Shown here one piece after another: positions 1-46,034 of a stretch of DNA of 46,034 bases (positions are counted from its first letter, which is position 1; each line of letters begins with the position of its first letter). A program made the position numbers and the translations under genes. This stretch comes from Accumulibacter sp. (GTDB lineage: Bacteria > Pseudomonadota > Gammaproteobacteria > Burkholderiales > Rhodocyclaceae), in the NCBI GenBank assembly GCA_031266435.1, contig JAISAZ010000016.1, forward strand, positions 1 through 46,034, given 5' to 3'. Under the pieces are notes generated by a model. That model saw only the letters and a program-made list of their open reading frames with translations, did not search any database and was not told where the DNA came from.

Positions 1-310
1 CGTCACCGAGGGGCGAAATTGTGACGCCATGCGCCGATACCTTGAGCCGTATGCGTTTCAATCCACGCCCCTCGTCACCGAGGGGCGAAATCCGGCTTGT
101 ATCCACGCGCTTTTATCCAGTTTTCCCGGTTTCAATCCACGCCCCTCGTCACCGAGGGGCGAAATATGGAAATATCCTGATTTCCGGTAAGTTCCCTGAA
201 GTTTCAATCCACGCCCCTCGTCACCGAGGGGCGAAATGCAATGATGGCAATGAAGAAAGCCAGCACCGTCCCGGTTTCAATCCACGCCCCTCGTCACCGA
301 GGGGCGAAAT
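1..310 (-). CRISPR. Type I-C CRISPR array, leader-proximal end
   Basis: Four complete 37-nt repeats lie at 55-91, 129-165, 201-237 and 274-310, and the last 19 nt of a fifth lie at 1-19. Spacers of 35, 37, 35 and 36 nt lie at 20-54, 92-128, 166-200 and 238-273. The visible repeats are identical. Each holds the palindrome CGCCCCTCG-GTGA-CGAGGGGCG and, read on the minus strand, ends in GTGGATTGAAAC, the usual type I-C 5' handle region. That orientation means transcription on the minus strand, the same as the adjacent cas genes, so 310 is the leader end where new spacers enter. The array continues beyond the left edge, so its full length is unknown. Confidence 0.98.
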
Positions 311-446
311 GCTTCATTTGCAAGCAACTGAATTATCTACCAAAACTTTGAATTTTGCGCGAACCCTCTTGCGAAGCTTCAAATCGCCGGGGCAAATCGA
401 TCCTTCTTTCTTCATTATCCTTGTAATTTCAATATCTTATGCTCTG
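311..446 (-). promoter_or_regulatory. CRISPR leader
   Basis: This AT-richer stretch lies between the cas2 3' hairpin and the first repeat, and no gene is recognisable in it. By position and composition it is the leader that should carry the array promoter and the signals for spacer insertion. The motif GCGCGAACC occurs at about 347-355 and again in the hairpin arm at 446-454. The exact promoter was not assigned. Confidence 0.75.
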
Positions 447-487
447 CGCGAACCTGCCGGGGTTTGAGCGTCCACTTCAGGTTCGCG
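447..487 (-). terminator. Hairpin directly after cas2
   Basis: Perfect 10-bp arms CGCGAACCTG (447-456) and CAGGTTCGCG (478-487) enclose a 21-nt loop and abut the cas2 stop codon. No T run follows on the minus strand, so it is not a standard intrinsic terminator. It could stabilise the cas mRNA, pause transcription, or separate cas mRNA from the pre-crRNA. Confidence 0.5.
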
Positions 488-778
488 TTATACGACCAGC
501 GGCGCGTCGAAATTGATCGCGCGGAACGCGCCGTATTCGTCCGTTTTGTATCCCTTTGTTTCGGCCATTCGGTAGAAGCGCAAATTATCTTCGTCCAGAT
601 TGATTTCCGCGACAAGATTTCGCCTCAAGGTTTCAAACTGCGCGCGGTCGATCTGGCATTCGAAGACGGATTTTTGTACGCGCTGTCCGACACCCTCGCA
701 CAATTTTGCGACACGCCGCAAGCGACGGCGGCCTTCACGGGTCTCCGTGTTGACGTCGTAGCATACAACGACCAGCAT
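488..778 (-). CDS. cas2: CRISPR-associated endoribonuclease/adaptation protein Cas2
   Basis: The 96-residue protein begins [20 protein letters not shown], the ferredoxin-like first strand with the conserved acidic residue (YDV) of Cas2. It also has the QKSVFEC segment typical of the family, and its length is normal. Cas2 is the dimer at the centre of the Cas1-Cas2 integrase that inserts spacers at the leader end. It is the last cas gene, 2 nt after the cas1 stop, with the array directly downstream. Its ATG lies at 776-778. Confidence 0.95.
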
Positions 779-780
779 GG

Positions 781-1808
781 TCAGCGCATCAGAAACGGCG
801 GGTATTCCGCCAAGTCGCCACGCAAGGTTCGCGCCAGAAGGCGTGCCTGCAAGTGAGGGAGCACGCCCAGAGCGACCGGTTCGTGGAGGAGGGGATGGGA
901 AAGTTTCTCTTGTTTGCGTTCCTGGTAGGCGATCAGCACTGTTTTGCGTGAATCGTCCGCCAGAAGTACGGCGCCGCCCTCGCGCGCGACAAAATCCTTG
1001 GCTGCGATCTGGCCGCGATTGATCAAAGAAAGCGCCAAGCGATCCGCGAGGGCGCGGAACTCCTCCATTATATCCAGCGCCAATGAGGCTCTTCCGGGTC
1101 GGATGGCGTGCAAGAAGCCGATTTGCGGGTCGAGTCCGACGGCCTCTACGGCGGAACGACAGTCGTTCATCAGAAGGGTATAAATGAAAGACAGGAGCGC
1201 GTTGATCGGGTCACGCGGCGGACGCCTGTTGCGGCCTTCCATGCGGAAAGCTTCACGGATATCGGAGCGGATGAGAAAATTCAGAGCGGCGAAATATTGC
1301 CGCGCCGCTTCGCCTTCGATTCCGCGCAAGATGTTTACGTCATTCGCTTCGGGCAAGGCGCGCAGACTGGCCGCCAAGTCTTGCGCGCTTCGGGTCAGAC
1401 GCTGTTGTTCGCTTTCTTCTTTGGCTTCTCTTGCTCCGCGCAAAGAACGTGGCGGCTGTTTTTCAGCTTGCCGGCCACGCAATTGCGAGCGATTGAAAGG
1501 CTCAAACTCTCCTCGCTTGCTGCCGTGTGCTGCGCCTGACGCAAGAGTACGTTGCCCGAGAGCGCGCCCTCCAGCCGCGCTTTGAAATGTCCGTGTTGGT
1601 CCAACAAAATCAGGCTGATTCCCTCTTCAGCCAGCCGGTGCATCAGAGGTGCCGAGAGTCCGACGTGGCCGAAACAAACGATTGCGCCCAGATGGTGCAA
1701 GGGGACGCGTAGCTGAGTTTCTCGTTCCGTTTCCAGGCGCAAGGTGTTGTTGTCCAGATGCAGATAGCTTTCGGGTCGCGTCACGTAGAGAGTGTTCAAA
1801 AGTTCCAC
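781..1808 (-). pseudogene. cas1: CRISPR integrase Cas1, broken by a one-base deletion
   Basis: Two overlapping frames make one Cas1. The N-terminal frame (GTG start at 1806-1808) runs to VAGKLKNSRHVL and then leaves frame, ending near 1395. The C-terminal frame supplies LRGAREAKEESEQQRL, LRGIEGEAARQYF and the catalytic helical domain to 781. The switch lies at the run of three A on the plus strand at 1442-1444. Adding one base there restores a single frame of about 342 aa, the normal type I-C Cas1 length. The N-terminal part lacks the metal-binding residues and the C-terminal part lacks the beta domain, so neither should integrate spacers alone. Sequencing error in a homopolymer or ribosomal slippage cannot be excluded. 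The gene lies between cas4 and cas2. Confidence 0.88.
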
Positions 1809-1809
1809 G

Positions 1810-2460
1810 TCAGTCCTCCGTTGAAAACAGGCGCGCCAAGACGGCGTGGTATTCCGCCTCGTTGTTCAGTGTTTCCGGCTGACAGGCGTTTTTCAAGGAG
1901 CAGGCTCGGCAGCGTACAGGGTCTTTCAGCGGTGGTGGCGAGGTCGTCCGCGCTCGCGCTTCGCGTACCTGGACGACGCACTCTTGCAGTTTTTGCCGCA
2001 ATGTCTCGTCGATCGTCACGACCCGGCGCCGGCGGGAACTCGCGTAATAAAGCGCGCCTTCCGGGACGGGGCGCCCGAACATTTCTTCCAGACAAACAGC
2101 CTGTGCGGCGAGTTGCACATCGTCGCACGCGGCGATGTCGGCGCGTTTGTTGCGCGATCCGTGTTTGTATTCGACGGGGTAGGGCGTCCCGTCCGGCAGA
2201 AATTCCACCACGTCGGCTTTTCCGATCAGCCCCATGCGGTCGCAAAACAGGGGCAGAGCGCGTTCGGTGCGCAGACCGTCGCGCACTTCAAACCCCGGAT
2301 CATCCACGCGCTGGTGCAAGGCCTGCCCGCGAAGCGTAAACAAATTCTCTTCGAACACCTGCTCCAGATGGATGAGCGCATACTGCCGCGGACAGTAGGC
2401 CCAGTGCTGGAGGGCGGAAACCTGGATCGGTTCATATTCCGTGTTCATGTCGAGAGTCAT
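1810..2460 (-). CDS. cas4: CRISPR-associated exonuclease Cas4
   Basis: The 216-aa protein has the RecB-like nuclease layout and the four cysteines of the Fe-S cluster: one in WAYCPRQYAL near residue 23, and three in CRACSLKNAC near the C-terminus. PVEYKHG carries the nuclease acidic/lysine motif. Cas4 trims and orients prespacers by PAM before Cas1-Cas2 integration, a standard part of type I-C adaptation. Its TGA is one base from the cas1 GTG. ATG 2460 was chosen, although ATG 2448 is possible; neither has a strong Shine-Dalgarno. A 278-bp gap separates it from cas7, where I-C genes usually abut. Confidence 0.93.
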   Translation of the reverse strand: MTLDMNTEYEPIQVSALQHWAYCPRQYALIHLEQVFEENLFTLRGQALHQRVDDPGFEVRDGLRTERALPLFCDRMGLIGKADVVEFLPDGTPYPVEYKHGSRNKRADIAACDDVQLAAQAVCLEEMFGRPVPEGALYYASSRRRRVVTIDETLRQKLQECVVQVREARARTTSPPPLKDPVRCRACSLKNACQPETLNNEAEYHAVLARLFSTED

Positions 2461-2738
2461 CAAGCCCTGAAAATGCGCGCAAGGGGGTTCGTTTTTGGAT
2501 GTGCCCAGACTTTTCCGCCAACGAACCCCGACTTATTGTGTTCGTCAAAAAGTAAAACCCACCTTTTTGCTGGGTTGTTGGGTTTGAAGGCGGGTTTTCC
2601 CCACCTTCAAACCCTGTAAAAACAACGCCAAACCAGTCCGGCCTTGGGGTTCTCTTGCTTTTCCTTTCAAAAAAGGACGGTATTTTTTGACGATTCCTTA
2701 CTTCATGGGAGCAAAGTTTATTGTCGAAAACTTGAGCA
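2461..2738 (-). other. Intergenic block of hairpins between cas7 and cas4
   Basis: No gene is seen here. Three inverted repeats are stacked: 2484-2493 with 2520-2529 (10 bp, perfect), 2557-2561 with 2571-2575 (5 bp), and 2580-2590 with 2604-2614 (11 bp perfect, with an inner GGG/CCC pairing). Read on the minus strand, the middle one is followed by TTTTACTTTTT, which resembles a weak terminator. The block is AT-richer than the genes around it. It probably lowers or separates expression of cas4-cas1-cas2 relative to the interference genes, or it is a decayed mobile fragment. Confidence 0.6.
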
Positions 2739-3623
2739 TTATGCGACGCGTTTTATAAGGCTTACTCTCTCGGGCAAGCCGCTCTCGTCGACGCTGACGA
2801 CGTAATCGGAAAACGCGCGCGGTGTTTCGACGCCCTCCTTCAAGCGGATTTTGACCCGGTCAAAGAGTTCGTGCGCGTGCGCGTCGCCGGTTTTCGATTC
2901 GTGTCTGAAAATATACAGACCGCGCGTCGCCATTTCGCCGCGTGCTGCGGAGCGGTCGTGCTCGAACATGTTCTCCAGGGCTTGCCAAAAGAGTTCGAGG
3001 TCTTCTTCGCCAAACCCGGTTTGCTCGGCGAGGAAAGAAGAAACGAAGCCGTGCGCGATGTAGAGACCGTAGGGAACGGTGTGTTTGCGCCCCATCGTGC
3101 GATTGTCGCCTTGCTGCTTTTCCGCTTCGGCTTCCGTTGCCACCGCCATGCGGGTGATCGAGTGTTCCAACGCGACGATCGGGGAGACGGAGCGCGCGAA
3201 AGTGAGTTGAATGGGGCCGCGTACCTGTCCGCAGTTGACGCCGGTCGACATGACCGCGCCGAAAGTGCGTACGTCGTAAAAGTTGGCACACATCCATTGA
3301 CGCGCCTTCTCCACGGTATCGCCGGCGCCTTTGCGTTTTTTGTCGCTTTTCAACTCCTCTTCGGCGCCGATGGCGATATAGGCCTTCTCGTGGGTCTTGT
3401 TGAGGATGGATTTTTCCTTGACGTAGATATCGAAAGGCGGCGTCTCGTTTTTCACGAGCCCGACGAAGTTGCGTACCTTGCGTTTCAACGCTACGTCCGT
3501 CATCAGGCCGTGACCCGTTTCCGCGTCGAGGCGCGGCAAATTCCCCGCGTCGGGGTCGCCGTTGGGGTTCCCGTCCTTCACGTCGAAAATCAATACGAAA
3601 TCATAGCGATTTTTCAGGCTCAT
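2739..3623 (-). CDS. cas7: Type I-C Cascade backbone protein Cas7 (Csd2)
   Basis: The 294-aa protein begins [20 protein letters not shown], then [11 protein letters not shown], the signature opening of Cas7c/Csd2. It also carries FGAVMSTG and the [11 protein letters not shown] segment of the family. Several copies coat the crRNA spacer to form the Cascade filament. Its ATG overlaps the cas8c stop by 4 nt (ATGA), indicating translational coupling. Length is typical and no defect was seen. Confidence 0.96.
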
Positions 3624-5362
3624 TGCGCTTCTCCTTCCTTGGATTGATCGGATGACTTGGGTTTGTAAAATTCCTGACGTTGGTGGTAGTAACCGAGGGC
3701 GAAACGGCCCTGATCCTGCAAATTGAGGTGCTTCGGGAAGTCGTCCAAACCTTCCATGATTTCGCCGAGCAGACGCTCGAAATTCACCGCGCGCCCACGG
3801 TTGGAGAGTTTGGCCAAGTGGTGATTCTTCAGGCGCAAAAGCGTCGTGAAAACGCTGGTCGGCGTGCTGGAAGCCGCGCCGTAATAGCGTTCGCGGATCG
3901 TCGCGTTCAAGCCGGGGTTGGCTTCTTCCTGTATTTTTTCCAGCGTTGCGAAGAGGCGTCCAAGACGATACGCAGGGTTGTCGTTTGCAATGTCCAGCAT
4001 GAAAAAAGACTCCTTGTCAGAAGTAGGGTGATTTATCCGTGAGCGAATCAGGCAGGCTTTGATGATGGCGGCGCGCGAATGCACGACGCGCTGTTCGGCG
4101 CGGCAACGCAAAACGGCCGCATTGAGTAAAGAGGCGGGCAGAGGGCCGCCGTTCAGGATGGCACGCACTGTATCGCCACCCAGATTGGGCGGGATATTGT
4201 CGGCTTTTCGTAAAACCGCGCAGTCGACGAGCAGGCGGAACAGACTAGGAAATTCCGGGTCGTTCGGTCCGCGGACGATTTTCAGATCGACGAACCATTG
4301 CCGTATCCGCGCGGCGATCTCGTGGATTGGCGCGGCGTGCCAGAAACGCACCGCGATCCGCGCCGCGTTCGGGGAGAGTCCGAGCACATGGAAACGGTTC
4401 TGTCCTTTCGCGCTGTCCGGAGCGAATACGCCGGCATGGACCGCGTCGAGCAGTGCGCGCACCTTTGCCGTTTCAGCGTCGGGGTCGTCCTGGCGGTTGA
4501 AGGTTGCGGCAAATCCATCCTCGGCGAGCGCATCGTCCTTTTGCGCCCAGAATACCGTGGAGGCGTCTCCGACCTGGATGCGCTGACGCGAGTTTTTGGC
4601 CAACAAATGGTTGAGCGCCGTGGTGTAGGCGAAAGCCGCCGCCCGACTGACCGGCGCGTTATCGCCCTGCTCCTTGTTGAACGAGGCGAAAGCGTCGAGA
4701 TTGAAGGACACGATATTCGCACCCGAAGACTGCGCGCCCCAAACTCCCTTGATCGCCGTATGCAGTCGTTCGATGGGCGCCTGCTCACCCGTTATCAGGC
4801 AAAGCGCCTGTTTTTCGGCGTCGTCGCCCGAAAAATTGACTGCGGCAATGGCGGGGTTTTGGCAAATCAAATCGCCCTCGCCATAAAGGCGGAAGCTGAC
4901 ATTCGGGTTGCTCTCGCGTATATCGGTCCAAGACGGGTCTGCCTCGAGAGCTTTCCATCCGTGACGCGCGTAAAAACCTTCCAGCGCCTGAATGCCGGCC
5001 GTTTGGCGCGCCCCTTCCGGCAACGCGGCGATTCTCTGGCGAAAAGCGGCGTGTTGTTCCTCAACCCTTTTCGGATTGCCGCGCGTGTCGACTCCCAGCG
5101 CGTATTCGGCGGCATCCCAAAGCAGGTTGGCGGCGACGCCGCTGGTCTTTTTTACGCCTTGTGGAACCCTGTAGCGCCGCGCGGTTTTCTTTTTTTCCTC
5201 GCCCTGGCGGGTATCCGTGATTCCCAAAGGCCGCCCGTCCTTGGAAAGCTCGACGATGAAAGGAATCTCTTTTTCTTCCCACCCGAAATCCGGGAGTCGA
5301 CGCGAAGCGTCGGGGTCGGCCATCCTGCGCTGGTAGTAATCGTGCAATGCCTGAAGAATCAT
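3620..5362 (-). CDS. cas8c: Type I-C Cascade large subunit Cas8c (Csd1)
   Basis: The 580-aa protein begins [13 protein letters not shown] and shows the Csd1 pattern, including [20 protein letters not shown] near residue 220 and a C-terminal segment ending in [16 protein letters not shown]. Cas8c recognises the PAM and starts R-loop formation. In I-C systems an internal start also yields the small subunit Cas11c; a candidate start was not assigned. It overlaps cas5c by 4 nt upstream and cas7 by 4 nt downstream, so the three are translated as a coupled block. The length is normal for Csd1. Confidence 0.95.
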
Positions 5363-6015
5363 CCTCTCACCTCGGCGCTAGAGAGATCGACGACGCCGTT
5401 TTCCATACACACGCGGAAAAATTGCGGTCGAGGGTCCTTGGGGTCGGAAAAGTCCATATCGAAGAGCATCCAGCCCAAATCACGGCTTTCGTCTATTGGG
5501 GGTGTTTCTTTCTTCGAGTCCTCGCCGATCAGCCGGAAGCGCGCGGCGAACTCGCGGCATCCGAGGTAGGGCTGGTTGACGCACTTTCCTTTTTCCGCGC
5601 GCCGTCGGAACATCTCTTGGTACTTGGCTGGATTTTCAATCGCGTCACCGCCGACCGGTTCCAGGTCGGCGTGGATTCGGTACGCAACGTCGCGCAGAAA
5701 AAGCCCCGCGCGCTGCTGGCGGTCTTCCTCAACATAAAGCGCGAGATTGCCGTGACCTGCGTTCATAGCCGATTTGACGCTACCGACCGGGGCCTTGGAC
5801 GCGACCTCGTTGCGCCGCACGCTGATCCAGCGGATGGGCTTGAGGACTTCGATCCGTTTCACTCTCCACCGGATCGCGGGTTTCCAAAAAATGGCCTCAA
5901 AAATAGCTCGCGCCGCAGACGGCGTAATGATGTCGCACGAGACGCGTTCCACCTTCATCTCCGGTCGGGAAAAGCAGGCGAAGTCCCCTGAAACCTCAAG
6001 ACAGAATCGATTCAT
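5359..6015 (-). CDS. cas5c: Type I-C Cas5c (Cas5d), crRNA-processing Cascade subunit
   Basis: The 218-aa protein has the Cas5 RAMP fold signature, beginning MNRFCLEVSGDFACFSRPEM with PSAARAIFEAIFWKP after it. I-C systems lack Cas6, and Cas5c itself cuts pre-crRNA in the repeat, leaving the handle that ends in GAAAC. No cas6 was found here, which fits. It is the first gene of the coupled cas5c-cas8c-cas7 block. The ATG is preceded by GGGAG at a suitable distance and by a promoter-like sequence about 40 nt upstream. Confidence 0.95.
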   Translation of the reverse strand: MNRFCLEVSGDFACFSRPEMKVERVSCDIITPSAARAIFEAIFWKPAIRWRVKRIEVLKPIRWISVRRNEVASKAPVGSVKSAMNAGHGNLALYVEEDRQQRAGLFLRDVAYRIHADLEPVGGDAIENPAKYQEMFRRRAEKGKCVNQPYLGCREFAARFRLIGEDSKKETPPIDESRDLGWMLFDMDFSDPKDPRPQFFRVCMENGVVDLSSAEVRG

Positions 6016-6034
6016 ATCAGATCTCCCATGGATA

Positions 6035-6169
6035 TCACGTCCCTATGATGCCAAGCACTTTACTCCGGTTTTTTTCGAACATCAAGTATTTCCAACAAGA
6101 ACACCAATTAATACACAAACCTTGAAAATTGACTTTCTTAAAAAAAACGCTTATTCTCGCACTTCGCAT
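6035..6169 (-). CDS. Candidate 44-aa ORF in the cas3-cas5c gap
   Basis: On the cas strand an ATG at 6167-6169 follows a strong AAAGGAG (6179-6185) at 9-nt spacing and opens a 44-codon frame ending just before cas5c. The product is not recognised. Its first codons include AGA and ATA, rare in GC-rich genomes, and its composition is unlike neighbouring genes. The Shine-Dalgarno lies within the repeat-like element described at 6176. It may be a toxin-like mini-ORF, a leader, or chance. Confidence 0.3.
   Translation of the reverse strand: MRSARISVFFKKVNFQGLCINWCSCWKYLMFEKNRSKVLGIIGT
6057..6085 (-). promoter_or_regulatory. Probable sigma-70 promoter of cas5c-cas8c-cas7
   Basis: On the minus strand TTGATG (6085-6080) is followed after 17 nt by TAAAGT (6062-6057). 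This predicts a start near 6050, about 35 nt before the cas5c ATG. It shows that the interference genes can be transcribed separately from cas3. Confidence 0.5.
6092..6126 (-). promoter_or_regulatory. Candidate pseudo-protospacer next to the cas5c promoter
   Basis: On the minus strand the trinucleotide TTC (6126-6124), the known type I-C PAM, is followed by AAGGTTTGTGTA. The spacer-like segment starting at 6214 on the plus strand reads AAGGTCGTAGTA. They match at positions 1-5 and 10-12; position 6, a base normally flipped out in type I R-loops, is among the mismatches. Beyond this only scattered or gapped similarity is seen. The site lies directly upstream of the cas5c -35 box. Confidence 0.35.
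6129..6157 (+). promoter_or_regulatory. Sigma-70-like promoter pointing into the repeat-like element
   Basis: TTGACT (6129-6134) and TATTCT (6152-6157) are separated by 17 nt on the plus strand, predicting a start near 6164. This is 12 nt before the degenerate CRISPR repeat at 6176. It faces away from cas5c and is antisense to the operon. Confidence 0.5.
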
Positions 6170-6292
6170 GGCGGTATTCTCCTTTCACGGTATCCGATGG
6201 CGTGGGTTGAAACAAGGTCGTAGTAATTCCTTTGGTATTTCTTTGTTGCCTGTCTGAGCTTTAGGCGTGAGGCTGTTAGTCCAGCCTCGCGC
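6164..6292 (+). ncRNA. Putative crRNA-like regulatory RNA with a degenerate CRISPR repeat
   Basis: The plus strand at 6176-6213 resembles the array repeat as transcribed. Of its last 15 nt, GGCGTGGGTTGAAAC, 14 match the true repeat, including the handle cut out by Cas5c. Upstream the palindrome is replaced by CACG and CGTG arms that could still form a small hairpin. The repeat-like part is followed by a spacer-length segment (6214 to about 6249) and then a hairpin (6265-6292), with a promoter-like sequence in front. By analogy with CreA/CreR-type RNAs found inside other cas operons, it may load into Cascade and repress the cas promoter by partial pairing. Expression and function are inference. 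Confidence 0.45.
6265..6292. terminator. Hairpin between cas3 and the crRNA-like element
   Basis: GCGTGAGGCT (6265-6274) pairs with AGCCTCGCGC (6283-6292) through 10 bp with one G-T wobble and an 8-nt loop. It lies 3 nt past the cas3 stop. On the plus strand it is followed by ACTTTATT, so it could end the plus-strand RNA, and it may also mark the cas3 3' end. There is no strong T run on either side. Confidence 0.45.
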
Positions 6293-6295
6293 ACT

Positions 6296-8662
6296 TTATT
6301 GCACGAAAAGTGACGGCTCCCCCGGAGCACCGTCGACGTTGGCGCCGAGATTCGGATCGTAGAAAAAGTCATTTTTCTCGGATTGCGCGTACAAGCCTGA
6401 ACAGTCGCCGGGGAGTGCTTCGATGTCCCCCAAGCTTACGAGGCGGTCGATGTCGCTCTGATAAAGCGTAACCCCGTAGCGTTGCAGTTTTCGCATGAGC
6501 CAACGATCGGGGCCGTCTTTTTTCAGCTTGCCGAGCAGGGTGTCGATTTTTTTGTCTTCAGAATTTTCGTGGTACCGGACAAAGACCGTCGCGCTGTTTT
6601 TCTCGTCGATGAGACGGAATTTTTCGGCGATTTGCCTGAACGAGATTTCCCCCTTTTTGCCGACTCTCGAAAGCTCGCGGATTCCTTTCGAGTCAAGATC
6701 GGCGTCGGCGTAGAGTTGTTGAAAGTATTCGCTGAAACGCTCCACCTCCAGGGGTTCCGCCCCCGTAGGAAGTTCTTGTAGCAAAATGCGCGCTTTTCCC
6801 TCAGCCATGAGCAAGAGGCCCTTGGGAGAGCGGTGCGGCGCTTCAAAAAGATAAACGTGTCCCTGAGGCAATCGTCCTTCACGGTTGCAGCGGCCTGATG
6901 CTTGGGCGATCGAATCCAGACCCGCCACCGCGCGATAAACTACGGGGAAATCGAGGTCGACCCCAGCTTCGATGAGTTGCGTACTGACCAAGCGGACAGG
7001 CTTGGGCTGCTTTCCCTCTGACAAGGCAAGATAGTGTTCGTCGAGCGCTTTTTTGATGTGCTTGATCACGTCGCTCCGGTGTTGCGCGCACATCAGCCCC
7101 GACAAATGCCACACTTCCACATCCAGTGCCTTGATTTCCCGGTAAAGCGCGCGCGCGTCCGCGCGGCGGTTGACGACGGCCAGCACCGCGTCGTGCGCGG
7201 CGATCTCCGGCGCGATTTCTTCCCAACTTGACGGCTGGCCGAGTTGCTTGGGCAAGTGAATGCTCACTCTCTTCAAATCCGCGTAAAGGCCTGGGACGTC
7301 GTCGATGATTTCGCGGACTTCGCCTGACTTGAAGCCCTTCAGTGCGTGCGCCAAATCGAAGCTGACGCGGGTTTCGAGCGATGGCTGTGTGGCGGTGCAT
7401 AAGACCACAGTAACGCCGTAGTCCTGAACGAGCAGACGCAGCGCGTCGACAATCACCTGCAAATAAGGGAGGGGGAGCAACTGCGCTTCGTCGAGAACGA
7501 TGACGCTGTTCGCAAGATTATGAAGTTTTCGGCAGCGCGATGTTTTCCTTGCGAAAAGGCTCTCGAAAAGCTGGACATTCGTCGTCACGATGAGCGGCGC
7601 GTCCCAATTTTCGGCGGACAGACGCGTGCGGTGATTTTCTTTCGCTTCTTCGACCTCGACATTCGAGTGATGCTCGATGACGTTTTCATCACCGAAAATC
7701 CCTTGGTAGATCTCCGCTGTCTGCTCAATGATGCTGGTGTAGGGGATGGCGTAAACGACCCGGCGTTTCTTGTGGCAAAGGGCGTGCCGCAAGGCGAAAG
7801 CGAGGCTGGAAAGCGTTTTCCCGCCGCCGGTCGGCACGGTCAGGCTGAAGACACCCGGCGCAAGCTCGGACTTGGCGCGGCAGGCGCTGAGCACTCTTGC
7901 GCGCGCGAGATTGACGAGAGTTCCGCTTTTGCCTTCTCCTTCGATTTTCTTGGCCTTGGCGTCCAAGTGCGCCGTCAAGCGCTTTTCCATCTCCTCCAGC
8001 GACATGAAGGTCGACCGCGCCGCCGCTTTGTCGGGCGACATGAAAGCTTCGGTATCGAGGAAATCGGCGTCGACAAGGCAGGAAAACAGCATGCGCACCC
8101 ACAGGGCGAAGCGTCCGGGAATCTCCGCGTCGTTTTTGACGGTACCGATGTCCGGGAGAGGCAAGGTGGGCTTTAGAAGCGAATCGGGAATCGCGGCGGC
8201 GAGCGCGTCGCGGTACTCTTTTTTTGTGTCCCCCTGTTCGAAGCGCGCCGTCAGGCGTTCTGAATCGTCGAGGCCGGTGTGGTGGCCGGCGATCAAATAG
8301 CTCAGAACCTTGGCAATGGCGGGACCTGAGCGCGCGTCGATTTTCGGAAGATACTCTTGTGCCCACAGGGCGCCCGCCGCCGAATGCGTTTTTTCGCGGC
8401 CCGTGACTTTGGTTTCAATGTGCGCGTTGGGGTCGGCGTTTTGACGGATATATCTTTCAAAGCCCTCTCGAAATTTTCCGAGGTCGTGCCACAGAGCGGC
8501 CCATTCCGCCCACGTTCTCGCGCCGAATTCGGCGGCGAAGCCGGCTGAGATTTTTGAGACGCCCAACCCATGTTCAGGCAAAGGATGAAAAATACTTTTC
8601 CCCGGTGTGGTCCCGGGTTTGATATGCGCGATGTAACGAGGTTCGTCTTCTTGATCGTCCAT
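6296..8662 (-). CDS. cas3: CRISPR helicase-nuclease Cas3
   Basis: The 788-aa Cas3 runs from ATG 8662. The N-terminal HD nuclease has HPLPEHGLGVS (about 26-36), LWHDLGKF (58-65), KTHSAAGA (91-98) and AGHHTGLDD near 125-133. The superfamily 2 helicase follows with Walker A PTGGGKT (277-283), DEAQ (391-394), ATQPS, and QASGRCNREG of motif VI. Cas3 is recruited by the Cascade R-loop and degrades the non-target strand. A clear AGGAG lies 8 nt before this ATG, supporting an independent start. Yet the frame stays open upstream into the SMUG1 gene, so a fusion of 1067 aa is also possible. It is separated from cas5c by a 280-bp regulatory gap. Confidence 0.95.
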   Translation of the reverse strand: MDDQEDEPRYIAHIKPGTTPGKSIFHPLPEHGLGVSKISAGFAAEFGARTWAEWAALWHDLGKFREGFERYIRQNADPNAHIETKVTGREKTHSAAGALWAQEYLPKIDARSGPAIAKVLSYLIAGHHTGLDDSERLTARFEQGDTKKEYRDALAAAIPDSLLKPTLPLPDIGTVKNDAEIPGRFALWVRMLFSCLVDADFLDTEAFMSPDKAAARSTFMSLEEMEKRLTAHLDAKAKKIEGEGKSGTLVNLARARVLSACRAKSELAPGVFSLTVPTGGGKTLSSLAFALRHALCHKKRRVVYAIPYTSIIEQTAEIYQGIFGDENVIEHHSNVEVEEAKENHRTRLSAENWDAPLIVTTNVQLFESLFARKTSRCRKLHNLANSVIVLDEAQLLPLPYLQVIVDALRLLVQDYGVTVVLCTATQPSLETRVSFDLAHALKGFKSGEVREIIDDVPGLYADLKRVSIHLPKQLGQPSSWEEIAPEIAAHDAVLAVVNRRADARALYREIKALDVEVWHLSGLMCAQHRSDVIKHIKKALDEHYLALSEGKQPKPVRLVSTQLIEAGVDLDFPVVYRAVAGLDSIAQASGRCNREGRLPQGHVYLFEAPHRSPKGLLLMAEGKARILLQELPTGAEPLEVERFSEYFQQLYADADLDSKGIRELSRVGKKGEISFRQIAEKFRLIDEKNSATVFVRYHENSEDKKIDTLLGKLKKDGPDRWLMRKLQRYGVTLYQSDIDRLVSLGDIEALPGDCSGLYAQSEKNDFFYDPNLGANVDGAPGEPSLFVQ

Positions 8663-9499
8663 GACTTGTGCTCCTGTTGAAAAAGAGAATACGCCAGGGT
8701 TCGGTTCAGGGAGGAGGACGATTTCCCACAAGTGGTTCCCTTGCCGCCAGACTCCGAGTTCGACGAGTTGCTGTATCGGCTTGTCGGGCCAATCGCGGTT
8801 GGCGGCGGGATTCGCGGGGCTGGGGTGCAGGATTTTTCCGATTCGGGGAGGCTTTCCGGCGTTTGTTTCGGAGAGCGCGGCTTTTGCGCGCGCCTCGGCG
8901 AAAGCGCCGACGCCGATGACCCATTCCGGGTCGAGCGTTTCGACGATTTTTCGCAGATGCGCGTCGCAGAGCGCGGTGAGTGCTGTCGTCTCCGAGGGGC
9001 GCAATTTGTCGGGCGTTACGTTTTTCCCGCCGTTGAAAAAGGCCAGAGGGCAGTAATTGGCGACGAAATGGTCGGAGAAGAAAGCGTCCGCCGTGCCGAA
9101 GGCGTTCTTGAAGAGTCCCCAGAGCCTGCGCCCGCTGACTTCGCTGCGTGGGCATTCGAAGCCTTTGACCGGCTGTTTCGGGTTTTCGTTTTCTGGCTTT
9201 GAAACCGGCGCGGAAATCCCCATCCAATCGCGCACCGCGGCGATCTCTCCGAAGGGGACGCCGCACTGCGCCATGCCGAAGGGGCCGGGGTTCATGCCGA
9301 GGAATACGACTTTTTTCCGGGAGTTTCCAAAGCGCCGCAAATAGATTTCGTGCGGCGCCCACGCGTAATCCAGGGGGTTGTAGACGTGCGTGACCGGGGC
9401 GGAAAAACGCAGCGCGGCGACGCCGTTCGAGAGTTCTTTTGCGGCGTCCAGCAGTTTTTGGCTGAAGGCGTTCGGCGGGGAGGTGTGCGTCGGAGGCAT
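8663..9499 (-). CDS. SMUG1-type uracil-DNA glycosylase, in frame with cas3
   Basis: From ATG 9497-9499 the protein reads as a full SMUG1. It has NPLDYAWAPHEIY (41-53), GMNPGPFGMAQCGVPFGE (68-85, with the catalytic-site Asn), SEVSGRRLW (119-127), NYCPLAFF (148-155) and HPSPANPAANRDW (225-237, with the catalytic His). SMUG1 excises uracil and related bases from DNA. The domain ends near residue 251. A further 28 residues (8663-8746) contain no stop before the cas3 ATG, so the unit is either a SMUG1-Cas3 fusion or a gene that lost its stop. The ATG lies 5 nt after the ampG stop, indicating one operon. The tail looks like an intergenic leader that happens to be open. Confidence 0.9.
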
Positions 9500-9504
9500 G
9501 GTTT

Positions 9505-10851
9505 TCAGGTTTTCTCGTTCCAGGGTGCGACGCGCGGCAGGAGCAGCATGCCGGGGATCGCGAGCAGAGTACATAAAAGGAAGAAGTGGAACCAGCCCAT
9601 ATGCTCGACGAGCGTTCCCGCCGACGCGTTGATGAAGGTGCGCGGGACGGCGGCGAGGCTGGAAAAGAGCGCAAATTGGGTTGCGGTGTAGGCGGGGTGG
9701 GTCGCGCGCGCGATGAAGGCGACGAAGGCGGCGGTTCCGAGTCCGACACCGAGCGCTTCGAAGCCGATGACGGCGGCGAGCGCCAGACGCTGTTCGAGTC
9801 CGATTTCCGCTTGCGGTCCGAGGTGGGAAAGCCACGCGAAACCCAGGATCGAAACGATCTGCACGAGTCCGAAGAGGTAGAGCGCGCGGTTGATTCCCAG
9901 GCGCAACATCCAGAGTCCGCCGAAGATTCCGCCGACGAAGGACGGCCAGAACCCGGCGTGCTTGGCGACGAGGCCGATGTCGTTCGGTGAAAATCCCATG
10001 CCGAGGTAAAACGGCGTCGCGAGCGCGGTGCAGAGCGAGTCGCCGAGCTTGTAGAGGAAGATGAAAGCGAGGACGATCGCGGCGTCTTGCCAGCCCCGGC
10101 GTCCGATGAATTCGGTGAAAGGCAGGACGACCGCGTCGCGCAGGGTACGCGGACTCGAACGGTCGAGCGGCGGTTCGGCGACGAGGAGCGACACGACGGC
10201 ACCGGGGAGCATGAAGGCCGCGGTGATCCAGAAAACCGTGTTCCACGGCAGGTGACCGGAGAGGACCATCGAGAGCGAACCGGGGATGAAGCCGGCGATG
10301 CGGTAGGCGTTGACGTGCACCGAATTGCCGAGTCCGAGTTCATTTTCGTCGAGGATTTCGCGCCGGAAGGCGTCAAGCGCGATATCCTGCGTCGCCGAGA
10401 GGAGCGCGACGACGATGGCGAGGTGGCAGACGGGGTGCGTGAAGAGAAAGGCGAGGTCTTCCGCGAAACGCGGGAGCGCGTGGGAAAGCAGGAGGGCGGG
10501 ATCCTCAAGGCTTGGGGAGGGAATCGCTTCGGGGAGGGACTGCATGCCGAGGAAGCCGATCGCCAGGAAAAGTCCGGCCTGCGTGAGGAGCATCCAACCC
10601 CGCCGGCGTCCGAAACCCGGCGGCGCGAAACGGTCGAGCAGCGGCGCCCAGAGGAATTTCCACGTATAGGGCAACTGCGTCAAGGCGAGCAGGCCGACCC
10701 TGGTGAGGCTGAGACCTTCCATCGTCAGCCACGCGGGGACCAGGTTGAGCAGAAGGTAGAGCGGAAGTCCCGAACTGAAGCCGGTGAAAACGCAGACGAG
10801 CATTTTGCGCGTCATCAACACGGCAAGCCAGGCCGGAGGCCTGAAGCTCAT
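9505..10851 (-). CDS. ampG: AmpG-family major facilitator transporter
   Basis: The 448-aa membrane protein begins [20 protein letters not shown]. The AmpG signatures FSSGLPLYLLLNLVPAWLT and LPYTWKFLWAPLLDRFAPPG follow in the first third, with about 12 hydrophobic segments in all. AmpG imports anhydro-muropeptides from the periplasm for cell-wall recycling and can influence beta-lactamase induction. The ATG at 10849-10851 overlaps the metW TGA (ATGA), so longer upstream extensions were rejected. In betaproteobacteria ampG commonly follows metXW. It is followed 5 nt later by the SMUG1 gene. Confidence 0.9.
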   Translation of the reverse strand: MSFRPPAWLAVLMTRKMLVCVFTGFSSGLPLYLLLNLVPAWLTMEGLSLTRVGLLALTQLPYTWKFLWAPLLDRFAPPGFGRRRGWMLLTQAGLFLAIGFLGMQSLPEAIPSPSLEDPALLLSHALPRFAEDLAFLFTHPVCHLAIVVALLSATQDIALDAFRREILDENELGLGNSVHVNAYRIAGFIPGSLSMVLSGHLPWNTVFWITAAFMLPGAVVSLLVAEPPLDRSSPRTLRDAVVLPFTEFIGRRGWQDAAIVLAFIFLYKLGDSLCTALATPFYLGMGFSPNDIGLVAKHAGFWPSFVGGIFGGLWMLRLGINRALYLFGLVQIVSILGFAWLSHLGPQAEIGLEQRLALAAVIGFEALGVGLGTAAFVAFIARATHPAYTATQFALFSSLAAVPRTFINASAGTLVEHMGWFHFFLLCTLLAIPGMLLLPRVAPWNEKT

Positions 10852-11468
10852 TCCGGTCTCCGGCCGAGGAGGTAGAAAGCCAGACTGCCGTTCAGGTTCG
10901 GGTCGTCGGTCACGCGGCGCCCGGTCTCGTCGAAGGCGAGCTTTTCGCGGATTTCGATGCCAAGCTGGTCGCAGAGCGCTTCGAAATCGACGAGTGTGAA
11001 AAAGCGGACGTTCGGCGTGTCGTACCATTCGTAGGGCAGGTCGGGCGAGACCGGCATATGCCCTTTTGCGACGGCCGAGCGATTCGTCCGGTAGGCGAAA
11101 TTCGGGAAACTCACGACGGCTTCTCCGGCGACGCGCAGCATTTCAGCGAGGATGCGTTCGGTCGCGTGCATCGCCTGGAGCGCCTGTGAAATGATCGCGT
11201 GGTCGAAGGAAAGGTCTTCAAAACCCGACAGCCCGCCTTCGATATCGATCTGGAGGACATTGACGCCGTTGCGGACGCATTGAAGGACGCTCTGCGGGTT
11301 GATCTCGACGCCGCAACCTTCGACGCGCTTGGTCTCGCTCAAATAGCGTAGCAGATTCCCGTCGCCGCAGCCCAGGTCGAGAACGCGCTCGCCCGCCGGA
11401 ATCCAGTGGGCGATGATGTCGAAGTCGAAACGTTCGCGTTCGCGCTTCGAAAGCTTGTGGATGTTCAT
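10848..11468 (-). CDS. metW: Methionine biosynthesis protein MetW
   Basis: The 206-aa protein is a class I methyltransferase-fold protein with the SAM-binding motif [12 protein letters not shown] (29-40). The MetW-type sequences [15 protein letters not shown] and [14 protein letters not shown] follow, with [14 protein letters not shown] after them. MetW partners MetX in homoserine acylation in many proteobacteria, and its exact activity is not settled. It overlaps metX by 4 nt and ampG by 4 nt, so the three are a tight operon. Confidence 0.95.
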
Positions 11469-12574
11469 AAGCGGATGTTCTCGAAGTAGGCGCGCAGGAC
11501 GGCGTGGTAATGCGGGTCGGCGAGCAGAAACGAGTCGTGGCCGGCGTCGCAGTCGACATTCGCGTAGGAGACGCGCCGGCGGTTCTTCATCAGAGCGAAG
11601 ACGATTTCGCGCGAGCGCGCGGGAGAGAAGCGCCAGTCGGTCGTGAAGCTGACGATCAGAAAATCCGCGCGGGCACTCGCCAGCGCGGCTGAAAGGTCGC
11701 CGTCATGGTCGTAGGCCGGGTCGAAGTAATCGAGCGCCTTGGTCGTCGTCAAATAGGTATTGGCGTCGAAGAAGGCCGAAAACTTGCTGCCCTGGTGGCG
11801 CAGATACGATTCGACCTCGAAATTAACGTCGTAGCTGAACTGATATTCGCCTTTCGAAAGCTGCCGGCCGAATTTATCGCCCATCTGGCTGTCCGAAAGG
11901 TAGGTGATGTGTCCGATCATCCGCGCGAGGCGCAAGCCGTTCGAAGGCACGACGCCGTATTCGGCGTAATGTCCGCCGTGGAAATTCGTGTCGGAAAGAA
12001 TCGCCTGACGCGCGACCTCGTTGAACGCGATGTTTTGCGCCGTCAGCTTCGGCGTGGCGGCGATCGCTATGACGTGCCGGAGGCGGTCCGGAAAACGCAT
12101 CGCCCATTCGAGCGCCTGCATTCCGCCCAGGCTTCCGCCGACGACGGCGGCCCAGGTTTCGATTCCGAGGTGATCCGCCAGACGCGCCTGCGCCTGTACC
12201 CAGTCTTCGACGAGAACGAGCGGGAAATCCGCCCCATAGCGCCGCCCTGTTTCCGGGTTGATCGAAAGCGGCCCCGTCGAGCCGTAACAGCCGCCGAGGT
12301 TGTTGACGCCGACGACGAAAAAGCGGCGCGTGTCGAGCGGTTTGCCCGGTCCGATCAGATTGTCCCACCAGCCGATCTCGTCGGGATTGTCGGCGGTGAC
12401 CCCCGCGAGATGGTGATTCCCGGAAAGCGCGTGGCAGACGAGGACCGCGTTCGAGCGAGACGCGTTGAGCGTCCCGTAAGTCTCATAGACGAGTTCGAAC
12501 GCCGGAAGCGTAACGCCGCTCTTGAGGCGGAGCGGCGCGTCGGAACCAAAGCGTTGCGGCGCGACGACGCCCAC
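11465..12574 (-). CDS. metX: Homoserine O-acyltransferase MetX
   Basis: The 369-aa alpha/beta hydrolase acylates homoserine, the first committed step of methionine synthesis. ELVYETYG, the nucleophile motif [14 protein letters not shown] (Ser near 148), and the Asp/His pair in DCDAGHDSF near 341-349 are present. The GTG start at 12572-12574 is preceded by AGGA at a good distance, giving the usual MetX beginning GVVAPQRF. MetX members may use acetyl-CoA or succinyl-CoA, and sequence inspection alone does not settle which. It is the first gene of the metX-metW-ampG-SMUG1-cas3 run. Confidence 0.94.
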
Positions 12575-12647
12575 TGAATTTTCCTGGGGTGCGTTTTGAA
12601 AAGTCGATTCGATGATGATCTGGCGATCTCCCTGGTATTTTTTGAAG

Positions 12648-14399
12648 TCAGCGGTTCATCCGCTCGATCCCCGCCATGATTTTCGAAGCATCGTCGCTTC
12701 GCAGCAAGCGCCGCACGCTGGGGGCGAGTTTTGAAACATTGCTCTGCTTGATCCTCTGTTTGACCGCCGGAATCTGCCCCGAACGCATCGAAAACTGCCG
12801 CAGGCCCATGCCGAGGAGTAAACGGGTCAAATGGGGGTCGCCGGCGATCTCGCCGCAGATTGAGATCGGAATTCCCGCCTTCGCCGCCTGACGGATCGTC
12901 GCGGCGATCAGCGAAAGAACGGCTGGGTGCAAGGGGCTGTAAAGGGGCGAAACCTGCTCGTCGCTGCGGTCGACGGCGAGCATGTATTGGATCAGGTCGT
13001 TGGTGCCGATCGAAAGAAAATCGAAGCGGCGCAGAAAGACGCCGAGCGAAAGCGCCGACGCCGGAACTTCGACCATCGCGCCGACCGGAATGTTTTCGTC
13101 GAAAGCGATTTTGTCCTCGCGCAGGCTGGATTTCGCTTGGTCGAGCGCGGCGAAGGTCTGTTCGATCTGGTGCGCGTGCGAGAGCATGGGAATCAGAATC
13201 CGGACCTGCCCGAGAGCGGACGCGCGGAGGATCGCGCGCAACTGCGCCTGGAAGGTCTGCGGGTCGGCGAGCGAGAGGCGGATCGAGCGAAGGCCGAGCG
13301 CCGGGTTGCGCTTCTGGTTCGCGTAATCTTCGACGGGGAGCAGGTTCTTGTCGTTTCCGAGGTCGAAAGTGCGGATCGTCACCGGACGCCGTCCCATCGC
13401 CTCGACAACCGTGCGGTAGGCGTCGAACTGTTCGTTTTCTCCCGGCAGCGCATTCGCGCGCCCGAGGATGAGGAATTCGGAACGAAAGAGTCCGATGCCC
13501 TCGGCGCCGCTTTCGAGCACCGGCTGAATGTCGTCGAGGTCCTTGATGTTGGCCAGAAGGTCGACCTTGACGCGGTCGAGCGAGACCGCGCGCGCCGTCT
13601 TCAGCAGCTTCAACTTCGAGTGTTCGCGTTCGAGACGCGCTTTTCGCGCGCGGTATTCGTCGAGGACGGCGTCGTCGGGGTCGACGATCACGACGCCGCG
13701 CGACCCGTCGACGATCAGGGTTTCCATGTCGCGGATCAGTTCGCTGGCGTTGTGCAGGCCGAAAATCGCCGGAAGCGCCATATTGCGCGCCAGGATCGCC
13801 GTATGCGAGGTCGCACCGCCGACGTCGGTAATGAAGGACGCATAGTCGGTGTCCTTGATCGACATGATGTCGGCGGGTGAAATGTCGTGCGCGACGATGA
13901 TCCGCGCGTCAACCGGGGCGCTTCGGAGCGTCTTCCCGGCGCGTTGCGCAAAACGACCCGAACGGCTGGCGAGTTTGCGGATGATGCGCTCGGCGACCTG
14001 ACGAACGTCGATGCTGCGTTCGCGCAGATAAATGTCCTCGATCTGCTCGAACTGCCTGACGAGGTTTTCCATCTGCATCGAGACGGCCCACTCGGCGTTA
14101 CACAGGCGAGTCCGGATGATTTCGCGGGGCGCCTCGGTCAGTTCGGCGTCGGAAAGAAGCATCAAATGCAGGTCGATGAACGCGCCGATATCCGTCGAGG
14201 AATCCGACGGGGACGCCTTGATCGCCATCAGTTCCTTGCGTGTCCGCGCGAGCGCATCGTCAAAGCGCGCGATTTCCTTTTCAACGCGGCGCGGCGAGAT
14301 CGCGACGCGTGAAATTTTGAGCGTCGCCGACGAGACGAGGTTCGCCTGACCGATGGCGATACCTTCCGAAACCGCGAGTCCGTGCAGCGTAAAGCTCAT
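12648..14399 (-). CDS. ptsI: Phosphoenolpyruvate-protein phosphotransferase (PTS enzyme I)
   Basis: The 583-aa protein has the swivelling domain with the active-site His199 in [17 protein letters not shown]. The PEP-binding barrel includes [35 protein letters not shown] and the catalytic Cys in [10 protein letters not shown]. Enzyme I takes phosphate from PEP and passes it to HPr. It follows ptsH by 6 nt. No sugar-specific EIIBC was seen in the window, so a regulatory or EIIA-Man-linked PTS is likely (inference). Confidence 0.96.
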
Positions 14400-14405
14400 C
14401 TGTCC

Positions 14406-14675
14406 TTATTCTTCCTCGCCGAATTTGCTCGCGATCAGAGCGAGCAGCGATTCGACGGCTTCGTCCTCGTCGGCGCCGACGGCTTCGACCGTAACGAGCG
14501 CGCCCTTTTTTGCCGCGAGCATCATGACGCCCATGATGCTTTTGGCGTTGATCCTGCGCGTGCCGTTCTCCATCCATATTTCGGACTTGAAACGGTTTGC
14601 GAGTTGCGTGAGTCTGGCCGAAGCGCGGGCGTGAAGCCCAAGCGCGTTGATTATTTCGATTTTTGCGCGCGCCAT
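14406..14675 (-). CDS. ptsH: Phosphocarrier protein HPr
   Basis: The 89-aa HPr has the phosphorylation site GLHARASARL with His15. It also has the region around Ser46 (AKSIMGVMMLAA), the site used by HPr kinase in bacteria that have one. An AGGA lies before the ATG at 14673-14675. It is co-transcribed with ptsI. Upstream, between it and the apbE gene on the same strand, lies palindromic element copy A. Confidence 0.95.
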   Translation of the reverse strand: MARAKIEIINALGLHARASARLTQLANRFKSEIWMENGTRRINAKSIMGVMMLAAKKGALVTVEAVGADEDEAVESLLALIASKFGEEE

Positions 14676-14706
14676 GGGGTTTTCCTAGAATCCATGCCGC
14701 ATTCTA

Positions 14707-14808
14707 ATTCCTTTTCCAGTCCATTCCTACCGAGAAGACGAGCCGCAGACAGTACAAGTAGTACGGCAAGGCGAGTCGACAATGGGAGGGATGAACTGGA
14801 AATGGAAT
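14707..14808 (-). repeat. Palindromic intercistronic element, copy A
   Basis: This 102-bp element begins (minus strand) ATTCCATTTCCAGTTCATCC and ends ACTGGAAAAGGAAT, so its ends are inverted repeats of about 20 bp. An inner imperfect palindrome is centred on GTAC sequences (CTCGCCTTGCCGTAC and GTACTGTCTGCGGCTCG). It is the same element as 29693-29796 and 38161-38262 and lies between apbE and ptsH in transcriptional order. No coding capacity was seen. Confidence 0.93.
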
Positions 14809-14854
14809 AAGAGATTTCGGGGTGTTTCGGAAAGCCATAGCGCGGCGCGCGCGC

Positions 14855-15904
14855 TCAGCGAACGATTTCGAGAAAATGCGGCTTGCCGCCGACAAATTCG
14901 ATGCGTTCCATGAAGCTTTCGCTGACCTGAATTTTTCCTGCCGCGTCGACGCGCAGAACGTTTTTCACCGCCATCTTTTTTGCGAGTTCCGGCCAGTGTT
15001 CGCCGGCGATGAAAAGCGGCTTCGACGCGGCGTCCGAGAGGGTCCCGGCGTTTTCGCGTGGCGTGACGAGGATCGTCAAGGAGCGGGTGTGCGCGACGGG
15101 CGCGCCGGTGCGCGGGTCGATCAAATGGCAATAACGCTTGCCGTCCAGCTCGAAGTAACGCTGATAATCCCCCGATGTGCCGATCGCCTCGCCGTCCTTG
15201 AGTTGGACGGTGGCCATCGCTCCCGGCTGGCGCGGATGCTGGATGCCGACGCGCCAGGGACGGCCGTTCTTCGTTCCGAGCGCCATGATATTTCCGCCGA
15301 TGTTGACGAGCGCGTTCGTGACGCCCTGAGTGCGCAACAGCCTGTCGGCGCGGTCGAGCGCGAAACCCTTCAGGTATCCGCCGAGATCGACGAGAACTTC
15401 TGGATTTGCGCTATTGACCTTGATCCCGTCCTTGATGCCATCGACGCTCAAGTCTGCCAGACCGGGGCGGGCTTTGAGCCAGACGGCGATTTTTTCGGGG
15501 TCGGGGAGCGAGGGCTTGAACGCGTCGGAGTGAAACCCCCAGAGGCGGATCAGTTTGCCGATCCCAGGGTCGAAAAGCGCGCCGCTCATGGCGGAGCGCC
15601 GTTGCGCGTCGGTCAGCAAAAAAGCCAGTTCGGGCGAGACGATCCGCGTTTGCCCCGAAGCGAGCGCGTCGTTCATCGCGCTGAGTTCCGACGCTTCCCA
15701 CGCGTGGTAGCTTCGGTGCAAACGGTCGAATTCCTTGAGGACGACCGACGCCGCTTGGCGCGCGGCGGCTTCGTCCATGCCGGCGATCAGGATTTCGACG
15801 CGCGTCCCGAAGACGAAGGACTCCTGGCGGTGGAGCGGCGCGCGCTCGCAGGCGGAAAAACCGAGAGCCAGGAGTGCGAAAAAGATCAGGCGGGTAAAGC
15901 GCAT
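14855..15904 (-). CDS. apbE: ApbE-family FAD:protein FMN transferase, lipoprotein
   Basis: The 349-aa protein starts MRFTRLIFFALLALGFSACE, a signal peptide with a lipobox cysteine at 19, so it should be anchored on the outer face of a membrane. The ApbE features follow: FGTRVEILIAGMD, DLGGYLKGFALDRA, NIGGNIMALG and HLIDPRTGAPV. The enzyme attaches FMN to Thr in flavoproteins such as Nqr or Rnf subunits, none of which lies in this window. The ATG at 15902-15904 overlaps the gshB 3' end by 19 nt, so it is probably co-transcribed with gshA-gshB. Confidence 0.92.
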   Translation of the reverse strand: MRFTRLIFFALLALGFSACERAPLHRQESFVFGTRVEILIAGMDEAAARQAASVVLKEFDRLHRSYHAWEASELSAMNDALASGQTRIVSPELAFLLTDAQRRSAMSGALFDPGIGKLIRLWGFHSDAFKPSLPDPEKIAVWLKARPGLADLSVDGIKDGIKVNSANPEVLVDLGGYLKGFALDRADRLLRTQGVTNALVNIGGNIMALGTKNGRPWRVGIQHPRQPGAMATVQLKDGEAIGTSGDYQRYFELDGKRYCHLIDPRTGAPVAHTRSLTILVTPRENAGTLSDAASKPLFIAGEHWPELAKKMAVKNVLRVDAAGKIQVSESFMERIEFVGGKPHFLEIVR

Positions 15905-16842
15905 TCTTTTTCCAGCGCCGTGATGAAGACGCCCGCGATATCGAATCCCGTCTGCGCGGTGATTTCGACCATGCACGTCGGACTGGTGACGTTGACCTCG
16001 GTCAAATAGCCGCCGATGAGGTCGAGTCCGACCAAAAAGAGGCCGCGCGCCGCGAGAACAGGCGCGAGAGTTTCGGCGATTTCGCGCTCGCGCGCGTCGA
16101 TTTCGCGCGCGACGCCGGTACCGCCCGCAGCGAGGTTGGCGCGCGTTTCCCCGGCTTTCGGGATGCGCGCGAGGCCATACGGAATGACCTGACCGTTGAT
16201 CAGAAGAACCCGCTTGTCGCCGTCGACGATTTCGGGGATGTAGCGCTGCGCGATGATCGTCCGCGCCGCGTCGCGCGTCAGGGTTTCGACGATCACATTG
16301 CGGTTCGGGTCGTCGGCGCGAACGCGGAATATCCGGCTTCCCCCCATCCCGTCCAGGGGCTTGAGAATGACGTCGCGCTGCGCGTCGACGAAGGCGTGGA
16401 TCAGGGCGGGCGCGCGCGCGACGATCATCGGAACCGAAAATTGCCGGAATTCGAGGGTCGCCAGTTTTTCCGAATGGTCGCGCAACGCGCGCGGGCGGTT
16501 GAACACGCGTGCGCCTTCGGCTTCCGCGCGTTCGAGAAGCCACGTCATCGTAACGTACTCGATATCGAAGGGCGGGTCCTTGCGGACGACGACGGCGGAG
16601 AACGCGCTTAAAGAAAGCGTGGCGCGCTCGACGCGTGAGAACCAGTCCGCGTTATCGTCGCGCAGGTCGAGGCGAACGGCTTCGGCGCATACGCCGCCGG
16701 TTTCCGACCAGAAGATCGTCTGCGGGTGGAGACACCAGACTTCGTGTCCCGCGTTACGGGCGGCGCGCATCATGGCGACGCTCGAATCCTTGTACGCTTT
16801 CAGCGATTCCAGAGGGTCCAAAACGAAAGCGAAACGCATCAC
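15886..16842 (-). CDS. gshB: Glutathione synthetase
   Basis: The 318-aa ATP-grasp enzyme joins gamma-glutamylcysteine and glycine. It shows FVLDPLESLKAYKDSS at the start, VVRKDPPFDIEY, LKPLDGMGGSRIFR (ATP loop) and TEVNVTSPTCMVEI at the Mg/ATP site. The length matches GshB. It overlaps gshA upstream by 4 nt and apbE downstream by 19 nt, forming a gshA-gshB-apbE operon. Confidence 0.96.
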   Translation of the reverse strand: MMRFAFVLDPLESLKAYKDSSVAMMRAARNAGHEVWCLHPQTIFWSETGGVCAEAVRLDLRDDNADWFSRVERATLSLSAFSAVVVRKDPPFDIEYVTMTWLLERAEAEGARVFNRPRALRDHSEKLATLEFRQFSVPMIVARAPALIHAFVDAQRDVILKPLDGMGGSRIFRVRADDPNRNVIVETLTRDAARTIIAQRYIPEIVDGDKRVLLINGQVIPYGLARIPKAGETRANLAAGGTGVAREIDAREREIAETLAPVLAARGLFLVGLDLIGGYLTEVNVTSPTCMVEITAQTGFDIAGVFITALEKECALPA

Positions 16843-18113
16843 TCGACCTCCTCTTCAAGTTCGATCGACGCCGCCAGGTGCGCGAGGCGCGCGAGGATTC
16901 CATAGGTATAAAAACGGTTCGGCGGGTCGTTGGGTTTCTTGCACTGGTCGGGGCACGAACAACTCGTTTCGAAGGCGACAGGCTCGAAATACATCCCCGG
17001 CGCGTTGAGGTTCTCGTCGATTCCACGGCTGCCATGCACGCGGTAAAAGCCGCCGACGACAAAACGGTCGATCATATAGACGACGGGTTCGGCGGTATTG
17101 CTCCCGAAGCGTTCGTGCGTGTGTACGCCCTCCTGGATGATGACCTGGTTTACGTTCACCCCCTCCTTGATGACGGACATCTTGTTCCGCTGCTTTCGAT
17201 TGAGTCCGACGATCCCCGAAGCGTCCTTGACGGTCATGACCCCCATCCCGTAAGTCCCCGCGTCGGCCTTGACGACGACGTAGGGCGTTTCCTCGATGCC
17301 GTACTCGGCGTATTTTTCGCGGATCATCGCAAGAACCGCCTCGACGTTCGCGGCGAGGCATTCTTCGCCCTGACGCTCGTGGAAGTTCACGCTGCTGCAT
17401 ACGGAGAAATACGGGTTGATTCGCCAGGGGTCGACCCCGACCAGGCGCGAAAACTCGTTGGCGACTTCATCGTAAGCGACGAAGTGGCGGGATTTTCGGC
17501 GAGTCGCCCACCCGGCGTGTAGCGGAGGCAGGATGACCGGAGCGTCGAGGTTTTGCAGGAGGTCGGGGATTCCGGAAGAAAGGTCGTTGTTCAACAGAAT
17601 CGCGCAAGGGTAGAAGTCGGCGAGTCCCAGGTGCGCGCCGTCGCGGACGAGCGGCTCGACGAGCAGCGTGTTTCCGTCGGGGAGGTTGAAAGGCGTCGGT
17701 GCCGTGATTTCGGGCATGAGCGAGCCCACGCGGACTTCCAGTCCGGCAAGCGTCAAGAGGTGCGTCAGCGACGAAACGTTTTGCAGGTAGAACGGATTCC
17801 GCGTGTGGTTTTCGGGAATCAGCAGGAGCTTCTTCGCATCCGCACAAACGCGCTCGATCGCGTCGGTCACGGCCTGAACGCAGAGCGGCAGCGAACTCGG
17901 TCCCAGATTGTTGAACCCGCCGGGGAAAAGGTTCATGTCGATCGGCGCCAACTTGAATCCCGCGTTGCGCAAATCGACGGAACCGTAAAAGGGCGGGGTG
18001 TGCTCAATCCATTGCGAACGGAACCACGATTCGATGGCGCAGGCCGCGCCGATGAAGGTCTCTTCGATGTCGAGCAAAGGGCTTTCCAGGGGAAGCGTTA
18101 TACGGTTTGTCAT
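16839..18113 (-). CDS. gshA: Glutamate-cysteine ligase, proteobacterial ATP-grasp type
   Basis: The 424-aa protein begins MTNRITLPLESPLLDIEETF and belongs to the GshA family found in many betaproteobacteria, distinct from the E. coli type. IDMNLFPGGFNNLG, PENHTRNPFYLQN, VKADAGTYGMGVM and the Cys-rich SCSCPDQCKK near the end are typical. It makes gamma-glutamylcysteine, the first step of glutathione synthesis. ATG 18113 follows AGGA at 8 nt, so a longer upstream frame was rejected. It overlaps gshB by 4 nt. Confidence 0.94.
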   Translation of the reverse strand: MTNRITLPLESPLLDIEETFIGAACAIESWFRSQWIEHTPPFYGSVDLRNAGFKLAPIDMNLFPGGFNNLGPSSLPLCVQAVTDAIERVCADAKKLLLIPENHTRNPFYLQNVSSLTHLLTLAGLEVRVGSLMPEITAPTPFNLPDGNTLLVEPLVRDGAHLGLADFYPCAILLNNDLSSGIPDLLQNLDAPVILPPLHAGWATRRKSRHFVAYDEVANEFSRLVGVDPWRINPYFSVCSSVNFHERQGEECLAANVEAVLAMIREKYAEYGIEETPYVVVKADAGTYGMGVMTVKDASGIVGLNRKQRNKMSVIKEGVNVNQVIIQEGVHTHERFGSNTAEPVVYMIDRFVVGGFYRVHGSRGIDENLNAPGMYFEPVAFETSCSCPDQCKKPNDPPNRFYTYGILARLAHLAASIELEEEVE

Positions 18114-18159
18114 TATTGTTTCCTGTTGTTTTTTTGAAAACCGATGCGCCGGTTCCGGC

Positions 18160-19449
18160 TCAAAAGATTTCCTTGAATTTTTCCCACCACGTGATGTCAA
18201 GCCGGGGCCTGAACGAACGGAAGGTCTTGGGCAAAGGCGTTTCTTCGAGGCTGCGCTGCGTAAACAAGAAACGCCCGTCGCAGACGAAGCCGAGGTCCGA
18301 CCAGTCAACGCCGTTCAGCGCGTCGGCGAGCGCATGGACGTCGGTCGCCGAATCGTGCGGGAAGACGGCGAGGATCGACCCGTCGTAATTCGGACATTCG
18401 TGTACGAAAAAAGGTTTCTCGCGGCGTGTTTTGCAATTTACATAAACGCGCGGCTGTTCCGAATGAAAGTAGGCGCGCCCCCAGTGCCACCAGTTCGACT
18501 CGTCGAAGTGCCGGATGCGTCGCGCGATCAGGCGATCCTTGTGCGGGATCAGGATTTCGGGCGGCGGGTCTCCGGGTTCGCACCAGACCATCCGCCGCGT
18601 TTTCCCGGTCGTCGCCGTCGACGAACAAACGAAGTCGCGGTTGCCGGCTTCTTCGTTCGCGTACAACGCGTCCGCGCCCGAGACGGCGCCGACCTTCACG
18701 AAAGCCAAGTCGGAGAGCTGGAGCGCGTACTCGTTCCGCAAAAAAAGAAGCTGACCGTTTTTCTCGGAAAAACGACGCGTCGTCCAAAGCGGATTTTCGA
18801 GTCCGGCGACGCCGTCGGAGTAGCCGAGCCTCGCGTAACGAACGCGACGCGAAAAATCGCCCCGGACGAAGCGCCAGATCGCGCAGTTGGGCGCCACCTC
18901 ATCGAAGGGGTGCAGGTCGCCCAGGTCGATGAAATCGGTGATCGTCCCGGACGCAAAGATCGCGCGGTTCAGCGGAAGCGCGGACGTGGCCTTCAGGAGG
19001 TCGCGCGGCGTGATGAAGATCAGTTCACCGCCGGGTTCGAGATGTCGAAGACATTTTTCGACGAAAAACAGGTAGAGGTTGGCGCGCTTGTCGAGGACGC
19101 TCTCTCCGGCGAGGCGGCGCGTCCCCGGCGAAATGTCCTGGTAGCGCACGTAGGGCGGGTTGCCGATGATCGTGTCGAAGAGTTCGTCGTGGGGCAACTC
19201 GAAGAAATTCATGACCTCGGCTTCCGGCGGCGCGCAGCGCGGGTCGATTTCGACGCCGAGCGCGCCCGGGAAGCGCTTGAGAAAAACCCCGTCGCCGCAG
19301 GCGGGTTCGAGAACGCGTCCGGTATTGCGCACGAGCCTGATCATGCAATCGACGATCGCCTGGGGCGTGAAAATCTGCCCGAGGCGCATCGGATCGATAT
19401 CCGACATCGAGTGAGCGTAAGGCGTCGAGGTCATTTTTTCGGCGGTCAT
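18160..19449 (-). CDS. Orphan N6-adenine DNA methyltransferase
   Basis: The protein of about 429 aa begins with GQIFTPQAIVDCMIRLV and then carries SAM motif I VLEPACGDGVFL. The catalytic motif IV is IIGNPPYVRYQD, near residue 115, the class of N6-adenine methyltransferases related to the Eco57I/TaqI types. The C-terminal half is a likely target-recognition region. No endonuclease gene is adjacent; neighbours are gshA and an amino-acid decarboxylase. It is therefore an orphan methylase, or a remnant of a restriction system. ATG 19449 was chosen with no strong Shine-Dalgarno; ATG 19434 is possible. Confidence 0.87.
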   Translation of the reverse strand: MTAEKMTSTPYAHSMSDIDPMRLGQIFTPQAIVDCMIRLVRNTGRVLEPACGDGVFLKRFPGALGVEIDPRCAPPEAEVMNFFELPHDELFDTIIGNPPYVRYQDISPGTRRLAGESVLDKRANLYLFFVEKCLRHLEPGGELIFITPRDLLKATSALPLNRAIFASGTITDFIDLGDLHPFDEVAPNCAIWRFVRGDFSRRVRYARLGYSDGVAGLENPLWTTRRFSEKNGQLLFLRNEYALQLSDLAFVKVGAVSGADALYANEEAGNRDFVCSSTATTGKTRRMVWCEPGDPPPEILIPHKDRLIARRIRHFDESNWWHWGRAYFHSEQPRVYVNCKTRREKPFFVHECPNYDGSILAVFPHDSATDVHALADALNGVDWSDLGFVCDGRFLFTQRSLEETPLPKTFRSFRPRLDITWWEKFKEIF

Positions 19450-19581
19450 CAAGATAAGTCAAAGTATATATCCTGGGAACCGCGCCGGAACGCGCCCGTG
19501 CGGGCGTTTCCGCTTTGATTGACAGCATGAGCGCGAAATGTCGGCGTTTTCGCGCCGTCGTCAGAAACGACGCCCGCGGCG

Positions 19582-21831
19582 TCAGGCGTCGTGATGGACG
19601 CAATCGACGTAATACTTGGCCTTTCCGCTCTCGACTTCTTTGACGAGGCCGTGAATGTCGGTCTCGAAGCCCGGAAACTCCTCGTTGAAACGGCGCGCGA
19701 ACTGGAGGTAGCGGACGATCGTCGCGTTGACGCGCTCTCCGGGGATCAAAAGCGGGATTCCCGGCGGATAAGGCGTCAAAAGCGTACTCGTGATGCGGCC
19801 TTCGAGGTCGTCGATCGGAACGCGGTCGATTTCGCGGTGCGACATTTTGGCGAAAGCGTCGGCGGGCTTCATCGCGGGGGTCATGTCCGACAGATACATC
19901 TCGGTCGTCAGGCGCGCCACGTCGTTGACGGAATACAGCGCGTGGATCATGTGGCAGAGTTCCTTGAGGCCGACGCTTTCGTAGCACGGATGCTGCGCGA
20001 CGAATTCGGGAAGCACTTTCCACAAGGGTTGATTCTTGTCGTAATCGTCCTTGAACTGCTGCAATTCCGCGACCATCGTGTTCCAGCGGCCCTTCGTGAT
20101 GCCGATCGTGAACATGATGAAAAAAGAATAAAGCCCGCATTTCTCGACGATGACGCCGTGTTCGGCGAGGTATTTCGTCACGATCGCCGCCGGGATTCCC
20201 CAATCGCCGAAGTCGCCATCCACGTTCAGGCCCGATGTGATGACCGTCGCCTTGATCGGGTCGAGCATGTTGAAGCCCTCGGACAGTTTGCCGAAGCCGT
20301 GCCAGTGGTCGCCGGGGTTCAGCATCCACGCTTCGCGCTCCTCGATGCCTTCTTCCGACAAGTCATCGGGGCCCCAGACCTTGAACCACCAGTTGCCCTC
20401 GCCCCACTCCTCCTCGATTTTTCGCATTGCGCGCCGAAAGTCGAGCGCCTCGGCGATCGATTCTTCGACGAGCGCCTTTCCGGCGGGCGCCTCCATCATC
20501 GCCGCCGCGACGTCGCACGACGCGATGATCGCGTACTGCGGCGACGTCGAGGTGTGCATCAGATACGCTTCGTTGAAAATACTCCTGTCGAGTTCGCGCT
20601 CCTCGGAATTCTGGACGAGTATCTGCGACGCCTGCGAGAGGCCGGCGAGCAGCTTGTGCGTCGATTGCGTCGAAAAGATCATCGAATGCTTGCAGCGCGA
20701 CCGACCCGCGCCGATCGCGTGGTAGTCGCCGTAAAAATCGTGGAAGGCGGCGTGCGGCAGCCAGGCTTCGTCGAAATGCAGCGTATCGATCTTTCCGTCG
20801 AGGATTTCCTTGATCTCCTCGACATTGTAGAGAATCCCGTCGTAAGTCCCCTGCGTGATCGTGAGAACGCGCGGGCGCGCCTTCTTGTCGCGCGCGAAGG
20901 GGTTCGCCTCGATTTTCTTCTGGATGTTCTCCCAGAGGAACTCCTCCTTCGGGATCGGGCCGATGATGCCGAAGTGGTTCCGCGTCGGCATCAAAAAGAC
21001 CGGGACGGCGCCGGTCATGATGATCGCGTGCAAGACCGACTTGTGGCAATTCCGGTCGACGACGACGATGTCGTCGGGCGCGACCGTCGAGTGCCAGACG
21101 ATCTTGTTCGACGTCGACGTGCCGTTGGTCACGAAAAAAAGATGGTCGGCGTTGAAAATTCGCGCGGCGTTCCGCTCCGACGCGGCGACCGGGCCGGTGT
21201 GGTCGAGAAGCTGTCCGAGTTCCTCGACCGCGTTACAGACATCGGCGCGCAGCATGTTTTCGCCGAAGAACTGGTGGAACATCTGCCCGACGGGACTTTT
21301 CAGGAAGGCGACGCCGCCCGAATGCCCCGGGCAGTGCCACGAATACGAGCCGTCGGAAGCGTAATGCGTGAGCGCCTGAAAAAACGGCGGAGGCACGCTT
21401 TTCAAATAGCTCCGCGCCTCGCGCGCGACGTAGCGCGCGATGAATTCCGGCGTATCCTCGAACATGTGGATGAAACCGTGCAGTTCGCGCAGAACGTCGT
21501 TCGGGATATGCCGCGACGTGCGCGTCTCGCCGTACAGGAAGATCGGAATCTCGCTGTTCCGGCAACGGATCGCCATGACGAAGGCGCGCAGCTCGGCGAT
21601 CGTTTTTTCCGCCTCGCCTGTGACGAGTTCCTCGTCGTCGATCGACAGGATGAAGACCGACGCCCGACTTTGCTGCTGCGCGAAAGAAGACAGGTCGACG
21701 TAACTCGTCACGCCGAGGACTTCAAAACCCTCGCGCCGGATCGCCTCGGCAAGCGCGCGAATTCCGAGACCCGACGCGTTTTCCGAACGGAAATCCTCGT
21801 CGATGATGATGACAGGAAAATTGAAATGCAT
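19582..21831 (-). CDS. Arg/Lys/Orn decarboxylase, fold type I PLP enzyme
   Basis: The 749-aa protein has the N-terminal receiver-like domain (FPVIIIDEDF onward), the PLP core with HCPGHSGGVAF (166-176), HFDEAW (352-357) and the Schiff-base Lys393 in STHKLLAGL, and the C-terminal domain of group III basic amino-acid decarboxylases. It would make agmatine, cadaverine or putrescine from Arg, Lys or Orn; the exact substrate cannot be read from sequence alone. It could feed the polyamine enzymes at 36.6-40.4 kb (inference). It lies 15 nt after dcd, suggesting co-transcription. Confidence 0.92.
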   Translation of the reverse strand: MHFNFPVIIIDEDFRSENASGLGIRALAEAIRREGFEVLGVTSYVDLSSFAQQQSRASVFILSIDDEELVTGEAEKTIAELRAFVMAIRCRNSEIPIFLYGETRTSRHIPNDVLRELHGFIHMFEDTPEFIARYVAREARSYLKSVPPPFFQALTHYASDGSYSWHCPGHSGGVAFLKSPVGQMFHQFFGENMLRADVCNAVEELGQLLDHTGPVAASERNAARIFNADHLFFVTNGTSTSNKIVWHSTVAPDDIVVVDRNCHKSVLHAIIMTGAVPVFLMPTRNHFGIIGPIPKEEFLWENIQKKIEANPFARDKKARPRVLTITQGTYDGILYNVEEIKEILDGKIDTLHFDEAWLPHAAFHDFYGDYHAIGAGRSRCKHSMIFSTQSTHKLLAGLSQASQILVQNSEERELDRSIFNEAYLMHTSTSPQYAIIASCDVAAAMMEAPAGKALVEESIAEALDFRRAMRKIEEEWGEGNWWFKVWGPDDLSEEGIEEREAWMLNPGDHWHGFGKLSEGFNMLDPIKATVITSGLNVDGDFGDWGIPAAIVTKYLAEHGVIVEKCGLYSFFIMFTIGITKGRWNTMVAELQQFKDDYDKNQPLWKVLPEFVAQHPCYESVGLKELCHMIHALYSVNDVARLTTEMYLSDMTPAMKPADAFAKMSHREIDRVPIDDLEGRITSTLLTPYPPGIPLLIPGERVNATIVRYLQFARRFNEEFPGFETDIHGLVKEVESGKAKYYVDCVHHDA

Positions 21832-21846
21832 AGCCAGTGCCCGTGG

Positions 21847-22413
21847 TCAGATTTTCGGCAGGGTGACGCCGACCTGCCCCTGATACTTCCCGCCGCGATC
21901 CTTGTACGAAGTTTCGCAGACCTCGTCGGACTCGAAGAACACGACCTGCGCGCAACCCTCGTTCGCGTAAATCCGCGCCGGAAGCGGTGTCGTGTTCGAA
22001 AACTCCAGCGTGACGTGACCCTCCCATTCCGGCTCGAAAGGCGTGACGTTCACGATGATCCCGCAGCGCGCGTACGTGCTCTTCCCAAGGCAGATCGTCA
22101 GAACCGAACGCGGAATGCGGAAATACTCGACCGTCCGGGCGAGCGCGAACGAGTTCGGCGGAATGATGCACGAATCTCCGTTGACCTCGATGAAAGAGTT
22201 CGGGTCGAAGTTCTTCGGGTCGACGATCGTCGCGTTGATGTTCGTGAACAGCTTGAACTCGTTCGAGCACCGAATATCGTAACCGTAGCTCGACGTTCCG
22301 TACGAAACGATTTTCTGACCGTCGACAAAACGAACCTGACCCGGCTCGAAAGGCTCGATCATCGCGTGCTTCTCCGCCATGCGGCGAATCCACTTGTCGG
22401 ACTTGATGGACAT
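21847..22413 (-). CDS. dcd: dCTP deaminase
   Basis: The 188-aa protein begins [20 protein letters not shown] and has [20 protein letters not shown], the dCTP deaminase signature, plus [10 protein letters not shown]. It converts dCTP to dUTP for thymidylate synthesis. The internal ATG 22413 gives the standard start; the longer frame was rejected. Dcd raises the dUTP pool, and the window also holds a uracil-DNA glycosylase, but the two are 12 kb apart. Confidence 0.96.
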
Positions 22414-22643
22414 TAGCGACCCGTATACGTTCAATGTGCGCGTATTCTAAACCCTAAACCCCAAAACCCCGACTTGAAAACCTGTAGAGAGCTTTCAGCC
22501 TGTCTGGATTTGTAGCACACAATCGGTCTCGAAGACTTACGGGCAATCGCGCCTGAAATCGCATCCCCCTCGATTTCCTCGCGTAGCGTCGCGGCGAGCC
22601 GCAAGCGATGTAGTATCTCGATCGACAACTTGCGGTTTATCCG

Positions 22644-23597
22644 ATGCCCCTTCCTGACCCTTTGACCGGCCTTGCGGCACGCGCTCCTTACCGGGGTCGT
22701 TTCGCGCCGTCGCCGACCGGCCCTTTGCATTTCGGCTCGCTCGTCGCGGCGCTGGGGAGCTGTCTCGACGCGCGTGCACAGCGCGGCGCGTGGCTGCTGC
22801 GGATCGAAGACCTGGATCGGGGGCGTGCCGCGCCGGACGCGGCGCGGCGCATTCTTCAAACACTCGAAAGCCTGGGCTTTGAATGGGACGGCGACGCGCT
22901 TTATCAGAGCGGACGGATCGACCTGTACCGCGACGCGCTCGCAAGGCTTCAAGGCGACGGGCGCGTTTTTCCCTGTGCGTGTTCGCGCAGCGAGGTCGAG
23001 GCGCGATCGCGTCGGCGGTCGGTCGACGGCGGTGCGCTCTACCCCGGAACGTGCCGCGACGGCTTGCCCGTCGGTGCCGTCGCGCGGTCGTGGCGGATGA
23101 GGGCGCCCGACCGGGAATTTTCTTTCATCGACCGCGTTCTGGGCGAAATCCGCCAGAATCCGGCGCGCGAAGTCGGCGATTTCGTCCTGTTTCGCGCGGA
23201 CGGGGAGTTCGCCTACCAACTCGCCGTCGTCGTCGACGACGCCGCGCAGGGCGTCAACGCCGTCGTTCGCGGCGCCGACTTGGTCGACTCGACCGTGCGC
23301 CAGATCCATCTTCAGGAATGCCTCGGATTGCCCACGCCGACTTACGCGCACCTCCCGGTCGCCGTCGACCGGGCGGGACAAAAACTCTCGAAACAGACGC
23401 GCGCCGAGCCCGTCGACGCGTCGCGGGGCGCGGCGCTTCTCGTCGAAGCCCTGCGTTTTCTCGGACAATCGGTTCCGGAGGACTTGGCGCGCGCGCCTCT
23501 TTCCGAATTCTGGTCTCAGGCGGTCGCCGGCTGGTCGATTCGAAGCGTTCCGAAAAAGCGCGCGATCCCGTTGACTCCGTTCATCGAAGGCGCCTGA
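22644..23597 (+). CDS. gluQ: Glutamyl-Q tRNA(Asp) synthetase
   Basis: The 317-aa protein is a truncated glutamyl-tRNA synthetase catalytic domain without an anticodon-binding domain. YRGRFAPSPTGPLHFGSLVA carries the class I HIGH-like motif and KLSKQTRA the KMSKS-like motif; CACSRSEVEA marks the zinc-site region. It attaches glutamate to queuosine in tRNA(Asp). The start at 22644 gives the usual N-terminus. The 230-bp region before it, shared with divergent dcd, should hold both promoters, but none was assigned. Its 3' end overlaps the convergent EEP gene by 82 bp. Confidence 0.93.
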   Translation: MPLPDPLTGLAARAPYRGRFAPSPTGPLHFGSLVAALGSCLDARAQRGAWLLRIEDLDRGRAAPDAARRILQTLESLGFEWDGDALYQSGRIDLYRDALARLQGDGRVFPCACSRSEVEARSRRRSVDGGALYPGTCRDGLPVGAVARSWRMRAPDREFSFIDRVLGEIRQNPAREVGDFVLFRADGEFAYQLAVVVDDAAQGVNAVVRGADLVDSTVRQIHLQECLGLPTPTYAHLPVAVDRAGQKLSKQTRAEPVDASRGAALLVEALRFLGQSVPEDLARAPLSEFWSQAVAGWSIRSVPKKRAIPLTPFIEGA

Positions 23598-24400
23598 GCT
23601 TCGGTATCGTTTATCGCCGGAGGCGGCGAGCTTTGCGGTGCGCGGGGTTTCGACGATTCCGCCCAGTTCAGGTTTGCCGAAAGCGCGGCGTGGTCCGAAA
23701 TCCGCGCCCACGGGCGTCCCGAATGAATTTCGGCGTCCACGATCGAGAAGCCGCGAACGTAAATACGGTCGAGCGGGAGTACGGGAAGCGCCGCCGGGAA
23801 GCTGCGTCCCGGATGGCCGACGCCCGCGCTGATCGCTTCGTTCAGCCCCAGGCGTTCCGCAAGCAGATGCTCGGCTTCGTTGCGCCAGTCGTTGAAGTCG
23901 CCCGCGACGATCAGGGGCGAGTCGGGCGCCACAATGTTCTCCAGGTAATCCGCCAGCGCGTCGATCTGGACGCGCCTCGACCGCGCGAAGAGCGAGAGGT
24001 GTACGCTCACGCAGTGGAGCGGCGCTTCGATTCCGTATACCGCGACGGTGCAATGCAAAAGTCCCCGGCGCTCGAAGCGGTAGTGGGTCACGTCCTGGTT
24101 GTAGGTAGCGAGAATCGGGTAGCGCGAGAGAATCGCGTTGCCGTGGTGGCCGTTGCGGTACGCCTTGTTGCACCCGTAGGCTGCCGAGGGCCAGACGTCT
24201 TCGGCGAGAAAGCGGTGCTGCGCCTTCGCCGGCCAGTTTTCGATGTTTTTCGCGTGCTTCTTGTTCTTCCCCTGGACTTCCTGCAGAAAGACGATGTCGG
24301 CGTCGGAGGCGCGCAACTCGTCGCGCAACTCATGGACGCTCATGTGCTGGTTGAACTGCGAAAAGCCCTTGTGGATATTGCACGTGACGACACGCAGCAT
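23516..24400 (-). CDS. Endonuclease/exonuclease/phosphatase-family protein
   Basis: The 294-aa protein has the EEP fold: VVTCNIHKGFS (4-14), DIVFLQEVQG near 35, HGNAILSRYP near 85, AGDFNDWRNE near 165, and RISDHAALSA near 230 with the final catalytic His. Members hydrolyse phosphodiesters in nucleic acids or lipids; the substrate here is unknown. The catalytic domain ends near residue 235. The remaining 55 or so residues are Pro/Ser/Ala-rich, and the last part is antisense to the end of gluQ. ATG 24400 gives the standard start. Confidence 0.85.
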   Translation of the reverse strand: MLRVVTCNIHKGFSQFNQHMSVHELRDELRASDADIVFLQEVQGKNKKHAKNIENWPAKAQHRFLAEDVWPSAAYGCNKAYRNGHHGNAILSRYPILATYNQDVTHYRFERRGLLHCTVAVYGIEAPLHCVSVHLSLFARSRRVQIDALADYLENIVAPDSPLIVAGDFNDWRNEAEHLLAERLGLNEAISAGVGHPGRSFPAALPVLPLDRIYVRGFSIVDAEIHSGRPWARISDHAALSANLNWAESSKPRAPQSSPPPAINDTEAQAPSMNGVNGIARFFGTLRIDQPATA

Positions 24401-24414
24401 CGGAAGAGGTGCCC

Positions 24415-25533
24415 TTACGCGAGCGCGAGCATTCTCTCGAGCGCGCGCTTTGCGAGCGACGCCTCGTGTTCGGGAACGCTGATCCGGTTGACGAGCACCC
24501 CGGCGGCCAGGTTTTCCAGCGTCCAGGCCAGGTGCTGAGGGTCGATGCGTTGCATCGTCGAGCACATGCAGACGAGGGGCGACATGTAGTGCACGAACTT
24601 GCCTTCGGGTTTGACTTCTTCTGCCAGACGGTCTACGAGGTTGAGTTCGGTCCCGACGAGCCAGCGCGTCCCCGCTTCGGCTTCGCGGACGGTTTTGACG
24701 ATCGCGTCGGTCGATCCCACATGGTCGGAGAGGCTGCATACTTCGAAACTGCATTCCGGGTGGGAAATCACGAAACCTTCGGGGTGTTTTTCGCGGAACG
24801 CGTGGATATGCGCGGGCTGAAACATCTGATGCACCGAGCAATGCCCCTTCCAGAGCAGGATTTTCGCGTCGCGTATTTCGTCCGCACGTAAACCCCCGCT
24901 TTCGAGGTCGGGGTCCCAGACCGGCATCCGTTCGAGGGGGATTCCCATCGTATGACCCGTCCAGCGGCCGAGGTGCTGGTCGGGGAAGAAGAGCACTTTT
25001 TCGCGCGCGTCGAACGCCGCACGGAGGACCTTGTCGGCGTTCGACGACGTGCAGACGATCCCGCCGTGCTCGCCGCAGAAGGCTTTCAAGTCGGCGGACG
25101 AGTTGATATACGTGACCGGCGTGATGCGTTCATCGGCGTCGAGAAACGCGCCGAGTTCGCGCCAGCAGCGTTCGACCTTTGCCAGATTGGCCATATCGGC
25201 CATCGAGCAGCCCGCCGCGAGGTCGGGAAGGATCGCCTTCTGGTGCAGCTTCGTCATGATGTCGGCGACTTCGGCCATGAAATGCACGCCGCAAAAGACG
25301 ATGTACTCGGCTTCGGTCTGCGACGCGAGCCTTGAGAGGCGCAACGAATCGCCGGTCAGGTCCGCGAACTGGTAGACCCCGGCGCGCTGATAATGGTGGC
25401 AGAGGACGACGGCGCGATCTCCGAGTTCCGCGCGCGCGGCGCGAATCCTCGGATAGCATTCCTCGTCGCTCAGGGTGTTGAACGCGTCGAAAGGAATCGC
25501 CGCGCCCGAGAGGGGCGTATTCAACTCTTCCAT
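24415..25533 (-). CDS. nadA: Quinolinate synthase A
   Basis: The 372-aa protein condenses iminoaspartate with dihydroxyacetone phosphate in NAD synthesis using a 4Fe-4S cluster. Seen are VVLCHHYQRAGVYQFADLTG, FCGVHFMAEVADI, VTYINSSADLKAFC, CTSSNADKV, WKGHCSVHQ and the C-terminal VCMCSTMQ. The length and cysteine layout are normal. Its first 13 bases overlap the rhodanese gene upstream. The EEP gene starts 14 nt after its stop, so the three are probably one operon. Confidence 0.96.
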   Translation of the reverse strand: MEELNTPLSGAAIPFDAFNTLSDEECYPRIRAARAELGDRAVVLCHHYQRAGVYQFADLTGDSLRLSRLASQTEAEYIVFCGVHFMAEVADIMTKLHQKAILPDLAAGCSMADMANLAKVERCWRELGAFLDADERITPVTYINSSADLKAFCGEHGGIVCTSSNADKVLRAAFDAREKVLFFPDQHLGRWTGHTMGIPLERMPVWDPDLESGGLRADEIRDAKILLWKGHCSVHQMFQPAHIHAFREKHPEGFVISHPECSFEVCSLSDHVGSTDAIVKTVREAEAGTRWLVGTELNLVDRLAEEVKPEGKFVHYMSPLVCMCSTMQRIDPQHLAWTLENLAAGVLVNRISVPEHEASLAKRALERMLALA

Positions 25534-25970
25534 GGCAAACCGGCCTTGCGCCAGCCGCCGACGCGGCCGCGCTGTCCGTTTTCGTCCAGGTTGCCCTCGA
25601 AGCCTTCGAGGACGTTGAAACACTCGGAATAGCCGGCTCCCTTGAGCAGACAAGCCGCCTTGTGCGACCGGACGCCGCTGCGGCAAAGGAGCATCACGAG
25701 CGCGTCCGTCGGGACCTTGCGCTGAACGTCGCGCAAAAAATCGGGGTTGAGCGCGTTCCCCGGATACTCCATCCATTCGACTTCGACTGCGCCGGGAATC
25801 CGTCCGACCCAGTCCCATTCGGCCTGCGTGCGTACATCGACGAGCTTGGCGTCCGGCGCAAGCTGCCAGACTTCGCAGGCTTCTTGCGGCGTCAGCGCGC
25901 CCGAATACGGTAATTCGAGTTCCCGCGCTCTCTTTCGGGCCGCGTCGAGCAATTCGGATAATTTTTCCAT
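25521..25970 (-). CDS. Rhodanese-like domain protein
   Basis: The 149-aa protein has one rhodanese domain. AKLVDVRTQAEWDWVGRIPG is the first half, and the active-site loop VMLLCRSGVRSHKAACLL has the catalytic Cys and the CRSG(V/R)RS form. It may carry sulfane sulfur; the acceptor is unknown. ATG 25970 with AAGG upstream was preferred to 26003. It lies divergently upstream of glnA, an arrangement I recall from related betaproteobacteria, and overlaps nadA by 13 nt. Confidence 0.88.
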   Translation of the reverse strand: MEKLSELLDAARKRARELELPYSGALTPQEACEVWQLAPDAKLVDVRTQAEWDWVGRIPGAVEVEWMEYPGNALNPDFLRDVQRKVPTDALVMLLCRSGVRSHKAACLLKGAGYSECFNVLEGFEGNLDENGQRGRVGGWRKAGLPWKS

Positions 25971-26124
25971 GGCGCCTTCAACGGAGAATATCGACAGTTC
26001 CAAAGTATAAGCCAGTCAAAAACGAATCGTCGGTTTTATTCCACCGCCGAAGTCCGGTCGGTGCTTCCCGAAGGCGTGGCCTGACTCCGCCTTGTAACCG
26101 AAATGGGGCAAAGCGGAGGCTTTT

Positions 26125-26141
26125 TGCACTCTATTGGTGCA
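26125..26141 (+). promoter_or_regulatory. NtrC enhancer site 1 upstream of glnA
   Basis: TGCACTCTATTGGTGCA is a near-perfect palindrome that fits the NtrC consensus (TGCACC, a spacer, then GGTGCA), one base off. It lies about 215 bp upstream of the sigma-54 promoter, a normal enhancer distance. The glnA product and NtrC are encoded downstream. Confidence 0.8.
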
Positions 26142-26154
26142 AAAAGCCTGAAAA

Positions 26155-26171
26155 TGCACCATGTCGGCGCG
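26155..26171 (+). promoter_or_regulatory. Weaker NtrC site 2 upstream of glnA
   Basis: TGCACCATGTCGGCGCG has a perfect left half-site and a degenerate right half. Its centre is 30 bp (about three helical turns) from the centre of site 1, which suits cooperative binding of NtrC dimers. Confidence 0.55.
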
Positions 26172-26355
26172 TAATCCTTCAATCCACGTTCGGCGGCGCC
26201 GGATGATACCCAGGGCACGGCGCGCCGTGTCCTGCTTATGTCGCAGTGGCGGCGTGGAGAAGCCGAGGCTTCCGGGCGGAGGAAAGTGTTCAATGAAATC
26301 GATGCGCCGCGAATTCCATGGCATTCCATGGCACAATGCGCGCATCCCGCACCAT

Positions 26356-26371
26356 TGGCATGGATACTGCT
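26356..26371 (+). promoter_or_regulatory. Sigma-54 promoter of glnA
   Basis: TGGCATGGATACTGCT has the invariant GG (26357-26358) and GC (26369-26370) exactly 10 nt apart, the -24/-12 form. It predicts a start near 26382, about 75 nt before the glnA ATG. The rest of the 25971-26456 intergenic region holds no gene I can support. Confidence 0.85.
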
Positions 26372-26456
26372 ATGTATCCATAAAGTTCCAAGTCGAATTC
26401 ACCGTTTCAAACAATAGATCGCCGATTTTTCGGCGCATGCAAAGGAGACACCGCAA

Positions 26457-27872
26457 ATGGCAAGTCCGCTAGACGTAATCAAGATGATCAAGGAAAACGA
26501 CGCCAAATTCGTCGACCTGCGCTTTACCGATACCCGTGGCAAGGAGCAGCACGTTACCGTTCCCGTTGCCGTGTTTGGAGAAGAACAATTCGAGGACGGC
26601 CACGCGTTCGACGGTTCGTCGATCGCAGGGTGGAAAGGCATCCAGGCTTCCGACATGCTGCTGATGCCCGACCCCGTGACGGCCTTCATCGACCCCTTCA
26701 TGGAGGAATCGACGCTCGTTCTGACCTGCGACGTCGTCGAACCCGATACCGGCAAGGGTTACGACCGCGACCCGCGTTCGATCGCCAAGCGCGGCGAAGC
26801 CTACCTGAAGAGTTCGGGGATCGGCGACTTTGCGTATTTCGGCCCCGAACCCGAATTCTTCATTTTCGACTCGGTCGATTGGGGCGTCGATATGTCGGGG
26901 TCTTTCGTGAAGGTGTATTCGCAGGAAGCCTCGTGGGAATCGGGCGAAAAAGCCGAACGCGCGGGCGGTCTCGGGCACAGGCCGGGAACCAAGGGCGGCT
27001 ACTTTCCCGTTCCGCCGGTCGACAGCCTCCAGGACCTGCGTTCGGCGATCTGCCTCGCTCTTCAGGAGTGCGGCGTCGACGTCGAAGTCCATCACCACGA
27101 GGTCGCCAACGCGGGGCAATGCGAAATCGGCACGAAGTTCAACACGCTCGTCCGCCGCGCCGACTGGACGCAGGTGCTCAAATACGTCATCCATAATGTT
27201 GCCAACCAATACGGGAAGACCGCGACTTTCATGCCGAAGCCGATCGTCGGCGACAACGGTTCCGGGATGCACTGCCATCAGTCGGTCTGGAAGGACGGCA
27301 AAAACCTGTTCGCCGGAAACGGCTACGCCGGATTGTCCGAATTCGCGCTTTACTACATCGGCGGAATCATCAAGCACGCGCGCGCGCTGAACGCGATCAC
27401 GAACCCCGGAACCAATTCGTACAAACGCCTCGTTCCGGGCTTCGAGGCGCCGGTCAAACTCGCGTACTCGGCGAAGAACCGTTCGGCGTCGATCCGCGTT
27501 CCCTTCGTGCATTCCGACAAGGCGCGCCGCATCGAAGTGCGCTTCCCGGACCCGATCTGCAATTCCTACCTCGGTTTCACCGCGATGATGATGGCGGGTC
27601 TGGACGGCGTGCAGAACAAGATTCATCCGGGCGACCCCGCCGACAAGAATCTGTACGACCTGCCGCCCGAAGAAAACGCGAAAATCCCCACGGTCTGTTC
27701 GAGCCTCGATCAGGCGCTCGAATACCTCGACCAGGATCGCGAGTTTCTTACGCGAGGCGGCGTGTTCAGCGACGAATGGATCGACGCGTACATCGCCCTG
27801 AAGATGGAGGAAGTCACCCGCTTCCGCATGACGACGCACCCGATCGAATTCGATATGTATTACAGTTGTTGA
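26457..27872 (+). CDS. glnA: Glutamine synthetase type I
   Basis: The 471-aa GSI-beta enzyme makes glutamine from glutamate, ammonia and ATP. Present are [14 protein letters not shown] (47-60), EPEFFIFD, the substrate loop [21 protein letters not shown], and NLYDLPPEE near residue 400 containing the adenylylation tyrosine. AAGGAG (26442-26447) precedes the ATG. It is driven by a sigma-54 promoter with NtrC sites and ended by a strong terminator, so it is a monocistronic unit ahead of ntrBC. Confidence 0.98.
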
Positions 27873-27901
27873 ACGCCCGAAGCACGGGAGAGATGAAAGA
27901 C

Positions 27902-27933
27902 GCGGGGACGGTTTTTTCGTCCCCGCTTTTTTT
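27902..27933 (+). terminator. Intrinsic terminator of glnA
   Basis: GCGGGGACG (27902-27910) pairs perfectly with CGTCCCCGC (27918-27926) around a 7-nt loop and is followed by seven T. This is the clearest intrinsic terminator in the window. Confidence 0.95.
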
Positions 27934-28060
27934 GGGAATCGTCCGGGAGGGTTTCGCGGACTCCCGGATCATTTGTATTTTAACGGTGTATCAAATACAC
28001 TTATTCCGTTTCTGGATATCCCCTTCAAAGGGGAGGTTTCCAACCGGAGGAAAGTTTTTG

Positions 28061-28537
28061 ATGAACTTCAAAAGATTGCCGATTTTTGGGGTGGCCGCGC
28101 TTTTTTTCTCCGTGGCGCCTGCGCGTGCGGAAGTCATGTACCGCTGCGTCGACGCGGACGGTCGCAAGGTCTTTTCCAACGTAAAATCCAACGCTCCAGG
28201 CATGAAATGCACGGCGGTGCAGATGTCCGACCCCGCGCCGCCCCGGAATCAAAGCGCCGCCAGAACGCCGACGCCGCCGAATTTTCCGAAAGTCGATGGG
28301 ATCGCGCAGAGATCGCGCGACTCCGAGCGGCGGCGCATCCTCGAAAGCGAGAAGGATTCCGAGCAGAAAAGCCTTGCGCAGGCGCAAAAGGATTTGGAAG
28401 AACAGGAAGCGATGCGCGGCGGGAACGAGAAAAACTATCAGCGGGTGCTCGACCGATTGCAGCCGTACAAGGACAAAGTGGCTTCGCACGAACGCAATCT
28501 CGAAGCCATCGAGAAGGAAATTTCCAATCTGCGCTGA
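28061..28537 (+). CDS. DUF4124 periplasmic protein with coiled coil
   Basis: The 158-aa protein has a signal peptide (MNFKRLPIFGVAALFFSVAP, cleavage near ARA-E). The DUF4124 motif MYRCVDADGRKVFSN follows, and the C-terminal half (about 85-158) is a charged Glu/Lys-rich coiled coil. Function is unknown. GGAGG (28046-28050) stands before the ATG. It lies between the glnA terminator and ntrB, a placement I recall from other betaproteobacteria, but no nitrogen role is proven. Confidence 0.85.
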   Translation: MNFKRLPIFGVAALFFSVAPARAEVMYRCVDADGRKVFSNVKSNAPGMKCTAVQMSDPAPPRNQSAARTPTPPNFPKVDGIAQRSRDSERRRILESEKDSEQKSLAQAQKDLEEQEAMRGGNEKNYQRVLDRLQPYKDKVASHERNLEAIEKEISNLR

Positions 28538-28580
28538 ATCGTCTCGCCCCTGCCCGATGTGACGCCGTTCTCCGGGGATC

Positions 28581-29693
28581 ATGTCCGACCCGCTTCCAGA
28601 CCCCTTCGGCGGACTCGACCTGCTCTCGTCGTCCGTCATTTTCCTTGACCGCGATTTCGTCGTCCGCCATCTGAACCCCGCCGCCGAAAGCCTCTTGACG
28701 ATCGGCAAGAAGGCTTGCGTCGGACTTCCGCTCGGCGAAATTCTCGATTGCGCGGGCGCGTTTCGGGACGCGCTCGAAAACGCCGCGAAGCACGGCTGGA
28801 ACTACACCGGGCAGGGCCTCGAAATCGTGCGAAACGACGGCGGGAACGGCGGAAGCGTCGAAGGTGTCGAAAACGGCGCGGGCGGCGCGACGACGCTGTA
28901 TCTGAATTACGCGGTCAACCCGGTCGAAGGCGCGAATTCCGGTCTCGTCGTCGAATTGTGGCCGATCGAGCATCAGATTCGCGCGACGCGCGAAGAGCAT
29001 CTGCTCGAACAGCAGCACGCGAGCCGCGAATTGATCCGAAACCTCGCGCACGAAATCAAGAATCCGCTCGGCGGCATCCGCGGCGCGGCGCAGCTTCTCG
29101 AACGCGAACTCAACAATCCCGGCTTGCGCGAATACACGCAGGTCATCGTGAAAGAAGCCGACCGTCTGCAAGACCTCATGAAGCGCCTCCTTTCGCCGCA
29201 TCGCCCGATGCAGCCGGGACCGCTCAACATCCACGAGGTTCTCGAACGCGTTCGAAGCCTGCTGACCGCTGAGTTCCCGAAAACGCTCACGATCCGCCGC
29301 GATTACGATACGAGTTTGCCCGAGCTCGTCGCCGACCGTGAACAGATGATCCAGGCCGTGCTCAACATCGCGCGCAACGCGGCGCAGGCGATCGGAGAAG
29401 ACGCGCGCGACGGTCGCATCACCTTCCGCACGCGCGTCGCGCGGCAAGTCACGCTTGCCAAGCGCCGCCACCGCCTCGCCGTGTCGCTGCAAGTCATCGA
29501 CAACGGCCCCGGCGTTCCGAAAAACATCCGCGAGCGCATGTTCTTTCCGCTCGTGTCGGGCCGCGAAGGCGGCTCCGGGCTGGGACTGACGCTGGCGCAA
29601 AGCTTCATCCATCAGCATCAAGGCGTCATCGAGTGCGAAAGCCGTCCGGGGCATACCTGCTTTACTGTGCTCCTGCCCTTGAGTCTCTCTTGA
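28581..29693 (+). CDS. glnL: Nitrogen regulation sensor kinase NtrB
   Basis: The 370-aa protein has an N-terminal PAS-like domain (about 10-130), a dimerisation/His domain with His157 in RNLAHEIKNPLGGIRGAAQL, and an ATPase domain with NIARNAAQAIGED, DNGPGVP and SGREGGSGLGLTLAQSFI. It phosphorylates NtrC under nitrogen limitation and is controlled by PII. A Gly-rich insert (GGNGGSVEGVENGAGG, about 87-102) lies in the PAS region. The stop codon shares a base with element copy B. Confidence 0.95.
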   Translation: MSDPLPDPFGGLDLLSSSVIFLDRDFVVRHLNPAAESLLTIGKKACVGLPLGEILDCAGAFRDALENAAKHGWNYTGQGLEIVRNDGGNGGSVEGVENGAGGATTLYLNYAVNPVEGANSGLVVELWPIEHQIRATREEHLLEQQHASRELIRNLAHEIKNPLGGIRGAAQLLERELNNPGLREYTQVIVKEADRLQDLMKRLLSPHRPMQPGPLNIHEVLERVRSLLTAEFPKTLTIRRDYDTSLPELVADREQMIQAVLNIARNAAQAIGEDARDGRITFRTRVARQVTLAKRRHRLAVSLQVIDNGPGVPKNIRERMFFPLVSGREGGSGLGLTLAQSFIHQHQGVIECESRPGHTCFTVLLPLSLS

Positions 29694-29796
29694 TTCCATA
29701 TCCAGTTCATCCCTGCCTTTGTCGACTTCGCCTTGCCGTACTGCAGTACTGTCTGCGGCTCGTGCTTCTTAAGCAGGAATGAACTGGAAAAGGAAT
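29693..29796 (+). repeat. Palindromic intercistronic element, copy B
   Basis: This 104-bp copy starts in the A of the ntrB TGA and ends ACTGGAAAAGGAAT. It has the same inverted ends as copies A and C, with an inner palindrome CTTGCCGTACTGCAGTACTG. Its final AAAAGGA provides a Shine-Dalgarno-like sequence for the ATG codons at 29795 and 29798. Confidence 0.93.
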
Positions 29797-29881
29797 GATG
29801 GCAAGTTATTTGCTTATTCTTGAGGAGTGTTCGCAGTTTTTGGAAAAAGAAGGTCTCACACCGGAGTGGGTTTTACGATGA
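29795..29881 (+). CDS. Candidate 28-aa upstream ORF coupled to ntrC
   Basis: An ATG at 29795-29797 (or 29798) opens a frame of 28 codons, beginning MMASYLLILEECSQFLEKEG, whose TGA overlaps the ntrC ATG as ATGA. The Shine-Dalgarno-like AAAAGGA belongs to the end of element copy B. The exact coupling suggests translation, as a leader peptide or as a means of delivering ribosomes to ntrC, but no homolog is recognised. Confidence 0.4.
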   Translation: MMASYLLILEECSQFLEKEGLTPEWVLR

Positions 29882-31302
29882 AGCCGATCTGGATTGTCGA
29901 TGACGACAAGTCGATACGCTGGGTGCTCGAAAAGACCCTGGCGCGCGAAAAAATGCCGTTCAGGAGCTTCGCCTCCGCCGGCGAAGCTTTGTCGCAGCTC
30001 GATCTTGGGCGCGACTTGCCGCAAGTCCTGATCTCGGACATCCGAATGCCCGGAGAATCGGGACTCGACCTGCTGAAACGCTGCAAGACCGACTTCCCCT
30101 CGCTGCCCGTCATCATCATGACGGCGTACTCCGACCTCGACAGCGCGGTCGCGGCCTTTCAGGGAGGCGCCTTCGAATACTTGCCCAAACCCTTCGACGT
30201 CGACCAAGCGCTCGATCTGATTCGGCGCGCGGTCGACGAAAGCATGCACCAATTTGGTGCGTCTGGCGAAATCGACCCCTTGCCCGAAATCATCGGTCAG
30301 GCGCCCGCGATGCAGGAGGTTTTTCGCGCGATCGGCCGCCTGAGCCAATCGAACGCGACGGTCATGATCACCGGCGAGTCGGGGTCGGGCAAGGAACTCG
30401 TCGCGCGCGCCGTGCACCGGCACAGCCCTCGCGCCAACAAGCCCTTCATCGCCATCAATACGGCGGCGATTCCAAGGGATCTGCTCGAATCCGAGCTTTT
30501 CGGCCACGAACGCGGTGCCTTCACCGGCGCGGCGGCGCAGCGCCAGGGGCGTTTCGAACAGGCGGAAAACGGTACCTTGTTTCTCGACGAGATCGGCGAC
30601 ATGCCTCCCGAACTCCAGACGCGCCTTTTGCGCGTCCTCTCCGACGGAACGTATTACCGCGTCGGCGGGCGCTTGCCGCTGAAAGCCCAGGTTCGCATCA
30701 TCGCGGCGACGCATCAGAAGCTTGAAGTCCGCGTCAAGGAGGGGCTGTTTCGGGAAGACCTCTTCCACCGGCTCAACGTGATCCGCGTGCGTCTGCCGAG
30801 CCTGCGCGAACGTCGCGAAGATATCCCGATCCTCGCGCGGCATTTCCTGCAGAAGAGCGCGAAGGAACTCGGTGTCGAAGCGAAGCGTTTTTCCGACGCC
30901 GCGCAAAAATACCTCGGCGCCCTGGATTTCCCCGGCAACGTGCGTCAGCTCGAAAACCTGTGCCACTGGCTGACCGTCATGGCGCCGGGGCAGCAGATCG
31001 ACCTTGCGGATCTTCCGCCCGAACTTCGCGCGCTCCCCGCCACGGCGGGCGCGTCCGACTGGGAAAGCGGCTTGGCCGACGAAGTCGACCGTCTGCTCGC
31101 CGCGAACGACGGAAACGTTCACGAAAAACTCGTAAAACGCTTCGAAAGCGTCCTCATCGACCGCGCCCTGGCGCATACGGGCGGACGGCGCGTCGAAGCG
31201 TCGCAGGCGCTCGGAATTGGGAGAAATACAATTACCAGAAAAATCAAGGACTTGGAAATATCGAACGCCAAAGCGGACAATCCAGAGCACCCAAGGACAT
31301 AA
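29878..31302 (+). CDS. glnG: Nitrogen response regulator NtrC
   Basis: The 474-aa protein has a receiver domain (IWIVDDDKS; phospho-acceptor Asp54 in LISDIRMPGE), then the AAA+ domain with Walker A GESGSGKE near 167, GAFTGA near 217 for sigma-54 contact, and FLDEIGDMP. A C-terminal Fis-type HTH (VEASQALGIGRNTITRKIKD) follows. It activates sigma-54 promoters such as that of glnA 3.5 kb upstream. The ATG at 29878 gives the usual MKPIWIVDDD start. Confidence 0.97.
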   Translation: MKPIWIVDDDKSIRWVLEKTLAREKMPFRSFASAGEALSQLDLGRDLPQVLISDIRMPGESGLDLLKRCKTDFPSLPVIIMTAYSDLDSAVAAFQGGAFEYLPKPFDVDQALDLIRRAVDESMHQFGASGEIDPLPEIIGQAPAMQEVFRAIGRLSQSNATVMITGESGSGKELVARAVHRHSPRANKPFIAINTAAIPRDLLESELFGHERGAFTGAAAQRQGRFEQAENGTLFLDEIGDMPPELQTRLLRVLSDGTYYRVGGRLPLKAQVRIIAATHQKLEVRVKEGLFREDLFHRLNVIRVRLPSLRERREDIPILARHFLQKSAKELGVEAKRFSDAAQKYLGALDFPGNVRQLENLCHWLTVMAPGQQIDLADLPPELRALPATAGASDWESGLADEVDRLLAANDGNVHEKLVKRFESVLIDRALAHTGGRRVEASQALGIGRNTITRKIKDLEISNAKADNPEHPRT

Positions 31303-31345
31303 ATCGTGGATAATACGGGCGTTTTTTTCCGTTCAACTCCATAGA

Positions 31346-32155
31346 ATGGCTGAATTTGTTTCTGGCGCGTCGGTGGGTCCGGCGTGCTTCCTTGAGCTTC
31401 CGGAAGGCTTTCGGAGCCGTTTCACGGTCGACGCGCTGCCTTCGTGCGAATCGACGAGCACACTCCTGCAGGAGCGCGCCGAACGCGGCGCGCCTTCGGG
31501 GTCCGTCGTCGTCGCGGAAAATCAGACGGCGGGCAAGGGGAGTCGGGGAAGAAGCTGGACGATGCGTCCGGGGAGCAGCCTCGCGTTTTCGGTCTTGTGG
31601 CATTTCCAGCGCGAACTTAACCAATTGGCGGGCCTTTCGCTCGCGGTCGGCGCGGCCGTCGCGCGCGCGCTGAACGCCTTTGGTGCGCAAGGCGTTTCGC
31701 TCAAATGGCCCAACGACATTCTGGGCAACGACGCCAAGCTCGGCGGGATTCTCATCGACTTGCAGGAAACGCCGACTTACTCATTCGCCGTCATCGGCGT
31801 TGGAATCAACCTTCACGTCCCGGACGCCATCGAGTTTTCGGATTTGGCGCTCCCCCCGACGGCGCTCGACGCCTTGCTCTCCCCGTTGCCCGACGCGCGT
31901 GACGTGTTCGCGGCGCTTTTGGTAGAACTCGCGAAAACGCTCGACGTTTTTTCCGTGCACGGTTTTGCTCCCCTGCGCGACGAGTGGCAGAAACTGAACG
32001 CCTGGCAGGGACGCGCCGTACGCCTTCTGAACGGCGGGCGGCTTGAAAAAGAAGGCGTCTGCGTCGGCGCGGACGACGACGGCGCCTTGCTGATCCAAAC
32101 CCCCGGCGGCGTCGAGCGTTGCGTGTCGGGCGACCTGAGTCTGCGCGCCGCGTGA
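31346..32155 (+). CDS. birA: Biotin-[acetyl-CoA-carboxylase] ligase, monofunctional
   Basis: The 269-aa protein has ENQTAGKGSRGRSW (58-71, biotinyl-AMP loop) and SLKWPNDILG (118-127), followed by a short C-terminal beta domain. It lacks the N-terminal winged-helix DNA-binding domain of E. coli BirA, so it should be a ligase without repressor function. It is followed 47 nt later by coaX, a frequent betaproteobacterial pairing. Confidence 0.93.
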   Translation: MAEFVSGASVGPACFLELPEGFRSRFTVDALPSCESTSTLLQERAERGAPSGSVVVAENQTAGKGSRGRSWTMRPGSSLAFSVLWHFQRELNQLAGLSLAVGAAVARALNAFGAQGVSLKWPNDILGNDAKLGGILIDLQETPTYSFAVIGVGINLHVPDAIEFSDLALPPTALDALLSPLPDARDVFAALLVELAKTLDVFSVHGFAPLRDEWQKLNAWQGRAVRLLNGGRLEKEGVCVGADDDGALLIQTPGGVERCVSGDLSLRAA

Positions 32156-32202
32156 GATCCGATTCATGATCCCGGAACCGCGTTTTTCCTCTGATTTCTC
32201 CT

Positions 32203-32943
32203 ATGATTATTGCGATCGACGCCGGTAATACGCGCATCAAATGGGGAGTGTTCGACGGTGCGAAATGGATTTCGCTCGGCGTTTTGTCGACGTCCAACGC
32301 CCTGCAACTCGCCGACGTTTCAGCCGCGTGGCCCGAAAAGGCGCCCGTCGTCGCGTGCAACGTCGCGGGCCGCACGGTGGAAACGGCGATCAACGCGTCC
32401 TTGAGTCCGCGCGCGCCGATCCTCTGGCTCCGTTCTTCGACCGACGCCTGCGGCGTTCGGAACTCCTACGAATCGCCCGAAAGCCTGGGCGCCGACCGCT
32501 GGGCGGCGCTGATCGGCGCGCGCAAACTGACGCGCGGTCCCAGCCTCGTCGTCTGCGCCGGAACGGCGACGACGGTCGATTGGCTCGACGCGTCGGGCGT
32601 CTTTCGGGGCGGTCTGATCCTTCCGGGGCTCGAATTGATGTACACGTCGCTGGCGAGCAACACCGTCCAGTTGCCGCTCGTCTCCGAGCGCCACCCCAGC
32701 CGCGAACCGCGAAACACGCAGGACGCGATCGTGAGCGGCTGTTTGCAAGCCCAGATCGGCGCGATGGAAAAAATGTTCTCGAGGATACGTTCCGACCCGG
32801 CGGCGATCTGCCTCATGACCGGCGGCGCGGCGCAGTCGATCGCCCCGCACCTGGAAATTCCTTCGCGCGTCGAAGAAAACATGATCCTCGACGGACTGGT
32901 ATACTATCATTCCATCGTTTTGCGGCAGGCGATCCCCGCCTGA
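32203..32943 (+). CDS. coaX: Type III pantothenate kinase
   Basis: The 246-aa ASKHA-fold kinase begins MIIAIDAGNTRIKWGVFDG. ESLGADRWAALIGAR and VCAGTATTVDWLDASGVFRG follow, then LPGLELM, all CoaX/Baf signatures. It phosphorylates pantothenate, the first step of CoA synthesis. coaE, the last step, lies 8 kb downstream past the polyamine cassette. No other pantothenate kinase gene was seen here. Confidence 0.95.
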   Translation: MIIAIDAGNTRIKWGVFDGAKWISLGVLSTSNALQLADVSAAWPEKAPVVACNVAGRTVETAINASLSPRAPILWLRSSTDACGVRNSYESPESLGADRWAALIGARKLTRGPSLVVCAGTATTVDWLDASGVFRGGLILPGLELMYTSLASNTVQLPLVSERHPSREPRNTQDAIVSGCLQAQIGAMEKMFSRIRSDPAAICLMTGGAAQSIAPHLEIPSRVEENMILDGLVYYHSIVLRQAIPA

Positions 32944-32948
32944 ATTTC

Positions 32949-33368
32949 ATGAGTATGCCCGTCCCGTCCCCCGCCATGTTATCGGCGCTTCCCGCCTTCC
33001 TTTCCTACTTCGTCACGGGCGCGGCGCTGCTTTTCGCCTTTCTGCTGATTTACGTCGTGCTCACGCCGCACAGCGAAATCCGGCTCATCAGCGAAGGGAA
33101 CGTCGCCGCCGCCGTCAGTCTGGCAGGCGCAATGACGGGTTTCGTCCTGCCGATCGCCAACGTGATCGCGCACAGCGACTCGCTCACCGACCTGATCGCG
33201 TGGGGCGCGGTCGCCGGTGTCATCCAGCTCCTGCTCTACGTGGTCGTGCGCATGGCCTTCCCCAGGCTTTCGGACAGCATCGTTCAGGGGAAAGTCGCGC
33301 CCGCCCTTTTCCTCGCCGCGTCCTCGTTCGTCGTCGGTGTTCTGAACGCCGCGTGCATGACGTACTGA
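32949..33368 (+). CDS. DUF350 small membrane protein
   Basis: The 139-aa protein has four hydrophobic segments (about 15-38, 52-75, 85-105 and 118-138) and the DUF350 hallmarks ISEGNVAAAVSLAGAMTGF and VLPIANVIAHS. Function is unknown; family members sit in polyamine- and envelope-stress-linked clusters (from memory of the family). It starts 5 nt after coaX and begins the cassette that ends with speH. Confidence 0.85.
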   Translation: MSMPVPSPAMLSALPAFLSYFVTGAALLFAFLLIYVVLTPHSEIRLISEGNVAAAVSLAGAMTGFVLPIANVIAHSDSLTDLIAWGAVAGVIQLLLYVVVRMAFPRLSDSIVQGKVAPALFLAASSFVVGVLNAACMTY

Positions 33369-33391
33369 CGCTTGGGTTTTCGGAGACTCTC

Positions 33392-34411
33392 ATGGCTCTC
33401 ATGGACTTCATCAAGAAACAGTTTATCGACGTCATTCAATGGACCGAGGAGGGCGAAGATATCATCGCGTATCGATACCCGATGGACGACGCCGAAATCC
33501 AGAACGGCGCGCGCCTGACCGTCCGGGAATCGCAGATGGCGCTTTTCGTCAATGAAGGCCGTATCGCGGACGTTTTCGGTCCGGGGCTTCACACGCTGAA
33601 TACGCAGACCCTGCCCGTCCTGACGAATCTGAACAACTGGGACAAACTCTTCGCGTCGCCCTTCAAATCGGACGTTTATTTTTTCTCGACGCGTCTACAG
33701 CTTGAAAGGACCTGGGGGACGCCCAACCCGATCACCCTGCGCGACCCGGATTTCGGAGTGATCCGCATCCGCGCCTTCGGCATGTATTCGTACCGGCTGA
33801 ACGACCCGGCGCGCTTCTACAAGGACATCTCCGGCTCGCGCGACGTTTACACGGCCGAGGACCTCGACGGGCAGTTGCGCAATTTTGTGATTTCCGCGAT
33901 GACGAGCCTCTTCGGAGAATCCGGCGTTCCATTCGTCGACATGGCGGCAAAGCAGGGCGAATTCGAGACGCGCCTGACGGCGGCGCTCTCCGCGGTCTTC
34001 GAGCGCTACGGTCTTTTGCTCGACAGCTTTACGCTCCAGAACGTCTCCTTGCCCGAAGAATTGCAGAAAACCCTCGACGCGCGGATCGGAATGAATATGG
34101 TCGGCGACCTGGGGGATTTCACCCGCTATCAGGTGGCGAACAGCATCCCGATCGCCGCGCAGAACGAGGGCGGGATGAGCGGCATCGGCGCGGGACTCGG
34201 CGCCGGCATGGGAATCGGTCAGGCGATGGCGCAGGCGATCGCGCCGAGTGTGCCGAGCGTGCCGAGTGCCGCCGCTTCGGCGCTGCCCGACGCGCGGGTG
34301 GACGAAATCACGGCGACACTCGAAAAACTGCACGATCTGACGACCAAGGGAATTTTGACACAGGCCGAATTCGACGCGAAAAAAACGGAATTGCTCGGCA
34401 AACTGAGCTGA
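33392..34411 (+). CDS. SPFH/virion-core-like protein with C-terminal SHOCT domain
   Basis: The 339-aa protein begins MALMDFIKKQFIDVIQWTEE and has a band-7-like (SPFH) region through about residue 240 (GEDIIAYRYP, VNEGRIADVFGPGLHTL). A Gly/Ala/Pro linker follows, then a SHOCT-type tail (LEKLHDLTTKGILTQAEFDA). There is no signal peptide, so it is probably cytoplasmic and membrane-associated. GGAG lies 6 nt before the ATG. It is flanked by DUF350 and DUF4178 genes, a neighbourhood that suggests a joint membrane complex (inference). Confidence 0.85.
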   Translation: MALMDFIKKQFIDVIQWTEEGEDIIAYRYPMDDAEIQNGARLTVRESQMALFVNEGRIADVFGPGLHTLNTQTLPVLTNLNNWDKLFASPFKSDVYFFSTRLQLERTWGTPNPITLRDPDFGVIRIRAFGMYSYRLNDPARFYKDISGSRDVYTAEDLDGQLRNFVISAMTSLFGESGVPFVDMAAKQGEFETRLTAALSAVFERYGLLLDSFTLQNVSLPEELQKTLDARIGMNMVGDLGDFTRYQVANSIPIAAQNEGGMSGIGAGLGAGMGIGQAMAQAIAPSVPSVPSAAASALPDARVDEITATLEKLHDLTTKGILTQAEFDAKKTELLGKLS

Positions 34412-34427
34412 ATACCGTCGGCATGCC

Positions 34428-36392
34428 GTGAAAAAAGCCCAATGCCCTTCCTGCGGCGCCCCGGTCAAATTCCAGTCGGCCGCGTCGGTTTATTCCATCT
34501 GCGCGTTCTGCAGGAGCACGCTGCTCTACGACGGCAGGGCGCTGAAAAATCTCGGTCGAATGGCCGAGTTGATCGACGACCCTTCACCGATCCAGATATC
34601 CACGAAGGGAAGGGTCGACAAAAAACGCTTCAGCGTCATCGGACGCATCCAGCTCCAGTACGACGCGGGGCTCTGGAACGAATGGCATCTCCTTCTCGCT
34701 GGCGCGCGCAGCGCCTGGCTTTCCGAAGCGTCCGGCGAATACGTTTTCAGCGAACGCGCCTCGGTGGTCGAAGCGATTCCAGATTTCGACGCCCTTTCGC
34801 CGGGGATGCACCTCAAGTTCGCGGAGATCGACTTTCAGGTCGCCAATCTCGTCACCGCGCGTTGCGTCGCCGGCCAGGGCGAACTGCCGTTCAAGGTCGA
34901 TGCGGGCTACGACACAAAAACCGCCGACCTGCGCAGCGCCGAAGGGCATTTCGCTACGATCGACTACAGCGAAACGCCGCCCCTGGTTTTTCTGGGGCGA
35001 CCCGTGCATTTCGACGATCTGCACCTTACGAATCTCAAATCGACCGCCGCGTTGCAATACGCGAGCGACGGCTCCGAAATCAAGGTCGAGAGCTTCAACT
35101 GCCCACACTGCGCCGCGCCGCTGAAAATCCATTCGCTGCAAATCCAGAGCATCACCTGCGGCGGCTGCGGTTCGCTCATCGGCGTCGAGAACAAAAAGAT
35201 GAGCCTGCTGGTCGAAGCCGCGCGCGGTCTTCGCGTCAGGCCCCGCATCAAGCTCGGCACGCGCGGAAGCCTGGAGGGCGTCGAATGGGAAGTCATCGGC
35301 TTTTTGCGGCGGCGCATTTACTCGGAGGGGATGCCTTACTTCTGGGACGAATACCTTCTGTTCAATGGAAAAGAGGGCTTCACCTGGCTGACCGAGTACG
35401 ATGGGCATTGGAATTTCGCCCGCACGCTTTCGAGTTTTCCCCTCGTCAAACCCGGCGACAACACGATCCTGTACGACAAGCGCGGATTCAGGCTCTTCAG
35501 TTCGGGTGTCGTGGAAACGACATACGTCGTCGGCGAATTCTACTGGGTCGCGCGAGCCGGCGACACGTGCCAACTCGACGAATACGTTTCCCCGCCCTCG
35601 ATGCTTTCCCGCGAAAGTATGGAAGACGAGATCACCTGGACACGGGCGGAGTATCTGGAGGGCGACACGGTCGCTTCGGCGTTCAAGCTGAAGTCGCTCC
35701 CCAAGGCTTCCGGCGTCTACGCGAATCAGCCGAATCCGTGGAAAGAGCGCCTCGGTCAGACTTTCGCGCATTTCCTCGCGTTCATTTTGCTCGGCTCGGT
35801 GATTCAACTCGGCTTTCTTTTTTTCATTCCCCAGAAAAAGTTTTTTCAGCAGGACTTGACGATCCCGATGTCCGAAAACGCCGCGATGCCGAATTCCTCT
35901 TATAACGTCACGAAGGAATTCACCCTGCCCAGGCACACGCAGTCGCTCACTCTGAAGCACAGCCTGAACATTGCCGACAACAACTGGGTCGAGGTCGCCA
36001 CCGCGCTCGTCGACAAAGAGACCGGCGAAATCCGTCGCGGCGTCCAGGACCTCGCCTCGTACAAAGGCGAACGCGCTCCCGAAGGACGCCGCGTGAATTC
36101 GATTCGCTTTGCCGACATTCCGCCCGGAAGGTATTACATGGTGGTCAACTACGACGCGGGTTTTGAACTCGGCGCGCCTTCTCAGCCGGCGATCGTCGAC
36201 CGCGTCGAAATCGAGCGCCGTTCCGTCGCGTGGTCGAACTTCGTTCTTCTGGTCATCTTCCTCGCCCTCTCCCCGATCTATGCCTGGTTGCGCCACTCCT
36301 CGTTCGAAGCGACCCGGTGGGAAGAAAGCGACGTCGGCGACGACGATGAGGACGATGATGACGACGACGACGATATTTGGGACGACGATTAA
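34428..36392 (+). CDS. DUF4178 protein with zinc ribbons and two membrane segments
   Basis: The 654-aa protein starts at GTG 34428. A zinc ribbon (Cys 6, 9, 25, 28) leads into a first DUF4178 domain (about 55-200). A second ribbon (CPHCAAPL and CGGCGS, about 224-247) leads into a second DUF4178 domain (about 260-400). Hydrophobic segments lie near 445-470 and 600-622 around a probable extracytoplasmic beta domain, and the tail is almost pure Asp/Glu. The biochemical role is unknown. It overlaps the next small gene by one base (TAATG). Confidence 0.85.
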   Translation: MKKAQCPSCGAPVKFQSAASVYSICAFCRSTLLYDGRALKNLGRMAELIDDPSPIQISTKGRVDKKRFSVIGRIQLQYDAGLWNEWHLLLAGARSAWLSEASGEYVFSERASVVEAIPDFDALSPGMHLKFAEIDFQVANLVTARCVAGQGELPFKVDAGYDTKTADLRSAEGHFATIDYSETPPLVFLGRPVHFDDLHLTNLKSTAALQYASDGSEIKVESFNCPHCAAPLKIHSLQIQSITCGGCGSLIGVENKKMSLLVEAARGLRVRPRIKLGTRGSLEGVEWEVIGFLRRRIYSEGMPYFWDEYLLFNGKEGFTWLTEYDGHWNFARTLSSFPLVKPGDNTILYDKRGFRLFSSGVVETTYVVGEFYWVARAGDTCQLDEYVSPPSMLSRESMEDEITWTRAEYLEGDTVASAFKLKSLPKASGVYANQPNPWKERLGQTFAHFLAFILLGSVIQLGFLFFIPQKKFFQQDLTIPMSENAAMPNSSYNVTKEFTLPRHTQSLTLKHSLNIADNNWVEVATALVDKETGEIRRGVQDLASYKGERAPEGRRVNSIRFADIPPGRYYMVVNYDAGFELGAPSQPAIVDRVEIERRSVAWSNFVLLVIFLALSPIYAWLRHSSFEATRWEESDVGDDDEDDDDDDDDIWDDD

Positions 36393-36529
36393 TGTTGAAA
36401 ATCAGCCGCATCGCCGGGGTCATCGCCCTCCTCCTGTTCTCGAACGCCCAGTATCAGGGCTGGTCTCTCTTTACGGGCGACGGTTCGTCGGGGTCGCGCA
36501 GTCCCAGCAGCCGGGGCTATCATAAATAA
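36392..36529 (+). CDS. 45-aa membrane-anchored or secreted peptide
   Basis: The ATG at 36392-36394 shares its A with the DUF4178 TAA. The product has a hydrophobic N-terminus (ISRIAGVIALLLFSNAQ), then a Gly/Ser-rich tail ending SRGYHK. It is short, but the TAATG coupling, the signal-like segment and the position inside the cassette support a real gene. Function is unknown. Confidence 0.6.
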   Translation: MLKISRIAGVIALLLFSNAQYQGWSLFTGDGSSGSRSPSSRGYHK

Positions 36530-36571
36530 TAAGCACGTTCGGCGCGACCGGGCGGCGCGGCGCCGGGAGCG

Positions 36572-36625
36572 TTTTGCCCCTTTTACCCCTTTTGCCCCTT
36601 TCGTCTCTTTCGCCCCTTTCGCCAC
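36572..36625 (+). repeat. Six 9-bp tandem repeats
   Basis: Six consecutive 9-mers of the form TTTTGCCCC/TTTCGCCCC stand at 36572, 36581, 36590, 36599, 36608 and 36617. They fill much of the gap between the 45-aa gene and the speE-like gene. The strand is strongly pyrimidine-biased. Copy number may vary between strains. Confidence 0.9.
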
Positions 36626-36655
36626 GATGTTTTCCTCAAGGCTGAGGCGTCCCCG

Positions 36656-38161
36656 ATGAACCACGCGCTCCTCTTCTCGGTCTTCATCGTCGCTTCCTGC
36701 GGCCTCGCCTACGAATTGATCGCCGGCGCGCTGTCGAGCTATCTGCTCGGAGATTCGGTCACGCAGTTTTCGACCGTCATCGGCACCTATCTTTTCGCCA
36801 TGGGCTGCGGTTCCTGGCTCTCGCGCTTCATCGACCGCCGGCTCATCGCGCGCTTCGTGCAGATCGAACTTCTCGTCGGCGTCGTCGGCGGTTTTTCGGC
36901 GGCGGGGCTTTTTTCCGTTTTCGTCTGGTTCTCGACGCCGTTCAAGCTTGCGCTCTACCTCGCTGTATTTCTGATCGGGACGCTCGTCGGGCTGGAAATC
37001 CCGCTCATCATGCGGATTCTCAAGAACGACCTCGATTTCAAGGAACTCGTCTCGCAAGTCCTGACCTTCGACTACCTGGGCGCGCTCGCGGTTTCGATCC
37101 TCTTCCCGATGTTGCTCGTCCCAAGGCTCGGCCTCGTACAGAGCGCGCTGCTCTTCGGGATACTCAACGCGCTGGTCGCCCTCTGGGCGCTCTGGATATT
37201 CCGCGATCGGCTGAGCACGCACAATCCCCTCGCGCTCAAATGTCAGGCCCTCGCTGCGCTGACCGTGCTCGTCGCGGGTTTTTTGGGTGCGGGGCGCTTT
37301 ACCGCGTTTGCCGAATCGCAACTCTACGCCGACGAGATCGTCTACCAGATCTCGTCGCCGTATCAGCGTATCGTCATCACACGCTGGAAAGACGACATCC
37401 GCCTTTTTCTGAACAACAACCTCCAGTTCAGTTCGCGCGACGAATACCGTTACCACGAAGCGCTCGTACACCCCGGATTGTCGGCGCTGCCGAACGCGCG
37501 GCGCGTTCTCGTTCTCGGCGGCGGCGACGGGTTCGCCGTCCGTGAAATACTGAAATATCCCGGTGTCGAATCGGTGACGCTCGTCGACCTCGACCCCGAA
37601 ATGACGCGGCTTTTCTCGACCGCGCCGCTCATGCGCCGGCTGAACGACGACGCGCTCAATTCGCCGAAGCTCGTGATCGTCAACGCGGACGCGCTGCAAT
37701 GGCTCGAAGAGAACGACGAATCCTTCGACTTCATCGTCGTCGACTTTCCCGACCCTTCGAATTTTTCGGTCGGAAAGCTTTACACGAGCGCGTTTTACCG
37801 TCTTCTGGAAAAGCATATGAATATTGGCGCGCTCGCGGCGATTCAATCGACGTCGCCGCTCTACGCGCGACGTTCGTTCTGGTGCGTCGTCACCACGCTC
37901 GAGAGCGTCGGCTTCAAAACCGCGCCCTACCACGTCCTTGTCCCCTCGTTCGGCGAGTGGGGCTTCATCCTCGCCGGACGCGGCGCCTACACGCCGCCCG
38001 AAAAGTACGACGTAAAACTGCGCTTTCTGAACGAGGGAACGACGCGCTCGCTCTTCCAATTTCCGAAGGACATGGCGCGCGTCGAATCCGAAGTCAACCG
38101 CCTCGACAATCAGGTGCTCGTCCATACCTTTGAAGAAGAATGGCGCGAAGTCCTGCGATGA
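36656..38161 (+). CDS. Membrane-fused spermidine-synthase-like aminopropyltransferase
   Basis: The 501-aa protein has an N-terminal integral membrane domain (about 1-215, roughly seven segments, beginning NHALLFSVFIVASCGLAYEL). A SpeE-type domain follows with a strand pair near YQRIVITRWKDDIRLFLNNN, the SAM-site motif VLVLGGGDGFAVREI near 280, VTLVDLDPEM and VVDFPDP. The usual catalytic DTTDP-like motif reads DFPDP here. It should transfer aminopropyl from decarboxylated SAM to a polyamine, possibly at the membrane. Element copy C begins in its stop codon. Confidence 0.88.
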   Translation: MNHALLFSVFIVASCGLAYELIAGALSSYLLGDSVTQFSTVIGTYLFAMGCGSWLSRFIDRRLIARFVQIELLVGVVGGFSAAGLFSVFVWFSTPFKLALYLAVFLIGTLVGLEIPLIMRILKNDLDFKELVSQVLTFDYLGALAVSILFPMLLVPRLGLVQSALLFGILNALVALWALWIFRDRLSTHNPLALKCQALAALTVLVAGFLGAGRFTAFAESQLYADEIVYQISSPYQRIVITRWKDDIRLFLNNNLQFSSRDEYRYHEALVHPGLSALPNARRVLVLGGGDGFAVREILKYPGVESVTLVDLDPEMTRLFSTAPLMRRLNDDALNSPKLVIVNADALQWLEENDESFDFIVVDFPDPSNFSVGKLYTSAFYRLLEKHMNIGALAAIQSTSPLYARRSFWCVVTTLESVGFKTAPYHVLVPSFGEWGFILAGRGAYTPPEKYDVKLRFLNEGTTRSLFQFPKDMARVESEVNRLDNQVLVHTFEEEWREVLR

Positions 38162-38262
38162 TTCCATTTCCAGTCCGTCCCTTCCTTTGTCGACTCGCCT
38201 TGCCGTACTACCGGTACTGTCTGCGGCTCGTCTTCTCGGCATGAACGAACTGGAAAAGGAAT
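38161..38262 (+). repeat. Palindromic intercistronic element, copy C
   Basis: This 102-bp copy starts with the last base of the speE-like TGA and ends within a few bases of the oxidoreductase start. The outer arms are ATTCCATTTCCAGTCCGTCC and CGAACTGGAAAAGGAAT. The inner arms flank GTACTACCGGTAC. Its last bases (AAGGA) are the Shine-Dalgarno for ATG 38267. It fills the whole intergenic space. Confidence 0.93.
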
Positions 38263-38266
38263 GAGC

Positions 38267-39910
38267 ATGGACCGCCGTAAATTCCTGGGGAGGCTCGCGG
38301 CGGGGCTGACGACGCTTTCCGCCTGCGGAAGGTCGACGGACTCCTCCGCGCCGCCCCTGCCTCCGGGGGACTTCATCGGGACCTCGCCCGACATCGGGCA
38401 CCTCTTGCGCGTGCCGGGTCTGCCCCCCGCGCGGGAAACGCAGCGCGTCCCGGTCGTCGTCGTCGGCGCGGGGATCGGCGGGCTGTCGGCAGCGTGGAAA
38501 CTGGCGAAATCGGGCTTCCGGGACTTTTTGCTGCTCGAACTCGAAGCCTCGACCGGCGGCAACTCGCGCTCGGGGCGCAACGCGGTCAGCGAATTCCCGC
38601 TCGCGGCGCACTACCTGCCGTTGCCGACGCCGGAAGCGACGGCGACGCGCGAACTGCTCTCGGAACTCGGCGTCCTCGAAGGCGACCCGCACGCGCGTCA
38701 GCCGCGTTACGACGAGCGCTATTTGTGCGCCGCCCCGCAGGAACGCCTGTATTACAATGGCCTATGGCGCGACGGACTCCTGCCGCTGCTCGGCGTTTCC
38801 GGCGCCGAGCAAAAGGAATACCGGCGCTTCTTCGATTTGATGAAAGGCTTCAAGACCCGGCGCGACGGCCGTTCGCGCGCGTTTGCCCTGCCGATGGCGC
38901 TCTCGTCGGATGCGCCCGATCTGCGTGCGCTCGACCGCGCGACGATGCGCGACTGGATGCTTTCCCAGGGCTTCACCTCGGAACACTTGCACTGGTACGT
39001 CGATTACGCTTGCCGCGACGATTACGGGACTTCGAGCGCGGAAGTCTCGGCGTGGGCCGGAATCCATTACTTTTCCTGCCGCAGCGGAGAAGCGAAAGAC
39101 GCCGCGAGCGACGCCGTACTGACGACCCCCGGCGGAAACGCCTGGCTCGCCGAGGGTCTCGCGCGGTCGATCCGTTCGAACGCGGGCGACCGTTTCCTGA
39201 ACGGCGCGCTCGTCTTTCGCGTCGAGGAAAAAGACGAAGGCTGGCTCGTCGACGTCTGGCGTCCCGAAGGCGCGCGGAGCCTGCGTATCGAAGCGAAGCA
39301 ACTGATCTGGGCGGCGCCCGCTTTTCTCGTCCCTTACATATTCACCGGGAACGAAGACGCAAAGCGCGCGGGAAAATCTTTTTCGTACGCGCCGTGGCTC
39401 GTCGCAAACCTGACGCTCTCGCGCGTCCCCGCGTCGCGTCCCGGCGCGCCGCTCTCGTGGGACAACGTGCTTTACGACAGTCCGGGCTTGGGCTACGTCG
39501 CGGCGACGCACCAGCATTTTCGCCAATCGACGCGAGAAACGGTACTGACCTACTATCGCGCGTTCTCGCGCTTTCCCCCGCAGGTCGCGCGCCAGAATTT
39601 GCTGGCATGGTCGCGCGAGGAGTGCGCCGAAACCGTCCTCGAAGACCTGGAAAGAGCGCACCCCGACCTCCGGCAACTCTGCACCCGCCTCGACGTGACG
39701 CGCATCGGGCACGCGATGGCGCGTCCGACGCCGGGGTCGATCTGGGGTCCCGCGCGCCGTCTGCTCGCCGCCGACGGCACGCGCCTGCGCTTCGCGCACT
39801 CGGACGTGAGCGGCTTTTCGCTGTTCGAAGAAGCGCAATACCGGGGCGTCCTCGCGGCAGAACGAACGCTGCGCCGTCTTGGAAAACGCTTCGTTTCCTC
39901 GCTCGTGTGA
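38267..39910 (+). CDS. Tat-exported FAD-dependent oxidoreductase, amine-oxidase-like
   Basis: The 547-aa protein begins MDRRKFLGRLAAGLTTLSAC, a twin-arginine signal with a lipobox-like SAC, so it is probably an exported lipoprotein. The FAD-binding Rossmann motif is VVVVGAGIGGLSAAWKLAKS (near 64-83), with LLELEASTGGNSRSG after it, as in flavin amine oxidases. Placement between the aminopropyltransferase and SAM decarboxylase genes suggests a polyamine substrate (inference). ATG 38267 with AAGGA 6 nt upstream was preferred to ATG 38261. Confidence 0.85.
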   Translation: MDRRKFLGRLAAGLTTLSACGRSTDSSAPPLPPGDFIGTSPDIGHLLRVPGLPPARETQRVPVVVVGAGIGGLSAAWKLAKSGFRDFLLLELEASTGGNSRSGRNAVSEFPLAAHYLPLPTPEATATRELLSELGVLEGDPHARQPRYDERYLCAAPQERLYYNGLWRDGLLPLLGVSGAEQKEYRRFFDLMKGFKTRRDGRSRAFALPMALSSDAPDLRALDRATMRDWMLSQGFTSEHLHWYVDYACRDDYGTSSAEVSAWAGIHYFSCRSGEAKDAASDAVLTTPGGNAWLAEGLARSIRSNAGDRFLNGALVFRVEEKDEGWLVDVWRPEGARSLRIEAKQLIWAAPAFLVPYIFTGNEDAKRAGKSFSYAPWLVANLTLSRVPASRPGAPLSWDNVLYDSPGLGYVAATHQHFRQSTRETVLTYYRAFSRFPPQVARQNLLAWSREECAETVLEDLERAHPDLRQLCTRLDVTRIGHAMARPTPGSIWGPARRLLAADGTRLRFAHSDVSGFSLFEEAQYRGVLAAERTLRRLGKRFVSSLV

Positions 39911-39992
39911 TTTGCCTCTGTTGCTCGTTCCAGGATAATTCTGTGGTATATTCTTCCCGTTTTTCCAGCCCTCCTCGCGTCCCCGCCAAGCA

Positions 39993-40418
39993 ATGAACGG
40001 TCTGCACATCGTCGCCGAACTTTACGATTGTCGCTGCGAAGCGCGTCTTCTGAGCAGCGTCGAGGCTTTGCGCGGCCTGTGTCTGGCGGTTTGCGCCGCT
40101 CCGGGTCTGACGCCGCTCGGCGAACTCTTCCACCAATTCGCCGGAGAACCGGGGAAGGACGCGGGCGCCACCGGAGTCGTCATCCTCGCCGAGTCGCATC
40201 TGGCGGTGCACACTTGGCCCGAAATGCGCGCCGTCACCTTCGACCTCTACGTATGCAACTTCACGCAGGACAACCGGGAGACCGCGCGCGCCGCGTGCGA
40301 CCGGCTCGTTTCGGCGTTTCTGCCTGCACGCGTCGTGCGGCGGGAAATCGAGCGCGGGACACCGCCCCCGTCGTCCGCGCGCGATGAAATTCCGCCGACC
40401 CTGCAGGTGTCAGGATAG
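39993..40418 (+). CDS. speH: S-adenosylmethionine decarboxylase, class 1b
   Basis: The 141-aa proenzyme has VVILAESHLAVHTWPEM (62-78), with the self-cleavage site at Glu67-Ser68 producing the pyruvoyl group. TFDLYVCNF follows. It supplies decarboxylated SAM for the aminopropyltransferase encoded upstream. The tail after residue 120 is longer and Pro-rich compared with the core family. The 82-bp gap before it has AT-rich sequence that may hold a promoter, not assigned. Confidence 0.92.
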   Translation: MNGLHIVAELYDCRCEARLLSSVEALRGLCLAVCAAPGLTPLGELFHQFAGEPGKDAGATGVVILAESHLAVHTWPEMRAVTFDLYVCNFTQDNRETARAACDRLVSAFLPARVVRREIERGTPPPSSARDEIPPTLQVSG

Positions 40419-40423
40419 GTCCG

Positions 40424-41170
40424 ATGCGCGCGATCGTCTTTTTGCTGATCCCCGTCAACCTGCTCTTCTTCCTGTGGGCGGGGGGCTATCTGGGTGGCAC
40501 GCCCGCCGGAGATTCGCTCCGCGCGCGCGAGATTCTGCCCGAGCGCGTGAAAATCGTCTCGCGCGACGAAGCGCCGCCGCTCCCTGCCAAACGCGTGCCG
40601 CCCGCCTCACCGCCTGAAGCGTCCGCGCCCCCCGTGGTCTCGCCTCCCCCCGAAACGCCCGTGCCCGCCCTACCCCCCGATCCTCCCGTGTCGCCACCCG
40701 AAAAAGTCAGCGAAATCTGCTTTTCCGTAAACGACCTTCAGGTTGTCGAGCGCGCGCGCGTCGAATCTCTGCTCGCCAGGAACTTCCCGGCGTTCAGCGT
40801 CGAATACACGCGCGCGTCGGGCAAGAGTACCTTTTGGGTCTTCATCCCGCCGCGCGCCAACCGGCAGGAAGCCGAACAAAAGGTCGAGGAACTCAAGCGC
40901 CTGAACGTTCCCGAATTCTTCGTCGTACAGGATCCGGGGCCTTATCGTTTTGCCATATCCCTCGGCATTTTCTCGACCGAAAGCGCCGCCCTTGAGAGAC
41001 TCGTTTCGCTCCAGGCGAAGGGCGTCCGTTCGGCCGTCGTCGGAGAACGCGGCGCGCGCGTTCGCTCGCTCGCGCTCCGTGGCCCCGAAACGCAGTCCGA
41101 CGCGTTGAGGCGCGCGCTCGAAAGATCTGTTCCCGGAAAGTTCTCGCTCAACTGCCGAGGAGCGCGATGA
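40424..41170 (+). CDS. SPOR-domain membrane protein
   Basis: The 248-aa protein has one N-terminal membrane segment (IVFLLIPVNLLFFLWAGGYL) and a long Pro-rich linker (about 45-98). A C-terminal SPOR-like fold follows (ASGKSTFWVFIPPRANRQEA and RFAISLGIFSTESAALERL). SPOR domains bind denuded septal peptidoglycan, so a cell-division role is likely. It starts 5 nt after speH and overlaps coaE by 4 nt. Confidence 0.82.
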   Translation: MRAIVFLLIPVNLLFFLWAGGYLGGTPAGDSLRAREILPERVKIVSRDEAPPLPAKRVPPASPPEASAPPVVSPPPETPVPALPPDPPVSPPEKVSEICFSVNDLQVVERARVESLLARNFPAFSVEYTRASGKSTFWVFIPPRANRQEAEQKVEELKRLNVPEFFVVQDPGPYRFAISLGIFSTESAALERLVSLQAKGVRSAVVGERGARVRSLALRGPETQSDALRRALERSVPGKFSLNCRGAR

Positions 41171-41814
41171 GCTTCGTCGTCGGTCTGACCGGCGGAATCG
41201 GCAGCGGAAAAAGTTCCGTCGCCGATCTTTTCTCGGCCCTCGGCGTCTCGATCGTCGATACCGACGCCATCGCCCACGAACTCACCCGCCCCGGCGGTGG
41301 CGCGATGAGGGCGATTCGAGACGAATTCGGCGGGTCCGTCGTCGATGCGGACGGACGCCTGAACCGCCCCGTCATGCGGCGGATCGCCTTTGCCGACGCG
41401 TCGGCAAAAAACCGCCTCGAAGCCATTCTGCACCCCCTGATTCTCGCCGAAAGCGAAAAGCGTTGCGTGTCGGCGGCATCCCCGTACGCGATCCTCGTCG
41501 TTCCGCTCCTCGTCGAAACCGGCTTCCTGCGCCGGATGATCCGCCGGATTCTGCTCGTCGATTGCGAAGAATCCTTGCAAGAAAGTCGTGTCATGTCGAG
41601 AAACGGGCTTTTTTTGGACGAAGTGCGTGCTATCATGGCGACGCAGGCTTCCCGACCAGACAGGGAGGCCGTGGCGGACGACGTTGTGCTGAATAACGGC
41701 AATATCGAAACCTTGAGTCGACAGGTGGCCGAATTGCATCGAAAATATCTTGATCTGGCGCATGGGGAAAGCGACGGGCGCGTCGCCGAGGGAATGCGTC
41801 GCGCCTTGTTCTGA
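41167..41814 (+). CDS. coaE: Dephospho-CoA kinase
   Basis: The 215-aa P-loop kinase begins MSFVVGLTGGIGSGKSSVAD (Walker A 9-16). VSIVDTDAIAHELTRPG follows, then HPLILAE and VPLLVETGF, standard CoaE motifs. It phosphorylates dephospho-CoA, the last step of CoA synthesis. It overlaps the SPOR gene by 4 nt and precedes zapD by 11 nt, as in many betaproteobacteria. Confidence 0.96.
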   Translation: MSFVVGLTGGIGSGKSSVADLFSALGVSIVDTDAIAHELTRPGGGAMRAIRDEFGGSVVDADGRLNRPVMRRIAFADASAKNRLEAILHPLILAESEKRCVSAASPYAILVVPLLVETGFLRRMIRRILLVDCEESLQESRVMSRNGLFLDEVRAIMATQASRPDREAVADDVVLNNGNIETLSRQVAELHRKYLDLAHGESDGRVAEGMRRALF

Positions 41815-41825
41815 TCACGACGAGC

Positions 41826-42587
41826 GTGATTACCTACGAATATCCATTCAGCGAAAAAATACGTACATTGCTGCGTCTCGAAGATATTTTCGAGAAAGCG
41901 CTCCATTTCGCGCGGAAAACGGCCTCGCGCGAGCACCACGCCGCCTTGATGGCGATCTTCGAAATCTTCGAAGTCGCAAGCCGCGCCGACCTCAAGATGG
42001 ACCTTCTTCAGGAACTCGAACGCCAGCGCCAAGTCCTTTTGAGTAACCGCAACGAATCCAGGGTCTCCGAAAAACTCCTGAACGGAGCGCTGTACGAAAT
42101 CGAGCAGGCGTCCGCCGCGATCCTCGCAATGGTCGGGAAGATCGGTCAGCACCTGCGCGAAAACGAGTGGCTGATGGGGATCAAGAGCCGCGCGCTGATT
42201 CCCGGCGGCGTCTGCGAATTCGACCTGCCGTCCTACCACTACTGGCAACATCTCTCGGCTGAAAAGCGCCGGGAATCCCTGAACGACTGGTTGAAACCCT
42301 TCCTTCCGCTCAACGGCGGCATCGCGATCATCCTGCGCCTCCTGCGCCGGAGCGGCGAAACCCTGCACCAGGTCGCGCGCGGCGAATTGTTCCAGTTGAT
42401 GCCCAACGGGGTCGCGCCGCAGATGGTGCGCGTCTCGCTCGCGCCGGAACTCGTGCTCGTTCCCGAAGTCAGCGCCAATAAATACGTCATCAACATACGC
42501 TTCGTTCACCCGAACAAAGAAAACCGCGCAAACCCCCAGGAGCCGGAAGTCGAAATACCCTTCGACGTCGCGGTATGCAAACTCTGA
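41826..42587 (+). CDS. zapD: Cell division protein ZapD
   Basis: The 253-aa protein begins with GTG and reads [40 protein letters not shown] and [10 protein letters not shown] follow, matching the ZapD family (DUF1342). ZapD bundles FtsZ filaments at the division ring. Its stop lies 13 bases inside yacG. The order coaE-zapD-yacG is a well-known proteobacterial arrangement. Confidence 0.95.
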
Positions 42588-42832
42588 ATATCCGGCGCGT
42601 CGTGCGCTGCCCGCAATGCGGCGGCGAATCGCTGTGGTCGCCCGAAAACCCCTTCCGCCCCTTCTGCTCGGAGCGCTGCAAACTCATCGACCTCGGCGCA
42701 TGGGCGAGCGACTCGTACCGCATCCCAGATCAGGGATCAGGGATCGGGAGTCAGGAATCAGGAATCAGGGATCAGGGATCAGATCAGAACCCACCCCCGA
42801 CCCCTCCCTTGTCAGGTTGGGGGGGTTCGTGA
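42575..42832 (+). CDS. yacG: DNA gyrase inhibitor YacG with a repeat-derived tail
   Basis: The 85-aa protein has the YacG zinc site CPQC-(15)-CSERC (Cys 12, 15, 31, 35) and [16 protein letters not shown], complete by residue 51. YacG binds GyrB and inhibits gyrase. From residue 52 the frame enters the heptamer repeats, giving [20 protein letters not shown] and then a Pro-rich end. The original stop has been replaced by repeat sequence. The core looks intact, so activity is probably kept. Confidence 0.92.
42727..42787 (+). repeat. Heptamer repeat array 1
   Basis: Degenerate 7-bp units (ATCAGGG, ATCGGGA, GTCAGGA, ATCAGGA) run in tandem through the 3' part of yacG. A second array at 43034-43084 shares CAGGGATCAGGGATCGGGAG, then TCAGGAATCAG. 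A few inverted units lie at about 43141-43160. They resemble the intergenic heptamer repeats of several GC-rich proteobacteria. Confidence 0.9.
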
Positions 42833-42870
42833 CTCCCTCCCCTGTTATGGGGAGGGTGGGGGAGGGGTTC

Positions 42871-42900
42871 GGCGGCTTCGCCGCCGGAGAAGAGTTTTTT
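42871..42900 (+). terminator. Possible terminator after yacG
   Basis: GGCGGC-TTC-GCCGCC (42871-42885) is followed 9 nt later by six T. The T run is distant from the stem, so termination may be weak. The same GGCGGCTTCGCCGCCGGAGA sequence recurs at 43090-43109 without the T run. Confidence 0.5.
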
Positions 42901-42940
42901 CATGCCGCCTCGGAAACGTTGTGGCTCTCACATTCGTTCA

Positions 42941-43009
42941 GCCCAACCTATACCCTTTGCCCTCCGCCCTCGGCGGTATAGGTTGGGCTGCGGCGAAGCA
43001 AAGCCCAAC
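42941..43009 (+). repeat. Overlapping inverted repeats built on GCCCAACC
   Basis: The 14-bp arms 42941-42954 and 42975-42988 are perfectly complementary around a 20-nt loop. A third arm (AGCCCAAC, 43002-43009) competes for pairing with 42982-42989. It resembles the GTTGGGCTTCGC-type intergenic palindromes seen in many betaproteobacterial genomes (recollection). Confidence 0.85.
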
Positions 43010-43033
43010 GATTCCGCAGACGCATATCGGGGA

Positions 43034-43110
43034 ACAGGGATCAGGGATCGGGAGTCAGGAATCAGGGATCAGGGATCAGATCAGTGAGCGGCGGCTTCGC
43101 CGCCGGAGAA
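43034..43110 (+). repeat. Heptamer repeat array 2 plus shared hairpin
   Basis: A second tandem heptamer array (43034-43084) is followed by a copy of the GGCGGCTTCGCCGCCGGAGA hairpin (43090-43109). The same two modules occur in the same order at 42727-42891. The stretch from 42833 to 43307 holds only such repeats and no gene I can support. Confidence 0.85.
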
Positions 43111-43307
43111 AGATCGTTGAACCACCGATCGGTTTTCATCTGATACCTGATCCCTGATCACGCACCGCGCTTCGCTTCATGTCGAGCGCAACGGACGGTC
43201 GCATGGTGATTCCTTTCTTGTTGAGAGGGACGGCTTCATTTTACAGCGATTCGCCCTCTGTACATTCGGCTTGAAATTCCCCGCGCGACATCCCTCAGAA
43301 AAAAAAT

Positions 43308-43337
43308 TTGACTTCACCAAAAAATCGGGATTAGAAT
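43308..43337 (+). promoter_or_regulatory. Sigma-70-like promoter of the riboswitch-mutase unit
   Basis: TTGACT (43308-43313) and TAGAAT (43332-43337) are separated by 18 nt, predicting a start a few bases into the riboswitch leader at about 43344. Confidence 0.65.
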
Positions 43338-43344
43338 CCGCGTC

Positions 43345-43541
43345 AGTTTTTGGGTGCCTCGATTGAATCCTTGGATCGGGGTGAAACGGGAAGCCGGTGA
43401 AGCCGAGTGCAAGCGCGCACTTAGAGCCATTCCGGCGCAGCCCCCGCTGCTGTAAGCCTGACGACTTCGTCAAAACGTCACTGTGCGGAATCTGCATGGG
43501 AAGGCGACGAAGAAGGAAGACGGCGAGCCAGAAGACCGGCC
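43345..43541 (+). ncRNA. Cobalamin (adenosylcobalamin) riboswitch
   Basis: The conserved B12-box elements are present in order: GGGTGCCTC (about 43352-43360), TGAAACGGGAA, the core CCGGCGCAGCCCCCGCTGCT (about 43431-43450) with GTAAGCC after it, CACTGTGCGG, ATGGGAAGGCGACGAAG, and the closing GAGCCAGAAGACCGGCC (ends near 43541). Binding of the coenzyme normally lowers expression of the gene downstream, here a B12-dependent mutase. The expression platform is not obvious, although GC-rich pairing near 43555-43600 is a candidate. Confidence 0.96.
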
Positions 43542-44075
43542 CAAAGATGGTTTGGTGTCCCCGGGGTGGGGGAAAGCCGGCCGTCCGGTCAGGATGTTTT
43601 CTCGTTCATCCATTTTCACGTGGCCGTGGCAACCAGCTTGTTCGGCTCTTACTCGACCGTCCCCTCCCGGGCGCCTTTTGTATTTCTGTGCTTTGAGAAG
43701 CTCCGTTCAAAGGAAGGCTCGCTCGAAAGATGGCGCGTGGGGAATTTTCGTCGCTTTACGCAAGAAGCGGTTTCGACCCGGCGCGTGACGCCTTGCTCTG
43801 GAGGGCCGAACGCGGCTCGCCGGTTTTTTGCGTCGCATCTTTCACATTACCCCCGCCGCGTGACCTTTTTGCGCCTCTGTCCGTCCCGATCGTCTACGCC
43901 GCCCGGTTTCGGGAAGCGTCCTTGACGCCGCTATTTTGCGAGACGCGGCGCGGTGTCGGGAGGAGGGAAGGAAAAGAGGGCGCGCGGGGAAGGCCGAAAT
44001 CACAGAGGCGGCAAGGGTGAAACCCAGGACGATTTTTTGTAAAAACACGAAGAACACAGGAGGAAAGGGAAAGCG
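43542..44075 (+). other. Long leader between the riboswitch and the mutase gene
   Basis: These 534 bp hold open frames on the plus strand (for example from 43566 and 43730), but their products match nothing I recognise. No Shine-Dalgarno or coding bias supports them. The end carries AGGAGG (44058-44063) before the mutase ATG. The first part should contain the riboswitch expression platform. The rest may be a decayed gene. Confidence 0.5.
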
Positions 44076-46034
44076 ATGGATGAGACGGGATTGACGGTCG
44101 ATATCACGACAATCGACGCGGACAAGGGATTTTTCGACGAATTCGAGCGACCTGAGAAAGAGAACTGGAAGGCCGAAGTCGTCAAGGCGCTGAAGGGTGC
44201 GCCCTTCGATAAGGTCATGTTTACAAAGACTTATGAAAACCTGACGATCGAGCCGATTTACAACGCGGAGGACATCGAGGGCTTGCCGCACTTAAAGTCG
44301 CGCCCCGGTTTTCAGCCCTACGTTCGCAATACGAGGCCCGAAGGTTTTCTGGGCGAGCCGTGGAAGATCGCGCAGGAACTGACGCTGGCGTTTCCGGAGA
44401 AATTCAACGAGGAGGCGCGTTACGACGCTTCGCGCGGGCAAACCGGGCTGACCGTCGTTCTCGACCGGGCGACGCGGACGGGGAAAGACCCCGCCGACGC
44501 GTGTGAGGAGGACGTGGGCGGAGAAGGGCTTTCGCTTGCGACGCTCGGCGACCTGAAGCGCGCGCTCTTTGAACTCGACGTGAAAGCGCTGCATCTGCAA
44601 TGCCATACGGGCGCGAGCGCGCTGCCCTTGCTTGCGATGCTCGTCGCCGCGCTGAAGTCGGAGAACAAGGACCTCGGCAGGGACTTGGGCACGGCGTGCA
44701 TCGGGAGCGACCCCTGGGCCGAGCTTGCGACCGAGGGCGCGCTGGAAATGTCGGTCGAAACGGCGCTCGCGTGCATGTATCAGACGAGCCGTTGGGCGGT
44801 CAGGAACGCGCCGAAACTTCAAACGGTCTTTATTCAGGGGCATCCCTGGCACAACGCCGGCGCGAGTTCGACCGAAGAAGTCGCTTTCGCGCTTGCGACG
44901 GCGGCCGAATACCTGCGTGAAATGATCGGGCGCGGTCTTTCGATCGACGATGCCGCGCCGCGCATTCGCTTCGGATTTTCGTTGGGGTCGAATTTCTTCA
45001 TGGAAATCGCCAAGCTGCGCGCGGCGAGAATCCTGTGGGGCCAACTCGTCGCGGCCTTCGGCGGGAACGAAGAGTCTCAGAAAATGGCGATTCACGCGCG
45101 CACTTCGGCGCGCAACAAAACGCTTTACGACCCCTACGTCAATATGCTGCGCGTGACGAGCGAAGGCTTTTCGGGCGCGGTCGGCGGCGCCGACAGCATG
45201 CACCTTGCGCCGTTCGACGAGCCGATCCGCACGCCCGACCGCTTCTCCCGCCGCATTGCGCGCAACGTGCAGGTGATGTTGCAGGAGGAAGCGCGCTTCA
45301 CGATGCCGATCGACATGGGCGGCGGTTCCTACACGATCGAGAAGCTGACGCACGAATTCGCCCAGACGGCGTGGCGCATCTTCCAGGAGATCGAAAAGAA
45401 CGGCGGCATGGCCGCGGCAATTGCCGCCGGCACGCCGCAGGCGATGGCGGAAGCGACCGCCGCCAAGCGCGCGAAGGCCGTCGAAACGCGCAGCGACGTG
45501 ATCCTCGGCACCAACATGTACGCCAACCTCGCCGAAAAGAAGATCGAAGCGCCGGTCGTCGACCGCGCGGCGCTCAAAAAAGCGCGGACGGAAGAAGTGG
45601 CGGCGGACCGGCACGCGCATCGGCTGTATTCGCTGGGATTCGACCTCACCCGCATCGAGGACGGCTTTGCCGGCGAGGGCGAGGCGGTCGATCTCGCGAT
45701 CGACGCCGTCGCCAACGGCGCGACCCTGGGCGAGATCCACGAAGTCCTGACCGCGCTCGACGCCGAACGTCCGTCGGCAAAGCCCCTCAGGATCGTTCGT
45801 CTCGCCGAATCGTTCGAGCGCCTGCGCCGCGAGGTCGAGACGAAATTCGCCGAAGCAGGGCGGCGGGTGCGCCTCTTCCTCGCCAACATGGGACCGATTC
45901 CGCAGCACAAGCCGCGTGCCGATTTTTCCCGCGGCTTCTTCGAGGTCGCGGGCTTCGAGGTCGTCGGCAACGCCGGGTTCGAGACCGTCGACGCGGCGGC
46001 GGAGGCCGCGCTTGCCTCGGACGCGCCGGTCGTC
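44076..46034 (+). CDS. mutA: Methylmalonyl-CoA mutase, MutA-like subunit (3' end missing)
   Basis: The frame begins at ATG 44076 behind AGGAGG and stays open to the window edge (653 codons). It starts DFFDEF-like (KGFFDEFERPEKENWKAEVV). The mutase barrel follows, with KTYENLTIEPIYNAEDIEGL, FIQGHPWHNAGASSTEEVAF and RTPDRFSRRIARNVQVML, then MDMGGGS-like PIDMGGGSYTIEKLT. A linker leads into a degenerate B12-binding domain (RVRLFLANMGPIPQHKPRAD). The layout fits the small (MutA) subunit, which pairs with MutB, expected just past the edge. The B12 riboswitch upstream supports the function. It interconverts succinyl-CoA and methylmalonyl-CoA. Confidence 0.9.
   Translation, partial: MDETGLTVDITTIDADKGFFDEFERPEKENWKAEVVKALKGAPFDKVMFTKTYENLTIEPIYNAEDIEGLPHLKSRPGFQPYVRNTRPEGFLGEPWKIAQELTLAFPEKFNEEARYDASRGQTGLTVVLDRATRTGKDPADACEEDVGGEGLSLATLGDLKRALFELDVKALHLQCHTGASALPLLAMLVAALKSENKDLGRDLGTACIGSDPWAELATEGALEMSVETALACMYQTSRWAVRNAPKLQTVFIQGHPWHNAGASSTEEVAFALATAAEYLREMIGRGLSIDDAAPRIRFGFSLGSNFFMEIAKLRAARILWGQLVAAFGGNEESQKMAIHARTSARNKTLYDPYVNMLRVTSEGFSGAVGGADSMHLAPFDEPIRTPDRFSRRIARNVQVMLQEEARFTMPIDMGGGSYTIEKLTHEFAQTAWRIFQEIEKNGGMAAAIAAGTPQAMAEATAAKRAKAVETRSDVILGTNMYANLAEKKIEAPVVDRAALKKARTEEVAADRHAHRLYSLGFDLTRIEDGFAGEGEAVDLAIDAVANGATLGEIHEVLTALDAERPSAKPLRIVRLAESFERLRREVETKFAEAGRRVRLFLANMGPIPQHKPRADFSRGFFEVAGFEVVGNAGFETVDAAAEAALASDAPVV

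Follow-up and report, generated by a model that had tools for sequence, protein, structure and literature searches.

A degenerate CRISPR repeat end in the cas3–cas5c gap of a type I-C locus, its recurrence in related loci, and a putative CreR-type guide gene

The gap between cas3 and cas5c in a type I-C CRISPR–Cas locus of Accumulibacter sp. holds a degenerate CRISPR repeat end, repeat ends recur at the same place in related loci, and in those relatives the segment behind the repeat end bears a pairing signature to nearby sites. The stretch that we analyzed, 46,034 nucleotides in length (hereafter, the window), is contig C83 of a draft genome of 2.66 Mb, and its copy of the element is toxin-less or decayed. 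We propose, with rather better than even confidence, that type I-C systems of Pseudomonadota often hold a Cas5c-processed guide gene in this gap, through which Cascade represses either peptides of about 40–57 residues that are probably single-span membrane proteins (an addiction module) or cas genes, that loss of the peptide converts the first arrangement to the second, and that the window is a toxin-less derivative. For the window itself our leading but tentative reading, which we hold at close to even confidence, is that 6199–6292 (+) is a type I-C CreR-type guide derived from a CreTA module.

The locus comprises an array, cas2, cas1, cas4, cas7c, cas8c, cas5c and cas3, all on the minus strand, and the Cas3, Cas5c, Cas8c and Cas7c frames are open, each matching its own profile (Table 1). 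The cas1 gene (781–1808, −) is broken into two overlapping frames (781–1482 and 1395–1808), each matching Cas1c, which may reflect genuine decay or an error in the draft. A match to PF03167 (uracil-DNA-glycosylase-like) lies in a frame that runs without a stop into cas3 (6296–9499, −, 1067 codons); the ATG of cas3 itself, at 8662, is preceded by GGAG, which resembles a ribosome site. Rfam gave no match within positions 1–12000 of the window.

Table 1 Features of the type I-C locus and of its cas3–cas5c gap (positions in the window)
Feature	Position	Strand	Remarks
CRISPR array	1..310	−	type I-C; repeat ATTTCGCCCCTCGGTGACGAGGGGCGTGGATTGAAAC
cas7c	2739..3623	−	profile match
cas8c	3620..5362	−	profile match
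cas5c	5359..6015	−	profile match; expected processing enzyme
44-codon ORF, AAAGGAG ribosome site	6035..6169	−	possible but unsupported toxin
Candidate cas5c promoter TTGATG-17-TAAAGT	6057..6085	−	8/12, by eye; absent from scan list
Candidate Cascade target: PAM TTC (6126–6124) and AAGGT (6123–6119), protospacer 6123–6088	6088..6126	−	score 7/10
Candidate guide-RNA promoter TTGACT-17-TATTCT	6129..6157	+	9/12; weak against shuffles
Upstream part of degenerate repeat	6177..6198	+	stem poorly kept
Repeat-derived 5′ handle (psiR end)	6199..6213	+	14/15 identical to array repeat end
Putative spacer-like guide (psiS), AAGGTCGTAGTAATTCC...	6214..6249	+	assigned from its place directly 3′ of the handle
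Closing hairpin, intrinsic-terminator-like	6265..6292	+	11 pairs
cas3	6296..8662	−	profile match

The gap between the cas5c start at 6015 and the cas3 stop at 6296 measures 280 bp (6016–6295), in agreement with the non-coding gap described in the original prediction, which was made from the DNA letters and their open reading frames. The match on which that prediction turned holds as well: the handle region reads GGCGTGGGTTGAAAC and the array repeat ends in GGCGTGGATTGAAAC. Cas5c, which presumably leaves an 11-nt tag, is predicted to cut before 6203, giving TGGGTTGAAAC. The judgement that such a match was very unlikely to arise by chance is borne out by the 13-base handle pattern CGHGGRTTGAAAC, which the 2.66-Mb genome contains 19 times, with 14 copies in arrays (10 in an array on contig C21 and 4 in the window array), one in the gap and four elsewhere, while the same pattern read backwards, as a control, does not occur in that genome. 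L034, L037 and L145, which are mutually related and have strong targets, also carry the G form of the handle (GTGGGTTGAAAC). The upstream part of the element has fared less well: over the leading 22 of its 37 nt it is identical to the array repeat at 9 positions, and the 37-nt degenerate repeat folds no better than its shuffles (z 0.0). Of ten relatives whose handle is antisense to cas5, nine fold at a lower z than the window repeat, but several whose handle shares the cas5 strand (L031, L034, L035 and L037) likewise show no clear stem. The 600 bp before the window cas5c contain one handle (≤2 mismatches), not the two repeats of a mini-array.

Of the four handle copies outside the arrays and the gap, a stem accompanies two (L160 and L161); L162 falls within a coding frame, as judged by eye, and the fourth is on contig C75. 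L160 (C109:17865) consists of a repeat-like hairpin and an exact handle, GCGTGGATTGAAAC, ending 1 nt before the start of hisA (a gene assigned by eye); this element is kept in a genome of the same genus, G216 (L168), in which a Cas5c search found none. L161 (C110:67888) is a stand-alone stem, CGTCCGGCCCTGCCGGACG, with TGGATTGAAAC, outside the arrays, and the segment that follows it partly recurs, with mismatches, at C94:852. The second array (L167, C21:1–1170) mostly carries a different repeat variant, with close kin of the window repeat near its end.

We looked for the handle in other type I-C loci by Cas5c searches of the family, first in 199 genomes (45 with a match) and then in 395 (80 with a match), and by a further Cas5c search of wider genome contigs, from which the best 80 of 588 confirmed stretches were taken. 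Some family matches, mostly weak, were left out, and 144 loci were oriented. Enough upstream sequence was available for 142 of these; 132 were distinct in a shift-tolerant test (L039 and L120 are one locus shifted by 3 bases, and L109 is L017 again), and the cas3 end could be mapped in 129, with L138, L140 and L143 dropped from the gap count for want of a cas3 hit. Related but non-identical loci were counted apart (e.g., L034/L037/L145, L031/L035/L139 and L029/L032).

One of the two outcomes named as refuting the original prediction, a handle sequence that relatives do not conserve, did not come about. Among the 129 distinct loci, drawn in part from the best 80 of the 588 stretches, a handle with at most one mismatch to GTGGATTGAAAC was present in 28 of the 32 cas3–cas5c gaps of 150–600 bp and in none of the 97 other gaps (0/82 below 60 bp, 0/9 of 60–149 bp and 0/6 above 600 bp). 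One of the four long-gap exceptions, L081, has a handle with two mismatches, and no handle was seen in L074, L128 or L144. For background, at ≤2 mismatches, 26 of the first 110 loci had a hit in 64,794 upstream bases, and 13 hits fell in 129,022 downstream bases of the same loci; two-mismatch handles in coding sequence or short gaps (L012, L016, L038, L087 and L113/L147) were not counted as modules. A DNA search with the gap itself in 394 other genomes of the family found no similar gap. Chance likeness, or a stray repeat without use, is a very improbable explanation of the element in the window: its own genome does hold four further handle-like copies outside both arrays, but the element sits in the very gap where 28 of the 32 distinct long-gap loci, and none of the 97 others, have such a handle.

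The gap also houses other small genes in some loci (L023/L082), with a PIN/VapC-like ORF recognized by eye in L023, and GIY-YIG-like ORFs were seen by eye in the cas3–cas5c gaps of L128 and L144. In L142, two repeat ends, 148 and 96 bp before cas5c, flank a short guide, and the second has a full stem; this mini-array-like CreA is fitting for an origin from a CRISPR array.

TTC is the PAM of type I-C systems. For 33 modules (the window and near-duplicates included), the guide segment, taken as the 36 nt that follow the handle, was compared with TTC or TTT sites within 560 bp of cas5c, and matches were counted at guide positions 1–5 and 7–11 (maximum 10), ignoring positions 6 and 12. TTT was admitted as a second PAM after a TTC-only search of 20 modules had left L031 and L104 without a good site; it is used by L031, L104 and L139, and the shuffle controls admit it likewise. 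The best-scoring site had at least five leading seed matches in 32 of the 33 modules, and 30 of the 33 scored at least 8, compared to 1.6% of 3300 shuffled guides. The modules below 8 were the window (7), L033 (7) and L122 (5). When guides were paired with the gaps of other modules (20 modules, TTC only), 6 of 370 combinations scored at least 8; four of these, with a score of 10, are taken to join the related L029 and L032 to L036, combinations that the control did not exclude.

A match profile by guide position was drawn up over 28 relatives. This set leaves out the window, L120 and L132, drops L032 and L145 as near-duplicates, and enters L033 at its TTC site (six leading matches) despite a higher-scoring TTT site. 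Matches at positions 1–5 (28/28) and 7–11 (20–25/28) are both inflated by the selection of the best site, and positions 6 (9/28), 12 (8/28) and 18 (7/28) are at chance level. Between the last two, positions 13 (20/28), 14 (22/28) and 15–17 (15/28) match more often, and positions 12–18 played no part in site selection. The difference between positions 12 and 18 (15/56) and positions 13–17 (87/140) is significant (Fisher's exact test, P = 6 × 10−6) and persists with one locus per group (20 loci; 12/40 versus 64/100, P = 2.5 × 10−4). A dip at every sixth base is what Cascade pairing would give and is not expected from DNA homology alone. CreA has been described as pairing at positions 1–5 and 7–11, with positions 6 and 12 unpaired (PMC8501985). 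Near the target sites of the relatives, the best promoter matches reached 7–9/12 in 15 loci under permissive rules and with no control, so that the overlap of target sites with promoters is suggestive only.

Fifteen distinct relatives have the handle antisense to cas5c, and in 12 of them, L071 with its split frame included, a hydrophobic frame stands between target and cas5c. Most of the 11 aligned peptides (40–57 residues, the start codons picked by eye) begin with a segment that looks amphipathic and have in common an R/C-F/Y-Y/F/W motif and a single hydrophobic stretch, as judged by hydropathy. The creT-like ORF is broken into two frames in L071 and L132, which keep handle and target match, possibly toxin loss under way. 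The three relatives of this orientation without a hydrophobic frame (L096, L122 and L124) have their targets 44–56 bp from cas5c, as a CreR would need. The handle shares the strand of cas5c in another 14 distinct relatives, six of which (L031, L034, L035, L037, L139 and L142) carry a different hydrophobic peptide. A tiny ORF that starts MARTHM or MAGTHM follows a good ribosome site in L029, L032, L036 and L138 (by eye in L029 and L032) and may be an RNA-type CreT; an AGA codon is present in the tiny ORF of L029, L032 and L036. The ORF in the L104 gap is hydrophilic, and the gaps of L105 and L146, the latter from the genus of the window, contain no toxin-like ORF. Over all five toxin-less relatives (L122, L124, L096, L105 and L146), targets lie 44–143 bp before cas5c. 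Six of the peptides and the 44-codon ORF of the window found no match in Pfam (E up to 1) or NCBIfam, and neither did the L104 ORF in Pfam.

The segment between handle and hairpin in the window, described originally as spacer-length, is 51 nt long and exceeds the 35–37 nt of the array spacers. The promoter-like sequence is where it had been placed, but we regard it as weak because the scan found one site where shuffles gave a mean of 0.6. The 43-nt stretch around the closing hairpin (6258–6300) folds at z −5.7; the hairpin could just as well terminate cas3. The larger claim of a stand-alone crRNA-like gene, for which the original prediction gave neither target nor role, is strongly supported by comparison, through recurrence of the handle and the matches of the relatives' spacers to nearby PAM sites. 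The copy in the window, with its weak target, poor repeat hairpin and no recognized toxin, may no longer work.

The target in the window has five leading matches and, in contrast to most relatives, mismatches at positions 7–9. Shuffled guides equal it in 0.74% of 5000 trials with TTC sites (P = 0.0074) and in 2.3% with TTC or TTT sites (P = 0.023), and it is one of only three TTC sites with five leading matches in the 46-kb window. Handle and target are 87 bp apart, inside the range of 57–89 bp seen in 14 of the 15 relatives with the same handle orientation, but the target is on the strand opposite to theirs. The 36-bp protospacer takes up the interval from the candidate −35 of the guide promoter (6129) to the by-eye candidate −35 of cas5c (6085). 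A search of the genome for targets in trans (PAM and seed, ≤3 mismatches) returned the element itself (two mismatches) and five three-mismatch sites; the reversed control returned one site.

From these data we infer a mechanism in which the guide RNA would be transcribed from the plus strand, away from cas5c, after which Cas5c would trim it to a guide bearing an 11-nt handle and the product would be loaded into Cascade. In the relatives, the guide would send Cascade to a nearby PAM-flanked, partly matching site, and the pairing formed there, presumably not long enough to permit cleavage, would suffice to block transcription. A blocked site in front of the small hydrophobic-peptide ORF would constitute a CreTA addiction module, and in loci without a toxin-like ORF a blocked site in front of cas5c would constitute a CreR. 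In the window, Cascade at 6126–6088 would damp both the guide promoter and the cas5c promoter, and if Cascade were titrated or disabled, cas expression would rise.

Given the seed site and its spacing from the handle, a protospacer that spans the room between the two candidate −35s, the lack of a creT profile match, and a weak stem that some strong-target relatives show as well, we favor the CreR-type role for the window, with decay as its chief rival. The window would then be a relic of a former full CreTA module like L131 or L039, having lost its toxin, promoter and strong target and retaining a repeat end without function. We judge this unlikely, although several features lean toward it. 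The creT profile matched no frame of the window gap (best E 4.6), the repeat hairpin and target are weak, handle and cas5c are 198 bp apart compared to 245–335 bp in the 12 same-orientation relatives with a hydrophobic ORF, and the cas1 of the locus is in two frames. A functionless remnant fits less well with a handle that keeps 11 of 12 bases, in the variant of the strong-target loci L034, L037 and L145, with the promoter-like and terminator-like elements that remain, or with a seed site that is still there and is reached by 0.7–2.3% of shuffled guides. The missing stem loses weight too, as the strong-target relatives L034, L035 and L037 lack one.

More doubtful still is a CreTA with a toxin that we did not recognize, in which the guide would repress the 44-codon ORF, of RNA type or encoding a short peptide, with Cascade as a roadblock inside the ORF. 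The ORF occupies −154 to −19, close to the −153 to −18 of the L131 creT, has a good ribosome site (5/6) and begins AUG CGA AGU GCG AGA AUA, its early AGA and AUA recalling the tRNA-sequestering CreT (PMC8501985), and the Acinetobacter target is also downstream of the toxin promoter (PMC10097628). Its product is not hydrophobic, however, with a best 19-residue hydropathy mean of 0.71 compared to about 1.4–2.9 in the relatives; it has no profile match, and the scan lists no promoter upstream on its strand. No ORF of the window gap is hydrophobic or matches the creT profile, but the gap does hold this 44-codon ORF with its ribosome site.

The favored CreR-type reading can be set beside known systems. 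The type I-E CreTA of Citrobacter rodentium likewise occupies the stretch from cas3 to the first Cascade gene; its creA lies upstream of the toxin and is read from the other strand, the geometry of the I-C modules, and its PAM-marked target is at the promoter of a toxin that needs translation. It differs in subtype, its ATG PAM and its use of Cas6, where the loci studied here have TTC and Cas5c and the window has no recognizable toxin (PMC12055562). The type I-F CreTA of Acinetobacter, in the cas3–csy1 gap, similarly has a mini-ORF divergent from creA and a toxin repressed by a Cascade-type effector, but its toxin is an RNA, it has two repeats and a 20-nt guide, and its target is downstream of the toxin promoter (PMC10097628). 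The type I-B modules of Haloarcula hispanica and Halobacterium hubeiense share the degenerate repeat and pairing at 1–5 and 7–11 beside TTC, and differ in being archaeal, in using Cas6 and in having tRNA-sequestering RNA toxins (PMC8501985, PMC9458426). CreR, known from types I and V-A, is a toxin-less crRNA-like RNA with its target at the cas promoter, as proposed here; the available text of a review of CreR mentions no I-C case and no place beside CreTA-bearing relatives (PMC12737573). Racr, an RNA anti-CRISPR, also has a solitary repeat but is encoded by phages, and the element here is in a host cas operon, between cas3 and cas5c (PMC10651486). Like CreR and CreTA, the window element is a crRNA-like gene with a repeat-derived handle adjoining a cas operon; behind its target we recognized no toxin gene of the kind that defines CreTA, the 44-codon ORF notwithstanding.

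In the literature found, CreTA modules belong to types I-B, I-E and I-F (PMC8501985, PMC9458426, PMC12055562, PMC10097628), and one report notes that earlier work had come upon CreTA beside Class 1 systems of diverse kinds but gives no subtypes (PMC10097628). Among the literature matches listed, a set outside which the primary CreTA and CreR papers fall, no title or opening of an abstract named an I-C module of either kind. The I-C setting, with processing by Cas5c and hydrophobic-peptide toxins, is thus new as far as the literature found, in the parts available, shows. If our proposal is correct, CRISPR-guided self-control extends to type I-C, with Cas5c and not Cas6 making the guide, and hydrophobic peptides are an added toxin family of such control. 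A cas3–cas5c gap of 150–600 bp provides a simple rule for finding these elements, and the conversion of CreTA to CreR becomes testable inside one bacterial family. Such guards, if real, would explain how effector genes persist while cas1 may decay.
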